Source of the DNA: Photobacterium sp. Ph5
GTDB taxonomy: Bacteria > Pseudomonadota > Gammaproteobacteria > Enterobacterales > Vibrionaceae
Length of the DNA: 64,000 bases
NCBI RefSeq assembly: GCF_022129445.1
Contig: NZ_JADQAQ010000024.1
Span: 1 to 64,000 of the forward strand
Direction: 5' to 3'
Notes under the pieces: generated by a model
Database searches by the model: none
What the model was told of the DNA's origin: nothing
What the model saw: the letters and a program-made list of their open reading frames with translations, nothing else
Made by a program: the position numbers and the translations under genes
Shown here: piece by piece, positions 1-64,000 of the stretch
Numbering within the stretch: the first letter of the stretch is position 1
Layout of the letters: each line of letters opens with the position of its first letter

Positions 1-168
1 GACTAAACAATGGTTTTTAGAGCAAGGTTTAGTTGATCTTGGGCACGTTGCAACATGGTATGTGTTCAGTGAATATACTGAATGGAAATGTGCATGAGCC
101 GTATACGAGACCCGTACGTACGGTTCTGTGAGAGGGATGAGGGGGCAACGCCTCACCCTACTCGATAT
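1..168 (+). mobile_element. 3' end of a group II intron (domains V and VI), truncated by window start
   Basis: Bases 96-126 have the form of a group II intron domain V: GAGCCGTA at 96-103 pairs with TACGGTTC at 119-126 around a short UACG/CGUA upper stem. Bases 129-163 fold as domain VI: GAG-A-GGG and TGAGG pair with CCTCA-CCC-T-CTC, leaving an unpaired A at about 160, the expected branch point about 7-8 nt before the 3' end near 166-168. An open frame from base 2 to a stop at 95-97 ends at the start of domain V, where an intron-encoded reverse transcriptase would end, but 31 residues are too few to prove its identity. The 3' junction is about 22 bp past the toxS stop codon, and the intron runs opposite to toxRS. 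The rest of the element lies outside the window. Domain V is about 31 nt rather than the common 34, so mobility is unknown. Confidence 0.8.
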
Positions 169-190
169 GTGTTATTTAAAGTTTGTATTT

Positions 191-736
191 TTACAGCGAG
201 TAAAGAATATTGGAACCGTAGGTCAAACTGGTTAATAACAGTGAATTTTTATTAATCACATCAATCCGGCGGCTTTCTTGTGCATTCATCCTGAAAATAT
301 CTTTTACAACATTGAGTTGTTGGTCATCAAAATCAACATTTGTTCCTGATGTGACGTCTTTAAATTCGGTAGGTTCAGTCAGTAAGTAGCCACCACTGAC
401 ATCCCAATGCCCTGATTCAGAAATATGAATCGTTACGGGTTTAGGTGTATTGCTGTATAGCTCTAACATCGTAATACGTGAGTATGTATGATTGGGTAAA
501 TACACCATATTACTGCTTTGTTTTACTTTACGTAGTGTGCCTAAATTATCGAGTTGTGTTGGTTCAATACGGCTAAATGTCGTACTTTGCCATTCTCGAG
601 ACATTAGCAGTTGCTCTTGCTTGTAATCAGTTGAAAAATAAACCCAACTACAAATAGTGATAGAGATAGCAAGGATCACAAAAGGCCAATACTTACGAAT
701 AATGTGAGGGAAGGTAGCCGGAGAATTTACTGACAT
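191..736 (-). CDS. toxS: ToxS, transmembrane periplasmic partner of ToxR
   Basis: This 181-residue protein has a short cytoplasmic N-terminus, one membrane helix at about residues 17-35, and a periplasmic remainder, the ToxS topology. ToxS binds the ToxR periplasmic domain in the inner membrane, protecting it from proteolysis and helping it respond to envelope signals and bile-like ligands. The ATG overlaps the last 10 bp of toxR, so the two are translationally coupled. ToxS is poorly conserved in sequence, so the call rests on topology, length and position after toxR. No terminator is visible in the 22 bp between its stop codon and the group II intron end. Confidence 0.88.
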   Translation of the reverse strand: MSVNSPATFPHIIRKYWPFVILAISITICSWVYFSTDYKQEQLLMSREWQSTTFSRIEPTQLDNLGTLRKVKQSSNMVYLPNHTYSRITMLELYSNTPKPVTIHISESGHWDVSGGYLLTEPTEFKDVTSGTNVDFDDQQLNVVKDIFRMNAQESRRIDVINKNSLLLTSLTYGSNILYSL

Positions 737-1596
737 AATTTCGCATTATCCTCATGGCTAGTTAATAAACGCAATGTAATGTTTTCCATTGGCACGCTAC
801 TACCATGTAAGTAATTTAAATACAGTTGATTATTCTGCCCACCAGTGACAATGACTTCGGTTGGTTTACCTTCATCTTGATGATTTTTCAAATAATTACT
901 TACACAACTGCTGATCATATTGTTCCAATCTTTCATCACTGGATTACTTATAGGCGTGTAAACTTTTATACCTTCTACTTGGAGAAGAGGACGAAAAGCT
1001 GCTGACTTTGGTGGCATACTTAAATTCACCGCTACTGGTAATATCAAGGCGATCACCAATGCAATCCAACCAAGCCATGTTACTTTTGTTTTGGTTTCTG
1101 TTGATGATGGTATAGAGGATTCAAATACTAATTTTTCTTCTACGATCTCGCTATCTGGAGCATCAACACTTGGTGACTCAAGAGGAGGGGTATGCTCTTG
1201 ATGTGGTAGGTTTTCAAGAGGTGTGACATTACTATCAGCCTCTTCCTCACCGACATAAGTTTCAACAGTAGCAATGATTTGATAACCGCGTTTAGGCACG
1301 GTTTTTACAAATGCGGGTGACTTAGTTGAGTCTTTTAATGCTTTACGTAATGTTGAAATCGCTTGCGTTAAACTTGAGTCATCGACTTCAAAGCCTTGTT
1401 CACGCCAGACATAATCGTGAATACGTTGGCGAGTAATAATAAGGCTTGGGTCTTCGATTAGAAGATTCAAGGCACGGCTCTCATTACTGCCCAAACGAAT
1501 TAACTCATTATTTTCTAGTTTATCAATCAAACTGTTATCGTTTGGATCAAAAATGAATCGTTGTCCGATTAAAAACTTTTTTGCGTGTGTAGGCAT
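727..1596 (-). CDS. toxR: ToxR, membrane-bound winged-helix transcriptional regulator
   Basis: The 289-residue protein has a cytoplasmic OmpR-type winged helix at about residues 8-112 (WREQGFEVDDSSLTQAISTL and the VPKRGYQI wing), an acidic, proline-rich linker at 113-170, one membrane helix at about 174-193, and a periplasmic domain. Cys231 and Cys288 match the two periplasmic cysteines that form the regulatory disulfide in Vibrio ToxR. The family controls outer-membrane porins (OmpU/OmpT or OmpH/OmpL) in response to bile, pressure and nutrients. It forms an operon with toxS and is divergent from htpG, the usual Vibrionaceae order. The linker is the part expected to vary between species. Confidence 0.95.
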   Translation of the reverse strand: MPTHAKKFLIGQRFIFDPNDNSLIDKLENNELIRLGSNESRALNLLIEDPSLIITRQRIHDYVWREQGFEVDDSSLTQAISTLRKALKDSTKSPAFVKTVPKRGYQIIATVETYVGEEEADSNVTPLENLPHQEHTPPLESPSVDAPDSEIVEEKLVFESSIPSSTETKTKVTWLGWIALVIALILPVAVNLSMPPKSAAFRPLLQVEGIKVYTPISNPVMKDWNNMISSCVSNYLKNHQDEGKPTEVIVTGGQNNQLYLNYLHGSSVPMENITLRLLTSHEDNAKLCQ

Positions 1597-1722
1597 TTAT
1601 GTAACCTTAGCAATGGTCTTCTAATTATTCATTGTTCTATAAGTTTGCTGAATGGTTTCTTAATCTAAAAATATAAAACGTAATCTGAAAAAATATAAAA
1701 AATAAAAAACGTGCTATTTTAG

Positions 1723-1750
1723 GTTGAAATTATACCGTTTGACCATATTT
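1723..1750 (+). promoter_or_regulatory. Candidate sigma-32 (heat shock) promoter for htpG
   Basis: GTTGAAA at 1723-1729 resembles the sigma-32 -35 element CTTGAAA. ACCATAT at about 1742-1748 resembles the -10 CCCCATnT, with a spacing at the short end of the usual range. It lies about 45 bp upstream of htpG, a classic heat-shock gene. The match is imperfect. Confidence 0.4.
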
Positions 1751-1790
1751 ATCTTAAAAATAACACCTAACAATTTTCAATGGAGTAGAG

Positions 1791-3692
1791 ATGAGCGAGC
1801 AAGTCGTTGATAATAATAAGGAAACTCGTGGTTTTCAATCAGAAGTAAAACAATTACTTCACCTAATGATCCATTCACTTTACTCGAATAAAGAGATTTT
1901 CTTACGTGAATTGATCTCAAATGCATCTGATGCTGCAGATAAGTTACGTTTCAAAGCGTTATCGCAACCTGATCTGTACGGTAACGATTCTGACCTATGC
2001 GTTAAGTTATCAATCAATGAACAGGCGGGTACATTAACTATTAGTGATAATGGTATTGGTATGACCCGTGAGCAGGCGATTGAGCATTTAGGCACTATTG
2101 CTAAGTCCGGCACGAAAGAATTTTTCTCTCAGCTAAAAGAAGATGAAAGTAAAGACTCACAATTGATTGGTCAGTTTGGTGTCGGTTTCTACTCAGCATT
2201 CATCGTGGCAGATTCGGTAACGGTTAATACACGTGCAGCTGATGTTGCTGCTGATGATGCGGTAAGTTGGCAGTCTGCTGGTGAAGGTGATTACAGCATT
2301 GAAACCATCACTAAAGCGAATCGTGGTACTGATATTATCTTGCACTTACGTGAAGATGATAAAGAGTTCCTAAATGAGTATCGCTTACGTGAGATCGTGG
2401 GTAAGTATTCAGACCATATTGGTATTCCTGTTCTTATTCAAACCGAAGAAAAAGACGAAGAAGGTAAAGTAACAGGAACGAAGTGGGATCAGATCAATAA
2501 AGCCCAAGCATTGTGGACACGTAATAAGTCCGACATCAGTGAGGAAGAATATAAAGAATTCTACAATCACGTTGCGCATGATTACGCAGAGCCATTGGTA
2601 TGGTCACATAACCGCGTTGAAGGTAAGCAAGATTACACTAGTCTGCTTTATATCCCGTCGACTGCGCCTTGGGATCTGAATAATCGTGATGGTCAGCATG
2701 GCTTAAAGCTGTATGTACAACGTGTATTTATTATGGATGATGCACAGCAGTTCATGCCGACATATCTTCGCTTCGTGCGCGGCTTAATTGATTCAAACGA
2801 TCTGCCACTGAATGTATCACGCGAAATTTTACAAGATAACAAGGTAACTCAAGCGCTACGTAAAGCGTGTACCAAGCGTGTGTTGCAAATGCTTGAGCGT
2901 ATGGCGAAAAATGATGCTGAGAAGTATCAGACGTTCTGGAAAGCGTTTGGTCAGGTATTAAAAGAAGGTTTAGCTGAAGATTTTGCGAATCGCGACAAAA
3001 TTGCTAACTTGCTGCGTTTTAGCTCTACAGAAAATGACTCACAAGAGCAAACAGTATCGCTTGCCGATTACGTGAGCCGCATGAAAGAAAACCAAGATAA
3101 GATCTATTATCTAACCGCAGATAATTTCAATGCAGCGAAACATAGCCCACACCTAGAGCAATTCCGTGCGAAAGGGTTGGAAGTGATTTTGATGTACGAT
3201 CGTATTGATGAATATCTAATGGGCCACTTGCCTGAATTTGAAGGTAAGCAGTTCCAAGCTATTACCAAATCTGATCTTGATCTTTCAAGCTTTGATGATG
3301 AAGAAGTGAAAGAGAAGCAAAAAGAGACAGAAAAAGAATTTGCTTCAGTGACTGAGCGTACAAAAGGTTACCTAGGCACACGTGTAAAAGATGTACGTGC
3401 AACGTTTAAACTTCATGACACGCCAGCCGTTGTTGTGACAGATGAAAACGAAATGGGTACCCAAATGGCGAAACTGCTAGCAGCAGCAGGCCATGATGCG
3501 CCAGAGGTTCAATACATTTTTGAATTAAACCCAGAGCATGCATTGGTTAAGAAAATGGCTGATGAAGCGGATGAAGAAGTGTTTGGTCGTTGGGTTGAAT
3601 TCTTGCTGGGTGAGGCGATGTTAGCAGAACGCGGTACGATGGAAGATCCTTCTCAGTTCCTTGCTGCTATTAACAAGTTGCTGATTAAATAA
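1791..3692 (+). CDS. htpG: HtpG, bacterial Hsp90 chaperone
   Basis: The 633-residue protein is a cytoplasmic Hsp90-family ATP-dependent chaperone acting on late folding intermediates, often with DnaK. The GHKL ATPase domain is intact: SNASDA at residues 43-48 (the ATP-binding Asn/Asp loop), DNGIGM at 86-91, GTIAKSGT at 101-108 (lid) and GQFGVGF at 127-133. The middle domain carries the conserved catalytic-loop region around NVSREILQ, and the C-terminal dimerisation domain is complete. Length is close to E. coli HtpG (624). It stands alone, divergent from toxR, with its own spacer and a candidate sigma-32 promoter. A hairpin without a clear T-tract follows it. Confidence 0.98.
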
Positions 3693-3700
3693 CCAAATAA

Positions 3701-4477
<777 letters not shown>

Positions 4478-4516
4478 TATTGATATAGGCTGTTTTAGAT
4501 AGCTTGTAGCAATGAA

Positions 4517-4553
4517 AAAAAACGGGCTTACCTATTGGTATAGTCCGTTTTTT
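4517..4553 (+). terminator. Rho-independent terminator of adk
   Basis: AACGG/CCGTT and an inner ACC/GGT pairing are flanked by an A-run and a run of seven Ts, directly after adk. Confidence 0.75.
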
Positions 4554-4703
4554 TATGGTTTAAATAGTGGTTAATAAAGGCGGGATACGTCTTTTTCTGA
4601 TCAAAGTGATCTAAAAGCAGTGGGCTTTCGTTTAGGTCCAGTTGCATGATTATTATTTTCTTGATCAGAAAGCTTGATATAGGACAGATAAGAGCGAAAA
4701 CCG

Positions 4704-5681
4704 ATGAATAAAGACAATAAAAAATACGGTGTATTGTTAGTTAACTTAGGCACTCCTGATGCGCCAACGGCTGCTGGAGTAAAACAATTTCTATCTCAAT
4801 TTTTACATGATCATCGTGTCGTTGATATGACCCGTTGGTTATGGTGCCCAATTTTACACGGCGTAATTTTGCCGATTCGCTCACCGAAAGTTGCTAAATT
4901 ATATCAATCTGTTTGGATGGAAGATGGCTCCCCATTGATGGTGTATTCAAAACGCCAACAAAAAGCATTAACAGAGATACTTCAAGTCCCAGTTGAACTG
5001 GGTATGACTTATGGTAACCCGAGTACTCAGGCTGGTTTGGAGCGTCTAAAGCAGCAAGGTTGTGATAAGGTTTTAGTTTTACCGTTATATCCGCAGTATT
5101 CAGGCACTACAACGGCTGCTGTATTTGATCGTATTGCGAAAGATTTAAAGTCAATATCGTATATCCCAGAGTTGCGCTTTATTAATCATTATTATGATCA
5201 CCCTGATTATATTTCAGCGTTAGCCGAGTCGGCAAAAACGGTGTGGGCAGAAAAAGGCGAGCCTGATTACTTTTTATGTTCATATCACGGTATTCCTAAA
5301 CGTTATGCTGATAATGGCGATCCGTATCCAGATCATTGTAATGGTACAACGGAGCTATTAGCGAAGATGCTTGAGATGCCGCGTGAAAAAATGAGTATGA
5401 GCTATCAGTCGATTTTCGGACGTGAAGAATGGTTAAAACCGTATACTGAAGGCACGATAAAATTATTGGCTGAGAAAGGGGTAAAACGTCTTGATGTGAT
5501 GTGTCCTGCATTCTCTGTTGACTGTTTAGAAACCCTAGAAGAAATTGCCGAACAGTGTAAAGACGTCTTTATTGAAGCGGGTGGGGTAGAATTTAATTTG
5601 ATCCCTTGCCTCAATGATAGCCAAGCCCACATCGCAATGATGGAAAACTTGGTGAAACAACACGTTCAAGGTTGGGAGTAG
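4704..5681 (+). CDS. hemH: Ferrochelatase
   Basis: Inserts Fe2+ into protoporphyrin IX, the last step of protohaem synthesis, at the inner face of the cytoplasmic membrane. The 325-residue product starts with the family signature [13 protein letters not shown] and carries [16 protein letters not shown] with the catalytic His at about residue 196, and [15 protein letters not shown] with the conserved metal-site Glu residues. Length is close to E. coli HemH (320). It is a single gene between adk and gsk, with adk closed by a terminator upstream, so it likely has its own promoter. Haem made here serves the succinate dehydrogenase encoded later in the window, among other proteins. Confidence 0.97.
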
Positions 5682-5828
5682 TCAGTTTCTTTTCTGTAAA
5701 TCACATTGACGGTAACGTTTACGCTCTCATTTGTGTTGATATATCTCAAAACCAATGAGAGCTTTTGCTTTTATGTTCTATATTCTGTGATAGAATTCGC
5801 AAAATTTACAACTTGATAGCGCATAGAC

Positions 5829-7133
5829 ATGAAATTTCCAGGCCAACGAAAATCTAAGCATTACTTTCCGGTACATGCTCGCGATCCACTTTTAAGTCAA
5901 ACAAAACAAGAGAAGCGTCTAGCACGTACTCATGTTGTTGGTATTGACCAGACATTGGTAGATATTGAAGCTTATGTGGATGATGAATTCCTGGAACGCT
6001 ATGAGTTAAGTAAAGGCCATTCTTTGGTTATTACTGATGAAAAAGCAGAAGCGCTATATCAAGAGTTAAAAGAGAACAACCTTGTTACTCATGAGTTTGC
6101 TGGTGGCACGATTGGTAACACGCTACACAACTACTCTGTGTTGGCGGATGACAAATCTGTTCTTCTTGGTGTGATGAGTAAAGACATTGAGATCGGTAGT
6201 TACGCGTACCGTTACCTTTGTAATACATCCAGCCGTATGGACATGAACTACCTTCAGCCTGTAGATGGTCCTATTGGTCGTTGTTTTGCTCTTATTTCAA
6301 AAGATGGTGAACGTACGTTTGCTATCAACGAAGGTAAGATGAACCAACTTGAACCAGATAGTATTCCTGAATGTGTGTTTGAAAATGCTTCTGCGCTTGT
6401 GCTAACCGCTTATTTAGTGCGTTGTAAGCCTGGTGATCCTATGCCAGCAGCAACAATGCGTGCCATTGAATATGCGAAAAAATACGATGTGCCAGTGGTA
6501 TTAACATTAGGTACTAAATTTGTTATTCAAGACGATCCACAATGGTGGCGTGACTTCCTTCGTGATCATGTAACGGTAGTTGCTATGAACGAAGATGAAG
6601 GTGAAGCGTTAACCGGTGAATCTGATCCGCTTGTGGCTGCTGATAAAGCATTAGAATGGGTTGACCTTGTTCTATGTACAGCCGGTCCTGTCGGTTTATA
6701 TACTGCAGGTTACACCGAAGATAATGCTAAGCGTGAAACAAGCTTACCGTTACTTCCTGGTGATATTGCTGAATTTAACCGCTATGAATTTAGCCGACCA
6801 ATGCTTAAAGCAGCTTGTGATAACCCAATTAAAGCATATTCACATATTGCACCATACATGGGTGGTCCTGAGCGTATTAAGAATACTAACGGTGCTGGTG
6901 ATGGTGCTCTATCTGCTTTATTGCATGATATGTCTGCAAACCGTTACCATAAAGAAAACGTACCAAATTCGAGTAAACACCAATACACGTTTTTAACTTA
7001 CTCATCGTTCTCACAGGTTTGTTTATATTCAAACCGTGTAAGCTACGAAGTATTGGCACAGTACTCTCCTCGTTTATCTCGTGGTCTGCCAGAGCGTGAA
7101 GATAGCTTGGAAGAAGCATACTGGGAACGTTAA
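5829..7133 (+). CDS. gsk: Inosine-guanosine kinase
   Basis: Phosphorylates guanosine and inosine to GMP and IMP in purine salvage. The 434-residue protein has the same length as E. coli Gsk and belongs to the PfkB sugar-kinase fold: FAGGTIGNTLHNYS near residue 90 (nucleoside side) and NTNGAGDGALSALLHD near 352-367, containing the anion hole and catalytic Asp of PfkB signature 2. The start MKFPGQRKSKHYFPV is the conserved Gsk N-terminus. It is convergent with asnB across a shared terminator. Confidence 0.97.
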   Translation: MKFPGQRKSKHYFPVHARDPLLSQTKQEKRLARTHVVGIDQTLVDIEAYVDDEFLERYELSKGHSLVITDEKAEALYQELKENNLVTHEFAGGTIGNTLHNYSVLADDKSVLLGVMSKDIEIGSYAYRYLCNTSSRMDMNYLQPVDGPIGRCFALISKDGERTFAINEGKMNQLEPDSIPECVFENASALVLTAYLVRCKPGDPMPAATMRAIEYAKKYDVPVVLTLGTKFVIQDDPQWWRDFLRDHVTVVAMNEDEGEALTGESDPLVAADKALEWVDLVLCTAGPVGLYTAGYTEDNAKRETSLPLLPGDIAEFNRYEFSRPMLKAACDNPIKAYSHIAPYMGGPERIKNTNGAGDGALSALLHDMSANRYHKENVPNSSKHQYTFLTYSSFSQVCLYSNRVSYEVLAQYSPRLSRGLPEREDSLEEAYWER

Positions 7134-7149
7134 GTTTCATATAGATATA

Positions 7150-7190
7150 AAAAAAACCGCCAACGCATTTTCATGCTTGGCGGTTTTTTA
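7150..7190. terminator. Bidirectional terminator between gsk and asnB
   Basis: A strong stem AACCGCCAA/TTGGCGGTT is flanked by A- and T-runs and serves the two convergent genes. Confidence 0.9.
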
Positions 7191-7212
7191 TTACATGCAG
7201 TTTAGAGCAAGT

Positions 7213-8883
7213 TTATTTTTTATAAGCTTCGTTATGTACTGCAGCAATAGCACGACCTGATGGATCAGCAGCATTTTTAAAGCTTTCATCCCATTCAATC
7301 GCTTTTGCGCTTGAACAAGCGATAGATGGACCACCCGGAACACATTTCGCTGCACTTTCTAGCGGGAACAACTCTTCAAAGATCTCACGGTATGCGTAAG
7401 CTTCTTTGGTTGTTGGTGTGTTGTAAGGGAAGCGGTAAGCCGCCGTTTCAAGTTGTTGATCCGTTACTTTCTCTTCCGCAACTTCTTTGAGCGTATCAAT
7501 CCAGCTGTAACCTACACCATCAGAGAACTGCTCTTTTTGACGCCATGCAATAGATTCTGGTAGGTAGTGTTCAAAACACTCGCGTAAGATGTGTTTTTCC
7601 ATCTTACCGTTACCACACATTTTATCTTCAGGGTTCAGACGCATTGCCACATCGATGAATTCTTTATCTAGGAATGGTACTCGACCTTCAACACCCCATG
7701 CCGCTAGTGATTTGTTTGCACGTGCACAGTCAAACATGTTAAGCGCAAGTAGTTTACGTACAGTTTCTTCGTGGAACTCTTTAGCGTTTGGCGCCTTGTG
7801 GAAGTATAAGTAACCACCAAAGATCTCATCTGCACCTTCACCAGAAAGTACCATTTTGATACCCATCGCTTTGATTTTACGTCCCATTAAGAACATTGGG
7901 GTAGAGGCACGAATGGTTGTAACATCGTAAGTTTCAATGTGATAAATAACATCACGGATCGCATCAAGGCCTTCTTGAATGGTGTAAGTCATTTCATGGT
8001 GAACGGTACCAATCTTATCTGCAACTTCACGCGCAGCTTTTAAATCAGGCGCGCCTTCAAGACCCACGGCAAAAGAGTGAAGTTGTGGCCACCATGCTTC
8101 AGATTGATCATTATCTTCAATACGCATTGCAGCAAAGCGTTTTGCCACTGCTGATGTAATTGATGAATCTAAACCACCTGATAGTAGTACACCATAAGGT
8201 ACATCTGTCATTAACTGACGCTTAATAGCCGCTTCTAGTGCTTCAGTTAATTCTTCTTTGCTGGTTGAGTTACCTTGTACGGCTGCGTACTCATTCCAAT
8301 CACGGGTGTAATAACGCTGAGGCTCTGCGTCAGTACTACCGTAGTAACAACCAGGAGGGAATTCGCTTACTGTTTTACACACAGGCACCAGCGCTTTCAT
8401 TTCTGATGCAACATAGTAGTTACCGTTTTCATCAAAGCCTTGGTACAACGGAATAATACCAATGTGATCACGACCTACAAGGTAAGTATCTTTTTCTTCG
8501 TCATAAAGAACAAAGGCGAAAATGCCGTTAAGCTCTTCAAGTAACTCTTCGCCCATATCTTGGTATAGCGCAAGAATAACTTCACAGTCTGAATCTGTTT
8601 GGAAATCGTATTTGCCTTCATAGCGAGCACGGATTTCTTTGTGATTGTAGATTTCACCGTTAACAGCAAGGATTAATTTTTTATCTGGGCTATAAATGGG
8701 CTGAGCACCACTGTTTAGACCAACGATAGCAAGACGTTCATGCGCAAGAATGGCATGTTCTGATGCATAAATACCTGACCAGTCTGGGCCGCGGTGACGA
8801 AGCTTTTTCGACATTTCTAATGCGATAGGACGCAATGCTGCTGCGTCGCTCTTAATGTCTAGGATCCCAAATACAGAACACAT
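7213..8883 (-). CDS. asnB: Asparagine synthetase B, glutamine-hydrolysing
   Basis: Makes asparagine from aspartate, ATP and glutamine-derived ammonia. The 556-residue protein begins MCSVFG, with Cys2 the amidotransferase nucleophile after Met removal. The N-terminal glutaminase domain runs to about 190 (LRHRGPDWSG, ERLAIVG, NGEIYNH). The synthetase domain holds the ATP-pyrophosphatase loop SGGLDS at 235-240 and SGEGADEIFGGY further on. Length matches E. coli AsnB (554). It is preceded by a 320-bp spacer that must hold its promoter. Confidence 0.98.
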   Translation of the reverse strand: MCSVFGILDIKSDAAALRPIALEMSKKLRHRGPDWSGIYASEHAILAHERLAIVGLNSGAQPIYSPDKKLILAVNGEIYNHKEIRARYEGKYDFQTDSDCEVILALYQDMGEELLEELNGIFAFVLYDEEKDTYLVGRDHIGIIPLYQGFDENGNYYVASEMKALVPVCKTVSEFPPGCYYGSTDAEPQRYYTRDWNEYAAVQGNSTSKEELTEALEAAIKRQLMTDVPYGVLLSGGLDSSITSAVAKRFAAMRIEDNDQSEAWWPQLHSFAVGLEGAPDLKAAREVADKIGTVHHEMTYTIQEGLDAIRDVIYHIETYDVTTIRASTPMFLMGRKIKAMGIKMVLSGEGADEIFGGYLYFHKAPNAKEFHEETVRKLLALNMFDCARANKSLAAWGVEGRVPFLDKEFIDVAMRLNPEDKMCGNGKMEKHILRECFEHYLPESIAWRQKEQFSDGVGYSWIDTLKEVAEEKVTDQQLETAAYRFPYNTPTTKEAYAYREIFEELFPLESAAKCVPGGPSIACSSAKAIEWDESFKNAADPSGRAIAAVHNEAYKK

Positions 8884-9203
8884 AGTAATACCACTCCAAC
8901 GTTATCTTTTTATATCCATAAATCTTAGAAACACTGATGTAACCAAAAGGTTTTTATAATGAAAACAAATCTTTTTATTTCTGTGTGTTTCTCTTTGATT
9001 GTTAAAATTGCGTATTCTGAAGTAAATTGCAATAAAAAATCTTCAATCCATTAAAATAAAACGTCTTAGGTGAATAATATTCAGTTTAAGTATCGTTAAC
9101 TGAATTAAATCTAATGTCTTTGGCTTTTTATTTAAAAAAAATAAACAGTAGTTGTTACCACTGTTTATTTTTTGCTGCGAAATAAGGAGGCGTTCCTATA
9201 GGA
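8884..9203. other. Intergenic region between asnB and the antiporter gene
   Basis: This AT-rich spacer of 320 bp has no convincing reading frame. It holds the upstream region of asnB on the minus strand and the terminator of the next minus-strand gene at 9133-9173. I see no clear operator or RNA gene in it. Confidence 0.5.
9133..9173 (-). terminator. Terminator of the CPA2 antiporter gene
   Basis: AAATAAACAGT pairs with ACTGTTTATTT, with A/T runs on both sides, just downstream of the minus-strand antiporter gene. Confidence 0.75.
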
Positions 9204-10796
9204 TTATGATTTGATTGCTGTTATGTCAGGCTTTAAGTAATCACACACATTACGAGCAAAACCACTGCCAGCCTCACTGAAGATGTTGAATACAGCATCG
9301 ATACCTTGTTCATACAGTAACTCTTCATCATCATTGTACTGAGCTATTGCCGCTATTTTACCTTGGAAGTGACGAGCTTTAATCTGCTCTAAGGCATAAA
9401 CATTCGCCTGACTATGCGGCATTGCTAATAAAATAAGCGTGATGCGTTCTTTGCTGATCACTCGCGCCCAAAAATCAGGATCAGTCGCATCGCCTTGAAT
9501 TACATTGCGTCCTTCTTTGCGTTGCTGCTCGGCAGATTCTTCTCGAGTTTCTACACCAATGATTTGCTTGCCGTAACGCGCTTGTAATTCATCATATGCG
9601 CCTGTACCTATTCGACCCATACCAAGAATTAACACTTTTGATTGTCCGAGATCGATCAGTTTATCGTCGGCATTTAACTTTTCGGGTTCAAATTCTTTTA
9701 GCCATTTTGATGCTTCCGTATAAAGTTTATGGCTCATACTATTAAGGGGGGCTGCGAGCAAAAATGAAAAAGAAACGGCGATAGCAATCGCGACTAAGAA
9801 AGTACCTGGCAATAGTCCTAGCTTATAAGCTACACCACCGACAATTAAACCAAACTCGCTGTAATTAAATAACGTTAACGTCGCAAGCATAGAGGTACGG
9901 ACGCGATAACGACATAAATGGAATACACCGTAGTACAACAGACCTTTAAGCGGTAGTAAGAGTAGTAATACAAATGCCATCAGCAGCCCATTGAGGGTAG
10001 GGGTTTCTGATAAGCCAATATTTAAGAAGAAGCAAACAAGCAGCAGTTCTTTAAAGTTAAAGAGTGATTTTGCCATTTCAGAAGACTTGGCATGTCCAGC
10101 CATTAACATACCGATTAATAGGGCGCCTAAATCGGGCTTCATGCCAACCCATTTAAATAACCCAGCCCCAAGCACTAAAGCGAGAGTAATGGCATAGAGA
10201 ACAAGAACTTCACCATGACCTGCTTTGTCTAATATTTTGTATAGGATCGGGCGTAATAGCGGTAGTGCAAAGAGACCAAGTGCGTACACTTCCGGCATTT
10301 TTCCACTTGAGATAGTCAAAAATATAACGGCGAATATATCTTGCATAACCAGTATACCGATAGATACGGTACCGTATTTTGCATTTAATTCGCCTTTTTC
10401 TTGTAATAGCTTAATAGCAAATACTGTACTTGAAAAAGATAGTGCAAATCCGATGAGGATTAATTGGCTTAAGTCCATATCGCCAAACATAGTTAAGCCA
10501 AGCTGTTTCAATACCAATAAACATAGGGTAAATAAGGCGGTTGATAACAGGTTATGTAAGGTAGCGCCACCCCACACTTCTTTTTTAAGTAAGGATTTTA
10601 CATCCAGCTTTAAACCGATGGTAAAAAGCAGCAATGTGACACCTAAATTAGCCAAAGTTTCTAATGCAGGTGTAGAGGTAAAACCAAAACTGTTAAGGCT
10701 AAAGCCTGCGACAAGGAAACCAACCAAAGGAGGGAGTTTACAGCGTAAGGCTATAAAGCCGATGATGAAAGCAGTAAGTATGTAGATAAATTCCAT
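9204..10796 (-). CDS. CPA2-family cation:proton antiporter with TrkA-N domain (Kef/YbaL-like)
   Basis: The 530-residue inner-membrane protein has an N-terminal Na+/H+ exchanger domain of about 12 helices (residues 1-370, with LPPLVGFLVAG, FALSFSSTVFAIKLL and GALLIGMLMAG) and a C-terminal RCK/TrkA-N nucleotide-binding domain from about 400, with the Rossmann glycines VLILGMGRIGTGAYD. Such proteins exchange K+ or Na+ for H+ under control of NAD(H) or glutathione adducts. E. coli has the related ybaL next to gsk, which supports a YbaL-type assignment, but here asnB intervenes and the ion specificity cannot be read from sequence. No gene for a KefF/KefG-type ancillary subunit is adjacent. About 110 bp separate it from nagC. 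Confidence 0.88.
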   Translation of the reverse strand: MEFIYILTAFIIGFIALRCKLPPLVGFLVAGFSLNSFGFTSTPALETLANLGVTLLLFTIGLKLDVKSLLKKEVWGGATLHNLLSTALFTLCLLVLKQLGLTMFGDMDLSQLILIGFALSFSSTVFAIKLLQEKGELNAKYGTVSIGILVMQDIFAVIFLTISSGKMPEVYALGLFALPLLRPILYKILDKAGHGEVLVLYAITLALVLGAGLFKWVGMKPDLGALLIGMLMAGHAKSSEMAKSLFNFKELLLVCFFLNIGLSETPTLNGLLMAFVLLLLLPLKGLLYYGVFHLCRYRVRTSMLATLTLFNYSEFGLIVGGVAYKLGLLPGTFLVAIAIAVSFSFLLAAPLNSMSHKLYTEASKWLKEFEPEKLNADDKLIDLGQSKVLILGMGRIGTGAYDELQARYGKQIIGVETREESAEQQRKEGRNVIQGDATDPDFWARVISKERITLILLAMPHSQANVYALEQIKARHFQGKIAAIAQYNDDEELLYEQGIDAVFNIFSEAGSGFARNVCDYLKPDITAIKS

Positions 10797-10848
10797 ATCT
10801 TGTACAACATCCTTGCAAGATAATTATTGGATAGAAATAGAATAGTGA

Positions 10849-10883
10849 GATAAGGGGCGTATTGAATAAATACGCCCCTTATC
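10849..10883. terminator. Perfect stem-loop between nagC and the antiporter gene
   Basis: GATAAGGGGCGTATT and AATACGCCCCTTATC form a 15-bp GC-rich stem around a 5-nt loop. It follows nagC on the minus strand. The downstream T content is modest, so it may terminate incompletely and let some nagC transcripts run on. Confidence 0.65.
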
Positions 10884-10908
10884 TATTGTTATAATCGTTT
10901 TATTGAAA

Positions 10909-12123
10909 TCAGTCTTCGAGTAAACGCTGTAACAACACACCATTTAGCATTGCGCGTTTAATCATAGAAAACGCACCAATGGTTGGTTGGTTATAAAGTT
11001 CAGATGCAACAATCGGTAAATCATGATGAAACCTTGATAGTGATTGCGTTTCAATGCAGCGACGAATTGCTGGAAAGACAATGTCTTGAGCGTGTGTAAT
11101 GTTACCCGCAAGAATGATTTTTTGAGGGTTGAACAAATTAATCGTCATCGCAAGTGCTTTACCCAATTGATTTCCAACTTTTATCAATGCTTGGGTTGCT
11201 AATTCATCACCACTATTAGCCGCATCACAAATAGCAAGCATTGTTAAATCTTCAAGCTCTTGTAATGAGCTAGGATAACCTTGGTCGAGTAACTGTTGAA
11301 CATGTTTAACTATAGCGGGATCGGCTGCTACTGTTTCTAGGCAACCAAAATTACCACACTGGCATTTATCGCCTAAAGGATCGATCTGAATATGGCCGAT
11401 CTCGCCCACGTTACGGTTAAAGCCTAGGAATACTTGACCATTAACAATAATGCCAGCACCAGTGCCGTGGTGAACACTGACTAAAATTGAATCTTTACAA
11501 TCACGGCTGGCACCAAAGTAATGTTCAGCTAATGCTAAACCTCGAATATCATTACCAACAAAACAAATAACACCGAATTGTTTTTTAATAATGTCGGCTA
11601 ATGGAAAGTTATTAACATCAATATGTGGCATATATTCCACAATACCATGTTCAGGGTTCACTAAACCGGGAAGTGCAATACCAAATGCAACCAGCTCTTT
11701 CATTACATTTTGGTTATTACTGATGAAGTTTTGGATATGCTCGAGTAAGCCATCAATTAAAGCTTGTTGATCGGTATAAGAAAATGGGTGAGCAGTACCT
11801 GTGATATGGGTACCACTTAAATCATAAAGGGTTATTTCAATATAATTTCGACCAATACGTACTGCAATCGAATGAAATGCTGCTGATTCTGTTGTTAGCG
11901 ATATTGCTCGTCGTCCACCGGTTGATGCTTGTTGCGCGACTTCTTTGATTAGCCCACGCTCAAGTAGTTGGCGGGTGATTTTTGTAACACTAGCAGGTGC
12001 TAGCTGACTAACATCAGCAACCTGAATACGTGAAATAGGGCCCTGTAAGTCAATCAAGCGATAAACAGCTGCGCTATTAAGCTGTTTTACGAGATCAACA
12101 TTACCAATTTGTCCGCCTGTCAT
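10909..12123 (-). CDS. nagC: NagC, GlcNAc-6-phosphate-responsive ROK repressor
   Basis: The 404-residue protein aligns along its length with E. coli NagC (406): it starts with GQIGNVDLVKQLNSAAVYRLID, has the winged helix at about 29-60 (ISRIQVADVSQLAPASVTKI), and the ROK effector domain with EIGHIQ (His244) and the zinc-binding CQCGNFGC (Cys254, 256, 261). NagC binds palindromic operators and is released by GlcNAc-6-phosphate. In Vibrionaceae it also affects chitin-use genes. The likely targets here are the divergent nagB and nagE promoters. It lies downstream of the nagA relic in the order nagB-(nagA)-nagC, which mirrors the enterobacterial nagBAC operon. Mlc is the alternative paralogue, but the N-terminal sequence is NagC-like. 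Confidence 0.95.
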   Translation of the reverse strand: MTGGQIGNVDLVKQLNSAAVYRLIDLQGPISRIQVADVSQLAPASVTKITRQLLERGLIKEVAQQASTGGRRAISLTTESAAFHSIAVRIGRNYIEITLYDLSGTHITGTAHPFSYTDQQALIDGLLEHIQNFISNNQNVMKELVAFGIALPGLVNPEHGIVEYMPHIDVNNFPLADIIKKQFGVICFVGNDIRGLALAEHYFGASRDCKDSILVSVHHGTGAGIIVNGQVFLGFNRNVGEIGHIQIDPLGDKCQCGNFGCLETVAADPAIVKHVQQLLDQGYPSSLQELEDLTMLAICDAANSGDELATQALIKVGNQLGKALAMTINLFNPQKIILAGNITHAQDIVFPAIRRCIETQSLSRFHHDLPIVASELYNQPTIGAFSMIKRAMLNGVLLQRLLED

Positions 12124-12243
12124 AATTAGTTCTGCTCATTTTCACTGTTAATAATAACGCTTGAATACTATTGTTAATCGATAAGGTTTGTTATGACCTA
12201 TTGCTAACTTCATTCAATACGTTCCCTTGTTTCAACACTGTAT

Positions 12244-12504
12244 CTATTCATCGTTATTCGTGTTGCTTGGCTTAATATGTAGTTTTATATACATAAATGC
12301 CTTCAAGTAATATACCTGTGTGGTTGCAAAAAGAAAGTTATCGAGGTTTACGCCTGCTTGAGCTGTGGCATTGGTCACTAAAACTAAGTAGTTGCTCGTA
12401 TGGTAGCGATTGATATCGTGGCTATGGAAATTATCAGTAATTAAATAGGCAAGAGGGACAAGATGGAATGGGACATGAAGTATTGCAGTTAATTTGCTTT
12501 GCAT
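12244..12504 (-). pseudogene. nagA: Relic of nagA (GlcNAc-6-phosphate deacetylase), 86 codons
   Basis: This frame sits where nagA is expected between nagB and nagC. Its product matches an internal stretch of NagA of roughly 80 residues: LITDNFHSHDIN corresponds to the IIADGLHVDYANI region of E. coli NagA, and LVLVTNATAQAGVNLDNFLF to [20 protein letters not shown]. The motif Asp that is catalytic in NagA (Asp273 in E. coli) is Asn here. The first ~220 residues, including the metal-binding region, and the last ~70 are absent; full-length NagA is about 380 residues. The apparent ATG lacks a ribosome binding site and lies just past the nagB terminator. The alignment is from memory of the E. coli protein, but the shared motif and exact synteny are strong. 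An active product is very unlikely. Confidence 0.85.
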
Positions 12505-12510
12505 TGAAAT

Positions 12511-12536
12511 AAAAACGCCGTCAATAATGACGGCGT
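12511..12536 (-). terminator. Terminator of nagB
   Basis: A perfect 9-bp stem ACGCCGTCA/TGACGGCGT with an ATAA-type loop is followed on the minus strand by TTTTTATTT. It stands between nagB and the nagA relic, so read-through into the relic and nagC should be low. Confidence 0.9.
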
Positions 12537-12559
12537 AATATTACCACTTTAATGCGCGA

Positions 12560-13360
12560 TTAAAGGTGATTGATGTTCTCAGCTTCTAGCTCTTGGAAGT
12601 ACTTAACTGTCTTCACTTTAAGCTCTTGCGTTGCTGGCTCATCACAAACAATCATTGATTTAGGATGTAGCTGAAGTGCAGATACCGTCCATAGGTGATT
12701 CACACTGCCTTCAACAGCGGCTTGTAGCGCCTGTGCTTTGTTGTGGCCAGTGATCAGGATCATTACTTCTTCAGAATCAAGTAGTGTACCAACACCGATA
12801 GTTAGCGAGTACTTAGGTACTTGATTGATATCGCCATCGAAGAAACGAGAGTTAGCAATACGCGTTTCGTGCGTTAGTGTTTTGATACGCGTACGAGAAG
12901 CAAGAGATGATGCTGGCTCGTTAAATGCAATGTGACCATCGTTGCCTACGCCACCCATGAACAGGTTGATTTTACCGTAAGATTTGATCTTATCTTCGTA
13001 ACGCTGACATTCTGCTGCGTGATCTTCTGCATTGCCGTCAAGAAGGTTGATGTTGTCTTCTTGAATGTCAACGTGGTTAAAGAAGTTGTTGTACATGAAG
13101 TTACGGTATGATTCTGGGTGATCAGAAGCCATGCCTACGTACTCATCCATGTTGAAAGTAACAACATGCTTAAAGCTTACTTCGCCAGCTTGGTATAGCT
13201 CGATAAGACGTTTGTAAGTTGCAAGTGGTGTACCACCTGTTGGTAGACCCAATACAAATGGACGCTCAGCTGATGGTTCGAATTTATTGATACGATCTGC
13301 GATGTAGCGAGCTGACCATAAACCAACATCTTTAGCGTTATTAAGCGGGATTAGTCTCAC
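12560..13360 (-). CDS. nagB: Glucosamine-6-phosphate deaminase
   Basis: Converts glucosamine-6-phosphate to fructose-6-phosphate and ammonia, the entry of amino sugars into glycolysis. The 266 residues equal the E. coli enzyme in length, and the catalytic set is in register: Asp72 (NMDEYVG), Asp141, His143 and Glu148 ([14 protein letters not shown]). Residues of the allosteric GlcNAc-6-phosphate site, such as the segment after SRTRIKTL, also look kept. It is transcribed divergently from nagE across a 256-bp control region, as in E. coli. Its usual downstream partner nagA is reduced to a relic. Confidence 0.98.
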
Positions 13361-13482
13361 GTTGATACCTCGTTGAAGAAAGTTAAAACAGGAAAAATCT
13401 TAGCGACATAGCGCCTTTGTTTCGAATGATAAAATAAGTTTTATGATCGAGCTAGCAAAATCACTCACTTCTAACCTCCGTC

Positions 13483-13498
13483 GGTGATTGAGATCACA
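13483..13498. promoter_or_regulatory. CRP-cAMP binding site, nagB/nagE control region
   Basis: GGTGATTGAGATCACA fits the CRP consensus TGTGA-N6-TCACA, with one half perfect and one mismatch in the other. It lies between the divergent nagB and nagE, where E. coli also has a CRP site. Confidence 0.75.
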
Positions 13499-13510
13499 AA
13501 TGGTGAGCTT

Positions 13511-13532
13511 TTAATTTGCGGGGCGAAATTAA
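13511..13532. promoter_or_regulatory. Candidate NagC operator upstream of nagE
   Basis: TTAATTT at 13511-13517 and AAATTAA at 13526-13532 are inverted repeats around a GC-rich centre (GCGGGGCG). This resembles NagC operators, AT-rich arms about a C/G-flanked centre. A weaker AT-rich site near 13417-13437 could be a partner for looping, as in the E. coli nagB/nagE region. Confidence 0.55.
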
Positions 13533-13616
13533 TTTCTTAAACTGCGGATAACTAAATACGGATAGCTTAAATCAGCTATTCAATCGCATCTAAGAAAACC
13601 ATAGGGGGAACTAAGG

Positions 13617-15107
13617 GTGAATATTCTTGGATATTTTCAAAAAGTAGGTAAGGCATTAATGGTGCCAGTTGCAGTACTTCCTGCAGCGGCAATCTTAATG
13701 GGTATCGGTTACTGGATTGATCCGAACGGCTGGGGTGCAAACTCTGCATTAGCTGCTTTCTTGATCAAGGCAGGCGCTGCAATTATTGATAACATGTCTG
13801 TACTGTTTGCTGTTGGTGTTGCATACGGTATGTCTAAAGATAAAGATGGTGCAGCAGCACTATCCGGTTTTGTTGGTTTCCTTGTGGTAACAACGCTTCT
13901 TGCACCGGGTGCAGTAGCGCAAATTCAAGGTATTGACCCAAGCGCAGTTCCAGCTGCATTTGGTAAAATCAATAACCAATTCGTAGGTATCCTAGTAGGT
14001 ATCGTGTCAGCTGAGTTGTACAACCGTTTCTCAAGCGTAGAACTACATAAAGCACTAGCGTTCTTTAGTGGTAAGCGTTTAGTACCAATTCTAACATCTG
14101 TTGCTGGTATCGTTATTGCTGGTATCTTGATGTTTGTTTGGCCATCAATTTACGGCGGTCTTGTACACTTTGGTGAAAGCATCCAAGGTATGGGTTCTGT
14201 AGGTGCGGGTATCTACGCATTCTTCAACCGTCTATTAATTCCTGTGGGTCTACACCACGCACTAAACTCAGTATTCTGGTTTGATGTTGCAGGTATTAAC
14301 GATATTCCTAACTTCTTAGGTGGTGCGAAATCTATCGCTGAAGGTACAGCAACTCCAGGTATCACTGGTATGTACCAAGCTGGTTTCTTCCCAATTATGA
14401 TGTTTGGTCTACCAGGTGCAGCACTTGCGATGTACCACACTGCGAAAGCGAAGAACAAAGAGCGTGTAGCATCACTACTTATCGCTGCTGGTTTTGCATC
14501 ATTCTTCACAGGTGTTACTGAGCCGCTAGAATTTGCATTCATGTTCCTTGCACCAGTACTGTACGTAATTCACGCAGCACTAGCGGGTCTATCTGTATAC
14601 ATCGCAGCATCAATGCAGTGGATTGCAGGCTTTGGTTTCTCTGCAGGTCTAGTTGATATGTTCTTGTCATCACGCAACCCACTAGCTGTTCAGTGGTACA
14701 TGCTGATTGTTCAAGGTATTGCATTCTTCTTCATCTACTACTTCATCTTCCGTTTCGCGATTGTTAAGTTCAATCTTAAAACGCCAGGCCGTGAAGATGA
14801 CGACGAAGAGACTTCATCAGTTGCAGGTTCTGCAGAAACTGGCGAACTAGCTAAGCAGTACTTAAAAGCACTGGGTGGTCACGGTAACCTAGAGAACATC
14901 GATGCTTGTATTACACGTCTACGTCTAACGTTAAAAGACAGCAGTCTTGCTAACGAGAAAACGTTGAAAGCACTAGGTGCAATGGGTGTAGTTAAGCTAG
15001 GTTCAAATAACCTTCAGGTTATCCTTGGCCCTCTAGCTGAAATCGTTGCTGGCGAAATGAAGAAAATCCCAGCGTCAGAAGATCTATCTTCTGTAAAACT
15101 TCCATAA
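13617..15107 (+). CDS. nagE: N-acetylglucosamine-specific PTS enzyme IICB
   Basis: Imports and phosphorylates GlcNAc to GlcNAc-6-phosphate at the inner membrane. The start is GTG at 13617, preceded by AGGGGGAA. The 496-residue protein has the EIIC transporter domain at about 1-385 (VGKALMVPVAVLPAAAILMG, many helices, and VTEPLEFAFMFLAP) and the EIIB domain at about 405-496 with the phosphorylated Cys431 in NIDACITRLRLTL. The EIIA domain fused at the C-terminus of E. coli NagE (648 residues) is absent, so phosphate must come from a separate EIIA such as EIIA-Glc (Crr). It is divergent from nagB and followed by the chitobiase gene. Confidence 0.95.
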   Translation: MNILGYFQKVGKALMVPVAVLPAAAILMGIGYWIDPNGWGANSALAAFLIKAGAAIIDNMSVLFAVGVAYGMSKDKDGAAALSGFVGFLVVTTLLAPGAVAQIQGIDPSAVPAAFGKINNQFVGILVGIVSAELYNRFSSVELHKALAFFSGKRLVPILTSVAGIVIAGILMFVWPSIYGGLVHFGESIQGMGSVGAGIYAFFNRLLIPVGLHHALNSVFWFDVAGINDIPNFLGGAKSIAEGTATPGITGMYQAGFFPIMMFGLPGAALAMYHTAKAKNKERVASLLIAAGFASFFTGVTEPLEFAFMFLAPVLYVIHAALAGLSVYIAASMQWIAGFGFSAGLVDMFLSSRNPLAVQWYMLIVQGIAFFFIYYFIFRFAIVKFNLKTPGREDDDEETSSVAGSAETGELAKQYLKALGGHGNLENIDACITRLRLTLKDSSLANEKTLKALGAMGVVKLGSNNLQVILGPLAEIVAGEMKKIPASEDLSSVKLP

Positions 15108-15157
15108 TTACCTGAATTCTTCAGTAATTAAGTAATACCGCAAGACCTTTAATAAAA

Positions 15158-15222
15158 CCGGCCTTATTATTTTTTAATAGAAATGATAGGGCCGGCATTT
15201 TGAGTACCCAACGTTTGGGCTC
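15158..15222 (+). terminator. Two stem-loops between nagE and the chitobiase gene
   Basis: CCGGCCTTAT (15158-15167) pairs with ATAGGGCCGG (15186-15195), followed by a short T-run. A second hairpin CCCAA/TTGGG, flanked by GAG/CTC, follows at 15202-15222. The first is a plausible partial terminator that would lower chitobiase expression from the nagE promoter; the second has no T-tract. Confidence 0.5.
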
Positions 15223-15278
15223 GTATTGATTTTCTCTTCACTTTTTTAGAAGAGATATCGGGAGAAAAGGAATATATC

Positions 15279-17942
15279 ATGACTATTAAACTTACGGCGT
15301 TAGCATCTTTTATTGCACTAGCGGTGACTGGTTGTGCAACTCAGGGAAACAATGATCAAACTGTAGTTAATAATCTAGCGTCAAACCTAGATCTTAATTA
15401 CGAAGTTGCTATTCAGCATGGTGCTGAAGAAGGCTTACAATGTAAAACACTGGGTGCGGAATGGGCATCGTGTGATTTGATTAATTTAACGCTGGAAAAT
15501 AAAGGACCAGCGGTGACGAATAAAGACTGGAAAATTTACTTTAGCAGTATTCGTCAAATCCTAGAAGTGCAGAATGATCAATTCAAAGTTACTCACGTAA
15601 CAGGTGATCTACATACACTGGAACCAACAGATAAGTTCGATGGTTTTGCTGAAGGTGAAAAGGTTGTTATCCCTTACATCGGTGAATATTGGACCTTATT
15701 TGAAAACGATTACATGCCTCGTGCATACGTAACAGCAGGTAATGCAGAACCAAAAACAATCGTTAGCACAGATACAGCTAACCCTGCTGATTACTTAACG
15801 CCATTAAAAGGCGATCAATTTAAGCGTGTTAAAGCGGATAACAACGTATTAGCGACACCAGAAACACGTTTTGAGAAAAACAGCGATGTAAACTTAGTGG
15901 CTTCTGAAGAAGTAGCTGGCACTATTTTACCTACACCGCTAAGTACTAAATTAACTGGCGATACTGTTTCTCTAGCTAACGGTATTAAGATCGACAACCT
16001 AACACTACCTGCAGATATGATGGCTGCAGTAGATGCTCGTTTAGCACAGCTTGGTGTGAACGCGCAGGGTGAGTACCCAGTAAAAGTAACAATTTTACCA
16101 GGTTCGTTTAAGAAGGATCAGCAAATTGTTGGTGCCTATAAGCTAGACGTAACTAAGAAGGGCGCAACCGTTACTGGTTTTGATAACCAAGGTGCGTTCT
16201 ACGGTATGCAGTCTCTGATCTCACTGATGTCTACTGGTGCAGAGAACAGCATTCCAACATTAAATGTATTGGACGCACCACGTTTTGATTATCGTGGTGT
16301 AATGGTTGATGTGGGTCGTAACTTCCACTCTAAAGAAGCGATCCTACGTACGCTAGAACAAATGGCAGCGTACAAGATGAACAAATTTCACTTCCACCTA
16401 TCAGATGATGAAGGTTGGCGTATCGAAATTCCGGGTCTTCCAGAATTGACAGAAATCGGTGGTAAGCGTTGTCATGATTTATCAGAAACAAGCTGTCTTC
16501 TTCCTCAACTAGGCTCAGGCCCAACATCTGAGAACGATGGTTCAGGTTTCTACAGCAAGCAAGATTACTTAGATATTCTAAAATATGCGAAAGCACGCGG
16601 TATTGAAGTGATCCCTGAAATTGATATGCCAGCTCACGCACGTGCAGCGGTAGTAGCAATGGAAGCACGTTACAAGCGTCTAGCGGCTGAAGGCAAGATG
16701 GATGAAGCGAATGAATATCGCTTGATGGATCCACAAGATACGTCAAACGTAACGACAGTACAGTTCTACGATAAGCGTAGTTTCATTAACCCATGTATGG
16801 ATTCGTCTGCAAAGTTTGTTGATAAAGTCATTACTGAAATTCAAGCAATGCATAAAGATGCGGGTATGCCGCTAAATACATGGCACTTCGGTGGTGATGA
16901 AGCGAAGAATATTAAGTTAAATGCGGGCTTCCAAGATATTAACGCTGCAGAGCCAACAGCTTGGACGGGTTCTATTGATCAATCTAAGCAAGATAAGCCA
17001 TACCAAAAGTCACCAATGTGTCAGAAATTGATCGCAGAAGGTGTGGTAAGTGATTACGATCGCCTACCAAGCTACTTTGCTGAGCGTGTAAGTGCTGTGG
17101 TGAATGGCAAAGGTATTGAGAACTTCCAAGCATGGCAAGATGGCTTGAAGTACTCGAAAGATGCGAAAGCATTTGAAACAGATAACGTACGTGTGAACTT
17201 CTGGGACGTTCTATACTGGGGTGGTGGTGCATCTGCATACGAGTGGGCTAACAAAGGCTACGATGTAGTAGTATCAAACCCAGATTACGTATACATGGAT
17301 ATGCCATACGAAGTAGATCCATCAGAGCGTGGTTACTACTGGGCAACACGTGCAACTGACACCCGTAAGATGTTTGGTTTTGCGCCAGAGAACTTACCTC
17401 AGAACGCAGAAACATCACTCGATCGTGATGGTAATGGTTTTGCAAGTAAAGGTACGGTTGAATCAAAAGGCTTCCACGGCCTATCTGCACAGCTTTGGAG
17501 TGAAACTGTAGGTAATGATGATCAATACGAGTACATGGTATTCCCTCGCGTACTAGCAGCCGCTGAGCGTGCATGGCACAAAGGTGAGTGGGAGAATGAG
17601 TACCAAGCAGGTATTGAATACTCACAAGATTCAAATCTTGTGAATAAGAAAGCCCTTCACAACGAGTGGGAGCGTTTTGCTAACGTTCTTGGTCAACGTG
17701 AACTGGCTAAGCTAGATGCTGCAGGAATTCAGTACCGTGTACCAGTACCAGGTGCGAAAATTGAAAATGGTAAGCTTACAATGAACGTAAGTATGCCTGG
17801 CCTAGCGCTACAATACTCAACGGATGAAGGTAAAACGTGGAACACTTACAATGCGAAAGCACAACCAAGTGTGACGGGTAACGTTGAAATCCGAGCAGTA
17901 AGTGCAGATGGTAAACGTTTCAGCCGTGTAACATCACTATAA
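15279..17942 (+). CDS. chb: Chitobiase / beta-N-acetylhexosaminidase, GH20 lipoprotein
   Basis: Cleaves chitobiose and related N-acetylglucosaminides to GlcNAc. The 887-residue protein has a lipoprotein signal with lipobox VTGC (Cys19), so it is probably anchored to the outer membrane. It then carries an N-terminal carbohydrate-binding CHB_HEX domain to about 200, a GH20b domain at about 220-340, the GH20 TIM barrel at about 350-810 and a small C-terminal immunoglobulin-like domain. The catalytic pair Asp540-Glu541 lies in HFGGDEAKN, and KFHFHLSDDEGWRIEI is the other family hallmark. Length matches the Vibrio harveyi and Serratia chitobiases. The gene follows nagE and supplies its substrate. 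Strong AAAAGG before the ATG supports the start. Confidence 0.96.
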   Translation: MTIKLTALASFIALAVTGCATQGNNDQTVVNNLASNLDLNYEVAIQHGAEEGLQCKTLGAEWASCDLINLTLENKGPAVTNKDWKIYFSSIRQILEVQNDQFKVTHVTGDLHTLEPTDKFDGFAEGEKVVIPYIGEYWTLFENDYMPRAYVTAGNAEPKTIVSTDTANPADYLTPLKGDQFKRVKADNNVLATPETRFEKNSDVNLVASEEVAGTILPTPLSTKLTGDTVSLANGIKIDNLTLPADMMAAVDARLAQLGVNAQGEYPVKVTILPGSFKKDQQIVGAYKLDVTKKGATVTGFDNQGAFYGMQSLISLMSTGAENSIPTLNVLDAPRFDYRGVMVDVGRNFHSKEAILRTLEQMAAYKMNKFHFHLSDDEGWRIEIPGLPELTEIGGKRCHDLSETSCLLPQLGSGPTSENDGSGFYSKQDYLDILKYAKARGIEVIPEIDMPAHARAAVVAMEARYKRLAAEGKMDEANEYRLMDPQDTSNVTTVQFYDKRSFINPCMDSSAKFVDKVITEIQAMHKDAGMPLNTWHFGGDEAKNIKLNAGFQDINAAEPTAWTGSIDQSKQDKPYQKSPMCQKLIAEGVVSDYDRLPSYFAERVSAVVNGKGIENFQAWQDGLKYSKDAKAFETDNVRVNFWDVLYWGGGASAYEWANKGYDVVVSNPDYVYMDMPYEVDPSERGYYWATRATDTRKMFGFAPENLPQNAETSLDRDGNGFASKGTVESKGFHGLSAQLWSETVGNDDQYEYMVFPRVLAAAERAWHKGEWENEYQAGIEYSQDSNLVNKKALHNEWERFANVLGQRELAKLDAAGIQYRVPVPGAKIENGKLTMNVSMPGLALQYSTDEGKTWNTYNAKAQPSVTGNVEIRAVSADGKRFSRVTSL

Positions 17943-17978
17943 GTTACGATGTAAACACGCTTTAACTGTTAAAATATC

Positions 17979-18012
17979 AGCCGATGGAGGGGAACCTTCA
18001 TCGGCTTTTTTC
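17979..18012 (+). terminator. Terminator of the chitobiase gene
   Basis: AGCCGATG pairs with CATCGGCT, inner AGG with CCT, and six Ts follow. Confidence 0.92.
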
Positions 18013-18058
18013 ATTAAGTTAAGTAAAAATCATGGCTATCATATTAATGGTCATGTTT

Positions 18059-18128
18059 TTAATGCGCCGAATTAGGGCATTAATGTATAGTGTCTGTATA
18101 CAAACTCCGTTATTACGGGGCTTTTTTA
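18059..18128 (+). other. Structured, terminator-capped stretch upstream of glnS (possible small RNA or leader)
   Basis: Between the chitobiase terminator and glnS there are two more hairpins: TTAATGC/GCATTAA at 18059-18083, and CTCCGT/ACGGGG at 18105-18120 followed by CTTTTTTA. The second has the form of an intrinsic terminator, yet no protein gene precedes it. This suggests a short untranslated transcript of roughly 70-110 nt or a leader that attenuates glnS. A backup terminator for the chitobiase gene is the simplest alternative. No known family is recognised. Confidence 0.4.
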
Positions 18129-18226
18129 TCCATATCGACAAACAATGCATACTATTTGTTGAGTCATGAGCCATATTTATGGATCATATACAGTTCTCAA
18201 TCCTGTAAGCACACGAGGTGTAATTG

Positions 18227-19891
18227 ATGAGTGAATCTGAAGCTCGTCCAACTAACTTTATTCGCCAAATCATTGATGCGGATTTAGCAAGTGGCAAACA
18301 TACAAGCGTACATACCCGATTCCCGCCAGAGCCGAATGGTTACCTGCACATCGGTCATGCGAAATCTATTTGTTTGAACTTCGGTATTGCTCAGGACTAT
18401 CAGGGCCAATGTAATCTTCGTTTTGATGATACAAACCCTGAGAAAGAAGACATCGAATACGTTGAGTCTATTAAGAACGATGTTAACTGGTTGGGCTTTG
18501 AGTGGAGCGGTGAGATTTGTTATTCATCAAACTACTTCGATAAGCTATACGGGTTCGCAATTGAATTGATTAATAAAGGCTTAGCGTATGTTGATGAGCT
18601 AAGTCCAGAGCAGATGCGTGAGTACCGCGGCACATTAACTGAGCCGGGTAAGCATAGCCCATACCGTGATCGTAGCGTTGAAGAAAACTTAGCGCAATTC
18701 GATAAAATGAAGAACGGCGAAGTTGAAGAAGGCAAAATGTGTCTTCGTGCCAAGATCGACATGGCATCACCATTTATGGTTATGCGTGATCCTGTGATCT
18801 ACCGTGTACGTTTTGCTACTCACCACCAAACCGGTGACAAGTGGTGCATTTACCCAATGTACGACTTTACGCACTGTATTTCTGATGCGTTAGAGGGCAT
18901 TACGCACTCTATCTGTACGCTTGAGTTCATGGATAACCGTCGTTTGTACGATTGGGTTCTTGAAAACATTACTATCGATTGTACACCGCACCAGTACGAG
19001 TTTAGCCGCCTAAACCTTGAATACACTGTGATGTCTAAGCGTAAGCTAAATCAACTTGTGACTGAGAAATTGGTTGATGGCTGGGATGATCCACGTATGC
19101 CAACCATTTCTGGCCTACGTCGTCGTGGCTTTACACCAGCATCTATGCGTGAATTCTGTAAGCGTATTGGTGTGACTAAGCAAGACAACACCATCGAGAT
19201 CAGCTCACTAGAATCTTGTATTCGTGATGATCTAAATGAAAATGCTCCACGTGCAATGGCTGTTCTTGATCCAGTTAAAGTTGTGATTGAAAACTTTGAT
19301 GGCGAAACAGAAATGCTAACAGTGGCTAATCACCCGAATAAACCAGAAATGGGTTCGCGTGAAGTGCCATTTAGCCGTGAGCTGTACATTGAGCGTGAAG
19401 ATTTCCGCGAAGAAGCGAATAAGAAATACAAGCGTTTAGTGTTAGGTAAAGAAGTGCGTCTACGTGGTGCATACGTTATTCAAGCTGATCGTATCGAGAA
19501 AGATACAGAAGGTAATATCACAACAATCTTCTGTTCTTACGATAAAGACACATTAGGTAAGAATCCAGCAGATGGCCGTAAAGTAAAAGGTGTTATTCAC
19601 TGGGTATCAGCAGAAGCCGGTATTCCAGCTGAAATTCGTCTATATGATCGCTTATTCACAGTGCCAAACCCTGGTGCTGCAGATGATTTCGTATCAGTGA
19701 TCAACCCTGAATCACTAACGGTAGTGAACGGTTTCGTAGAGCCATCGTTGGTTGCAGCTGAAGCTGAAAAAGCATTCCAGTTTGAGCGTATGGGTTACTT
19801 CTGTGCAGATAATAAAGATTCAAGCCCTGAGCATTTAGTCTTTAACCGTACAGTAGGTTTACGTGACACATGGGCTAAAATTGGCGACTAA
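18227..19891 (+). CDS. glnS: Glutaminyl-tRNA synthetase
   Basis: Class I aminoacyl-tRNA synthetase that charges tRNA-Gln with glutamine. From ATG 18227 the product has 554 residues, as in E. coli, and begins [25 protein letters not shown] directly before it would add one residue and is not preferred; ACGAGGTG lies upstream at suitable distance. The signature [15 protein letters not shown] and the KMSKS-like [10 protein letters not shown] are intact, as is the C-terminal anticodon-binding beta-barrel region. It is a single gene, with a separate structured leader-like stretch upstream. Confidence 0.98.
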
Positions 19892-19917
19892 TTTAGTCTC
19901 TAGTTTTTGCTAATAAA

Positions 19918-19951
19918 AAGCCGCATCACTCGTGTGATGCGGCTTATTTTT
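19918..19951. terminator. Bidirectional terminator after glnS
   Basis: A perfect stem AAGCCGCATCAC/GTGATGCGGCTT with a TCGT loop is flanked by A- and T-runs. It serves glnS and the convergent hydrolase gene. Confidence 0.92.
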
Positions 19952-19991
19952 TATAATTGTCCCGTACTGAATCTACGATCTCACATCGCTA

Positions 19992-21032
19992 TTATTGCCC
20001 TGAGTTAATCACTTGCTTTGTAATATCTCCTGCAAGATCAGCATCGCTTAATTTGAAGAAAATCATTTTTCCTGATTTTTGAATCTCTTGGGTGTTGTAT
20101 TTAAATTGACTAAATACATCTCCCCATTGATAGCGTACAAAAGTCTCGCCTGATTGTAGATGTCTATTTACCGAATATTCCGTTGCGTAACCTGCCATTT
20201 TACCGTTAATTGGACGGTTGGGGGCATCATGAGGAATACGGAACATCGTTGACTCAAGTTTTAAAATGCCATTGATGATACTTGTAGGTTCTTTTAAATG
20301 CTCTGAGAAGTAGGTGGCATGAATAAAACGATCTTCAGGGTTAGTGTTACCGCCTGTGCCTAAATTTGTTTGACTCCATTGTTGGGCTTGTTCCCCCCAA
20401 CCACGCGCTGAGCGTTTAATATTCGCAAGGTGTTGTGCATAGCCTGGTTGATTTGTCATGACGGTATATTGTTTACCATGCCAAATGAGAGGTTTACCAT
20501 CACGCCATTCAATAATAGCACTATCACCTGTTGGATCTTGGAAGGATAAATGAAGTGCAATGCGGATAGGTATACCTTCAATAAACTCTTCGTTAGGTGC
20601 TAACGCGGTAGCAGCTTTTACAACGTCATTCACTGTTTTGTATTGTGACAGCATATGACGAAGGTAAGTAATGGCCCCATTGGTTTGTTTATTATTCGCT
20701 TTGCCGAGATCCATCTCGCCGTCATATAAAATATTGCCAGATAGACCTTCAGCATTTATACCATCTATAACAATGCCATAAGCTGTGATACCGGTAACAG
20801 CATACTTTGAAGTGACAATATTTTTATCACTAAGGTGGGTTGAATATTCGGTACCAGTAGGAAAGTTTGCTAAATAAGGGTTTGTGGACTCAGACCAATC
20901 CATAGTACGAGAAACAAAGACACCATGATCTTCAGTTTGCCAAAGAATTCGGGTACAAGCATTGGCGGAAGATATCATGCTAGAACACGATAGAGTGGTA
21001 ACTAACGCGAATACTAAAGGTTTTACTTTCAT
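19992..21032 (-). CDS. Secreted choloylglycine hydrolase / penicillin V acylase family Ntn-hydrolase
   Basis: The 346-residue precursor has a Sec signal peptide ending ...SSANA, directly followed by Cys26 in CTRILWQTEDHGVFVSRTMDW. In this family the Cys freed at the N-terminus is the catalytic nucleophile, so signal cleavage would itself create the active enzyme. The conserved Arg of SRTMDW, and the Asp and Asn of the fold (GITAYGIVIDGINAEGLSGNIL; TNQPGY), are present. The protein should act in the periplasm on linear amides: bile salts, penicillin V, or acyl-homoserine lactones, which Gram-negative relatives are known to cleave. Substrate cannot be decided here. It stands alone between glnS and fur. 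Confidence 0.88.
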   Translation of the reverse strand: MKVKPLVFALVTTLSCSSMISSANACTRILWQTEDHGVFVSRTMDWSESTNPYLANFPTGTEYSTHLSDKNIVTSKYAVTGITAYGIVIDGINAEGLSGNILYDGEMDLGKANNKQTNGAITYLRHMLSQYKTVNDVVKAATALAPNEEFIEGIPIRIALHLSFQDPTGDSAIIEWRDGKPLIWHGKQYTVMTNQPGYAQHLANIKRSARGWGEQAQQWSQTNLGTGGNTNPEDRFIHATYFSEHLKEPTSIINGILKLESTMFRIPHDAPNRPINGKMAGYATEYSVNRHLQSGETFVRYQWGDVFSQFKYNTQEIQKSGKMIFFKLSDADLAGDITKQVINSGQ

Positions 21033-21138
21033 CTACAATATCCATATAGAAATAATTGGTATAGATATATAGTGAAAAACCATTCTTTGTAATGTGGTTA
21101 TTTGTAACAATGTTTGAAAGGTGAACTAGGTATCAATA

Positions 21139-21166
21139 AAAAGCCAGTGAAATATCACTGGCTTAA
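21139..21166 (-). terminator. Terminator of fur
   Basis: AAGCCAGTGA pairs with TCACTGGCTT around AATA; on the minus strand a T-rich stretch follows, just beyond the fur stop codon. Confidence 0.85.
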
Positions 21167-21175
21167 TAAATGGAA

Positions 21176-21625
21176 TTATTTAGGATTATGTAAAGAGTCA
21201 TCGGCACAACAATCGCCTTCAATGCAATGACCATACAAATAAAGGCTATGGTTTGTTAAGCGAACATTGAAACGAGTAGCAATTTCTTTTTGGCGTTGCT
21301 CAATGAAATCATCAGAAAACTCGATAACTTTACCACAATCTAGACAAACAAGATGATCATGGTGATGTTGTGTTGCTAATTCAAAGACAGACTTACCACC
21401 TTCAAAATGGTGACGAGTAACAATACCTGCATCATCAAATTGGTTTAGTACGCGATAAACGGTTGCTAGACCAATTTCTTCGCCAATATCGATAAGTTTT
21501 TTGTACAAGTCTTCAGCACTGATATGTTGGCAATCAGGTTCTTGCAGTACTTCCAAAATTTTAAGGCGTGGAAGAGTAACTTTTAAGCCTGCTTGTTTTA
21601 GCGCATGATTATTATCTGACATCAA
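21176..21625 (-). CDS. fur: Fur, ferric uptake regulator
   Basis: Fe2+-dependent repressor that controls iron acquisition genes. The 149-residue protein has the N-terminal winged helix (ALKQAGLKVTLPRLKILEVLQ... ATVYRVLNQFDDAGIV) and the C-terminal dimerisation domain with the metal-binding HHHDHLVCLDCGKVIEF and the second CxxxxC pair in HCIEGDCC. Length matches enteric Fur (148). Its likely targets in this window are feoABC, for which a Fur-like box is visible. The fur-fldA-seqA-pgm neighbourhood is conserved with E. coli. Confidence 0.98.
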   Translation of the reverse strand: MMSDNNHALKQAGLKVTLPRLKILEVLQEPDCQHISAEDLYKKLIDIGEEIGLATVYRVLNQFDDAGIVTRHHFEGGKSVFELATQHHHDHLVCLDCGKVIEFSDDFIEQRQKEIATRFNVRLTNHSLYLYGHCIEGDCCADDSLHNPK

Positions 21626-21799
21626 AATTTCCTATTGGCTATCCGCAAAAATGTTGCAGTAGTCTTTCTAATTTCTATCCATTATAAGTGACGCAACGAT
21701 AACAATAAACCTTAAAAGTAGTGGAAACTAGGAGATATGTATAATTTCTAGTGTTTGAATATATGTAAAAATTATGTAAACATAAACTCATCGTACCAG

Positions 21800-22282
21800 A
21801 TGGGGCTATTCAGATTGTTTGATGTATATAAGCCAAGTGTTGTGAAGTGTGCACTTAATCTATGGCCACCCTTTTGGGGAGCCGGTATTAAGATTATTAC
21901 GATTAGTGATGATTTTCGCTTTGTTCGTATAAAGTTAAAGCTACGCTGGTGGAATAAGAATGCAAATCGCACGCAATATGGTGGCAGTATTTTCTCACTT
22001 ACTGATCCAGTTTATTCTTTAATGTTAATGGGAATACTCGGGCGTGAATATTTTGTATGGGATAAGCAGGCGAGTATTAATTTTATTCAACCTGGTGATA
22101 GTGATTTAACTGCAGAATTTGTGATTTCAGAGCAATACATTGAAGAAATTAAATTGGCAACTCAAGATGGAGAAAAATATTTTCCTTCTTTTACGGTGAA
22201 TGTATTAAATAGCCGAGGAGAGTTAGTTTCTCAAGTTGAGCGGACTTTATATGTAAGGAAAAAGCCAGAATATCGAACCTAA
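21800..22282 (+). CDS. DUF4442 protein, hotdog-fold thioesterase-like
   Basis: From the ATG at 21800 the product has 160 residues; a start at 21755 would add 15 polar residues that look unlike the family. The sequence MGLFRLFDVYKPSVVKCALNLWPPFWGAGIKI, followed by LRWWNKNANRTQYGGSIFSLTDPVYSLMLM, has the layout of DUF4442 proteins, which are predicted relatives of hotdog-fold acyl-CoA thioesterases. The NxxxTQxGG(S/A) region is where these hotdogs have their active-site helix. Substrate is unknown. It diverges from fur and converges on fldA, with a shared terminator. The ribosome binding site is weak. Confidence 0.75.
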   Translation: MGLFRLFDVYKPSVVKCALNLWPPFWGAGIKIITISDDFRFVRIKLKLRWWNKNANRTQYGGSIFSLTDPVYSLMLMGILGREYFVWDKQASINFIQPGDSDLTAEFVISEQYIEEIKLATQDGEKYFPSFTVNVLNSRGELVSQVERTLYVRKKPEYRT

Positions 22283-22331
22283 TTCAATGTGATATTTTGC
22301 GTGAAAAGTCTCTTCGATAATAACGAAGTAT

Positions 22332-22362
22332 AAAAAAACGCGCTTAATAAGCGCGTTTTTTT
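22332..22362. terminator. Bidirectional terminator between the DUF4442 gene and fldA
   Basis: The stem ACGCGCTTA/TAAGCGCGT is flanked by seven As and seven Ts. Confidence 0.92.
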
Positions 22363-22378
22363 GATGAGATCAATGTGA

Positions 22379-22906
22379 TTAATCAGCCAGTTCAGCTAAG
22401 CACATTTCATCATAAATTTGATCAACCCATTGCTTAACACGCTGTGCTGTAAGCTCTGGTTGGCGATCTTCATCAATACATAAACCGACGAAGTGGCTGT
22501 CATCAACAAGTGCTTTTGATGCTTCAAATTCAAAGCCTTCCGTTGAGAAGTTACCAACAACAGTTGCACCACGACCTTCAACGATGTCACGTACAGTGCC
22601 CATCGCATCACAGAAGTATTCTGCGTAATCTTCTTGGTCACCACAACCAAAGATTGCTACAAGCTTAGTTGAGAAGTCAACTTGCTCTAGCTCAGGGAAA
22701 AAGTCATCCCAATCACACTGTGGTTCACCGTAGTACCAAGTAGGAATACCAAGTAGTAGTAGATCAAAATTGTCGATATCTTCTTTGCTGCTTTTTGCGA
22801 TATCTTTTACTTCAACTAGCTTGTCACCAAGTTGCTTTTGAATCATTTTAGCGACAGCTTCGGTATTACCTGTGTCGCTACCAAAGAAGAGTCCAACGCT
22901 TGCCAT
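22379..22906 (-). CDS. fldA: Flavodoxin I
   Basis: FMN-binding electron carrier that supports methionine synthase, IspG/IspH and other reductive enzymes, and can replace ferredoxin when iron is short. From ATG 22906 the product has 175 residues, as in E. coli FldA (176), beginning MASVGLFFGSDTGNTEAVAK, with the phosphate-binding loop SDTGNTE at 9-15. LLLGIPTWYYGEPQCDWDDF and FGCGDQEDYAEYFCDAMG hold the residues that stack on the flavin. A longer start at 22945 is unlikely. The gene is near fur, as in E. coli. Confidence 0.97.
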   Translation of the reverse strand: MASVGLFFGSDTGNTEAVAKMIQKQLGDKLVEVKDIAKSSKEDIDNFDLLLLGIPTWYYGEPQCDWDDFFPELEQVDFSTKLVAIFGCGDQEDYAEYFCDAMGTVRDIVEGRGATVVGNFSTEGFEFEASKALVDDSHFVGLCIDEDRQPELTAQRVKQWVDQIYDEMCLAELAD

Positions 22907-23099
22907 AGTAGAGATTACCCGTATATAAATAGTTAACTGCTGCATCGCAGTTTACAGAAATCAGTAGAAACGGTGCAATGATAATTACTGTTTACTGACG
23001 TTTTGTTTGTTTTTTCGCCTAAACAGTAACATTACCCGCAAGAACCGAGAGGTTAGGTGTTGATATAATCATCATAAGTTACACAATTAACCCTAATAA

Positions 23100-23318
23100 T
23101 TAAATCCCAGTACCTTCCCAACTTAGTTGAATAACACCTTTGGCTATAAATCCAGCACAGCCAAGGAATAAGACTAGCCAAACAATTTTTTGTCCAAAGG
23201 GAGGAACATTACCTTGTTTTAAGACATCTTTTATTGCCATACCGATAAAGAAAAAAATAGCGGCAAAAACAAGATCCAGCCCAATAGATTCAATTAAGTC
23301 CATGTATTCATAAAGCAT
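23100..23318 (-). CDS. DUF2788 small membrane protein
   Basis: This 72-residue protein starts at ATG 23318, chosen because AAAAGGA precedes it by about 7 nt; a frame extension upstream would run into a palindromic repeat. Two hydrophobic segments are visible, at about residues 15-32 (LVFAAIFFFIGMAI) and 45-65 (KIVWLVLFLGCAGFIAKGV). This is the DUF2788 pattern, a family of unknown function found in Vibrionaceae and relatives. It takes the place that ybfE holds in E. coli between ybfF and fldA. A structural or regulatory membrane role is possible but unproven. Confidence 0.75.
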   Translation of the reverse strand: MLYEYMDLIESIGLDLVFAAIFFFIGMAIKDVLKQGNVPPFGQKIVWLVLFLGCAGFIAKGVIQLSWEGTGI

Positions 23319-23329
23319 AACAAATCCTT

Positions 23330-23389
23330 TTGATATATACCCAAGTAACCTCAAGATACTTGGCTTTTAAAGTCACTGAGGTATATCAA
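23330..23389. repeat. 60-bp palindromic intergenic repeat
   Basis: TTGATATATACC at the left end and GGTATATCAA at the right end are inverted repeats, and an inner pair CCAAGTA/TACTTGG frames AACCTCAAGA. The wording ACCCAAGTAACCTCAAGAT is typical of a short repeat family I recall from Vibrio and Photobacterium spacers. It lies directly upstream of the ribosome binding site of the DUF2788 gene, so its transcript would fold as a 5' UTR hairpin. Confidence 0.65.
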
Positions 23390-23489
23390 TTTGTGAGACT
23401 ATAGCATAGTTAAAAAAGGTATTTAACACTGTGGTTATGTAATATCTCGTTGTGAGTGAGCATGCTAACAACGAGATAAGTTATGTTGT

Positions 23490-24254
23490 TTATTTATCAA
23501 GAAAGTTTGTGATGATACGAGTAACCGCTTCAGGCTTTTCTGCATGGAGCCAATGCCCAGTATTTGCTACCATATGCGCTTTGGCTTGAGGGAATTGACG
23601 CATAATTTCATCCCGATGTTCGGGCATAATATAGTCAGATTCCTGACCTTTAATAAATAATGTTTTACCTTTGAACGGCTCTACAGCAGGCTGCCAATCC
23701 ATAATGGTGCTGTAGTTGGCAATAATCCCATCAACATTAAATCGCCATTGATAATATTCCCCCTGTTTGGTGAGAGATTTAAGTAGAAATTGTTTAACAC
23801 CAGCGTCTTCAACATATTGAGCAAGAAATTGTTCGGCTTCACTGCGCTTGGTAATGGTATGTTTATTCACTTCTTGTAAGCCGTTAAACACATTTTGATG
23901 GCGATGTGCTTGATAGCTAACCGGAGCCATATCAAGGACAACCAAATGCTCTAAGTGATTTGGTGCTAATGCAGCCAATGCCATGGCTACTTTTCCACCC
24001 ATTGAGTGACCGATCACTGAAAATTGATCTATATCTAAGTGATTGATCACGTTAAGTACATCCTGTGCCATTTCCTGATAGGTGAAATGATCATTGTGCG
24101 GAGATAAACCATGATTGCGAAGATCAACGCTAATTACTTTATAGTTATTTTTCAACGATCTGGCTAAAAGCCCTAGATTAGCGGCACTGCCGAATAAGCC
24201 ATGGATCAAAATGATCGTTTTTCCATCGCCTTCAACTTGATAATGAAGATTCAC
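23490..24254 (-). CDS. ybfF: YbfF-like alpha/beta-hydrolase (esterase)
   Basis: The 254-residue cytoplasmic protein has the alpha/beta-hydrolase fold: oxyanion region LIHGLFGSAANLG at about 16-28, the nucleophile Ser84 in GHSMGG, and the C-terminal His in ANTGHWLHAEKPEAV; the acid is probably the Asp of GQESDYIMPE or a neighbour. E. coli YbfF hydrolyses short-chain acyl esters, including acyl-CoA types, in vitro. It is divergent from seqA, the same order as in E. coli (seqA-ybfF). The physiological substrate is unknown. Confidence 0.93.
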   Translation of the reverse strand: MNLHYQVEGDGKTIILIHGLFGSAANLGLLARSLKNNYKVISVDLRNHGLSPHNDHFTYQEMAQDVLNVINHLDIDQFSVIGHSMGGKVAMALAALAPNHLEHLVVLDMAPVSYQAHRHQNVFNGLQEVNKHTITKRSEAEQFLAQYVEDAGVKQFLLKSLTKQGEYYQWRFNVDGIIANYSTIMDWQPAVEPFKGKTLFIKGQESDYIMPEHRDEIMRQFPQAKAHMVANTGHWLHAEKPEAVTRIITNFLDK

Positions 24255-24346
24255 TGACTATTTTCTCTAATTAGTTGTGGTATTTACCGTAGAGTATAAC
24301 CTCGGATCAAGCTATAATCGTAGCCAGATTTTTTAACGGAACGATA

Positions 24347-24904
24347 ATGAATAATACGATGAAGACTATTGAAGTAGACGAAGAACTATATCGTTATATT
24401 GCTAGCCAAACTCAACATATTGGTGAAAGCGCTTCTGATATTTTGCGTCGCTTGCTTATGGTGCCTGAAGATCAACAGCAACAGCAGCCTGTTGTGGTAA
24501 TGCCTGTTCGTCCGAAAGGGATCGTTGTTAGTAAAGATGCTGGCAATGTACCAACGATGGATCGTGTTAAAGAAATGCGAACAGTATTGATCTCTGATGA
24601 ATTTGCAGCACAAGAAAAAGCAATTGGTCGTTTTATGATGATCTTATCTTCTTTGTATAGCATTGATGCAGATGGTTTTGCTGAAGCTGCTGCAATTAAA
24701 GGTCGTACCCGCGTTTACTTTGCTTATGATGAAGAAACACTACTAGCAAGTGGTAAAACGACAAAACCTAAGTCGATTCCATCAACACCATTCTGGGTGA
24801 TTACAAATACAAATACCGAGCGTAAGCGTCAAATGATTGACCAGCTGATGACTAAGATGGGATTTGGTTCAGATATTATTGATAAGGTATGTGGCGAAAT
24901 CTAA
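24347..24904 (+). CDS. seqA: SeqA, negative modulator of replication initiation
   Basis: Binds clusters of hemimethylated GATC sites, sequesters the newly replicated origin from DnaA and organises trailing DNA. The N-terminal oligomerisation domain [33 protein letters not shown] (shown here in short only by its first part [11 protein letters not shown]) is highly conserved. A Gln-rich and Pro/Val linker follows at about 47-60, then the C-terminal DNA-binding domain. Starting at 24347 gives 185 residues. An internal ATG at 24359 gives 181, the E. coli length, and is an equally possible start. pgm follows closely, as in E. coli. It presupposes a Dam methylase elsewhere in the genome. Confidence 0.96.
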
Positions 24905-24941
24905 TCGTCAGATATTGAGATCAAATAACAAGGATAAAACT

Positions 24942-26588
24942 ATGGCTATTCATCCTCGTGCTGGGCAACGTGCTCAGCAAGAAGATATGCATAACATTCC
25001 AGCACTTATCGCTAATTATTTTCTTATAGAGCCGAGTGCTCAAGATGCATCGCAGCAAGTAGAGTTTGGTACTTCAGGTCATCGAGGAACAGCAGATAAA
25101 GGCACATTTAACCAGCATCACATTTGGGCTATTGCACAAGCAGTAGCCGAAGTACGAGCGGCTAATGGAGTGACAGGGCCACTTTTTTTAGGAAAAGATA
25201 CCCATGCATTGTCAGAGCCTGCTTTTACTTCAACATTAGAAGTACTTGTTGCTAATAATGTTCAAGTTGTTATTCAAGAAGGTAAGGGATATACCCCGAC
25301 ACCTGGCATTTCTCATTCTATCCTTTGTTACAACAAAGCTCATGATGATAAAGCAGATGGTATTGTTATCACGCCATCGCATAACCCCCCTCAAGACGGC
25401 GGTATTAAATATAATCCTGTCCATGGTGGCCCAGCTGAAAGTGAATTAACAACAGCTATTGAACGTCGTGCTAATGAAATCATTGCAAATGGTTTGGTTG
25501 ATGTTAAGCGTGTATCTATTGTTGACGCTTTGGCTTCTCAACTGGTTGTTGAGCAAGATTTAGTCGCGCCGTATGTCGCAGATCTTGTAAATGTTATTAA
25601 TATGGAAGCGATTCAAAAGTCAGAGCTAAAGTTGGGTGTAGATCCTCTTGGTGGCTCAGGTATTGAATACTGGCGTCAAATTGCCGCATATTATGCGCTC
25701 GATCTAACACTTGTTAATGAATCTATTGATCCATCATTTCGTTTTATGTCATTAGATAAAGATGGCGTAGTACGTATGGACTGTTCATCACCATACGCAA
25801 TGGCAGGGCTACTGGCGTATAAAGATAACTACGATCTAGCGTTTGGTAACGACCCTGATTACGACCGTCACGGTATCGTAACACCTGCAGGTCTAATGAA
25901 TCCTAATCATTATCTTGCTGTATGTATTGATTACTTATTCCGTCATCGTAATGATTGGGCTAATCAAGTTGCAGTGGGTAAAACATTAGTATCTAGTGCG
26001 TTGATTGATCGTGTTGTTGCAGCATTAGGTCGTGAACTCGTTGAAGTACCAGTAGGTTTTAAATGGTTCGTTGATGGCTTATTTAGCGGTAAGCTCGGCT
26101 TTGGTGGCGAAGAAAGTGCGGGTGCATCTTTCTTACGTAAAGATGGTACACCTTGGTCAACGGATAAAGACGGTATTTTATTGTGTTTGTTAGCCGCTGA
26201 AATTACAGCAGTAACAGGTAAAACGCCGCAAGAGTATTACGAAGAATTAGCCGATAAGTTTGGTCGTTCAGAATATTCTCGTTTGCAAGCTGTCGCGAAT
26301 AAAGAGCAGAAAGCGGTATTAAGTAAGCTTTCTCCTGAAATGGTTTCAGCTGAAACATTAGCTGGTGAGCCAATCACTGCACGTCTAACTCATGCACCAG
26401 GTAATGGTGCTGCGATTGGTGGTTTAAAAGTGACGACTGAAAATGGTTGGTTTGCTGCTCGTCCATCAGGTACAGAAGATATTTACAAGATCTATTGTGA
26501 AAGCTTTAAGGGCAAAGAACATCTAGCGCTTATTGAGCAAGAAGCACAGGAAATTGTCAGTAAAGTCTTTGCCGACGCTGGTTTATAA
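24942..26588 (+). CDS. pgm: Phosphoglucomutase (alpha-D-glucose)
   Basis: Interconverts glucose-1-phosphate and glucose-6-phosphate, linking glycolysis with UDP-glucose and glycogen synthesis. From ATG 24942, preceded by AAGGA, the product is 548 residues (E. coli 546), beginning [16 protein letters not shown]. The phosphorylated Ser lies in [11 protein letters not shown], the metal-binding loop is DPDYDRHG, the sugar loop GGEESAG, and the phosphate loop [13 protein letters not shown] longer frame from 24864 overlaps seqA and lacks similarity. It is probably co-transcribed with seqA, whose stop is 37 bp upstream. Confidence 0.97.
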
Positions 26589-26605
26589 CCCCGTTATATG
26601 CATAA

Positions 26606-26633
26606 AGAAAACGCCCACAATGGGCGTTTTTTT
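26606..26633. terminator. Bidirectional terminator after pgm
   Basis: A stem AACGCCCA/TGGGCGTT with short loop and seven Ts serves pgm and the convergent DUF1853 gene. Confidence 0.9.
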
Positions 26634-26644
26634 ATATATGCAGG

Positions 26645-27433
26645 TTAAGCTATCAATTCACTATTATGCTTTGGCCAGTGATTCGGAACGATAAACCACA
26701 CCCTGTCTTTTCTATCAACAGCTTGTGTTGGTACGGTAATTTGATCTGGGTCGAGGTATTCATCAAGTTCAGCAAAGGCTGGTGGCGCTATCCACTGTTT
26801 TTTCGTCAATGCTTTCAAAACCAGATGTACAGCATCAGACTGATAACACCATAATCCAGTGTTAGCGTTTGGGTTGATATTAATGGTTGAACCTTGCTGT
26901 GGGTCAGGCCAAGCATGAAATAATCGCCCCTGCATAATGAGTCGACGTTGGGTTGGTTGTTCATCAAACTTAGCATTAAAGGCATCGTGCTCGCTGAGTG
27001 TGAGTTGATGATCAATCATTCTAGCTGTTTTTTTATCCAGATTGTCTTTCGCATTTGGCCCTGGCCAATGATTTTCAAAGGCTAAATAAAATTTGATAGC
27101 GACTTCCCAATGTTCAATTTCATTACTCAGCAAGTTTTTAACGAGGAAATCAATAGAGCCAACAGTTTTTTGATTCCAATGAAGTTGAACTTCTTCTTCT
27201 AATAGTTCGTAATCCGGGTGATGAACAATCCATTGTTGCCATAGCCATTGATAATAAAAGCCTAGGCGGTGATTACCTATATAAGATTCAATAGGAGGAA
27301 GCTGCGCATGACGTTTAAACATTTCAAGCCAAGTATCATTACACACATAATCATATGATGAGATTAAATTTGGCATATTGAGTACGGCGAGATAATCCTT
27401 AGTTAATTGTTTATCCTTTTCTTTTTGTAACAT
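26645..27433 (-). CDS. DUF1853 family protein
   Basis: The 262-residue product from ATG 27433 (a GTG at 27469 would add 12 residues; neither has a clear ribosome binding site) matches the DUF1853 layout. It has an N-terminal helix LTKDYLAVLNMPNLI, the tract GNHRLGFYYQWLWQQWI, and then GSIDFLVKNL...HWEVAIKFYLAF. The last pair, an Asp followed by E-x-K about 17 residues later, has the form of a PD-(D/E)xK nuclease-like core, an inference rather than a demonstrated activity. Function is unknown. It converges on pgm and diverges from ybfA. Confidence 0.75.
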   Translation of the reverse strand: MLQKEKDKQLTKDYLAVLNMPNLISSYDYVCNDTWLEMFKRHAQLPPIESYIGNHRLGFYYQWLWQQWIVHHPDYELLEEEVQLHWNQKTVGSIDFLVKNLLSNEIEHWEVAIKFYLAFENHWPGPNAKDNLDKKTARMIDHQLTLSEHDAFNAKFDEQPTQRRLIMQGRLFHAWPDPQQGSTININPNANTGLWCYQSDAVHLVLKALTKKQWIAPPAFAELDEYLDPDQITVPTQAVDRKDRVWFIVPNHWPKHNSELIA

Positions 27434-27559
27434 TTCTACATAACTCGCTTTTATATGGGCGTATAACACAATTTTGACGGAAAATTACCCAAAAATCTGT
27501 AGTAATATTTCATAAACTCAATTAGAGTGGTAAAAGATTTACCATAAAGAGGTTCTGTT

Positions 27560-27757
27560 ATGTACACTCAGTATTCAAAGCTCAATATTACCTTTCGTCG
27601 TGTTTTTGTTGTACTAGCAGGATTGCTTTCATTACCTGTTTTGCTTTTATTACCTGTCAATAAACGTACGCGATTGGGCAGTTTCTTACACCGTTATTGG
27701 GTACAAACTAGTGCTCAGCCTGTATGGCTAAAAAAAATAGAGCAAGGTTTAAAGTAA
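27560..27757 (+). CDS. ybfA: YbfA-like small membrane protein (DUF2517)
   Basis: The 65-residue protein resembles E. coli YbfA (68 residues): FRRVFVVLAGLLSLPVLLLLP corresponds to the single hydrophobic segment, and LGSFLHRYWVQTSAQPVWLKKIEQ to [21 protein letters not shown]. The N-terminus is basic and the membrane helix lies at about 16-35. Function is unknown. AAGAGGT upstream is a good ribosome binding site. It is a single gene with its own terminator, between the DUF1853 gene and ybgI. Confidence 0.85.
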   Translation: MYTQYSKLNITFRRVFVVLAGLLSLPVLLLLPVNKRTRLGSFLHRYWVQTSAQPVWLKKIEQGLK

Positions 27758-27773
27758 TTTATATCTATAAATG

Positions 27774-27799
27774 AAAAGCTGCCATTGGCAGCTTTTTTT
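27774..27799 (+). terminator. Terminator of ybfA
   Basis: AAAAGCTGCC/GGCAGCTTTTTTT stem-loop directly after ybfA. Confidence 0.9.
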
Positions 27800-27913
27800 A
27801 TACCATTAATTTGCAGTTAATACAGAGAAAACTCTTAATATAAAGATAGCTTTAGTACACTAATACCATAGTATTAATAAAGATTTTAGTTAGAAGATTA
27901 AGGACAACATCAG

Positions 27914-28672
27914 ATGAATAATTTTTCTTTAGAGGCCGAACTCAATGCGTTTCTTTCTCCTCACTTGATCAAAGATTATTGTCCTAATGGGTTACAAGTT
28001 GAAGGCAAAGCAGACGTCAAAAAAATTATTACCGGCGTAACGGCTTGTCAGGCTCTGATTGATAGGGCCATTGAAGAAAAAGCAGATGCACTTGTTGTCC
28101 ATCATGGCTTTTTTTGGAAAGGTGAGGCTGCTGAAATTCGTGGTATGAAATATCGTCGTATTAAAGCCTTGATTGAAAATGGAATTAATTTATATGCTTA
28201 TCATTTGCCATTAGATGTACATACACAAGTTGGCAATAATGTACAACTTGCACAACGTTTAGATTTAGATATCACTGGTGGTTTAGAGTTAGGTAACCCT
28301 CGCTCTGTTGCGATTTATGGTGAGTTAGATCAAGCGATCTCTGGTGAGGATTTTGCTGCAAGAATTGCAATGGCGTTACAACGCGAACCATTACATATCG
28401 CACCGAGTTCATCTAATTTAATAAAAAAAGTAGGGTGGTGTACTGGCGGTGGGCAAGATTATATTGAATTAGCTTTTCAGCAAGGCTGTGATGCCTTTAT
28501 TTCAGGTGAAGTATCGGAAAGAACCACGCATATTGCACGCGAACTAGGTATTCATTATTTTGCTGCAGGTCATCACGCAACAGAGCGTTATGGTGTGAAA
28601 GCATTAGGTGAATGGTTAGCACAAGAATACAACTTTGATGTGACGTTTATAGACATTGATAATCCAGTGTAG
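27914..28672 (+). CDS. ybgI: YbgI/NIF3-family dinuclear-metal protein
   Basis: The 252-residue protein is a Nif3-like protein; E. coli YbgI (247) forms a toroidal hexamer with a dinuclear metal site and has been described as a GTP cyclohydrolase 1 type 2 homologue. The metal ligands are visible in VVHHGFFWKGE (about 62-72), AYHLPLDVHTQVGNN (about 95-109) and AGHHATERYGV (about 218-228). The cellular role is not settled; DNA-repair and metal-chaperone functions have been suggested for relatives. It converges on gltA. Confidence 0.93.
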   Translation: MNNFSLEAELNAFLSPHLIKDYCPNGLQVEGKADVKKIITGVTACQALIDRAIEEKADALVVHHGFFWKGEAAEIRGMKYRRIKALIENGINLYAYHLPLDVHTQVGNNVQLAQRLDLDITGGLELGNPRSVAIYGELDQAISGEDFAARIAMALQREPLHIAPSSSNLIKKVGWCTGGGQDYIELAFQQGCDAFISGEVSERTTHIARELGIHYFAAGHHATERYGVKALGEWLAQEYNFDVTFIDIDNPV

Positions 28673-28701
28673 ACTAGCAAGTCTTTCGGTAAATGAAACA
28701 A

Positions 28702-28735
28702 AAAAAAGGTTGAGTATTTAACTCAACCTTTTTAT
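28702..28735. terminator. Bidirectional terminator between ybgI and gltA
   Basis: AAAAAGGTTGAG/CTCAACCTTTTT stem with A- and T-runs on either side. Confidence 0.92.
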
Positions 28736-28757
28736 TTATCATTACTTTTTAGAAAAT

Positions 28758-30047
28758 TTATTCGCGCTCATGAAGAGGCTTAAATTCTCTGTATGATTCA
28801 CCAGTATAAAGCTGACGAGGTCGACCAATACGATTTGTTGGATCACTGTGCATTTCGTTCCAGTGAGCAATCCAACCGATGGTACGAGACATCGCAAAGA
28901 TCACAGTAAACATTGATACTGGAATACCAATCGCTTTTAAAATAATACCAGAGTAGAAATCTACGTTAGGGTATAATTTCTTACTGACAAAATATTCATC
29001 AGAAAGCGCAATACGCTCTAGTTCCATTGCAACATCTAGTAATGGATCTTCAATCTTTAGTTCTTCAAGCACTTCATGACAAGCTTCACGCATAACGGTA
29101 GCACGAGGGTCGTAGTTCTTGTAAACACGGTGACCAAAGCCCATTAGGCGGAATGGATCATCTTTATCTTTTGCACGTTCAATGAATTCAGGAATGTTTT
29201 CTACATTACCTATTTCTTCAAGCATCTTCAGACAAGCTTCATTAGCGCCACCATGTGCTGGACCCCAAAGAGATGCAATACCCGCTGCAATACAAGCAAA
29301 TGGATTTGCACCAGAAGAGCCCGCAAGACGGACGGTTGACGTTGAAGCGTTCTGCTCGTGATCAGCATGTAGGGTAAATATTTTATCCATAGCACGCGCA
29401 ACGACAGGGCTTACTTCATACTCTTCACAAGGTGTTGCAAACATCATGTGAAGGAAGTTTTCCGCGTAATCAAGATCATTACGAGGATAAATAAAGGGTT
29501 GTCCGATAGTATACTTATGACACATTGCCGCAAGTGTAGGCATTTTAGATAATAATCTAAATGCTGCAATTTCACGGTGTGTATCGTTGTTAATATCAAG
29601 AGAGTCATGATAAAACGCAGATAAAGCACCCACAACACCACACATTACTGCCATTGGGTGTGCATCACGACGGAAGCCATGGAAAAAGCTTGCGATTTGT
29701 TCATGCACCATCGTATGGCGTGTAACTGTTGTTCTAAACTGCTCGTATTCAGCTCGGGTAGGGACCTCACCGTATAACAATACAAAACAAACTTCTAAAT
29801 AGTCTGCGTTATTGGCTAATTGATCAATCGGGAAACCTCGATGAAGCAAGATTCCTTCTTCGCCATCAATGTATGTAATTTGAGATTCACACGAGGCTGT
29901 TGCTAGAAAACCTGGGTCAAATGTAAAAAAGCCGTTTGCGCCAAGTTTACGCACATCAATTACATCTTGGCCCTCAGAGCCCCCGATAATCGGCAGTTCG
30001 ATAGGTGCTTTCCCTTCAATATGAAGAGTAGCTTTCTTATCTGCCAT
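28758..30047 (-). CDS. gltA: Citrate synthase (type II)
   Basis: Condenses acetyl-CoA and oxaloacetate to citrate, the first TCA step. From ATG 30047, preceded by AAAGGAG, the product is 429 residues (E. coli 427) and starts [14 protein letters not shown] frame extension to 30128 is rejected. Active-site residues are present in [11 protein letters not shown] (His), [14 protein letters not shown] (His and Arg) and the late Asp of NVDFYSG. The N-terminal domain is that of the hexameric, NADH-inhibited type found in Gram-negative bacteria. It is divergent from sdhC, the same arrangement as in E. coli. Confidence 0.98.
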
Positions 30048-30459
30048 AACAATCTCCTTTGCTATTTTTATAATCCTAATCCAATGCGGATGTGCATTTG
30101 TTGTACCGCTAGGCGCAACCTTTGTCAATTATTGTGCTTCTTTGTGTGCGCTTGTTAATAACTTTTAATCAAAAAGTATGATTTTATGAGAATCGTGTTT
30201 GACATCATGTAACTGGGTTTGTTTTTGAATGTTACGGGGCGTATAGTGAGGCTAGGTCTCTGGTTATACTACCCGCCAGGATTTTACAAACATGCTGTCA
30301 TTTATTTTTAAGAGTTAGGTAATGGCGTTTATAACGTCTGCTCAACATAATAATAACCTAATATTGAATTTTTGTTGCACTTGTTTGTTGGCTTGTACGT
30401 ATATCTCAGAGAATTTAATAAAAAAATAAATTGCTTCAATGGAGCTGAGTGGGCAAACC
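30048..30459. promoter_or_regulatory. gltA/sdhC divergent control region
   Basis: This 412-bp region must hold both promoters. TATACT at about 30265-30270 is a good -10 for sdhC, implying a leader of about 190 nt. Two AT-rich repeats, TGTTAATAAC at 30153 and TTTTAATCAA at 30163, resemble ArcA-type direct repeats, which would fit anaerobic repression of gltA and sdh; the match is weak. I see no clear CRP site and no reading frame that looks real. Confidence 0.4.
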
Positions 30460-30840
30460 GTGAAAGTAAAAAAGCCAAGACCTGTCAATCTCGACCTACA
30501 AACGATTCGCTTTCCGCTAACTGCGATAGCGTCAATCCTACACCGCGTTTCAGGTGTGATTACATTCGTATCCCTTGCCATCTTGCTATGGCTGCTAAAC
30601 CTATCTCTATCTTCTCCTGAAGGTTTTACATCGGCCGCCAGTGTTACTGATGGCTTTTTTGTGAAATTTATCCTGTGGGGAGTACTGACCGCATTGTTTT
30701 ATCACATTGTTTTAGGTGTCCGTCATTTATTGATGGATTTAGGTTATTTCGAAGAAATGGACACAGGCATTGCAAGTACCAAAATTAGTTTTGCAATTGT
30801 CGCTGTACTAGCAGTATTTGCAGGAGGCTTAGTATGGTAA
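30460..30840 (+). CDS. sdhC: Succinate dehydrogenase cytochrome b556 subunit
   Basis: One of two membrane anchors of complex II; with SdhD it binds haem b and ubiquinone. The GTG at 30460 gives 126 residues beginning [19 protein letters not shown], in line with E. coli SdhC (129). An ATG at 30439 would add seven residues and lacks a ribosome binding site. The motif [16 protein letters not shown] carries the quinone-site Ser and Arg; the haem His lies in [16 protein letters not shown]. Three membrane helices are expected. It is the first gene of the sdhCDAB-sucABCD operon and overlaps sdhD by 7 bp. Confidence 0.95.
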
Positions 30841-31181
30841 CTAACGTATCTTCCGTCGGCCGTAATGGTATACACGATTTTATTTTGATCCGCGCTACAG
30901 CGATCATTTTGACCCTTTACACCGTATATATGGTCGGTTTCTTTGCGTTTGGCCCAGAGCTAACATTTGAAACTTGGAGTGCATTCTTCAATCAAATCAG
31001 TACCAAAGTTTTTACGATGTTAGCTTTGGTTTCCATTCTTGTTCATGCTTGGATTGGTTTGTGGCAAGTGTTAACAGACTACATTAAACCTGCCGTTTTA
31101 AGAGTGGGATTGCAGTTTGTTGTTGTAGCCATTCTTTTTGTTTACCTATTTGCGGGTTTCTTCATTGTGTGGGGTGTGTAA
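30834..31181 (+). CDS. sdhD: Succinate dehydrogenase membrane anchor subunit
   Basis: The 115-residue protein equals E. coli SdhD in length. It has three membrane helices at about 18-38, 54-80 and 90-112, with the haem-ligand His and quinone-site Asp/Tyr in [19 protein letters not shown]. Together with SdhC it anchors SdhAB to the inner membrane. The GTG of sdhA follows its stop codon with no gap, so the two are translationally coupled. Confidence 0.96.
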
Positions 31182-32948
31182 GTGAGCATTGCAGTTCGTG
31201 AGTTTGATGCCGTTGTTATCGGTGCAGGTGGTGCGGGTATGCGCGCCGCATTACAAATTTCAGAGCAAGGACTAAAATGTGCCTTGCTATCAAAAGTGTT
31301 CCCTACGCGCTCTCATACTGTATCTGCGCAGGGCGGTATTACTGTTGCGCTGGGTAATTCACACCCAGATAATTGGCAATGGCATATGTATGACACAGTA
31401 AAAGGCTCTGATTACATTGGTGATCAGAACGCTATTGAATACATGTGTCAGAATGGCCCTAAGTCAGTTATTGAGTTAGAAAAAATGGGGCTACCGTTTT
31501 CGCGTTTTGATAACGGTACTATCTATCAACGCCCATTCGGTGGTCAATCTAAAGAGTTTGGTGGTGAACAAGCCGCGCGTACAGCCGCTGCTGCTGACCG
31601 TACTGGTCACGCCTTACTTCATACTCTTTATCAGCAAAATATTAAGCATCAAACGACGATTTTTTCGGAGTGGTATGCGTTAGATTTAGTAAAAAACCAA
31701 GATGGTGCAATTCTAGGTTGTACTGCTTTGTGCATGGAAACTGGCGAGATTTGTTACTTCAAATCTAAAGCTACTATTCTCGCAACGGGTGGTGCTGGTC
31801 GTATTTACGCTTCAACAACAAATGCTCATATTAACACTGGAGACGGTGTTGGTATGGCGCTTCGTGCAGGCGTTCCAATGCAAGATATGGAAATGTGGCA
31901 ATTCCACCCAACAGGTATTGCTGGCGCGGGTGTGCTGGTAACGGAAGGTTGTCGTGGTGAAGGTGGTTATCTTTTAAATAAAGATGGCGAACGCTTCATG
32001 GAGCGTTATGCACCGAATGCTAAAGATTTAGCTGGTCGTGACGTAGTTGCGCGTTCAATGATGGTTGAGATCCGTGAAGGTCGTGGTTGCGATGGCCCAT
32101 GGGGACCACACATTAAACTGAAGCTGGATCATTTAGGAAAAGATGTACTTGAATCGCGTCTACCAGGTATTTGTGAATTATCGCGAACCTTTGCCCATAT
32201 TGATCCTGTTAAAGAGCCGATTCCAGTTATTCCAACTTGTCATTACATGATGGGTGGGGTGCCGACTCAGGTTTCAGGCCAAGCCCTTAAGCAAACGGCA
32301 TCAGGGGTTGATCAAGAAGTACAAGGTCTGTTTGCTTGTGGTGAGATCGCCTCAGTATCTGTACATGGTGCTAATCGTTTAGGTGGTAACTCATTACTTG
32401 ATCTGGTGGTCTTTGGTCGTGCAACTGGTTTACATCTGGGTGAAACTTTAGCGGCACAAGCAGAAGCACGTCCTGCAACGGATTCTGATATTGAAGCATC
32501 GCTTGCACGAGTAAACCGTTGGAACACTACGCAAAAAGGTGAAGATCCTGTTCAAATTCGTAAAGATCTTCAAAGCTGTATGCAAAACAACTTCTCGGTA
32601 TTCCGTGAAGGTGATGCGATGGCAACGGGTCTTACAGAGCTAAAAGAAATTCGTGAACGTTTAAAATATGCGCGTTTAGATGACACTTCTTCTGAGTTTA
32701 ATACACAACGTATTGAATGTTTAGAACTTGAAAACTTAATGGAAACAGCAATGGCAACGGCAGTAGCGGCTAACTACCGTACTGAAAGTCGTGGTGCTCA
32801 TGCTCGTTTTGACTTCCCTGAGCGTGATGATGCTAATTGGTTATGTCACTCTATTTACAACCCTGAGACAGAAGCTATGTCTAAGCGTGATGTAAATATG
32901 TCGCCAGTTCATCGTGAAGCTTTCCCGCCGAAAGCACGTACTTACTAA
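31182..32948 (+). CDS. sdhA: Succinate dehydrogenase flavoprotein subunit
   Basis: Oxidises succinate to fumarate and passes electrons through FAD to SdhB. The 588-residue protein (E. coli 588) has the FAD-binding [14 protein letters not shown] at 13-26 and His45 in SHTVSAQGG, the covalent FAD attachment site. The catalytic-site segments [11 protein letters not shown] and GRDVVARSM, and His/Arg of [11 protein letters not shown], are kept. Start is GTG. This is succinate dehydrogenase rather than fumarate reductase, as shown by its place between sdhCD and sdhB and its close match to SdhA. Confidence 0.98.
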
Positions 32949-32963
32949 GGGAGGATAGATAAG

Positions 32964-33677
32964 ATGAAACTCAACTTCTCAATATATCGCTATAACCCTG
33001 ATGTGGACAATGCACCACATATGAAAGGGTATACCTTAGAAGTGCCTGAAGGCTCAGACATGATGGTACTTGATGCACTTATTCTGTTAAAAGAGCAAGA
33101 TTCTACGCTGTCTTTCCGTCGCTCATGTCGTGAAGGTGTGTGTGGTTCTGATGGCATTAACATGAATGGTAAAAATGGTTTAGCGTGTATTACACCATTA
33201 TCGGCTTTAATGGATAAGAGCACGATTGTTATCCGCCCTTTACCGGGGTTACCAGTTGTTCGTGATCTTATTATCGACATGGAACAGTTCTATACCAATT
33301 ATGCAAAAGTAAAACCTTTCTTAATTGATGATGGAGCTGTGCCACCGGCACGTGAAAACCTCCAAGCGCCTGAAGATCGTGCGCAGTTAGATGGTTTGTA
33401 CGAATGCATTATGTGTGCATGTTGCTCAACATCATGCCCATCATTTTGGTGGAACCCTGATAAATTTATTGGACCAGCAGGCTTATTGGCAGCATATCGA
33501 TGGTTAATTGATAGTCGTGATACAGCAACAGATGAACGATTATCAAATCTTGATGATGCATTTAGTGTTTTTCGTTGCCATGGCATAATGAACTGTGTAA
33601 ATGTTTGTCCTAAAGGACTAAATCCAACAAAAGCGATTGGTCACATTAAATCTATGCTGCTAAAACGCGCAGTATAA
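32964..33677 (+). CDS. sdhB: Succinate dehydrogenase iron-sulfur subunit
   Basis: Carries electrons from SdhA to ubiquinone through three clusters. The 237-residue protein shows the [2Fe-2S] ligands in SCREGVCGSDGINMNG plus the later Cys of LACITPL, and the [4Fe-4S] and [3Fe-4S] ligands in CIMCACCSTSCPSFWW and CHGIMNCVNVCPKGLNP. Length is the same as E. coli SdhB (238) within one residue. GGGAGGATA upstream is a strong ribosome binding site. A 117-bp spacer separates it from sucA. Confidence 0.98.
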   Translation: MKLNFSIYRYNPDVDNAPHMKGYTLEVPEGSDMMVLDALILLKEQDSTLSFRRSCREGVCGSDGINMNGKNGLACITPLSALMDKSTIVIRPLPGLPVVRDLIIDMEQFYTNYAKVKPFLIDDGAVPPARENLQAPEDRAQLDGLYECIMCACCSTSCPSFWWNPDKFIGPAGLLAAYRWLIDSRDTATDERLSNLDDAFSVFRCHGIMNCVNVCPKGLNPTKAIGHIKSMLLKRAV

Positions 33678-33794
33678 AAATATAATATCGATATGCTGGT
33701 GATATTAATTCAATGAATGAGTGATTGAACCAGCCTTAATGCTCAGATTGTAAAATCGGTGCGAACGGCGATAACTAGTGGTTAAGGGAAAATA

Positions 33795-36626
33795 ATGCAG
33801 AACGGCGTTATGAAGGCATGGCTTGAGTCTTCACATTTAGCTGGCGCCAATGCGACTTACGTAGAAGATCTCTACGAGTTGTATCTTAGCGACCCAGAAT
33901 TAGTTGACGAGCAATGGCGTGATATTTTTGTTGAGTTACCAGTAGTCAATGAGACTGCAGTAGAGCAACCTCATTCACGTGTTCGTGATTATTTCCGACG
34001 TTTAGCGAAAGAAACCAACTTTTTAAGTGCTACCGTCAGTGATCCAGATGTAGATGCGAAACAAGTAAAGGTATTGCAGCTTATTAATGCATACCGCTTC
34101 CGTGGGCATCAAAATGCAAAACTTGATCCATTAGGATTATGGCAGCGTGATTTAGTTCCAGATCTTGATCCGGCATTCCATAATCTTACTGATGAAGATT
34201 TTAATGAAACATTTAACGTAGGCTCATTTGCTGTTGGTCAAGAGACCATGAAGCTTTCTGAAATTTATGCTGCGTTAAAGAAAACATACTGTGGCTCTAT
34301 TGGTGCAGAATACATGCACATTACGGATACTGAAGAAAAGCGTTGGATCCAACAACGTCTTGAATCAGTAATGGGGCACGGTTCCTTCTCGCAAGAAGAG
34401 CAACTTTCATTTCTTGATGAATTGACTGCAGCTGAAGGTCTTGAGCGTTATTTAGGCGCGAAATTTCCTGGTGCTAAGCGATTCTCATTAGAAGGCGGTG
34501 ATGCGCTTATTCCAATGATGAAAGAGCTGATCCGTCACGCTGGCTCTCAAGGTGTACGTGAAGTTGTTATTGGTATGGCTCACCGTGGTCGCCTAAACAT
34601 GCTGGTTAATGTGTTAGGTAAAAAGCCACAAGACTTATTTGATGAGTTTGCCGGTAAGCACGGCGAAAGTTGGGGGACGGGTGATGTTAAATATCACCAA
34701 GGTTTCTCAGCAGACTTTGCAACACCTGGTGGCGATGTTCACCTTGCTCTTGCCTTTAACCCATCTCACCTTGAAATTGTAAATCCAGTTGTTGTGGGCT
34801 CTGTTCGCGCTCGTCAAGATCGCTTAGGTGATGATACCGGCTCTAAAGTATTACCTATTACATTACATGGTGATTCTGCTATTGCTGGACAAGGTGTCGT
34901 TGCTGAGACGTTCAATATGTCTCAAGCGCGTGGTTATGGGGTTGGCGGTACTATTCGTATTGTCGTTAATAACCAAGTAGGCTTTACTACATCGAATCCA
35001 AGTGATACTCGTTCAACAGAATACTGTACTGATATCGCCAAGATGGTGCAGTCACCGATCTTCCACGTTAATGCTGATGATCCTGAAGCGGTTGCTTTTG
35101 TAACACGACTTGCGTTTGATTTCCGAAATGAGTTTAAACGTGATGTTGTTATTGATTTGGTTTGTTATCGCCGTCATGGTCACAATGAAGCGGATGAGCC
35201 GAATGCAACTCAGCCTCTTATGTATCAGAAGATTAAAAAGCATCCTACACCACGTAAGATTTATGCAGATTATCTGACTGATACTGGCGTATTTGGTTTA
35301 GATACGGCAACAAGTTTAGTCAATGAATATCGCGATGCGTTAGATCGTGGTGAGTGTGTGGTAAAAGAATGGCGTCCAATGAATCTTCATTCTGTTGATT
35401 GGGCACCGTATTTGGGTCATGACTGGACAGCTGATTGGAATAACAAAGTTCCTGTTGAGCGTTTAAAAGAGTTAGGTGCTCGTCTTTGTCAATATCCAGA
35501 TAGCCATGTTTTACAGAGTCGTGTTCAGAAGCTGTACAACGATCGCGTCGCTATGATTGCAGGTGATAAAGCGTTTGATTGGGGTATGGCTGAAACATTG
35601 GCTTATGCCACATTAGTTGACGAAGGTAATCGAATTCGTATTACAGGACAAGATTCTGGTCGTGGTACATTCTTCCATCGTCATGCTGTACTGCATAACC
35701 AAGAAGATGCAAGTACTTATGTGCCGTTAGCTAATCTTCACAATGGACAAGGTCCATTTGAAGTGATTGATTCTGTGTTATCTGAAGAAGCAGTATTAGC
35801 CTTTGAATACGGTTATGCGACAGCTGAGCCTAGTGGCTTGACGGTATGGGAAGCGCAATTTGGTGACTTTGCCAACGGTGCTCAAGTCGTTATTGATCAG
35901 TTTATCAGTTCTGGTGAGCAGAAGTGGGGACGTATGTGTGGTTTAACTATGCTGCTACCACATGGTTATGAAGGTCAAGGTCCAGAGCACTCATCCGCAC
36001 GCTTAGAGCGTTATTTACAATTGTGTGCTGAGCAAAATATGCAAGTCGTTGTACCATCAACACCTGCACAGGTTTACCACATGATCCGTCGTCAAGTGGT
36101 TCGCCCAATGCGTCGACCATTAATTGTAATGTCGCCAAAATCATTGCTACGTCATCCGTTATGTACGTCTACATTAGATGATTTAGCAAACGGAACGTTC
36201 TTACCTGCGATTGCTGAAGTTGATGATTTACCACCAAATAAAGTGAAGCGTGTGGTGTTCTGTTCAGGTAAAGTTTATTACGATTTACTGGAACAACGCC
36301 GTAAAAATGAACAAGAGGATGTGGCGATTGTTCGTATCGAGCAACTGTATCCATTCCCGAAAGAAGACGTTGAAGCTGCAATTGCTGAATATAAGCACGT
36401 AACTGATTTTGTTTGGTGTCAAGAAGAGCCACAAAACCAAGGCGCGTGGTATTCAAGTCAACATAACTTCTACTCTGCGTTACCTGTCGGTGCGCGTTTA
36501 AGTTATGCCGGACGTCCAGCATCAGCCTCACCGGCGGTAGGTTACATGTCGGTGCATTTGAAACAACAAAAAGCACTTGTAGAAGATGCTTTAACAATTG
36601 CTCCTCAAGAGCAAAATAATAATTAG
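33795..36626 (+). CDS. sucA: 2-oxoglutarate dehydrogenase E1 component
   Basis: Thiamine-diphosphate enzyme that decarboxylates 2-oxoglutarate and transfers the succinyl group to lipoyl-SucB. The 943-residue protein (E. coli 933) has the N-terminal E2-binding segment (HLAGANATYVEDLYELY), active-site GMAHRGRLNMLVNV, and the thiamine-binding HGDSAIAGQGVVAETF...VNNQVGFTT. The pyrimidine domain contains GQDSGRGTFFHRHA and QEEPQNQGAW. It likely shares the sdh promoter; the 117-bp gap has no obvious terminator. Confidence 0.98.
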   Translation: MQNGVMKAWLESSHLAGANATYVEDLYELYLSDPELVDEQWRDIFVELPVVNETAVEQPHSRVRDYFRRLAKETNFLSATVSDPDVDAKQVKVLQLINAYRFRGHQNAKLDPLGLWQRDLVPDLDPAFHNLTDEDFNETFNVGSFAVGQETMKLSEIYAALKKTYCGSIGAEYMHITDTEEKRWIQQRLESVMGHGSFSQEEQLSFLDELTAAEGLERYLGAKFPGAKRFSLEGGDALIPMMKELIRHAGSQGVREVVIGMAHRGRLNMLVNVLGKKPQDLFDEFAGKHGESWGTGDVKYHQGFSADFATPGGDVHLALAFNPSHLEIVNPVVVGSVRARQDRLGDDTGSKVLPITLHGDSAIAGQGVVAETFNMSQARGYGVGGTIRIVVNNQVGFTTSNPSDTRSTEYCTDIAKMVQSPIFHVNADDPEAVAFVTRLAFDFRNEFKRDVVIDLVCYRRHGHNEADEPNATQPLMYQKIKKHPTPRKIYADYLTDTGVFGLDTATSLVNEYRDALDRGECVVKEWRPMNLHSVDWAPYLGHDWTADWNNKVPVERLKELGARLCQYPDSHVLQSRVQKLYNDRVAMIAGDKAFDWGMAETLAYATLVDEGNRIRITGQDSGRGTFFHRHAVLHNQEDASTYVPLANLHNGQGPFEVIDSVLSEEAVLAFEYGYATAEPSGLTVWEAQFGDFANGAQVVIDQFISSGEQKWGRMCGLTMLLPHGYEGQGPEHSSARLERYLQLCAEQNMQVVVPSTPAQVYHMIRRQVVRPMRRPLIVMSPKSLLRHPLCTSTLDDLANGTFLPAIAEVDDLPPNKVKRVVFCSGKVYYDLLEQRRKNEQEDVAIVRIEQLYPFPKEDVEAAIAEYKHVTDFVWCQEEPQNQGAWYSSQHNFYSALPVGARLSYAGRPASASPAVGYMSVHLKQQKALVEDALTIAPQEQNNN

Positions 36627-36653
36627 AACTGGAACAAAAAGGACAAAACCGAT

Positions 36654-37859
36654 ATGACAATCGAAATTCTGGTTCCCGACCTCCCGGAATCTGTGGCTGA
36701 CGCAACCGTTGCCACTTGGCATAAACAACCTGGCGATGCCGTATCTCGTGATGAGGTACTGGTTGATATTGAAACAGATAAAGTAGTACTTGAAGTTCCA
36801 GCTCCTGAAGATGGTGTATTAGAAGCTATTTTTGAAGGTGAAGGTACAACGGTTCTTACTAAACAGTTAATTGGTAAAATTAAAGTTGGTGCAGTTGCTG
36901 GAGAACCAACAAAAGATGTACCAACAGAAGCTGAAGCGTCACCAAATAAGCGTAACACCGCGTCTTTAACAGAAGAAACAAGTGAAGCATTAAGCCCTGC
37001 GGTTCGTCGCTTGTTAAGTGAGCATGGCATTGATGCTGGTGCTGTTAAAGGCTCTGGTGTGGGTGGTCGTATAACCCGTGAAGATGTAGAAGCTTACTTA
37101 AAAAATCAACCAGCTCCAGTAGCGGTGAAAGCACCTGTTGTTGATGCACCATTAGCTCATCGTAGTGAAAAGCGTGTTCCTATGACACGTTTACGTAAGC
37201 GTGTAGCTGAGCGTCTACTTGAAGCGAAAAACAGCACGGCAATGCTAACCACGTTTAACGAAGTTAACATGAAGCCAATTATGGATCTGCGTAAGCAATA
37301 CAAAGATATCTTCGAAGAGCGCCATGGTATTCGTTTAGGTTTTATGTCTTTCTACGTGAAAGCAGTAGTCGAAGCGCTCAAGCGTTACCCTGAAGTAAAT
37401 GCATCGATTGATGGTGACGATATTGTTTATCACAACTTCTTCGATGTAAGTATTGCAGTATCAACGCCGCGTGGTTTAGTAACACCTGTTCTACGCGATT
37501 GTGATAAGTTAAGCCTTGCTGAAATTGAAAAAGGTATTCGTGATCTTGCAATTAAAGGTCGTGACGGTAAGTTAACCGTTGAAGATTTAACTGGTGGTAA
37601 CTTTACTATCACGAATGGCGGTGTATTTGGTTCATTGATGTCAACGCCGATCATTAATCCACCACAAGCTGCAATTTTAGGTATGCATAAAATCCAAGAT
37701 CGTCCAATGGCGGTTAATGGGCAAGTTGAAATCTTACCTATGATGTACCTTGCGCTATCTTACGATCACCGCTTAGTTGATGGTCGTGAATCAGTGGGTT
37801 ATTTAGTAACGATTAAAGAACTGCTAGAAGACCCAACACGTTTACTATTAGACGTATAA
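36654..37859 (+). CDS. sucB: Dihydrolipoyl succinyltransferase, E2 of 2-oxoglutarate dehydrogenase
   Basis: Core of the 2-oxoglutarate dehydrogenase complex. The 401-residue protein has one lipoyl domain at 1-75 with the lipoylated Lys43 in [12 protein letters not shown], a short Ala/Pro/Thr linker, an E3-binding domain at about 105-145 ([16 protein letters not shown]), and the acyltransferase domain with the catalytic His and Asp in [12 protein letters not shown]. Length matches E. coli SucB (405). It follows sucA by 27 bp. The E3 gene (lpd) is not in the window. Confidence 0.98.
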
Positions 37860-37870
37860 CTTTGGCACTT

Positions 37871-37899
37871 AGGCTGAATAAATGCTCATTATTCAGCCT
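37871..37899 (+). terminator. Stem-loop between sucB and sucC
   Basis: AGGCTGAATAA and TTATTCAGCCT form a perfect 11-bp stem around a 7-nt loop. No T-tract follows, so it is more likely an mRNA-stabilising or partially terminating structure than a full terminator. Confidence 0.5.
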
Positions 37900-38010
37900 C
37901 ATTAACAACAGCTAGTTTATAGTTGCCAAACATAATGACGAAGAGGTTCCCAAGAGTACCTCGTATGGATATAACAAGTCCCAAAGGGATAATAAAACGG
38001 ATAGAACATC

Positions 38011-39177
38011 ATGAATTTGCACGAATATCAGGCAAAACAGCTATTCGCTGAATATGGTTTACCAGTTCCAGAAGGTTATGCTTGCGATACGCCACAACAG
38101 GCGGCAGAAGCTGCAGGTAAAATTGGTGGTAGTAAGTGGGTCGTTAAATGTCAGGTTCACGCTGGTGGTCGCGGTAAAGCGGGCGGTGTGGAGTTGCATG
38201 ACACTAAAGATGGTATTAAACAGTTTGCTCAAAACTGGCTAGGTAAAAATCTAGTGACTTACCAAACAGATGCAAATGGACAACCGGTAACCAAAATCTT
38301 AGTTGAAGAAGCATCGAATATTGCCAATGAGTTGTACTTAGGTGCAGTGGTTGATCGTGGCTCTCGTCGTATTGTTTTCATGGCATCAACTGAAGGTGGT
38401 GTGGAAATTGAAAAAGTAGCAGAAGAGACACCTGAACTTATTCATAAAGCAGCGATTGATCCATTGGTTGGGCCTCAGCCATACCAAGGACGTGAGCTAG
38501 CATTCAAACTGGGCCTTAAAGGCGATCAGATTAAACAATTTACTAAGATCTTTATGGGCTTAGCAAATATGTTTGCTGAATATGATCTTGCACTCCTTGA
38601 AATTAACCCACTAGTTATCACAGGCGATAATAACTTATTGTGCCTAGACGGTAAGATTAATATCGATTCTAACGCAATGTACCGCCAGCCTAAGCTACGT
38701 GAAATGCATGATCCATCACAAGAAGATGAGCGTGAAGCACATGCTGCGCAGTGGGAATTAAACTACGTTGCGCTAGATGGAAACATTGGCTGTATGGTTA
38801 ATGGTGCTGGCCTTGCAATGGGTACGATGGATATCGTTAACCTGCATGGTGGACAACCTGCTAACTTCCTTGATGTTGGTGGCGGTGCAACGAAAGAGCG
38901 TGTTACTGAAGCATTTAAAATTATCCTCTCTGATAGCAACGTAAAAGCCGTATTGGTTAATATCTTCGGTGGTATTGTACGTTGTGATTTGATTGCTGAT
39001 GGCATCATCGGCGCTATTGCAGAAGTTGGCGTTAAAGTACCAGTTGTTGTTCGCCTTGAAGGTAACAACGCAGAAGTAGGTGCGGCGAAACTTGCAGATA
39101 GTGGTCTTAATATTATTGCTGCGACTTCGTTAACAGAAGCGGCGGAAAAAGTTGTTGCTGCAGCGGAGGGTAAATAA
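38011..39177 (+). CDS. sucC: Succinyl-CoA synthetase beta subunit
   Basis: With SucD converts succinyl-CoA to succinate while making ATP or GTP. The 388 residues equal E. coli SucC in length: ATP-grasp domain [20 protein letters not shown]..., nucleotide-binding [18 protein letters not shown], and the C-terminal CoA-ligase domain with [15 protein letters not shown] and the catalytic Glu region. Its stop codon overlaps the sucD start by one base. Confidence 0.98.
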
Positions 39178-40049
39178 TGTCGGTTTTAATTAATAAAGAT
39201 ACTAAAGTGATTTGTCAGGGCTTTACTGGCGGACAAGGTACATTCCACTCAGAGCAAGCGATTGAGTACGGAACACAAATGGTTGGTGGTGTTTCTCCAG
39301 GTAAAGGCGGAACAACACACCTAGGTCTACCTGTATTTAATACGGTACGTGAAGCGGTTGAAGTGACTGGTGCAACAGCGACAGTTATCTATGTACCCGC
39401 ACCGTTTTGTAAAGATGCAATTTTAGAAGCAATTGATGCTGGTATCGAGCTTATCGTAACGATTACAGAAGGCATTCCAACACTGGATATGCTAGATGTT
39501 AAAGTTCGCCTTGATGAAGCTGGCGTTCGTATGATTGGTCCTAACTGTCCGGGTGTTATTACACCTGATGAGTGTAAGATTGGTATTATGCCGGGTCATA
39601 TCCATAAAGCAGGTAAAGTAGGTATCGTATCGCGTTCAGGTACATTGACTTACGAAGCGGTTAAGCAAACAACAGATGAAGGCTTTGGTCAATCTACATG
39701 TGTAGGCATCGGTGGTGATCCAATCCCAGGTTCAAATTTTATTGATATCCTTGAGATGTTTGAAAAAGATCCAGCGACAGAAGCGATTGTAATGATTGGT
39801 GAAATCGGTGGTACTGCTGAAGAAGAAGCGGCAGCTTATATTAAAGAGAACGTGACAAAACCTGTTGTTTCTTACATTGCGGGTGTTACAGCGCCTCCTG
39901 GCAAGCGTATGGGTCATGCAGGTGCGATTATCTCTGGCGGTAAAGGTACGGCTGAAGATAAATTTTCTGCACTTGAAGAAGCGGGCGTTAAAACAGTGAA
40001 AAGCTTAGCAGATATCGGTAAAGCTTTACGTGAAGTAACTAACTGGTAA
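39177..40049 (+). CDS. sucD: Succinyl-CoA synthetase alpha subunit
   Basis: The 290-residue subunit binds CoA and carries the phospho-His intermediate, His247 in [12 protein letters not shown]. The CoA-binding Rossmann part has [19 protein letters not shown], and [10 protein letters not shown] is conserved. Length matches E. coli SucD (289). It is the last gene of the sdh-suc operon, closed by a strong terminator. Confidence 0.98.
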
Positions 40050-40072
40050 TTTCTATATACTGGTTGAAAAGA

Positions 40073-40101
40073 AAGCCCTGCTATTTAAGCAGGGCTTTTT
40101 G
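40073..40101. terminator. Bidirectional terminator after sucD
   Basis: AAGCCCTGCT/AGCAGGGCTT stem with a T-run, serving sucD and the convergent phoX-type gene. Confidence 0.92.
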
Positions 40102-40121
40102 TTATGGCTTAATATAGAAAA

Positions 40122-42179
40122 TTAAACACCAATTTCACCACCATCGTCACGGCGAATAACGACTGTTGATGAACGCGGTCGAACCTCTGTGCCGCTAGGT
40201 GCTGCTTCGGCGGCATTATCACTATATGGCCAATTGTCTGGATGTTGAATATTAACAAATAGAGATTTGTAGTCAGGACTAATGGTAAAACCTGTGACTT
40301 CACAGCCATTTGGTCCGACAAAGAAACGTTTTAACTCTGCTTGATTTGAGCTTGAAATAACCGTTTGTTTATCCTCTCCATCTAACAGTTGAGATGGTAC
40401 AACGGCAAGCATTTGATCATTGGTGTATTCTTCAACTTCATCTGCACCATTGTCGGTTTGAATCCACATAATTCCGCGTGTATCAAAAGCTAAGCCATCA
40501 GGACTAGCAAACTGATTTAGATCGGTTAAACCTGAGCGGTTTGTTTCTTCATCACCATTACTTGGTGAGCCGAAAACGAAAATATCCCAGTTAAACTCTG
40601 TTGGTTTTTCACCTTCATCCCAGCGAATGATATGACCAAATTTATTATTTAGGCGAGGGTTGGCAGGGTTAGTGCTGTCTTTACGTTTAGTGTTATTGGT
40701 TAGGGTGAGGTAAACAGAGCCCGTAAATGGATCAACCGCTGCCCACTCAGGACGATCCATCGGCGTAGCTCCAACTAAATCTGCTGCACCTGCAGTATTA
40801 ATGATAATTTCAGCCAAAGAATTAAAGTGTGAAGCCAGTGTATCACCTGAAGTTGTGATGCTATCAAGTGTTAATGGCAGCCAAGTTCCTGTACTGCCTT
40901 CATTAAATCGAGCAACATATAGTGTGCCTTCATCCATATACTTATCACCGGTTAATAAGCGGTTTGAAGGTGAAGCATCCGCAGGATCCCATAGTGCTGC
41001 TGACTCAAATTTGTACAGGTATTCAAAGCGTGAATCATGGCCTGAATAAAAGATTACAGGCTTGCCTTCTTCTAGCTTGCCAAAGGTACAGCCTTCGTGG
41101 CGGAAACGCCCTAACGCGGTACGTTTTTTAGCTCGAGAGTTTTTTGTATATGGATCAATTTCAACAATGTAGCCATGACCATTGGCTTCATTTCGGTAAT
41201 CGTCAAGCGATGAATTACCTTTTGGTGCTAGATTAAAACGGGAAAACTCATCAAGACGTTCGTCATCATGACCCGCTAATGTTTCCCACTTATAGCGACC
41301 TTGTAAATACTTACCAGTACCTGAAATACCAATACGATCTTGCTCTTCGGTACGTGTACCTGTGTTTGTAAAATAGCCCGGCCAGTTTTCTTCACAGGTG
41401 AGGTAAGTTCCCCACGGTGTATAACCGTTACCACAGTTGTTAAGTGTTCCACGTGCTTGACTACCGTCAGGTGAGAAGCGAGTGACAGTTAACTCTGAAT
41501 GTGCGAGAGGGCCTGATAAATCCATTACAGTCGCACCAGTGTAGCGACGATTAAGTGGATCGTTGTCGATTAACGTCCATTGGTTATTTTCAAGTTGGAT
41601 ACGAACAACAGAAATACCATGAGCGTTGATCTCTTTACGGATTTCATCTATGTCAGTACGTACTGTTTTGGCTCTTTCGGCATCTTTGTCCCAGTTTGGG
41701 TGCAGGGCTTGTTGATCGATGTATTCATGGTTGATACACAGTAATCCATCAGTAGATTCTTCGTTTAATGGAAAGAAATGCATGCCGTCATGGTGCATAC
41801 CTAATGCATTTAACTGATCTGTACTGTTATTTGTCCCATCATTTTTCCATGCATTAGCCGTAGCGTTTAATGGAGTCCCCCAAGGCACTAATACTTGCGC
41901 GCTGTAACCTGAAGGAATAGAAACGGCATCAGTTAATGAGCCTGGAATAGAGTCAAAATTTAAAACAGCTTGAGAACGATCAGCTACCTTAGCGGTTGTT
42001 GCTGTAGTGCTTGATGAGTTACAACCTGCAAGACCAAAGGCACCGAGTGCAGTCATTGCACTCATGCCTAAACCGCCTTTTAGGATGCTTCGGCGTTGTA
42101 AATTTGCCTGCAGTACATCATCAAATGCTTTGTTATTACTGTTGTTGTAGCGGGTAGGATCGAACGTTTCCTTACTCAT
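40122..42179 (-). CDS. phoX: PhoX-family alkaline phosphatase (DUF839), Tat lipoprotein
   Basis: The 685-residue protein has a twin-arginine signal (Arg29-Arg30 in QRRSILKGG) followed by a hydrophobic stretch and a lipobox LAGC with Cys53, so it should be exported folded by Tat and lipidated. The rest is a PhoX/DUF839 beta-propeller with GMHHDGMHFFPL, LLCINHEY, TPWGTYLTCEENW and RHEGCTFGKLEEGKPVIFYSGHD. PhoX enzymes are Ca2+/Fe3+-dependent monoesterases that release phosphate from organic esters. A PhoB-like box lies upstream. It is a single gene. The phosphatase activity of this member is inferred from the family. Confidence 0.88.
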   Translation of the reverse strand: MSKETFDPTRYNNSNNKAFDDVLQANLQRRSILKGGLGMSAMTALGAFGLAGCNSSSTTATTAKVADRSQAVLNFDSIPGSLTDAVSIPSGYSAQVLVPWGTPLNATANAWKNDGTNNSTDQLNALGMHHDGMHFFPLNEESTDGLLCINHEYIDQQALHPNWDKDAERAKTVRTDIDEIRKEINAHGISVVRIQLENNQWTLIDNDPLNRRYTGATVMDLSGPLAHSELTVTRFSPDGSQARGTLNNCGNGYTPWGTYLTCEENWPGYFTNTGTRTEEQDRIGISGTGKYLQGRYKWETLAGHDDERLDEFSRFNLAPKGNSSLDDYRNEANGHGYIVEIDPYTKNSRAKKRTALGRFRHEGCTFGKLEEGKPVIFYSGHDSRFEYLYKFESAALWDPADASPSNRLLTGDKYMDEGTLYVARFNEGSTGTWLPLTLDSITTSGDTLASHFNSLAEIIINTAGAADLVGATPMDRPEWAAVDPFTGSVYLTLTNNTKRKDSTNPANPRLNNKFGHIIRWDEGEKPTEFNWDIFVFGSPSNGDEETNRSGLTDLNQFASPDGLAFDTRGIMWIQTDNGADEVEEYTNDQMLAVVPSQLLDGEDKQTVISSSNQAELKRFFVGPNGCEVTGFTISPDYKSLFVNIQHPDNWPYSDNAAEAAPSGTEVRPRSSTVVIRRDDGGEIGV

Positions 42180-42247
42180 AGCTTTGCTTTCCTGTGTTCA
42201 GTCATTATTGATTTAATTAGTGAGCAGGAAAAGAGTAAGGATGGGTA

Positions 42248-42276
42248 GTGACAGAATTTGTCTATTATTATGACAT
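42248..42276 (-). promoter_or_regulatory. Candidate PhoB (Pho box) site upstream of phoX
   Basis: On the minus strand, ATGTCAT, ATAGACA and CTGTCAC follow one another with 4-nt AT spacers, i.e. 11-nt periodicity, as in tandem Pho-box units CTGTCAT-N4. The middle unit is degenerate. It is about 70 bp upstream of the phoX start, a suitable position for activation. Confidence 0.55.
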
Positions 42277-42321
42277 TTATATTTAATAATATTGTCAGCT
42301 ACCCAATGAATGAAGGTAAGG

Positions 42322-43107
42322 TTAACGCGCTGTTCGTTTTAGCTGGCTAAGCATAAACATCGCAGCGGCAGATACAACAACAGAAGGGCCTGCTGGTGTG
42401 TCGTAATGCCATGACATTGCAAGACCAAGAACCACTGCTATCGCGCCAATAATTGACGCAAATACGGCCATTGATTCTGGACTGTGTGAAAAACGTCGTG
42501 CGGTTGCGGCAGGAATGATAAGTAATGATGTAATGATCAATGCGCCAACAAATTTCATAGCAACAGCGATTACCATACCTACCATTAACATCAATAATAG
42601 GCGCATTAAGTCAACATTTACGCCTTCTACTTGAGCCATCTCTTCACTAATCGTCATAGAAAGTAGCGGTCGCCATAGATAAATTAATAATGCTAAAACG
42701 ACCGCACCACCACAATAAATCCACAAGATATCGGTGGTTGTGACAGCAAGTAAATCACCAAATAAGTATGACATTAGGTCAATACGGACATTATCTAAGA
42801 AGCTAACAGCAACCAGACCTAGCGATAAAGCACTATGGGCTAAAATGCCCAGTAAAGTATCTGTGGCCACATAACGCTGTTTTTGTAGTGTAACGAGTAC
42901 AACTGCAAGCACTAAACAACAGATAACCAATGCTAGATTTAAGTTGATATTAAAGAGAAAACCTAAAGCAATACCAAGTAGCGATGCATGAGATAATGTA
43001 TCGCCGAAATAAGCCATTTTTCGCCAAACAACAAATGAGCCTAATGGTCCAGCAAGGATTGCAATACCAATACCTGCTATCAGTGCGGGAAGAAGAAACT
43101 CAATCAT
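42322..43107 (-). CDS. znuB: Zinc ABC transporter permease
   Basis: The 261-residue inner-membrane protein has about eight hydrophobic helices and the ABC-3 permease signatures [30 protein letters not shown] and [22 protein letters not shown] (quoted by their first and last parts). With ZnuC and ZnuA it imports Zn2+ from the periplasm. Its start overlaps the znuC stop by 4 bp. Length matches E. coli ZnuB (261). Confidence 0.97.
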
Positions 43108-43868
43108 GCTTTCGATTCCTGATGGTTATTACAGCATTTATGAGTTTTACCTGAATCGTCATGCTGGTGATTATGTTTATGTTCATAGACAGCAAGTTGC
43201 TCTGTCGAGGTTTGACCGAATAATGCAATGTATTTAGGGTGACTTGTCACGGTCAGTGGGCTACCAGAACAACATATGTGATGTTGCAAACAAATCACAT
43301 TATCTGTTTTTGCCATTACAAGGTGTAAGTCGTGAGATACCATTAAGATGGCACAGTTAAGTAAATCACGTAATTGTTGGATCAAGCGATAAAGTTCTAA
43401 TTGACCATTGACATCGACCCCTTGTACAGGCTCATCAAGTACTAGTAAATCAGGTTTTTGTAATAAAGCACGCGCAAGTAATACTCGCTGCATTTCACCA
43501 CCAGATAGGCCATGCATATCACTGTTTAGTAGGCGGCGACCGTTGACCATTTCAAGTGCTTCAATACGTTGCTCTTGAGAGTAGCGTCCAGCAAGACGCA
43601 TAAAACGATCAACAGAGAGTGGAAGCGTATCATTTAAACGTAATTTCTGAGGTACGTAACCAATGCGGATCCCTTTTTTACGAACCACTTTTCCTTTTGT
43701 GGGTTTACTAAGTCCTGTAATGACTTTTACAAGAGTGGATTTACCTGCGCCATTAGGACCAATTAAAGTGGTAATTTCACCACGTTTAACTTGAAGCGAA
43801 ATGTTATCTAATACATCGCGCTCACCGAATGAAACGGTTACTGATTGTAGTTCGACTAGGGTTGTCAT
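43104..43868 (-). CDS. znuC: Zinc ABC transporter ATPase
   Basis: The 254-residue ATPase has Walker [11 protein letters not shown] at about 37-46, the signature [16 protein letters not shown], and Walker [13 protein letters not shown]. The C-terminal tail from about 228 is rich in His, Cys and Asp ([21 protein letters not shown]) and may bind zinc, as seen in some ZnuC proteins. It energises uptake through ZnuB. It is divergent from znuA across two Zur boxes. Confidence 0.97.
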
Positions 43869-43906
43869 AAATGAAGCTTACTTAAATAGGCTTTGCAATA
43901 AATTAA

Positions 43907-43923
43907 ATGTTATAATATAACAT
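43907..43923. promoter_or_regulatory. Zur box 1
   Basis: ATGTTATAATATAACAT is a perfect palindrome about a central A and matches the gammaproteobacterial Zur consensus GTTATAnTATAAC. It lies about 40 bp upstream of the znuC start. Confidence 0.9.
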
Positions 43924-43932
43924 CGCTTGATT

Positions 43933-43947
43933 TGTTATATTATAACA
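43933..43947. promoter_or_regulatory. Zur box 2
   Basis: TGTTATATTATAACA is a second perfect palindrome with the same Zur core, centred 25 bp from box 1. It is about 85 bp upstream of znuA. Each divergent promoter may have its own box, or two Zur dimers may bind together. Confidence 0.88.
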
Positions 43948-44033
43948 TTATCTCATTTGTTAGGGAATATGCGATTAGACTGTAAAAATAGGCTAGTTGC
44001 GTAATAATGTAATTACAATTATTAGGACAAAAC

Positions 44034-44990
44034 ATGCAGCGTATATCATCATTTGCTTGTGTAGCCGCGTTAGTATTATCAAGCTCTGCGATGGCAAAAG
44101 AATTTAATGTAGTGACTACAATAAAACCGTTAAACCTTATTGTGAGTGAATTAACGCAAGGTGCAGCAACCTCTACCGCTATTCTTCCACCTGGGGTTTC
44201 TCCTCATGACTATGCTTTACGTCCTTCTGATGTAAAAAAATTAAATAATGCAGATCTTGTTATTTGGGTTGGACCTCAATTAGAAACTTTTTTAACCAAA
44301 TTAATGGCAACCAATCCAAATAGTTTTGCATTAACGCAACAAGCTGGGATTAACTTCCTAAATTATGGCGGTGAGAAAGCAACGCAACATGCTGAACATA
44401 GCGATCATGAAGGTCATGATGACCATGCTGATCACGATGGTCATGACGATCATGCTGGACATCATCATGATCATTCAGGCTTGAATCCACACTTTTGGAT
44501 GGGGCCAAAACAGACAATTGAAGCTGCAAATGTGATCACGAAGGCATTGATTAAACATGATCCATTGCATAAAACTGTTTATCTCGATAATCTTTCAACG
44601 TTTACTTCAGAAGTGAATCAGGCTGTCACCGATTTGAATGCTGAGTTAAAACCCGTTTCAAATAAAGGTTATTATGTTTTTCATGATGGTTATGGCTATT
44701 TTGAACATCAATTTGACCTAAATAATCTTGGGCATTTTACGGTTGAACCTGATCGTCGACCTGGCGCAAAAACCTTGATAACAATTCGAAAAGCACTACA
44801 AGATAATAAAGCTTATTGTGTGTTTAGTGAGCCACAGTTTTCACCTGCAGTTGTTGATAGCGTAACAAGCGGTACTGATGTAAACATAGGAACTCTTGAC
44901 CCAATGGCGACCAATGTCAAAGAGGGCAAGGGAGGATACGTTCGATTTATCAAGGAACTCGGACAGAGCTTTGCCAAGTGTTTAAAATAG
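44034..44990 (+). CDS. znuA: Periplasmic zinc-binding protein of the Znu system
   Basis: The 318-residue protein has a Sec signal peptide (1-21, ...SSSAMA) and the cluster A-I metal-receptor fold. The ligand His58 lies in PPGVSPHDYALRP, another in LNPHFWMGP (His153), and a third in YYVFHDGYGYF. Between the first two is a charged loop at about 119-148 with some twelve His, spaced mostly every third residue, which is characteristic of ZnuA and thought to capture Zn2+ or regulate its loading. It delivers Zn2+ to ZnuBC. mepM follows by 3 bp. Confidence 0.97.
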   Translation: MQRISSFACVAALVLSSSAMAKEFNVVTTIKPLNLIVSELTQGAATSTAILPPGVSPHDYALRPSDVKKLNNADLVIWVGPQLETFLTKLMATNPNSFALTQQAGINFLNYGGEKATQHAEHSDHEGHDDHADHDGHDDHAGHHHDHSGLNPHFWMGPKQTIEAANVITKALIKHDPLHKTVYLDNLSTFTSEVNQAVTDLNAELKPVSNKGYYVFHDGYGYFEHQFDLNNLGHFTVEPDRRPGAKTLITIRKALQDNKAYCVFSEPQFSPAVVDSVTSGTDVNIGTLDPMATNVKEGKGGYVRFIKELGQSFAKCLK

Positions 44991-44993
44991 AAA

Positions 44994-46355
44994 ATGAAAT
45001 TATATAAAGCGGCAGCAACTTCTATTAAAGAGCTGCCGCGTCAGCACAAAATTGCGTTAGTTTCCACCACTGTACTTATGATGGCTGCCATAATGTGGCA
45101 GCCATCAAAGCAACAAGTAACTTTCCCATCATCAAGCGTCAATAAACGCGTTGATATAGCATTACCATCTAAACTAGATTTATTATCTGAACAAGATAGT
45201 GAGCCACTAGGTGTTTCTCTTGATCAAAATGATCCTGAATTTCAAGCGCCAAAAGATGAAATAGAGCAACAACTTGTTGAAGCTAAAGCGGAAGTTGAGC
45301 ATAAACACCGTGTCGCATCAGGTGAAACACTGGGGATTATTTTCTCACAGTACGGCTTACCTATTTCTGATATGTACCGTTTAATTGATGCAAACAAGTC
45401 AGTGCAGCACTTACGTGTTGGACAAACCCTTGAGTGGGAAGTCAATGATGATGGCAAATTAACAGAACTTAAAATAATCCGTAGTAAAAAAGAAACCGAT
45501 GCTTTTACACTATCGAAAAAAGGTTATGTTTATAAAGAGATAGTTCAAAAAGGAGAGATAAAACCCGTTACGATTATCGGACGTGTTAATGGCAGTTTTT
45601 ATAACTCAGCTCGAGCCGCTGGCCTAACACCGACTCAGATCCAAACATTAGTTAAAGCCTTACAATGGAAGTTTAACCTTGGCCGTGAAGCGCATAAAGG
45701 GGATCGTTTTGCTGTAGGCATTGATCGAGAATTTATTGATGGTAAAGCAGTGAGTAAAGGTGACGTTAACGCTTTTTACTACAAATCAGCGAATGGTAAG
45801 AACTCAACCTTTATTATTAGAGGCGATGATGATCAGTTCTATGATAGTAGTGCGCACAGTTTAAATCGCTCATTTAGACGTATACCGACACCAAAACGTT
45901 ACCGTATTAGTTCGTCATTTAACCCGAATAGACTGCATCCGATAACAGGGCGTCGCTCACCACATAATGGTACTGACTTTGCCGTGCCTATTGGTACATC
46001 AGTCTTGGCTGCAGGTGATGGCATAGTTGTAAAATCACGTTATCATCCATTAGCAGGTAACTATATTGTCGTTAAGCATGGTCGAGAATACATGACACGT
46101 TATTTACATCTAAGTAAACGTGAAGTGAAAGTGGGTGATAAAGTTAAAATGGGACAACGTATTGCTAAAAGTGGCAATACAGGACGTTCAACAGGCCCAC
46201 ACTTACATTTTGAATTGATAAAAAATGGCCGTCCTGTGAATGCAATGAAAGTACCATTACCACAAGCTGATCCATTATATGGTAAAGAACGTAAAAACTT
46301 TATGAAACAAGTTAGCTTTTATAAGAATAAGTTTAAAGATGTAATATCGAGCTAA
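44994..46355 (+). CDS. mepM: Murein DD-endopeptidase, M23 family (MepM-type)
   Basis: The 453-residue protein has a cytoplasmic N-terminus, one membrane anchor at about 24-36 (IALVSTTVLMMAAIMW), an OapA/LysM-like domain at about 100-165 (RVASGETLGIIFSQYGLP), and a C-terminal LytM/M23 domain. The zinc ligands are His/Asp in SPHNGTDFAVP and His in GPHLHFELIKNG, so it should be an active Zn2+ enzyme. E. coli MepM cleaves D-Ala-mDAP crosslinks to allow cell-wall growth, and its gene also neighbours znuA, divergently transcribed from znuC. The 3-bp gap here implies a znuA-mepM operon under Zur. Confidence 0.94.
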   Translation: MKLYKAAATSIKELPRQHKIALVSTTVLMMAAIMWQPSKQQVTFPSSSVNKRVDIALPSKLDLLSEQDSEPLGVSLDQNDPEFQAPKDEIEQQLVEAKAEVEHKHRVASGETLGIIFSQYGLPISDMYRLIDANKSVQHLRVGQTLEWEVNDDGKLTELKIIRSKKETDAFTLSKKGYVYKEIVQKGEIKPVTIIGRVNGSFYNSARAAGLTPTQIQTLVKALQWKFNLGREAHKGDRFAVGIDREFIDGKAVSKGDVNAFYYKSANGKNSTFIIRGDDDQFYDSSAHSLNRSFRRIPTPKRYRISSSFNPNRLHPITGRRSPHNGTDFAVPIGTSVLAAGDGIVVKSRYHPLAGNYIVVKHGREYMTRYLHLSKREVKVGDKVKMGQRIAKSGNTGRSTGPHLHFELIKNGRPVNAMKVPLPQADPLYGKERKNFMKQVSFYKNKFKDVISS

Positions 46356-46368
46356 GCTGTTTAATCAT

Positions 46369-46397
46369 AAAAAAAGCGCACATATTGTGCGCTTTTT
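46369..46397 (+). terminator. Terminator of znuA-mepM
   Basis: AAAAAGCGCACA/TGTGCGCTTTTTT stem-loop directly after mepM. Confidence 0.92.
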
Positions 46398-46533
46398 TAT
46401 TGCTTTGATTATTGAATTTAATTAATTAAAAAACCCATATATTCCTGTGTGGAATTAAGTTGTTGTATTGCCAGTGTTTTCGGTATTTTTTTGTCGTATT
46501 TAAAATATAAAATGGCAAAAAAGAAATATTTTT

Positions 46534-46547
46534 TTGATTTATAACAA
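46534..46547. promoter_or_regulatory. Candidate FNR site upstream of feoA
   Basis: TTGATTTATAACAA differs from the FNR consensus TTGAT-N4-ATCAA at one base. Anaerobic activation by FNR is known for E. coli feo. Confidence 0.5.
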
Positions 46548-46586
46548 GACATGAAATATATCAATATGTAAAATTCGAATCAGAAA

Positions 46587-46601
46587 TGCTAATAATTCTT
46601 A
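46587..46601. promoter_or_regulatory. Candidate Fur box upstream of feoA
   Basis: TGCTAATAATTCTTA matches the 7-1-7 Fur consensus TGATAATnATTATCA with three mismatches, just upstream of the feoA ribosome binding site. Confidence 0.6.
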
Positions 46602-46619
46602 TTAAGGTAACGATTTACT

Positions 46620-46847
46620 ATGAAGCTGTCAGAGATGTCATGCGGAAACTGTGGGACCGTCATTAATATGTCTGCGTTACCCTCAGCGACGCGCAAAAAA
46701 TTAATGGTTATGGGGTTACTACCTCGAACAGAGATTACCGTTGTTCGTGTGGCACCTTTGGGTGATCCGCTTCAAGTACGTGTGCGTGGTGTTGATATCG
46801 CTTTACGTAAGCAAATTGCAGAAAATATCGAGGTTGAGGCGCTGTAA
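46620..46847 (+). CDS. feoA: FeoA, ferrous iron transport SH3-like protein
   Basis: The 75-residue cytoplasmic protein has the SH3-like FeoA fold (ATRKKLMVMGLLPRTEITVVRVAPLGDPLQVRVRG, seen by the MGLLP and APLGDP motifs) and is needed for FeoB transport activity. An N-terminal MSCGNCG adds two Cys. Length equals E. coli FeoA (75). Its stop codon overlaps the feoB start by one base. Confidence 0.96.
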   Translation: MKLSEMSCGNCGTVINMSALPSATRKKLMVMGLLPRTEITVVRVAPLGDPLQVRVRGVDIALRKQIAENIEVEAL

Positions 46848-49132
46848 TGCAATACAATATTCTGACTGTTGGTAATCCCAATAGTGGTAAAACGACTCTA
46901 TTTAATGGTTTAACAGGCGCTAAACAGCAAGTAGGTAACTGGGCTGGTGTAACGGTTGAGAAGAAAACAGGTCGATACCAACATAATGGCGATGATTTCT
47001 CCCTGACCGATCTTCCAGGTATCTACAACCTTGATAGTGCAAATGATGCTAACAGCCTTGATGAGGCTATTGCTTCACGTGCAATTTTAACCACGCCTGC
47101 GGATGTGATTATCAACGTTGTTGATGCATCGAGCTTAGAGCGTAGTTTATACATGACGCTACAGCTCCGTGAGCTAGGTCGTCCAATGGTAGTCGTGCTT
47201 AATAAAATGGACGTACTTAAACGTCAGCGTCAGGTGCTAGATATTAAGGCGCTTGAAAAAGCACTGGGTTGTCCTGTATTAGCATTATCTGCTAACAACA
47301 TGGAACGTATTGCAGAGTTCAAAACTAAGCTACACAAGATGTTAACGCAAGGTGTTGTGGTTAACGAGTTTGAGCTCGATTATGGTCAAGATTTTGAGCA
47401 AGCTGTGAGTCAATTAGCACCGTTGTTCAAACATAACGATAAGCTAAATGCTCGTGCACAAGGTATCCGTGTATTAGAAAATGATACTTTAGTGATCAAT
47501 ACGCTATCTGATGAAGATAAAGCGACAGCATGTGGTTTACGTGCGAATTTATTGAATACTGTTGATCCTGATATTCAAGTGGCTGATGTACGTTACACCT
47601 TCTTACATCAGTTATGTCAAAAAGTGCGTCGTCAAGAAGGTCGTTTAAGTAACAGCTTAACGGATAAAATTGACCGTGTATTACTGAACCGCTTTGTTGG
47701 TATCCCATTTTTCTTCTTAGTAATGTACGTGATGTTTATGTTTGCGATAAACATTGGTAGTGCATTTATTGATTTCTTTGATATTAGCTTTGGTGCGTTA
47801 TTAGTTGATGGTGGCCATCATCTATTAGACGATCACTTGCCTGTATGGTTAGTAACAATTATTGCCAACGGTATCGGTGGTGGTATCCAAACAGTTGCAA
47901 CCTTTATTCCTGTGATTGCATGTTTGTACTTATTCCTTGCGGTTCTTGAAAGCTCAGGTTACATGGCACGTGCTGCGTTTGTTCTTGATAAAGTGATGCA
48001 AAAAGTAGGTTTGCCGGGTAAAGCATTTGTTCCCCTAGTGCTTGGCTTTGGTTGTAACGTACCTGCGATCATGGCGACACGTACTCTAGAGCAAGAGCGT
48101 GAGCGTAAACTTGCTGCGGCAATGGCACCGTTTATGTCATGTGGCGCACGTTTACCGGTATATGCATTGTTTGCAGCAGCATTCTTCCCTGAAAATGGTC
48201 AGAATGTGGTATTTGCACTGTACCTATTAGGTATTGTGGCAGCAGTGATGACGGGTCTTATTTTACGTTCAACGCTTTACCCAGGCTCTAGTGATAGCTT
48301 TATCATGGAAATGCCAAACTACGAATTACCAACTATTCGTAACGTTGTGATCAAAACTTGGCAAAAGCTAAAGCGCTTTGTATTTGGTGCTGGTAAAACC
48401 ATCGTTGTCGTTGTGGCGGTATTAAGCTTCTTTAACTCATTAGGGACTGATGGTTCATTCGGTAACGAAGATACATCTAACTCTGTGCTATCTAAAGCAT
48501 CACAAGTGGTAACGCCTGTGCTTGAGCCTATTGGCGTGAAAGCGGATAACTGGCCTGCAACAGTTGGTATCATTACGGGTATTTTCGCAAAAGAAGCCGT
48601 TGTAGGTACGCTAAACAGCTTATACGCACCAGCAACAGATGATAGCAATGAAGAATACAACCTTGTTGCTAGCTTAAAAGAAGCGATTCAATCGGTTGGT
48701 GATAACCTAGCAGCATTAAGCTTTAGCGATCCACTGGGTATCGAAGTTGGTGATTTAGAAAACAAACAAGCCGTTGCTGAAGAGCAAGGTGTTAACGAAT
48801 CTGTATACGGTAACATTCAAGCGCACTTCGTAAGTGGTGCAGCAGCAATGGCATATTTGATTTTCATTCTGCTTTACACACCATGTGCGGCTGCAATGGG
48901 TGCTTATGTACGTGAATTTGGTCAGAAGTTTGCTCTGTTTATTGCAGGTTGGACTATGTTAATGGCTTACTCGTTTGCTACTTGGTTCTACCAAATTGCT
49001 CACTTTGTTGATCATCCTGCAACGAGTGCATTTTGGATTGGCTTCTTCGTCTTGATTAATGGCGGTATCTTCCTGTTGTTGAAACGAGAAGGGAAAAAGC
49101 AAACTAACCTTGAAGGCTTGTTAGTAGAATGA
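46847..49132 (+). CDS. feoB: FeoB, ferrous iron transporter with GTPase domain
   Basis: Main Fe2+ permease of the inner membrane, important under low oxygen. The 761-residue protein has an N-terminal G domain with P-loop GNPNSGKTT at 9-17, DLPGIYNL (G3) and LNKMD (G4), then a helical GDI-like domain to about 270. The membrane part has two Gate motifs, including FVPLVLGFGCNVPAIMATRT and MSCGARLPVY, with the conserved Cys residues. Length is close to E. coli FeoB (773). feoC overlaps by 4 bp. Confidence 0.97.
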   Translation: MQYNILTVGNPNSGKTTLFNGLTGAKQQVGNWAGVTVEKKTGRYQHNGDDFSLTDLPGIYNLDSANDANSLDEAIASRAILTTPADVIINVVDASSLERSLYMTLQLRELGRPMVVVLNKMDVLKRQRQVLDIKALEKALGCPVLALSANNMERIAEFKTKLHKMLTQGVVVNEFELDYGQDFEQAVSQLAPLFKHNDKLNARAQGIRVLENDTLVINTLSDEDKATACGLRANLLNTVDPDIQVADVRYTFLHQLCQKVRRQEGRLSNSLTDKIDRVLLNRFVGIPFFFLVMYVMFMFAINIGSAFIDFFDISFGALLVDGGHHLLDDHLPVWLVTIIANGIGGGIQTVATFIPVIACLYLFLAVLESSGYMARAAFVLDKVMQKVGLPGKAFVPLVLGFGCNVPAIMATRTLEQERERKLAAAMAPFMSCGARLPVYALFAAAFFPENGQNVVFALYLLGIVAAVMTGLILRSTLYPGSSDSFIMEMPNYELPTIRNVVIKTWQKLKRFVFGAGKTIVVVVAVLSFFNSLGTDGSFGNEDTSNSVLSKASQVVTPVLEPIGVKADNWPATVGIITGIFAKEAVVGTLNSLYAPATDDSNEEYNLVASLKEAIQSVGDNLAALSFSDPLGIEVGDLENKQAVAEEQGVNESVYGNIQAHFVSGAAAMAYLIFILLYTPCAAAMGAYVREFGQKFALFIAGWTMLMAYSFATWFYQIAHFVDHPATSAFWIGFFVLINGGIFLLLKREGKKQTNLEGLLVE

Positions 49133-49371
49133 TCTTACAGCAGCTAAAACAATACATTGAACAGCATGGACGAGTGAGTCGTAAACAGCTTTCGCAACAC
49201 TTCGGAATGTCGGAAGACGGGGTTGAAGCGATGCTTGAGGTTTGGATCCGTAAAGGTTCTGTTGGACGAGAGTTGGTTGGCTGCGATACTACAGATTGCT
49301 GCCAAACCGCCAAAGAGGTTTGGTATCGTTGTCTTGCTGATAACGAGCTTTCCATCACGGTGATGCGATAA
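49129..49371 (+). CDS. feoC: FeoC, small winged-helix regulator of Feo
   Basis: The 80-residue protein has an N-terminal winged helix (LKQYIEQHGRVSRKQLSQHF, with VEAMLEVWIRKGSV as second helix pair) and four Cys at 52, 57, 58 and 68. This pattern matches the oxygen-sensitive Fe-S cluster of enterobacterial FeoC. FeoC is thought to protect or tune FeoB. It overlaps feoB (ATGA) and closes the operon. Confidence 0.93.
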   Translation: MILQQLKQYIEQHGRVSRKQLSQHFGMSEDGVEAMLEVWIRKGSVGRELVGCDTTDCCQTAKEVWYRCLADNELSITVMR

Positions 49372-49387
49372 TCACACCATGAGATAA

Positions 49388-49416
49388 AACAAAGGCAGCT
49401 TACGAGCTGCCTTTTT
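49388..49416. terminator. Bidirectional terminator after feoC
   Basis: AAAGGCAGCT/AGCTGCCTTT stem with a TACG loop and T-run; serves feoC and the convergent HIT gene. Confidence 0.9.
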
Positions 49417-49438
49417 GTTTATCTATGTTTTTAAGTTA

Positions 49439-49870
49439 TTAACTGATTGCGTTAAAGCCTTCAATTTGACTTAGCTCTGCACGTAACTCTTCTGCTAATG
49501 CTGCTTGTAATTCATCACTACGTTGGATGCCATCAGTGTTACCCCAAATTGGGCCTGGCCATGCAATATCATCACTAAATCGTGCAATGTGGTGTAAATG
49601 CAGCTGTGGAACTAAATTACCTAATGCACCAACATTAATTTTTTCTGCTTGATAATCATTTTCTAGCAAAGTAGCAACTGCACTGGATTCACGCATTAGT
49701 TGAAATTGATCTTGTTCTGGTAGATGGTGGATCTCACGTAGTTCGTCAACACGAGGAACAAGGATAATCCACGGGCCTAAAGCTTCTTTTGATAGTAAAA
49801 CACGAGAAAGAGGAAAGTCACCAAGCACTGTAGTATCTGATTCTAGACGAGGATGAAGAGTGAAATGCAT
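49439..49870 (-). CDS. HIT-domain protein
   Basis: From ATG 49870, preceded by AAGGA, the product is 143 residues beginning MHFTLHPRLESDT. The histidine-triad region reads PQLHLHHIARF, in which the first His of HxHxH is Gln, as is common in this proteobacterial subgroup; the central catalytic His is kept. VLLSKEALGPWIILVPR and NVGALGN are other HIT-fold elements, and AWPGPIWG follows. It probably acts as a nucleotide hydrolase or transferase; the substrate is unknown. Confidence 0.85.
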   Translation of the reverse strand: MHFTLHPRLESDTTVLGDFPLSRVLLSKEALGPWIILVPRVDELREIHHLPEQDQFQLMRESSAVATLLENDYQAEKINVGALGNLVPQLHLHHIARFSDDIAWPGPIWGNTDGIQRSDELQAALAEELRAELSQIEGFNAIS

Positions 49871-50012
49871 GTAATTATTCCTTAATGGTACATTATGGCT
49901 CACAAGCCAGAGCAATAGTTATCATAGTATGCCTAATTCCAGCTTATTGGTATTATCCTTAACGTATTCTCTAACATTTTGTTAATTACACGAATTTATT
50001 GTGAGGCTATGT

Positions 50013-50618
50013 ATGGCAAGCGAATATCAGTTTGTACTCGATTATTGGTTTGGCGAACTTGATGGTGAAGTGACAAGAGAAAATAAACACTCGCTTTGGT
50101 TTTTAGGCGGTGATGAGGTTGATGCTTATATCAAAGAGCATTTTCAGTCATGGGTAAGTAAAGCGGGTAAAGGAGATCTCAATCATTGGTGTGAAACAGC
50201 GAAAGGACGTTTAGCTCTGATCATCTTATTGGATCAATTTAGCCGTAATATTTATCGAGGTTTAAGTGCGGCGTTCCGTTACGATTCATTAGCTTTAGCA
50301 CTATGTAAACGTGGCTTAGCGTTAAATCAAGATATGGAATTAACGGCAATTGAGCGTGTATTCTTCTATTTACCACTAGAGCATGCTGAAGATTTAGAAG
50401 ATCAAGAAGAGAGCGTATTCCGTTTTAAGCAATTAACAGAATGTACTTCAGCTGAAAATAGTGAGCTTTTTGACGGCTTTTATAACTATGCGAAAAGCCA
50501 CTTTGAGGTGATTAAACAGTTTGGTCGTTTTCCTTACCGTAACGCAGTACAAGGACGCTTATCAACTCAGGGCGAACTTGCTTGGCTCAACGACGGTGGT
50601 CAGCGATTTGGACAATAA
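50013..50618 (+). CDS. DUF924 family protein
   Basis: The start at ATG 50013, with GAGG 7-10 nt upstream, gives 201 residues beginning MASEYQFVLDYWFGELDG. Family hallmarks are the VLDYWFG start, SLWF, GRLALIILLDQFSRNIYRG and IERVFFYLPLEHAEDLEDQE, followed by FPYRNAVQGR. DUF924 proteins are all-helical, TPR-like folds of unknown function, widespread in proteobacteria. It converges on argS across a terminator. Confidence 0.88.
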   Translation: MASEYQFVLDYWFGELDGEVTRENKHSLWFLGGDEVDAYIKEHFQSWVSKAGKGDLNHWCETAKGRLALIILLDQFSRNIYRGLSAAFRYDSLALALCKRGLALNQDMELTAIERVFFYLPLEHAEDLEDQEESVFRFKQLTECTSAENSELFDGFYNYAKSHFEVIKQFGRFPYRNAVQGRLSTQGELAWLNDGGQRFGQ

Positions 50619-50649
50619 TTTTAGTCGTGTTACTTAATCGTCAGATATA

Positions 50650-50676
50650 AAAAAGCCTTCCAGATGGAAGGCTTTT
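50650..50676. terminator. Bidirectional terminator between the DUF924 gene and argS
   Basis: AAAAGCCTTCCA/TGGAAGGCTTTT stem with a 2-nt loop, between two convergent genes. Confidence 0.88.
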
Positions 50677-50697
50677 CAATGTAAAGAGGAATGTGAA

Positions 50698-52428
50698 TTA
50701 CATACGCTCTAGTGTTTCGATACCAAGAAGATCTAGACCTTGTTTGATAGTTTTTGATGTTAGCAATGCAAGCTTCAAACGGCTTTGCTTGGTTGCTTCG
50801 TCAGCGTTAAGGATTGGGCATGCTTCGTAGAAGCTAGAGAACATACCTGCAAGTTCGAATAGGTAAGTACACATTAGGTGTGGCTGACCTTCACGCGCTA
50901 CAGATTGAACAGCTTCTTCGAATTGAAGTAGTTTAGACAGTAGTGCTTGCTCTTTTTCGTCAGTGATAACGATAGGTTGAGTAAGATCTGCTAGCTCAAC
51001 GTTCGCACGCTTAAAGATAGATGCTACACGAGTGTATGCGTACTGCATGTATGGTGCAGTGTTACCTTCGAATGCCAACATGTTGTCCCAATCGAAGATG
51101 TAGTCTGTCGTACGGTGCTTAGAAAGATCAGAGTACTTAACTGCAGCCATAGCAACAGTTTGTGCAATGTTTGCTTTCTCTTCAGCACTTAGTTCAGGGT
51201 TCTTCTCTTCGATTAGCTTGTTAGCACGCTCTTCTGCTTCATCAAGTAGATCAGCTAGACGAACTGTACCACCGGCACGAGTCTTAAATGGACGACCGTC
51301 TTTACCTAGCATCATACCGAATGCGTGGTGCTCTAGAGATACACTCTCTGGCACGTAACCCGCTTTACGTACGATTTCCCAAGCCATCATTAGGTGTTGG
51401 TGTTGACGTGAGTCGATGAAGTAAAGCACGCGATCCGCATGTAGTTGTTCGTAACGGTACTTAGCACAAGCGATGTCGGTAGTTGTGTATAGGTAACCGC
51501 CGTCACGCTTCTGGATGATCACACCCATAGGCTCGCCGTCTTTGTTTTTGTATTCGTCTAGGTAAACAACTGTTGCACCGTCGCTCTCTACTGCTAGACC
51601 TTTTTCTTTAAGATCTGCAACAACGCCAGGTAGCATGTCGTTGTACATAGATTCGCCCATTACGTTGTCATCAGTTAGCGACACGTTTAGACGATCGTAG
51701 TTACGTTGGTTCTGCTTTAGTGTGATCTCAACAAGTTGCTTCCACTTCTCTAAGCAGTACTCGTCACCGCTTTGTAGGCGAACAACGAAGTTACGCGCAG
51801 TTTCACCGAACTCAGCGTCTTCATCGTAAAGTACTTTAGATTCACGGTAGAAGCCTTCAAGATCGCTGATGTTCATAGAAACATCAGTGCCTTCTTGCTC
51901 TTTACGCTGCATGTTAGCAATAAGCATACCGAATTGCGTACCCCAGTCACCTAGGTGGTTAGCTCGGATAACATTGTGGCCTAAAAATTCAAGAGTACGT
52001 ACAACAGCATCACCGATGATAGTTGAGCGTAAGTGGCCTACGTGCATCTCTTTTGCAACGTTTGGCGCTGAGTAGTCAACAACAATGTTTTGTGCTGTTT
52101 CAGTATTAACGGCTAGACGCTCATCTTTCAGTGCTTCTTCGCCACGTTCTGCTAACCATGCTTTGTTTAGGAAAATGTTGATAAAGCCTGGGCCTGCAAT
52201 TTCAACTTTCTCAGCAATACCATCTAGCTCTAAGCAGTCGATAACTTTTTGTGCGAATTCGCGTGGATTAGTACCTAGTTTCTTTGCTACGCCCATAACA
52301 CCGTTCGCTTGGTAATCACCAAACTGCGCTTTAGCTGATTGGCGAACTGCGGCTGGGCTGCCTGCAGGTGCGCCAGCGGCTTCTAAAGCCTGAGATACTT
52401 TATCGTTAATAAGTGCTTGAATGTTCAC
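50698..52428 (-). CDS. argS: Arginyl-tRNA synthetase
   Basis: Class I synthetase charging tRNA-Arg. The 576 residues match E. coli ArgS (577). Start is GTG, with AAGGATCAG upstream. The N-terminal Add1 domain (1-110) recognises the tRNA D-loop. The HIGH motif is in [19 protein letters not shown], and the KMSK function is provided by [15 protein letters not shown], as in other ArgS without a canonical KMSK. The C-terminal DALR anticodon-binding domain ends in LGIETLERM. Confidence 0.98.
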
Positions 52429-52846
52429 ACGCTGATCCTTAAATCATTTGTAACGCCAATTATTAATAAAAGGCAAAAATGTCTACGTATTACAAGATCA
52501 CCGTCAAAAATAATCACGAAATAAAACAAAATGACAACATAAGTAAATCAAATATTTAACGTGAGTATTTTTGACGGGGTCGCGAATATCTAAATATGCA
52601 CCGAAGTCTTGAATACGTAGTAGGTATTGTCCTAATAATACCCACAGATGGAGGTACTTTGGCAACTGGAAAAACCCATTGTTTACGTTTTTTTTTAAAC
52701 TTTTTTTGTTATGGGTAAATAATGTGTAACACGCTATTGTATTGAGAATGAAGTGCGTTAAATTCATGTTTCATTAAATCACGAAAAATGGATAATTATT
52801 CACTTCGTCTAATTATAGTTATAGCCATCAATAATGGGATTAATTT
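52429..52846. other. 418-bp intergenic region between argS and yecM
   Basis: AT-rich spacer with no convincing gene; a minus-strand frame of 87 codons (52504-52767) has no ribosome binding site and no recognisable family. It contains an inverted-repeat element at 52501-52577 and a smaller hairpin, GGTATT/AATACC, near 52622-52641. The flanking genes are divergent, so both promoters must lie here. Confidence 0.5.
52501..52577. repeat. 77-bp element with 18-bp inverted-repeat ends
   Basis: The left arm CCGTCAAAAATAATCACG (52501-52518) and the right arm CGTGAGTATTTTTGACGG (52560-52577) are complementary at 17 of 18 positions, enclosing 41 bp of A-rich DNA. This could be a MITE-like insertion, or an RNA hairpin upstream of argS. 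No target-site duplication is evident. Confidence 0.55.
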
Positions 52847-53431
52847 ATGCACAAGCTTAAACAATATAATCTTCACCCAACGCAGATGCTTGCGCAGTTA
52901 CCTGAGTTTATGAAAGCGATTAATGCATTGATTGATGATTTAGGGATTTCACTGGCTGATTACCAAGCCGATCACATTGCATTACGTGTCAATGATCAAT
53001 ACGTGGCGCAACAGTTACATCAAGCCTGGCTGAGTTATGGTGAAGAATGGTCTAACAATATGATCAATGGTCGTCCTATTGTGATTATTGGGTTTGAACA
53101 GCCATTAGCCGTCGATGGCTGGACAATCGAAGCGTTAGAGTTGCCTTATCCGAGTGATAAAGTTTATCCGCAACAGGGCTGGGAGCATATTGAGTTTGTG
53201 GTGCCATCCAGTGCAAAAACGATTGAAGAATTAAAAGCAGATTTACTAGAAAAATTACCACAATTAGATTGGGATGGGTTAGGTGCGAAGGGGATCAAAG
53301 TCAAAGCCAGTTCACCATCAGGTGAAGATGAACGTTTAGCGAATCCTACTTTTGCGTTTAAACGTGATGGGGTATGTATTAAATTACACGGACACTCGTT
53401 AAAAGCAGTATTAGAAAGTGAACAAGCATAG
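52847..53431 (+). CDS. yecM: YecM-like VOC-superfamily protein
   Basis: The 194-residue protein resembles E. coli YecM, whose gene is also next to argS. Metal-ligand-like residues occur in QADHIALRVN, QGWEHIEFVV and VCIKLHGHSL, on strands typical of the vicinal-oxygen-chelate fold, and a Glu/His set may bind a metal. Its function is unknown; an isomerase or dioxygenase-like activity has been proposed from structure. It is divergent from argS. Confidence 0.9.
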   Translation: MHKLKQYNLHPTQMLAQLPEFMKAINALIDDLGISLADYQADHIALRVNDQYVAQQLHQAWLSYGEEWSNNMINGRPIVIIGFEQPLAVDGWTIEALELPYPSDKVYPQQGWEHIEFVVPSSAKTIEELKADLLEKLPQLDWDGLGAKGIKVKASSPSGEDERLANPTFAFKRDGVCIKLHGHSLKAVLESEQA

Positions 53432-53456
53432 TTGCTGTAAATACGAATAATAAAAA

Positions 53457-53484
53457 GCGTAGTAATACCCAAAGATTACTACGC
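53457..53484 (-). terminator. Terminator of purU (possibly also yecM)
   Basis: GCGTAGTAAT/ATTACTACGC 10-bp stem; on the minus strand TTTTTATTATT follows, giving a good terminator for purU. On the plus strand there is little T-tract. Confidence 0.8.
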
Positions 53485-53512
53485 GAGTTTGGTTACTAGT
53501 GTATTTTTCTGA

Positions 53513-54346
53513 TTATAAAATAACCGTGCGGTTACCATAGACAAAAATACGATCGTCTACCGCAAGACCTAATGCTTTACTGAGTACAGATTTTTCTACA
53601 TCACGACCAGACTTTGCCATTTCAACTGCACTGAAACTATGATCAACAGGGATGACGTTTTGGGTAATGATAGGCCCTTCATCAAGATCGTTAGTGACAA
53701 AGTGAGCGGTTGCACCAATGATTTTCACACCACGTTCAAAGGCTTGTTGATAAGGCTTCGCGCCAATAAATGCTGGTAAGAAGCTGTGATGAATGTTGAT
53801 GATTTTATTAGGGAATTGAGCAACAAAATTAGGGGTTAAAATGCGCATATATTTCGCCAGTACCACGTAATTTGGTTGATACTGTTGTACCGCTTCTAAT
53901 AGTTTTGTCTCGTGCTCTTCACGGCTTAATCCTTCATGGCAAACATGATGGAACGGGATATCAAACTTTTCCGTTAGCCCTTGTAGAGTGTCGTAATTAC
54001 CAACAACCGCAGCAATGTCGATATCTAATGAACCATCGAAGGCTTTAACAAGAATATCACCTAAGCAGTGTGCTTCTTTTGTCACCATGATCACTACTTT
54101 CTTGCGATCAGAACTGATTAAGCGACGTTTGCTACCTTTAGGTAAAGCATGATCAATATCTGCGAGGAAGGTTGTATCATTAAAATAGCCTTCAAGCTCG
54201 GTACGCATGAAAAATTGATTATGAGTGTTATCAACATATTCTTTATTGTTGATAATATTTAGTTGGTGCTTATGACAAATGTTGGTAATTTTGGCGATTA
54301 GTCCCATTTCATCTGGGCATTCCGTGAGGAGTGTTTTCTTTTCCAT
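53513..54346 (-). CDS. purU: Formyltetrahydrofolate deformylase
   Basis: Hydrolyses 10-formyl-THF to formate and THF, supplying formate to PurT and balancing one-carbon pools. From ATG 54346, preceded by CAGGAAA, the product has 277 residues (E. coli 280), beginning MEKKTLLTECPDEMGLI. An N-terminal ACT domain (1-85), which in E. coli senses methionine and glycine, precedes a formyltransferase-like domain with NIHHSFLPAFIGAKPYQQA and GATAHFVTNDLDEGPII, holding the catalytic Asn/His/Asp set. A longer frame to 54382 is rejected. Confidence 0.96.
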   Translation of the reverse strand: MEKKTLLTECPDEMGLIAKITNICHKHQLNIINNKEYVDNTHNQFFMRTELEGYFNDTTFLADIDHALPKGSKRRLISSDRKKVVIMVTKEAHCLGDILVKAFDGSLDIDIAAVVGNYDTLQGLTEKFDIPFHHVCHEGLSREEHETKLLEAVQQYQPNYVVLAKYMRILTPNFVAQFPNKIINIHHSFLPAFIGAKPYQQAFERGVKIIGATAHFVTNDLDEGPIITQNVIPVDHSFSAVEMAKSGRDVEKSVLSKALGLAVDDRIFVYGNRTVIL

Positions 54347-54573
54347 GTCGTTTCCTGACTGCGATTCACGCATATAATACATTGCGTGTTACAAAGATCT
54401 TAATTAACTATTACCTAGATTTAACCTTATGGTCAAAGTATTTATTTGTTAGGTGATGTTATTAATAAGAAAGTGATGTTGTTAATTTTCGTAATGAGAG
54501 GATAGAAGACTAGTCGAGAACTAGGATAATTGGCATAATGAATACTGTATATATAACCAATAGTGCGAAGTAG

Positions 54574-56529
54574 ATGATAACAAAGTTTTTTGCCTCTGGT
54601 GGCGCATTAGATAAAGCCATCCCTGGTTTTCAGGCTCGTCAACCTCAAATAGATATGGCGAATGCTGTGGCTGACGCAATCAAACATGAGTCTCAGCTGG
54701 TGGTTGAAGCCGGAACGGGTACAGGCAAAACCTTTGCTTATGTGATCCCCGCTTTGCTTAGTGGTAAGAAAACTATTATCAGTACAGGCTCTAAAAACCT
54801 TCAAGAGCAATTATTTCACCGTGATTTGCCATTAATGGCTGATGCGATTGGCTTTACGGGGCGTGTCGCGTTGTTAAAAGGGCGAGCAAACTATTTATGT
54901 GTGGATCGTTTGAATCGCCAAGTGATAGAAAGCCATGATGTGGAATCCGATCCGACGTTATTAACGCAGTTGGTTAAAATTCGACAATGGTCTTCATCAT
55001 CAAAAAGTGGTGATTTTGGTGAATGTGAAGATATCGCAGAAGATAGCCCCGTTATTCCGTTAATTACCTCTACCAATGATAACTGCTTAGGCCGTGAGTG
55101 TCCCTCGTATGATGATTGCTTTGTCGTTAAAGCACGTCGCAAAGCAATGGAAGCCGATGTTGTGGTGGTGAATCACCATTTATTCTTGGCTGATTTAGCC
55201 ATTAAAGAAACAGGTTTTGGTGAATTAATTCCAGAAGCTGAGGTGTTTATCTTTGATGAAGCCCACCAAATGCCTGATATTGCCAGTCAGTACTTTGGCC
55301 AGAGTCTAACCAGTCGCCAATTAATTGAACTCGCGAAAGATATTGATATTGGCTATCGCACAGAAGCGCGTGATATGCGCCAACTACAAAAAACGGCAGA
55401 CAGATTACAGCAAGCTGCGTTTGAAATGCGAATCATTTTAGGTGATCCCGGATTTCGGGGGAACTGGCGAGAAGCTTCGCAAACACCCACTGTTCAACGT
55501 GAATTAACTCGATTGTCAGATGCGTTAGATCTTACCTACGATGTACTCAAGCTGGCATTAGGTCGAAGCCAATTATTAGATGCAGCCTTTGAACGTGCAG
55601 CAACGCTAAAAGCCAAACTAAAACGAGTATCAGATACTGCAATTACAGGCTATTCCTATTGGTATGAATGTACGCCGCGCCAGTTTAGTTTAAATATCAC
55701 GCCGCTCTCTGTAGCGGATAAATTTAAAGAGCAAATGGCTGAGCAAAAAGGGGCATGGATTTTCACTTCAGCCACTTTAGCAGTTGATGAAAATTTCACC
55801 CATTTTAGTCATCGTCTAGGGTTAGAGCCAAAGCAACAATTTTCGCTTGAAAGTCCGTTTGATTATAACGAGCAAGCGCTATTGTGTGTGCCTCGCCATT
55901 TACCTGAACCTAATAGTTATGGTCTCGCTAATAAATTGGTTGAGATGTTGGCACCTGTGATTGAAGCAAATAATGGTCGTTGTTTTTTCTTGTGTACCTC
56001 TCACCAAATGGTACGCGATCTTGCTGAAGGATTTCGTGAAAAGCTTAATTTACCCGTGTTAGCGCAAGGTGAAACAACCAAACAAAAGTTACTTAATGAG
56101 TATTTGGCTCATGGTAATGCATTATTAGTGGCAACAGGGGCGTTCTGGGAAGGGATTGATGTTAGAGGGCAAGCCCTTAGCTGTGTTATCATTGATAAAT
56201 TACCGTTTACAGCACCAGATGACCCGTTATTAAAAGCACGTATTGAAGATTGTCGCATGCGTGGTGGTGATCCTTTTGCCGATGTCCAAGTACCTGATGC
56301 GGTGATCACTTTAAAGCAGGGTGTTGGGCGCTTGATCCGTGATACTAAAGACAAAGGCGCTCTGATCATTTGTGATAACCGATTAGTAACAAGGCATTAT
56401 GGCGCTGTATTTTTACGAAGCTTACCGCCAATCCCTCGAACACGCAGTGTTGAAGGGGTTAGTGACTTTTTGTCTACTATTAATAACAATGATGTTATTG
56501 AAGATGACAACCAACATTCAGAGGCTTGA
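54574..56529 (+). CDS. yoaA: YoaA, XPD/DinG-like Fe-S DNA helicase
   Basis: Superfamily 2 helicase acting in DNA repair; in E. coli YoaA works with the polymerase III chi subunit HolC on stalled forks. The 651-residue protein has the P-loop EAGTGTGKT at about 45-53, DEAH at 228-231, and the four Cys of the Fe-S cluster at 109, 171, 176 and 182. The C-terminal helicase motifs include GAFWEGIDVRG and GVGRLIRDTKDKGA. tsaB begins directly after its stop codon. The yoaA-tsaB order is shared with E. coli. Confidence 0.95.
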   Translation: MITKFFASGGALDKAIPGFQARQPQIDMANAVADAIKHESQLVVEAGTGTGKTFAYVIPALLSGKKTIISTGSKNLQEQLFHRDLPLMADAIGFTGRVALLKGRANYLCVDRLNRQVIESHDVESDPTLLTQLVKIRQWSSSSKSGDFGECEDIAEDSPVIPLITSTNDNCLGRECPSYDDCFVVKARRKAMEADVVVVNHHLFLADLAIKETGFGELIPEAEVFIFDEAHQMPDIASQYFGQSLTSRQLIELAKDIDIGYRTEARDMRQLQKTADRLQQAAFEMRIILGDPGFRGNWREASQTPTVQRELTRLSDALDLTYDVLKLALGRSQLLDAAFERAATLKAKLKRVSDTAITGYSYWYECTPRQFSLNITPLSVADKFKEQMAEQKGAWIFTSATLAVDENFTHFSHRLGLEPKQQFSLESPFDYNEQALLCVPRHLPEPNSYGLANKLVEMLAPVIEANNGRCFFLCTSHQMVRDLAEGFREKLNLPVLAQGETTKQKLLNEYLAHGNALLVATGAFWEGIDVRGQALSCVIIDKLPFTAPDDPLLKARIEDCRMRGGDPFADVQVPDAVITLKQGVGRLIRDTKDKGALIICDNRLVTRHYGAVFLRSLPPIPRTRSVEGVSDFLSTINNNDVIEDDNQHSEA

Positions 56530-57231
56530 ATGAGCACCAAAATTTTGGCAGTTGATACTGCAACTGAAAATTGTTCTGTTGCCCTATTAATGGGTAATGA
56601 AGTTATCTCTCGTTGTGAATATGCGCCACGTGAGCACACAACAAAAATTTTGCCAATGGTGGATACTGTTCTGGCTGAAGCTGGCATCAAGTTAAAGCAA
56701 CTTGATGCATTAGCCTATGGTCAAGGTCCGGGGAGTTTTACTGGTGTGCGTATTGGCATCGGTATTGCGCAAGGCTTAGCATTTGGTGCTGATTTACCTA
56801 TGGTTGGTGTTTCTACACTGGCTGCAATGGCGCAAGGTACATACCGTGTCCATCAGGCTGACAATGTATTATCAGCTATTGATGCTCGTATGGGTGAAAT
56901 CTATTGGGGGCAGTACCAGCGTAAAACGGATGGTGATTGGCAAATTATCGGTGCAGAGCAGGTGATTGTGCCTGAGGCTTTAGTTGAATCTGTTCAGACC
57001 GAATCTGGTATTTGGTTAACAGCGGGTACAGCTTGGGAAGTGTATGCTGATACTCTAGGTAAGCTACCTTTTGAAATGCAGCAGGGCTCGGTGTTATATC
57101 CTGATTCACAAGACATGGTGCACCTAGCGAAATTTGCTTTTGCTCGTGGTGAAAGTGTTAGCGCAGAAATAGCAAGCCCTGTGTATTTACGTGATACCGT
57201 GACATGGAAAAAACTGCCAGGTCGCGAATAA
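56530..57231 (+). CDS. tsaB: TsaB, tRNA threonylcarbamoyladenosine synthesis scaffold
   Basis: With TsaD, TsaE and TsaC it makes the t6A modification at position 37 of ANN-decoding tRNAs. The 233-residue protein has the ASKHA fold: [16 protein letters not shown] at the N-terminus, [16 protein letters not shown], and [23 protein letters not shown]. Length matches E. coli TsaB (231). It follows yoaA without a gap, so the two are co-translated, and ends at a terminator. Confidence 0.96.
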
Positions 57232-57242
57232 TTAAGTAAAAG

Positions 57243-57272
57243 AGTAGTAGCTGGCGCTGCTACTTTTTCTTT
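57243..57272 (+). terminator. Terminator of yoaA-tsaB
   Basis: AGTAG.AGC pairs with GCT.CTACT around TGGC, followed by TTTTTCTTT. Confidence 0.8.
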
Positions 57273-57306
57273 AGCCTAATTTTTAAATGAATGATGAGAG
57301 GGGATT

Positions 57307-57600
57307 ATGGTTACTATCAATCATGGTGTTATATCATTACCATCAAAACCATTCAGTTCAGCTTCACAAACCTCCAGTACGAAAGCTAGTACTTCAAGTG
57401 ATGCGGTTTCATCAACGTTTGCTTTATCATCGTTATCGGCAACGCAACACTCAGAGTGGGCTAGTCAAGAATATCGTCAATTACAGTATGATCGCCCTGA
57501 TGGAAAACATCAGAAGGCATTATCTATGTATATGGATGTCATGCAGCATAGTAGAAAAGAACAACTTTCCGATCTTATCGGTATCAATATGGTTGTTTAA
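57307..57600 (+). CDS. Hypothetical small protein, Ser/Thr-rich N-terminus
   Basis: The 97-residue product is not assigned to a family. A strong ribosome binding site, AGAGGGG, sits 5-6 nt before the ATG, so translation is likely. The first half is disordered-looking, rich in Ser and Thr (residues 10-50). The second half has a charged segment EWASQEYRQLQYDRPDGKHQKALSMYMDVMQHSRKEQL that could form helices, here cited by its ends. No signal peptide or membrane segment is visible. It lies between tsaB and slp; another overlapping frame (57287-57649) looks random in composition. Confidence 0.65.
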   Translation: MVTINHGVISLPSKPFSSASQTSSTKASTSSDAVSSTFALSSLSATQHSEWASQEYRQLQYDRPDGKHQKALSMYMDVMQHSRKEQLSDLIGINMVV

Positions 57601-57717
57601 ACCAACTAATACTTTCCTTATTATTCTCATCGTTAGCACGTTAATTTAACGTGTCAGTAGACTATGCGTAAATAATTACTTTTGCTGTTATATTGAACAG
57701 TTATGTAGAGGTTTTAT

Positions 57718-58284
57718 ATGTTTCGCACGCTATTTCTTGGGCTGATATTAATCTTTATGGTAGGCTGCGCCAGTGTTCCAGCCAGCTTGCAGACCAAAAC
57801 GAAAAATCCTATCACGGATTTACGCGTTATCGCCGAGCATCCTACTGTAATGCAACATCAGGAAGTCAGGTTAGGAGGCATTATTGCTTCAATTAAAAAT
57901 GAAGCAAAGCAAACACGCGTTGAAATTGTCGCATTGCCGTTAACCTCTGACGGTAGACCAATATTGAACAGTAAACCCCAAGGTAGATTTATTGCGAATG
58001 TACCTGGATTTCTTGATCCTATGGAGTATGCCAAAGGACGTTTACTGACAGTTGTCGGGCAATATACTGGAATGCAAAAAGGTAAAGTTGGACAGTACGA
58101 TTATACTTTTCCTGTGGTAAATGTTTCAGGTGAGCAAATTTGGCAAGTACAGCAACAAATTCAAATGGAAACACCAATGCGATTTAATCGTTGTATTGGC
58201 ATTAACTGTGGATTTTGGGGCGATGATTACTTTATGCCGCCGTTTGGCATTCAAGGGCGCGTGGTTGATAGAGTGATAATGTAA
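57718..58284 (+). CDS. Slp/YeaY-family outer-membrane lipoprotein
   Basis: The 188-residue protein has a short lipoprotein signal with lipobox MVGC (Cys17) and then the Slp pattern: VMQHQEVRLGGIIASIKN, TRVEIVALPLTSDGRP, GRFIANVPGFLDPMEYAKGRLLTVVG, matching E. coli Slp and YeaY. These are outer-membrane lipoproteins of starvation and stress response; precise function is unknown. E. coli yeaY occupies the same place between tsaB and fadD. The hydrolase gene follows by 3 bp. Confidence 0.9.
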   Translation: MFRTLFLGLILIFMVGCASVPASLQTKTKNPITDLRVIAEHPTVMQHQEVRLGGIIASIKNEAKQTRVEIVALPLTSDGRPILNSKPQGRFIANVPGFLDPMEYAKGRLLTVVGQYTGMQKGKVGQYDYTFPVVNVSGEQIWQVQQQIQMETPMRFNRCIGINCGFWGDDYFMPPFGIQGRVVDRVIM

Positions 58285-58287
58285 GTC

Positions 58288-59166
58288 ATGGAAGCAATAA
58301 CATTCAAGCTTGCTGAATTAGAACTAGCGGGACTGGCCAATTTCTCATTATCGTCGCCGTTAGAGAATAACAAACCCGTGTTGTTATTTATTCATGGTTG
58401 GCAAGATAATGCTGCGACGTTTTCATCACTTTGGCAACGACTAGAGAAAGATTTTAATATTGTTGCCATTGATTTACCTGGACATGGTTTATCACATTCT
58501 CGAAGTGGGGATAATTATTATCACTTTTTCGATTATATTGATGATTTACACCAAGTCATTATGCAGCTTCCTGCTACGCGCGTGTGTCTTGTTGGTCACT
58601 CATTAGGTGCGATTATTGCCAGTTGTTATAGCGCTGCTTATCCTCAATCAATAGATAAGTTGGTATTAATTGAAGGCTTGTCGCCATTAGTGGAAGAGGC
58701 CGAACAAACGGTTGAGCGATTAAAGAGTGGGATTAAAAGTCGACAGCAATACCGTAAAAGTTCTAAACGCCGTAAAGCAAGAGCAATGAGTTCTTTTACT
58801 GAAGCATTACGATTACGTGCCAATGTAAATGACTTACCCATGACATGTTTAGAGCCTGTTGTGAAGCGAGCAACGGTTAAGCGTAACGGGTTGTGGTACT
58901 GGCGGCATGACCATCGTCTACGTTGTGAATCGCTCTACCGGATGACACCACAACAAGCGCAAGCCATTATGTCGTCGATAGAAGCACCCATTTATTCGAT
59001 TGTAGGAAGTCATGGATTTCCTCAACTGCGTGATGATTCGCTGGATAAATACAAGCTTCAACAGTTTTCACAGGTAGTGATTGTCGGGGGACATCATTGC
59101 CATTTAGAACAGCCAGATACAGTATCGAATTGTATTAAGGCTTTTATTTCCCTCGAGAGAGATTAA
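58288..59166 (+). CDS. Alpha/beta-hydrolase of unknown substrate
   Basis: The 292-residue cytoplasmic protein has LFIHGWQDNAATF (oxyanion region, 33-45), the nucleophile Ser105 in GHSLGA, and a C-terminal GGHHCHLEQP with the catalytic His. A cap region at about 145-185 is unusually basic (KSRQQYRKSSKRRKARAMSS), which may contact a charged partner. Position between slp and fadD suggests lipid or acyl-ester chemistry, but that is inference. It is probably co-transcribed with slp. Confidence 0.88.
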   Translation: MEAITFKLAELELAGLANFSLSSPLENNKPVLLFIHGWQDNAATFSSLWQRLEKDFNIVAIDLPGHGLSHSRSGDNYYHFFDYIDDLHQVIMQLPATRVCLVGHSLGAIIASCYSAAYPQSIDKLVLIEGLSPLVEEAEQTVERLKSGIKSRQQYRKSSKRRKARAMSSFTEALRLRANVNDLPMTCLEPVVKRATVKRNGLWYWRHDHRLRCESLYRMTPQQAQAIMSSIEAPIYSIVGSHGFPQLRDDSLDKYKLQQFSQVVIVGGHHCHLEQPDTVSNCIKAFISLERD

Positions 59167-59340
59167 TCTTCGCTTTTCAATGAGTAAGTTCAAAGTTTCT
59201 ACTCAGCTAATTTGGCAAGATGTTAATTATAAGTTAAATGTACTGTATTGAGATATAAACGCTTGTTTGATTTATACGTACAGTATTTACCTGTATCGCT
59301 GTATAGGTATTAAAGCAGTCTAATAATAAGGAGAATGCGA

Positions 59341-61023
59341 GTGGATAAGGTTTGGCTTAGCCGCTATCCGAATGATGTACCGGCTGAAATTAATCCGGAT
59401 GCATATTCATCATTAGTTGATATGTTTGAACAGTCAGTACGCAAATATGCTGATCAAACCGCTTTCATCAATATGGGACAAGTTATGACCTTCCGTAAAT
59501 TGGAAGAGCGTAGCCGTGCCTTTGCAGCTTACCTTCAAAATGAATTGAAGCTACAAAAAGGTGACCGTGTTGCTGTAATGATGCCAAACTTACTGCAATA
59601 TCCTATCGCGTTATTCGGTATTTTACGTGCAGGTTGTGTTGTGGTTAACGTAAACCCGTTATACACCCCACGAGAGTTAGAGCACCAATTAAATGATTCT
59701 GGCGCAAAAGCGATTGTTATTGTGTCTAACTTTGCTCATACCCTTGAAGCCGTTGTTAAAAATACATGTGTTAAAAATGTGATTTTAACCAGCCTTGGCG
59801 ATCAGTTGTCTCGCCCTAAAGGGACTTTGGTTAATTTCGTTGTTAAATATATTAAAAAAATGGTGCCTAAGTACCATTTACCACATGCGACTTCAATGCG
59901 TATCGCACTGCGTAAAGGGCGTCGAATGCAATATGTTAAGCCGTATATTACTGGCGATGACATGGCTTTCTTACAGTACACTGGTGGTACAACAGGTGTC
60001 GCGAAAGGCGCTATCTTATCGCACCATAATATGGTGTCGAACGTCATGCAGGCGAAAGGTGCGTATGGTCCAGTACTGACCGAAGGTCGTGAGTTAATTG
60101 TTACGGCATTACCGCTTTATCATGTGTTTGCATTAACAGTAAACTGCTTGTTATTAATGGAGATGGGTGGTCAAAATTTATTGATCACGAATCCTCGTGA
60201 TATTCCTACTTTTGTTAAAGAGCTTCAACGTTACCAATTCACTGCTATCACAGGTGTAAATACGTTATTCAATGCACTTATTAATAACGAAGAGTTCCAA
60301 GGATTAGATTTTAGCAACTTACGTCTTTCTGTCGGTGGCGGTATGGCTGTTCAGCGCGCTGTTGCAGAAAAATGGCAAAATATCACAGGTAACTACCTTC
60401 TTGAAGGTTACGGTCTAACAGAGTGTTCACCATTGGTGGCTGCTTATCCTTACGATCTGACAGAATACAACGGTTCTATTGGCTTACCTGTACCTTCAAC
60501 AGAAGTTCGTATGGTCGATGATGAAGGTAATATTGTTGGTGTTGATGGTATTGGCGAATTACAAGTTCGTGGCCCTCAGGTAATGAAAGGCTACTGGCAA
60601 CACCCTGAAGCAACCAAAGAAGTGTTAACTGATGATGGTTGGTTATCAACAGGTGATATTGTTAAATTTGATGATGACGGCTTCTTGCATATTGTTGATC
60701 GTAAGAAAGACATGATCTTAGTCTCTGGATTTAATGTTTATCCGAATGAGATTGAAGATGTCGTTGCATTACACGATAAAGTGCTTGAAGTTGCCGCTAT
60801 TGGTCAAGCTCATGAAGTATCAGGTGAAGTGGTGAAGCTTTGTGTTGTTAAACGCGATCAGAGCCTAACAAAAGATGAGTTAATCGCTCATTGTCGCCAG
60901 CACTTAACAGGTTATAAGATACCAAAAGTTGTTGAATTTATGGACGACTTGCCAAAAACTAATGTCGGCAAGATCCTACGTCGTGTATTGCGTGAAGAGT
61001 CTGATAAAAAAGCACAACAATAA
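59341..61023 (+). CDS. fadD: Long-chain fatty acid-CoA ligase
   Basis: Activates long-chain fatty acids to acyl-CoA at the inner membrane, coupling uptake through FadL to beta-oxidation. The GTG at 59341 gives 560 residues (E. coli 561) and [10 protein letters not shown]. It is preferred over an ATG at 59335 because AAGGAG at 59328-59333 is too close to the ATG but 7 nt from the GTG. The AMP-binding motif [18 protein letters not shown], and [23 protein letters not shown] with the catalytic Lys motif [10 protein letters not shown] near the C-terminus are intact. Confidence 0.97.
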
Positions 61024-61103
61024 ACGTTGTTAATCACTGTTAAGTAAAAAAACTCGTCATCACGTGATGATAAGTTTGCTTGAACAACAGAGCGCGATAT
61101 TAT

Positions 61104-61131
61104 AAATGCCGGCAACTAGCCGGCATTTTAT
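61104..61131 (+). terminator. Terminator of fadD
   Basis: AATGCCGGC/GCCGGCATT perfect stem with loop AACTA and a T-run. A separate palindrome TCATCACGTGATGA at 61057-61070 precedes it. Confidence 0.88.
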
Positions 61132-61181
61132 TAACTTTATTTTTATGAGCGTGACAACCGCTCTTACCTAAAAGGTATTTT

Positions 61182-62309
61182 GTGAACTTCGATATAATTA
61201 CAACAACAGAGCAATTACGACTGCGTTGTGAATCCGCTAGAGCGCACTCTGCTGTCATGCTAGATACGGAATTTGTCCGTACTCGCACGTTATACCCGCG
61301 TTTAGGTTTGATTCAATTATTCGATGGTGAGCAGTTATCGTTAATTGATCCATTAGAGATTGATGACATGGAGCCGTTATGGGCACTGTTACGTGATCAA
61401 TCAGTGATTAAAGTACTTCATGCTTGTGGTGAAGATCTTGAAGTATTCCAGCACCATGCTGGTTGTTTACCGACGCCAATGTTTGATACTCAATTAATGG
61501 CAGCTTTCCTTGGGCATGGTATTTCAACAGGTTTTGGCGCATTAGTGAAAGAATACGTTGGTGTTGAGCTTGATAAAGGCGAAGCGCGTACTAATTGGCT
61601 TGCGCGTCCATTAACTGCAAAACAACTTGATTACGCAGCCGCAGATGTTTATTACTTAAAGCCGTTGTTTGAACGTTTGTTAGCTAAGGTGGAAGAGCGT
61701 GGCTATATGGAAGCATTACAACAAGAATGCCAATCTGTAATGCAACGTCGTATTAAGCCTGTTGATCCAGAAAAAGCATATATTGATATTAAAAACGCGT
61801 GGCAACTAAATCCACAGCAACTTGCGGTTTTGCAAAAAGTGGCAGCGTGGCGAGTACGTGAAGCGCAGAAACGTGATATTGCATTAAACTTCATTGTCAA
61901 AGAATTACATTTATGGAAACTAGCGCGTTTTAATATCAAATCACGGGCAGGGCTTGAGAAAGAAGGTTTTGAGTCAATGGAGATCCAACGTCACGGTAAC
62001 CGTTTATTGAAAATGGTACATGATTGCGATCGCATTGCAGCGCAAGATTATCCCGCGAAAATAGAGCGATTAGTTGATTTTCCACACTACAAGCAGATGG
62101 TCAAATACATCAAAGATGTGGTAACGGATGTTGAAAAAGAGACGGGCTTAGCGCCTGAGTTCTTAGCCTCTAAAAAACAGATCCACCAAGTGTTATCTTG
62201 GGCATGGAAATATCAACGTCGAGATGAAAAACGTCCAGAGATGTTGAAGAACTGGCGTCGTGATTTATTTGAGCAACGGGTATTAATGTTATTAGACGAA
62301 AAATCCTAA
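61182..62309 (+). CDS. rnd: Ribonuclease D
   Basis: 3'-5' exoribonuclease for tRNA 3'-end maturation and stable-RNA turnover. The 375 residues equal E. coli RNase D in length. Start is GTG at 61182 with AAAGGT upstream. DEDDy exonuclease motifs: Exo I LDTEFVRT (Asp28, Glu30), Exo II VLHACGEDLEVF, and Exo III DYAAADVYYL. One HRDC domain at about 205-290 follows, with a second, more divergent one to the C-terminus. fadD-rnd order is shared with E. coli. Confidence 0.97.
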   Translation: MNFDIITTTEQLRLRCESARAHSAVMLDTEFVRTRTLYPRLGLIQLFDGEQLSLIDPLEIDDMEPLWALLRDQSVIKVLHACGEDLEVFQHHAGCLPTPMFDTQLMAAFLGHGISTGFGALVKEYVGVELDKGEARTNWLARPLTAKQLDYAAADVYYLKPLFERLLAKVEERGYMEALQQECQSVMQRRIKPVDPEKAYIDIKNAWQLNPQQLAVLQKVAAWRVREAQKRDIALNFIVKELHLWKLARFNIKSRAGLEKEGFESMEIQRHGNRLLKMVHDCDRIAAQDYPAKIERLVDFPHYKQMVKYIKDVVTDVEKETGLAPEFLASKKQIHQVLSWAWKYQRRDEKRPEMLKNWRRDLFEQRVLMLLDEKS

Positions 62310-62335
62310 TTGCTTTATTACTACGTACTAGAAAA

Positions 62336-62363
62336 GAAAAAACCCGCTGTTGCGGGTTTTTCT
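62336..62363. terminator. Bidirectional terminator between rnd and minE
   Basis: AAAAACCCGC/GCGGGTTTTT stem-loop with flanking A- and T-runs. Confidence 0.92.
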
Positions 62364-62366
62364 TTC

Positions 62367-62630
62367 TTAACGATCTTCGTCAGGTAACGTGACGTTAAGT
62401 TCGAGTACGGATAAATCTTCCTCTTTATGATCAAGATTTACAGATACTTGATTTGGGTCAATTTGAACGTACTTACTGATCACATCTAAAATATCTTGCT
62501 TTAATTGAGGCAAGTAGGCTGGAGCCGGTTGTCCAGCACTACGACGTTCAGCGACGATAATCTGTAATCTTTCCTTTGCTACATTCGCTGTGGTTGTCTT
62601 TTTCGGGCGGAAAAACTCGAGCAGTGCCAT
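62367..62630 (-). CDS. minE: MinE, topological specificity factor of division-site selection
   Basis: The 87-residue protein has the N-terminal MinD-activating and membrane-binding segment ([30 protein letters not shown], given here by its start [10 protein letters not shown]) and the C-terminal dimerisation domain ([18 protein letters not shown]). MinE stimulates MinD ATPase, driving pole-to-pole oscillation that keeps MinC away from midcell. It is the last gene of minCDE, 6 bp after minD. Confidence 0.98.
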
Positions 62631-62636
62631 ATTACA

Positions 62637-63449
62637 TTAGCCTCCAAATAAGCGTTTTAGGAAGCCTTTCTTCTCTTCCTCTAAGAATTTAAATGGGCGA
62701 TCCTCTCCCAATAAACGAGCAACAGTATCTTCATAAGCAATACCAGCGTCAGATTCTTTATCGAAAATAACCGGTTCACCTTTGTTCGATGCGTTTAGTA
62801 CTGCTTGGCTTTCAGGAATAACACCTAAAAGAGGGATGTGTAAAATTTCTTCAACATCTTGAACGCTTAGCATTTCACCTTGAGTTACACGTGTTGGGTT
62901 GTAACGTGTTAGAAGAAGGTGTTGTTTTACTGCTTCTTTACCATCTTCTGCTCGACGAGATTTAGAATCTAGAATACCTAGAATACGATCAGAGTCACGA
63001 ACAGAAGAGACTTCAGGGTTCGTCGTTACAATCGCTTCATCAGCAAAGTAAAGTGCCATTAGAGCACCTGTTTCAATACCTGCCGGAGAGTCACAGATAA
63101 TGAAATCAAAGTTCATTTTATCCAAGTCATTTAAAACACGCTCAACGCCTTCACGAGAGAGTGCGTCTTTATCACGAGTCTGAGATGCAGGTAAAACAAA
63201 AAGGTTATCAACACGCTTATCTTTAATTAATGCTTGGTTCAGATTTGCTTCGCCATTAATCACGTTTACGAAGTCATAAACGACACGTCGTTCACACCCC
63301 ATAATGAGATCAAGGTTACGTAGACCAATATCAAAATCAATAACCGCCGTTTTTTTACCGCATAATGCTAGGCCAGATGCAATGGCTGCGCTTGAAGTTG
63401 TTTTACCAACGCCGCCTTTACCTGAAGTAACAACGATAATTCGTGCCAT
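62637..63449 (-). CDS. minD: MinD, septum-site determining ATPase
   Basis: The 270 residues equal E. coli MinD. The deviant Walker A motif GKGGVGKTT lies at 10-18 with its signature Lys11. The switch segments VIDFDIGLRNLD and FIICDSPAGIE follow, and the C-terminus ends in the amphipathic membrane-targeting helix FLKRLFGG. It recruits MinC to the membrane and oscillates under MinE. Confidence 0.98.
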   Translation of the reverse strand: MARIIVVTSGKGGVGKTTSSAAIASGLALCGKKTAVIDFDIGLRNLDLIMGCERRVVYDFVNVINGEANLNQALIKDKRVDNLFVLPASQTRDKDALSREGVERVLNDLDKMNFDFIICDSPAGIETGALMALYFADEAIVTTNPEVSSVRDSDRILGILDSKSRRAEDGKEAVKQHLLLTRYNPTRVTQGEMLSVQDVEEILHIPLLGVIPESQAVLNASNKGEPVIFDKESDAGIAYEDTVARLLGEDRPFKFLEEEKKGFLKRLFGG

Positions 63450-63472
63450 TTACTCAATTCCTTATTAAAACT

Positions 63473-64000
63473 TTATAAAGCCAGGTGCTCGATGCTAAGC
63501 GTATTATCAGCAATTGAAATTACGACACCTTTGCCCCAGAACTCATCCTGAATGTTATCACTTAGCCAGTAGTTTCCTGCAACTGAAATTAGTTCAGATT
63601 GCAAGTTCTGACAGAAAATTGTCGCTTCTGAGTCTCCGCTCGCACCCGCTAATGCACGACCACGTAACGTACCGTAAATATGAATGCAACCATCTGCAAT
63701 AATTTCAGCGCCCGCACTCACATGATTGAGAATGATAAGGTCACGATTTTTAGCATAAATCTGTTGACCAGAACGAACTGGAGTGCGAACGATCAGTGCG
63801 GATTCTCGACCTTGTACAGGCTGAGACGATGGTTCTACTTCAGTAGATTCTGCTGCTGTTTTTTCTTTCACCGTGCGTGCGGCATTCATAATAGCAAACC
63901 CAGCAGATTTTGCTTGATTTTGTAACGCTTGTTCTTTACAACCGCTGATACCTACAGGAATCATGCCCGCGTCGACAATTGCTGCTTTTAATTGCTCGAA
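63473..64000 (-). CDS. minC: MinC, septum inhibitor (5' end outside window)
   Basis: Blocks FtsZ polymerisation away from midcell. The visible 175 codons run open to the window edge (FEQLKAAIVDAGMIPVG at the edge), so the N-terminal FtsZ-inhibiting domain is only partly present; a start at 63964 would be an artefact of the edge. A flexible Thr/Glu/Gln-rich linker at about 47-75 of the visible part leads to the C-terminal right-handed beta-helix domain (VRSGQQIYAKNRDLIILNHVSAGAEI, GRALAG, IFCQNLQSELISVAGNY), which binds MinD and dimerises. The minD start is 23 bp downstream. Confidence 0.96.
   Translation of the reverse strand, partial: FEQLKAAIVDAGMIPVGISGCKEQALQNQAKSAGFAIMNAARTVKEKTAAESTEVEPSSQPVQGRESALIVRTPVRSGQQIYAKNRDLIILNHVSAGAEIIADGCIHIYGTLRGRALAGASGDSEATIFCQNLQSELISVAGNYWLSDNIQDEFWGKGVVISIADNTLSIEHLAL

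Follow-up and report, generated by a model that had tools for sequence, protein, structure and literature searches.

In Photobacterium sp. Ph5, the operon copy of nagA, the GlcNAc-6-P deacetylase gene, survives between nagB and nagC as a relic whose sequence is best explained as a pair of regulatory elements kept after the gene itself died. We examined the relic in a 64,000-nucleotide window of this genome (G000) and in homologous loci. The explanation we favour, with a probability of about 0.65, is that operon nagA held a hairpin used by nagB together with a promoter-like block and leader used by nagC, and that deletion removed the enzyme and spared both elements. In Photobacterium, a hairpin at nagA codons ~16-31 would serve upstream nagB as an mRNA 3' end or partial terminator. 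The block (codons 266-291) and a folded leader (to codon ~350) would serve downstream nagC, and this 3' element would do so in certain related genera as well. A second deacetylase, NagA2, would have made the operon enzyme dispensable, so that the middle of the gene (~codons 27-240) could be deleted, an event that probably took place in two or more lineages. Selection would then have preserved both elements, turning the hairpin, once it gained a T tail, into the nagB terminator, and the block with its leader into the promoter and 5' UTR of nagC. Both ends of nagA would thus have carried an element that survived while the middle went.

The relic lies on the minus strand between nagB (12560..13360, minus; glucosamine-6-phosphate deaminase, 266 aa, GTG start; TIGR00502 E=8e-135) and nagC (10909..12123, minus; a ROK-family repressor of 404 aa; NF047937 E=1.3e-210). 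Divergent from nagB is an ORF (13617..15107, plus) that we take to be the GlcNAc PTS transporter gene nagE, a name carried over from the sequence-only reading, position and recall; it shows 86-99% identity to its counterparts in 20 further nag loci. The sequence-only reading had described an 86-codon NagA remnant (12244..12504, minus; 86 aa) in which the motif VTDATAPAG reads VTNATAQAG, and profile and PDB sequence matches bear this out. Aligning the frame to NagA profiles, as had been proposed, did find similarity: PRK11170 matched at E=8.1e-6 (residues 33-67 to profile positions 261-295), far under its curated cut-off, and TIGR00221 at E=0.0056 (residues 21-70 to 247-301 of 380), with 15.7 bits against a curated cut-off of 225.65 that requires a full-length score. 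Five PDB NagA sequences also matched (E 5e-4 to 0.086); the best, 2p53, itself reads VTNATAPAG and is presumably the D273N mutant of NagA. A Pfam search of the frame gave no match at E<=10. The ends missing from the frame had been put at about 220 N-terminal and 70 C-terminal residues; truncation at both ends holds, with figures nearer ~240 and ~80, and alignments inspected by eye show nagA 3' sequence running on, no longer in frame, from the relic as far as nagC. The relic thus shares with NagA its descent, its position between nagB and nagC and a VT(D/N)ATA motif, but it has only ~50 recognisable in-frame residues and Asn for the catalytic Asp, and no enzyme is possible. That codon is AAT or AAC (Asn) in all 11 relics described below.

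We do not judge the frame to be a functional protein. In each of the homologous relics of G016 and G033, the matching frame is interrupted by two TAA codons and a frameshift, on which grounds a protein-coding relic was rejected. That the frame encodes a functional small protein, as its openness in G000 would allow, is therefore extremely improbable; the broken sister frames refute a conserved protein, leave a species-specific one at most and give no support to a conserved small-protein family. For the same reason, the original interpretation of the open frame as a sign of recent decay or retained protein use finds no support.

Loss of operon nagA recurs within the genus. Among 52 Photobacterium genomes searched, 51 have a nagC locus (the remaining one, 85% complete, has only a weaker NagC relative), and 40 of these 51 loci carry a nearly full-length nagA in the place where it had been expected. 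The other 11 have lost it, and the view that the operon shed nagA while nagB, nagE and nagC stayed holds. Losers include P. lucens, P. phosphoreum, P. iliopiscarium, P. aquimaris, P. carnosum and P. piscicola; close relatives with intact nagA include P. angustum, P. kishitanii and P. malacitanum. The nagB-nagC interval spans 435-481 nt in the 11 losers versus 1156-1162 nt in the 10 keepers compared. We divide the relics into clade A (G000, G016 and G033; n=3) and clade B (the other eight).

What the losers retained is the same in every case. A 78-nt block (12307..12384, minus), corresponding to nagA codons 266-291, is kept in 11/11 together with the DNA from the block to nagC. The segment runs from TTTTAGTGACC (in three, TTTTACGTGACC) to GTATATTA, then through degenerate nagA 3' sequence to nagC. 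Measured in 20-nt windows with gaps counted as differences, the block is conserved above neutral expectation. Its windows differ by 0-7% among clade A relics versus 31% at four-fold sites, and by 7-15% among clade B relics versus 36%, with clade B flanks mostly at 20-52%. Other conserved parts of the relic intervals are the terminator and the last ~30 nt before nagC. An ordinary decaying pseudogene, an unselected leftover whose survival in several species reflects chance or recent loss, would account for the frame broken in sister relics, the missing catalytic Asp, the deletion of most of nagA and the presence of a full-length paralog. We consider it improbable, since G000 and G033 differ at 2/78 block sites while clade A DNA between terminator and block differs by 23-52% on average, the same segment is kept in 11/11 losers, and the same codons of intact genes show a synonymous dip. 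The comparison with sister species, which had been suggested as a way to date the deletion, did reveal nagA loss in others, but a block retained in all 11 losers is not plain decay.

The synonymous dip indicates that the block element pre-dates nagA loss. Across the 40 intact Photobacterium nagA genes, the observed/expected ratio of synonymous change is 0.72 overall and falls to 0.28 at codons 282-290 and 275-283; GAT280, GTA289 and TAT290 are invariant in 40/40. The 15-codon window 275-289 (0.33) was matched in 2/5000 codon-order permutations of the same 40 genes, and constraint continues downstream of the block to about codon 330. The lowest window of all is codons 13-27 (0.21), at the hairpin, and further low windows lie at 315-329, 355-371 and 290-304 (0.43, 0.46 and 0.53). 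In a 20-genome set common to the four genes, the nagA dips are 0.27 (codons 12-26) and 0.40 (277-291), and the lowest windows of nagB, nagC and nagE are 0.59, 0.52 and 0.31, the last at the start of nagE. Outside the genus, the dip in 10 Aliivibrio genes stretches from codon 259 to about 320 (0.00-0.16, against 0.52 overall), and 13 genes of the Enterovibrio/Grimontia group show one of 0.30 at 275-284 (0.78 overall). Thirteen Vibrio genes show no clear dip at the block codons (0.72-0.84, overall 0.86), their lowest window being 0.61 at codons 296-306.

Local synonymous drops also occur at nagC codons 3-17 and 50-64 and at nagE codons 1-16 in the Photobacterium alignments; they are possibly other embedded signals or gene-start effects.

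At the opposite end of the gene, the second element is an intrinsic terminator after nagB (12511..12536, minus; stem 12536-12515, then a T-rich tail). In G000 it has a 9-bp, GC-rich stem with 6 GC pairs and a T run (TTTTATTT); the hairpin itself is ACGCCGTCATTATTGACGGCGT, followed by the T-rich tail, and a scan found this one terminator against a shuffled mean of 0.3 (sd 0.8). A terminator before the relic had been noted correctly, but not its origin: rather than being newly placed, it is a remodelled nagA hairpin, which matches codons 19-26 of the four intact clade A genes, its closest intact relatives, at 22/22 positions. The hairpins of G016 and G033 differ from that of G000 by one loop base, and those of clade B by more. 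A strict script recovered the terminator in 5/11 relics, and by eye all 11 have a hairpin of the form [AG]CGCCG...GGCGTTT.

The hairpin belongs to intact genes as well. Codons 12-34 of intact Photobacterium nagA fold strongly (median -30 kcal/mol, n=40). Scored by mononucleotide shuffles, and bearing in mind that loci of one genus are not independent, z<=-2 was reached in 33/40 Photobacterium loci, in 13/17 other loci with nagB directly upstream and in 1/19 loci without nagB upstream. This pattern, common with nagB upstream and nearly always absent without it, ties the hairpin to nagB. Against codon-shuffled controls, codons 1-50 and 17-66 of 25 of the 40 intact genes gave z of -5.8 and -7.4. 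Within Vibrio, too, the hairpin tracks the presence of nagB upstream (examples in Vibrionaceae: L181, L183 and L192).

Since nagB is followed by a terminator, transcription of nagC presumably depends on a separate promoter. The block is promoter-sized, ends in TATATT and is followed by faster-changing folded sequence, so we read it as a candidate nagC promoter region, with transcription perhaps starting near 12302, and the rest as leader. TATATT (12309..12314, minus) is a -10-like hexamer within GTATATTA, present in 11/11 relics. Among intact genes, GTATATTA[CT] occurs in 70/76, which are all those that encode Val-Tyr-Tyr at codons 289-291, and all 70 use GTA-TAT-TA[CT] there; the other six are Vibrio. 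The CRP consensus is TGTGA-N6-TCACA, and AGTGACCAATGCCACA (12364..12379, minus), which includes the Asp-to-Asn base, has two mismatches to it and may confer CRP control. Its core, GTGA-N6-CCACA, is found in 11/11 relics and, among intact nagA genes, in 7/40 Photobacterium, 10/10 Aliivibrio, 7/13 Vibrio and 1/13 of the Enterovibrio/Grimontia group. A sigma-70 consensus scan of 12080-12620 gave no site at the block and one elsewhere, versus 2.0 expected; the -35 position of the block, at 16-18 nt, bears no resemblance to TTGACA and matches poorly. These results, the scarcity of the CRP-like core in intact Photobacterium genes and the missing dip in Vibrio weigh against the favoured explanation. 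A pattern scan for a NagC operator in the block, covering 8 of the 11 relics, returned only scattered matches with 1-2 mismatches. Antisense promoter and sigma-54 motifs were examined by eye and dropped.

A stretch ~95 nt upstream of the block in clade B matches it in conservation (windows 8-14% different) and carries TTGACA in 7 of the 8 intervals (L106 and L108-L114); it may be a second nagC promoter or the true one, in which case transcription would run through the block as part of a folded 5' UTR. The folding of the leader would suit such an arrangement; we nevertheless regard it as doubtful, because clade A has diverged more in the DNA preceding the block (23-52%), by eye there is no clear -10 at 16-18 nt, and intact genes give no sign of folding at the block (codons 267-316, z +0.9 in 25 of the 40).

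We also searched for the block elsewhere in 7 genomes; beyond the nag locus, a single match reached E<0.01, a 38-nt piece inside purH of G030 (90% identity; L226 1500-1540), which we took as chance. A 14-base piece (query 45-58) has some thirty matches in contigs C1 and C3 of G016 and few in the other six genomes; it is probably part of an unrelated repeat.

The reading of the block as promoter region leaves the DNA from GTATATTA to nagC as a proposed folded leader (12124..12306, minus), ending in the retained nagA 3' end, with hairpins at about 12301-12269 and 12265-12233 (minus). Its consensus fold is conserved, with z of -4.8 in clade A, -6.3 in clade B and -5.3 in both together (301/332 cells paired) and 0/100 column shuffles as stable in any of the three sets, figures that come from few relic sequences, from a fold picked on the same alignment and from shuffles that do not keep dinucleotides. 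Both bases of a pair have changed in 3/56 pairs in A, 3/42 in B and 12/31 in A+B. One stem, for example, reads CAACAC/GTGTTG in A and CGACAC/GTGTCG or CGGCAC/GTGCCG in most of B, and is partly broken in G066 and G005; the A and B folds differ in detail. In the same 25 of 40 intact genes, codons 284-333 and 301-350 gave z of -3.1 and -5.1 against codon-shuffled controls, and windows between the two gene ends reached -3.2 at most (84-133).

A folded, conserved RNA between terminator and nagC might instead be a stand-alone small RNA gene that lay in the last third of nagA, outlived it and acts in trans. This seems unlikely, as G000 has no intrinsic terminator between block and nagC, the downstream part changes faster than the block, and an Rfam search found no family at gathering score (five sub-threshold matches, E 0.75-3.4, four of them overlapping the terminator). 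Alternatively, the block could act on a long nagBAC transcript as an RNA processing or stability site, such as one for RNase E, and not as a promoter. RNase E recognises an AU-rich motif, and the block's AU-rich GUAUAUUA is followed by hairpins, with synonymous constraint running downstream to about codon 330. Since the terminator precedes the block in relic loci, little nagB transcript should arrive there, read-through aside, and we hold a processing site to be quite improbable. More speculatively, the ~180-nt leader could be a cis-acting regulatory RNA, born inside nagA and freed by deletion, that controls nagC by amino-sugar state. We would not bet on this, but if true, gene death turned nagA codons into a pure regulatory module common to two neighbours.

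Loss of the operon enzyme need not have broken the GlcNAc pathway, because a full-length NagA paralog, NagA2, lies elsewhere (G000:C20:4240-5373, found by profile search) with a NagC-like palindrome upstream. A second nagA had been called for if the strain grows on GlcNAc, and the genome search supplied it; the possibility that none existed was rejected. NagA2 scores 358-359 bits against TIGR00221, above the cut-off of 225.65, and 427 bits against PRK11170, under the cut-off of 483. It is 41% identical to operon NagA and keeps the aligned motifs LEGP, GHTNAT, THLYNAM, DGIH and VTDAVAPAG, to which we ascribe presumed catalytic roles. It is probably an active deacetylase able to replace operon NagA. 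A homolog of at least 61% identity occurs in 49/52 genus genomes, and the three without are 74-85% complete. In G000, nagA2 has no close co-directional neighbour. The palindrome, of the type ATCTTATTTTTCATAGTGAAATAAGAT in clade B and looser in clade A, resembles the boxes between nagE and nagB and is a putative NagC site. The predicted accumulation of GlcNAc-6-P is therefore unsupported: NagA2 is full length, its motifs are kept and it has this palindrome upstream. Operon nagA loss need not block GlcNAc use in G000; whether the same holds for G016 is uncertain.

G016 is likewise without operon nagA, and its nagA2 matches fall in two overlapping frames (L125, G016:C1:761638-762769), a frameshift or an assembly error. 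A third NagA-like gene, ~30% identical, occurs in G016 and G033.

A single origin of all relics was first suggested by the shared Asp-to-Asn base, the sole state that every one of the 11 relics has and none of the 16 intact genes examined does, and by the shared terminator. The tree of the 78-nt block speaks against it: clade A relics group with intact clade A genes (support 96), and clade B relics, themselves one group (98), fall outside intact A+B (96). This placement favours at least two losses. Relic A and relic B blocks differ at 22.4/78 sites on average, which counts against the favoured explanation. Probably, as far as so few as 78 sites allow, nagA was lost at least twice, sparing the same element and changing the same base. 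Two clade B species with intact nagA are placed with or among losers; P. malacitanum is sister to P. aquimaris, a loser, and nested among losers, so the intact nagA of P. malacitanum and P. kishitanii calls for a further step, either re-gain by recombination or additional losses. The nagE and nagB divergences are unequal in this region, as recombination would produce.

Embedded regulatory elements in coding sequences are known, as internal operon promoters and as RNAs derived from coding sequence. The relic shares with that class a regulatory signal that overlaps codons and suppresses synonymous change; it differs in that two elements at opposite gene ends both outlive the gene, apparently in parallel lineages. 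The comparative data suggest that regulatory elements embedded in codons can determine what remains of a gene after its death, and they lead to a general prediction: pseudogene fragments that persist should overlap the synonymous dips of their intact orthologs. The repressor gene of GlcNAc use, nagC, may be expressed from a separate promoter and leader within nagA in Photobacterium and some relatives, in which case laboratory nagA deletions could also disturb nagC. The titles and abstract openings that we covered describe no nagC promoter inside Vibrionaceae nagA. In Yersinia pseudotuberculosis, a 508-bp region upstream of nagC drives an autoregulated, NagC-repressed lux fusion, and a -10, a -35 and a putative NagC site are reported in the nagC promoter region (PMC10634360); the passages on the 508-bp region do not state whether it lies inside nagA. 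The likeness that we propose to this P_nagC::lux fusion, as those passages describe it, is expression of nagC from the region directly upstream; at the relic locus, by contrast, there is no clear NagC operator or -35, and the surrounding enzyme gene is gone (PMC10634360).

Between G000 and G009, across window positions 12560-15107, four-fold divergence is 0.09 in nagE and 0.32 in adjacent nagB, a disparity that suggests recombination between the two genes.
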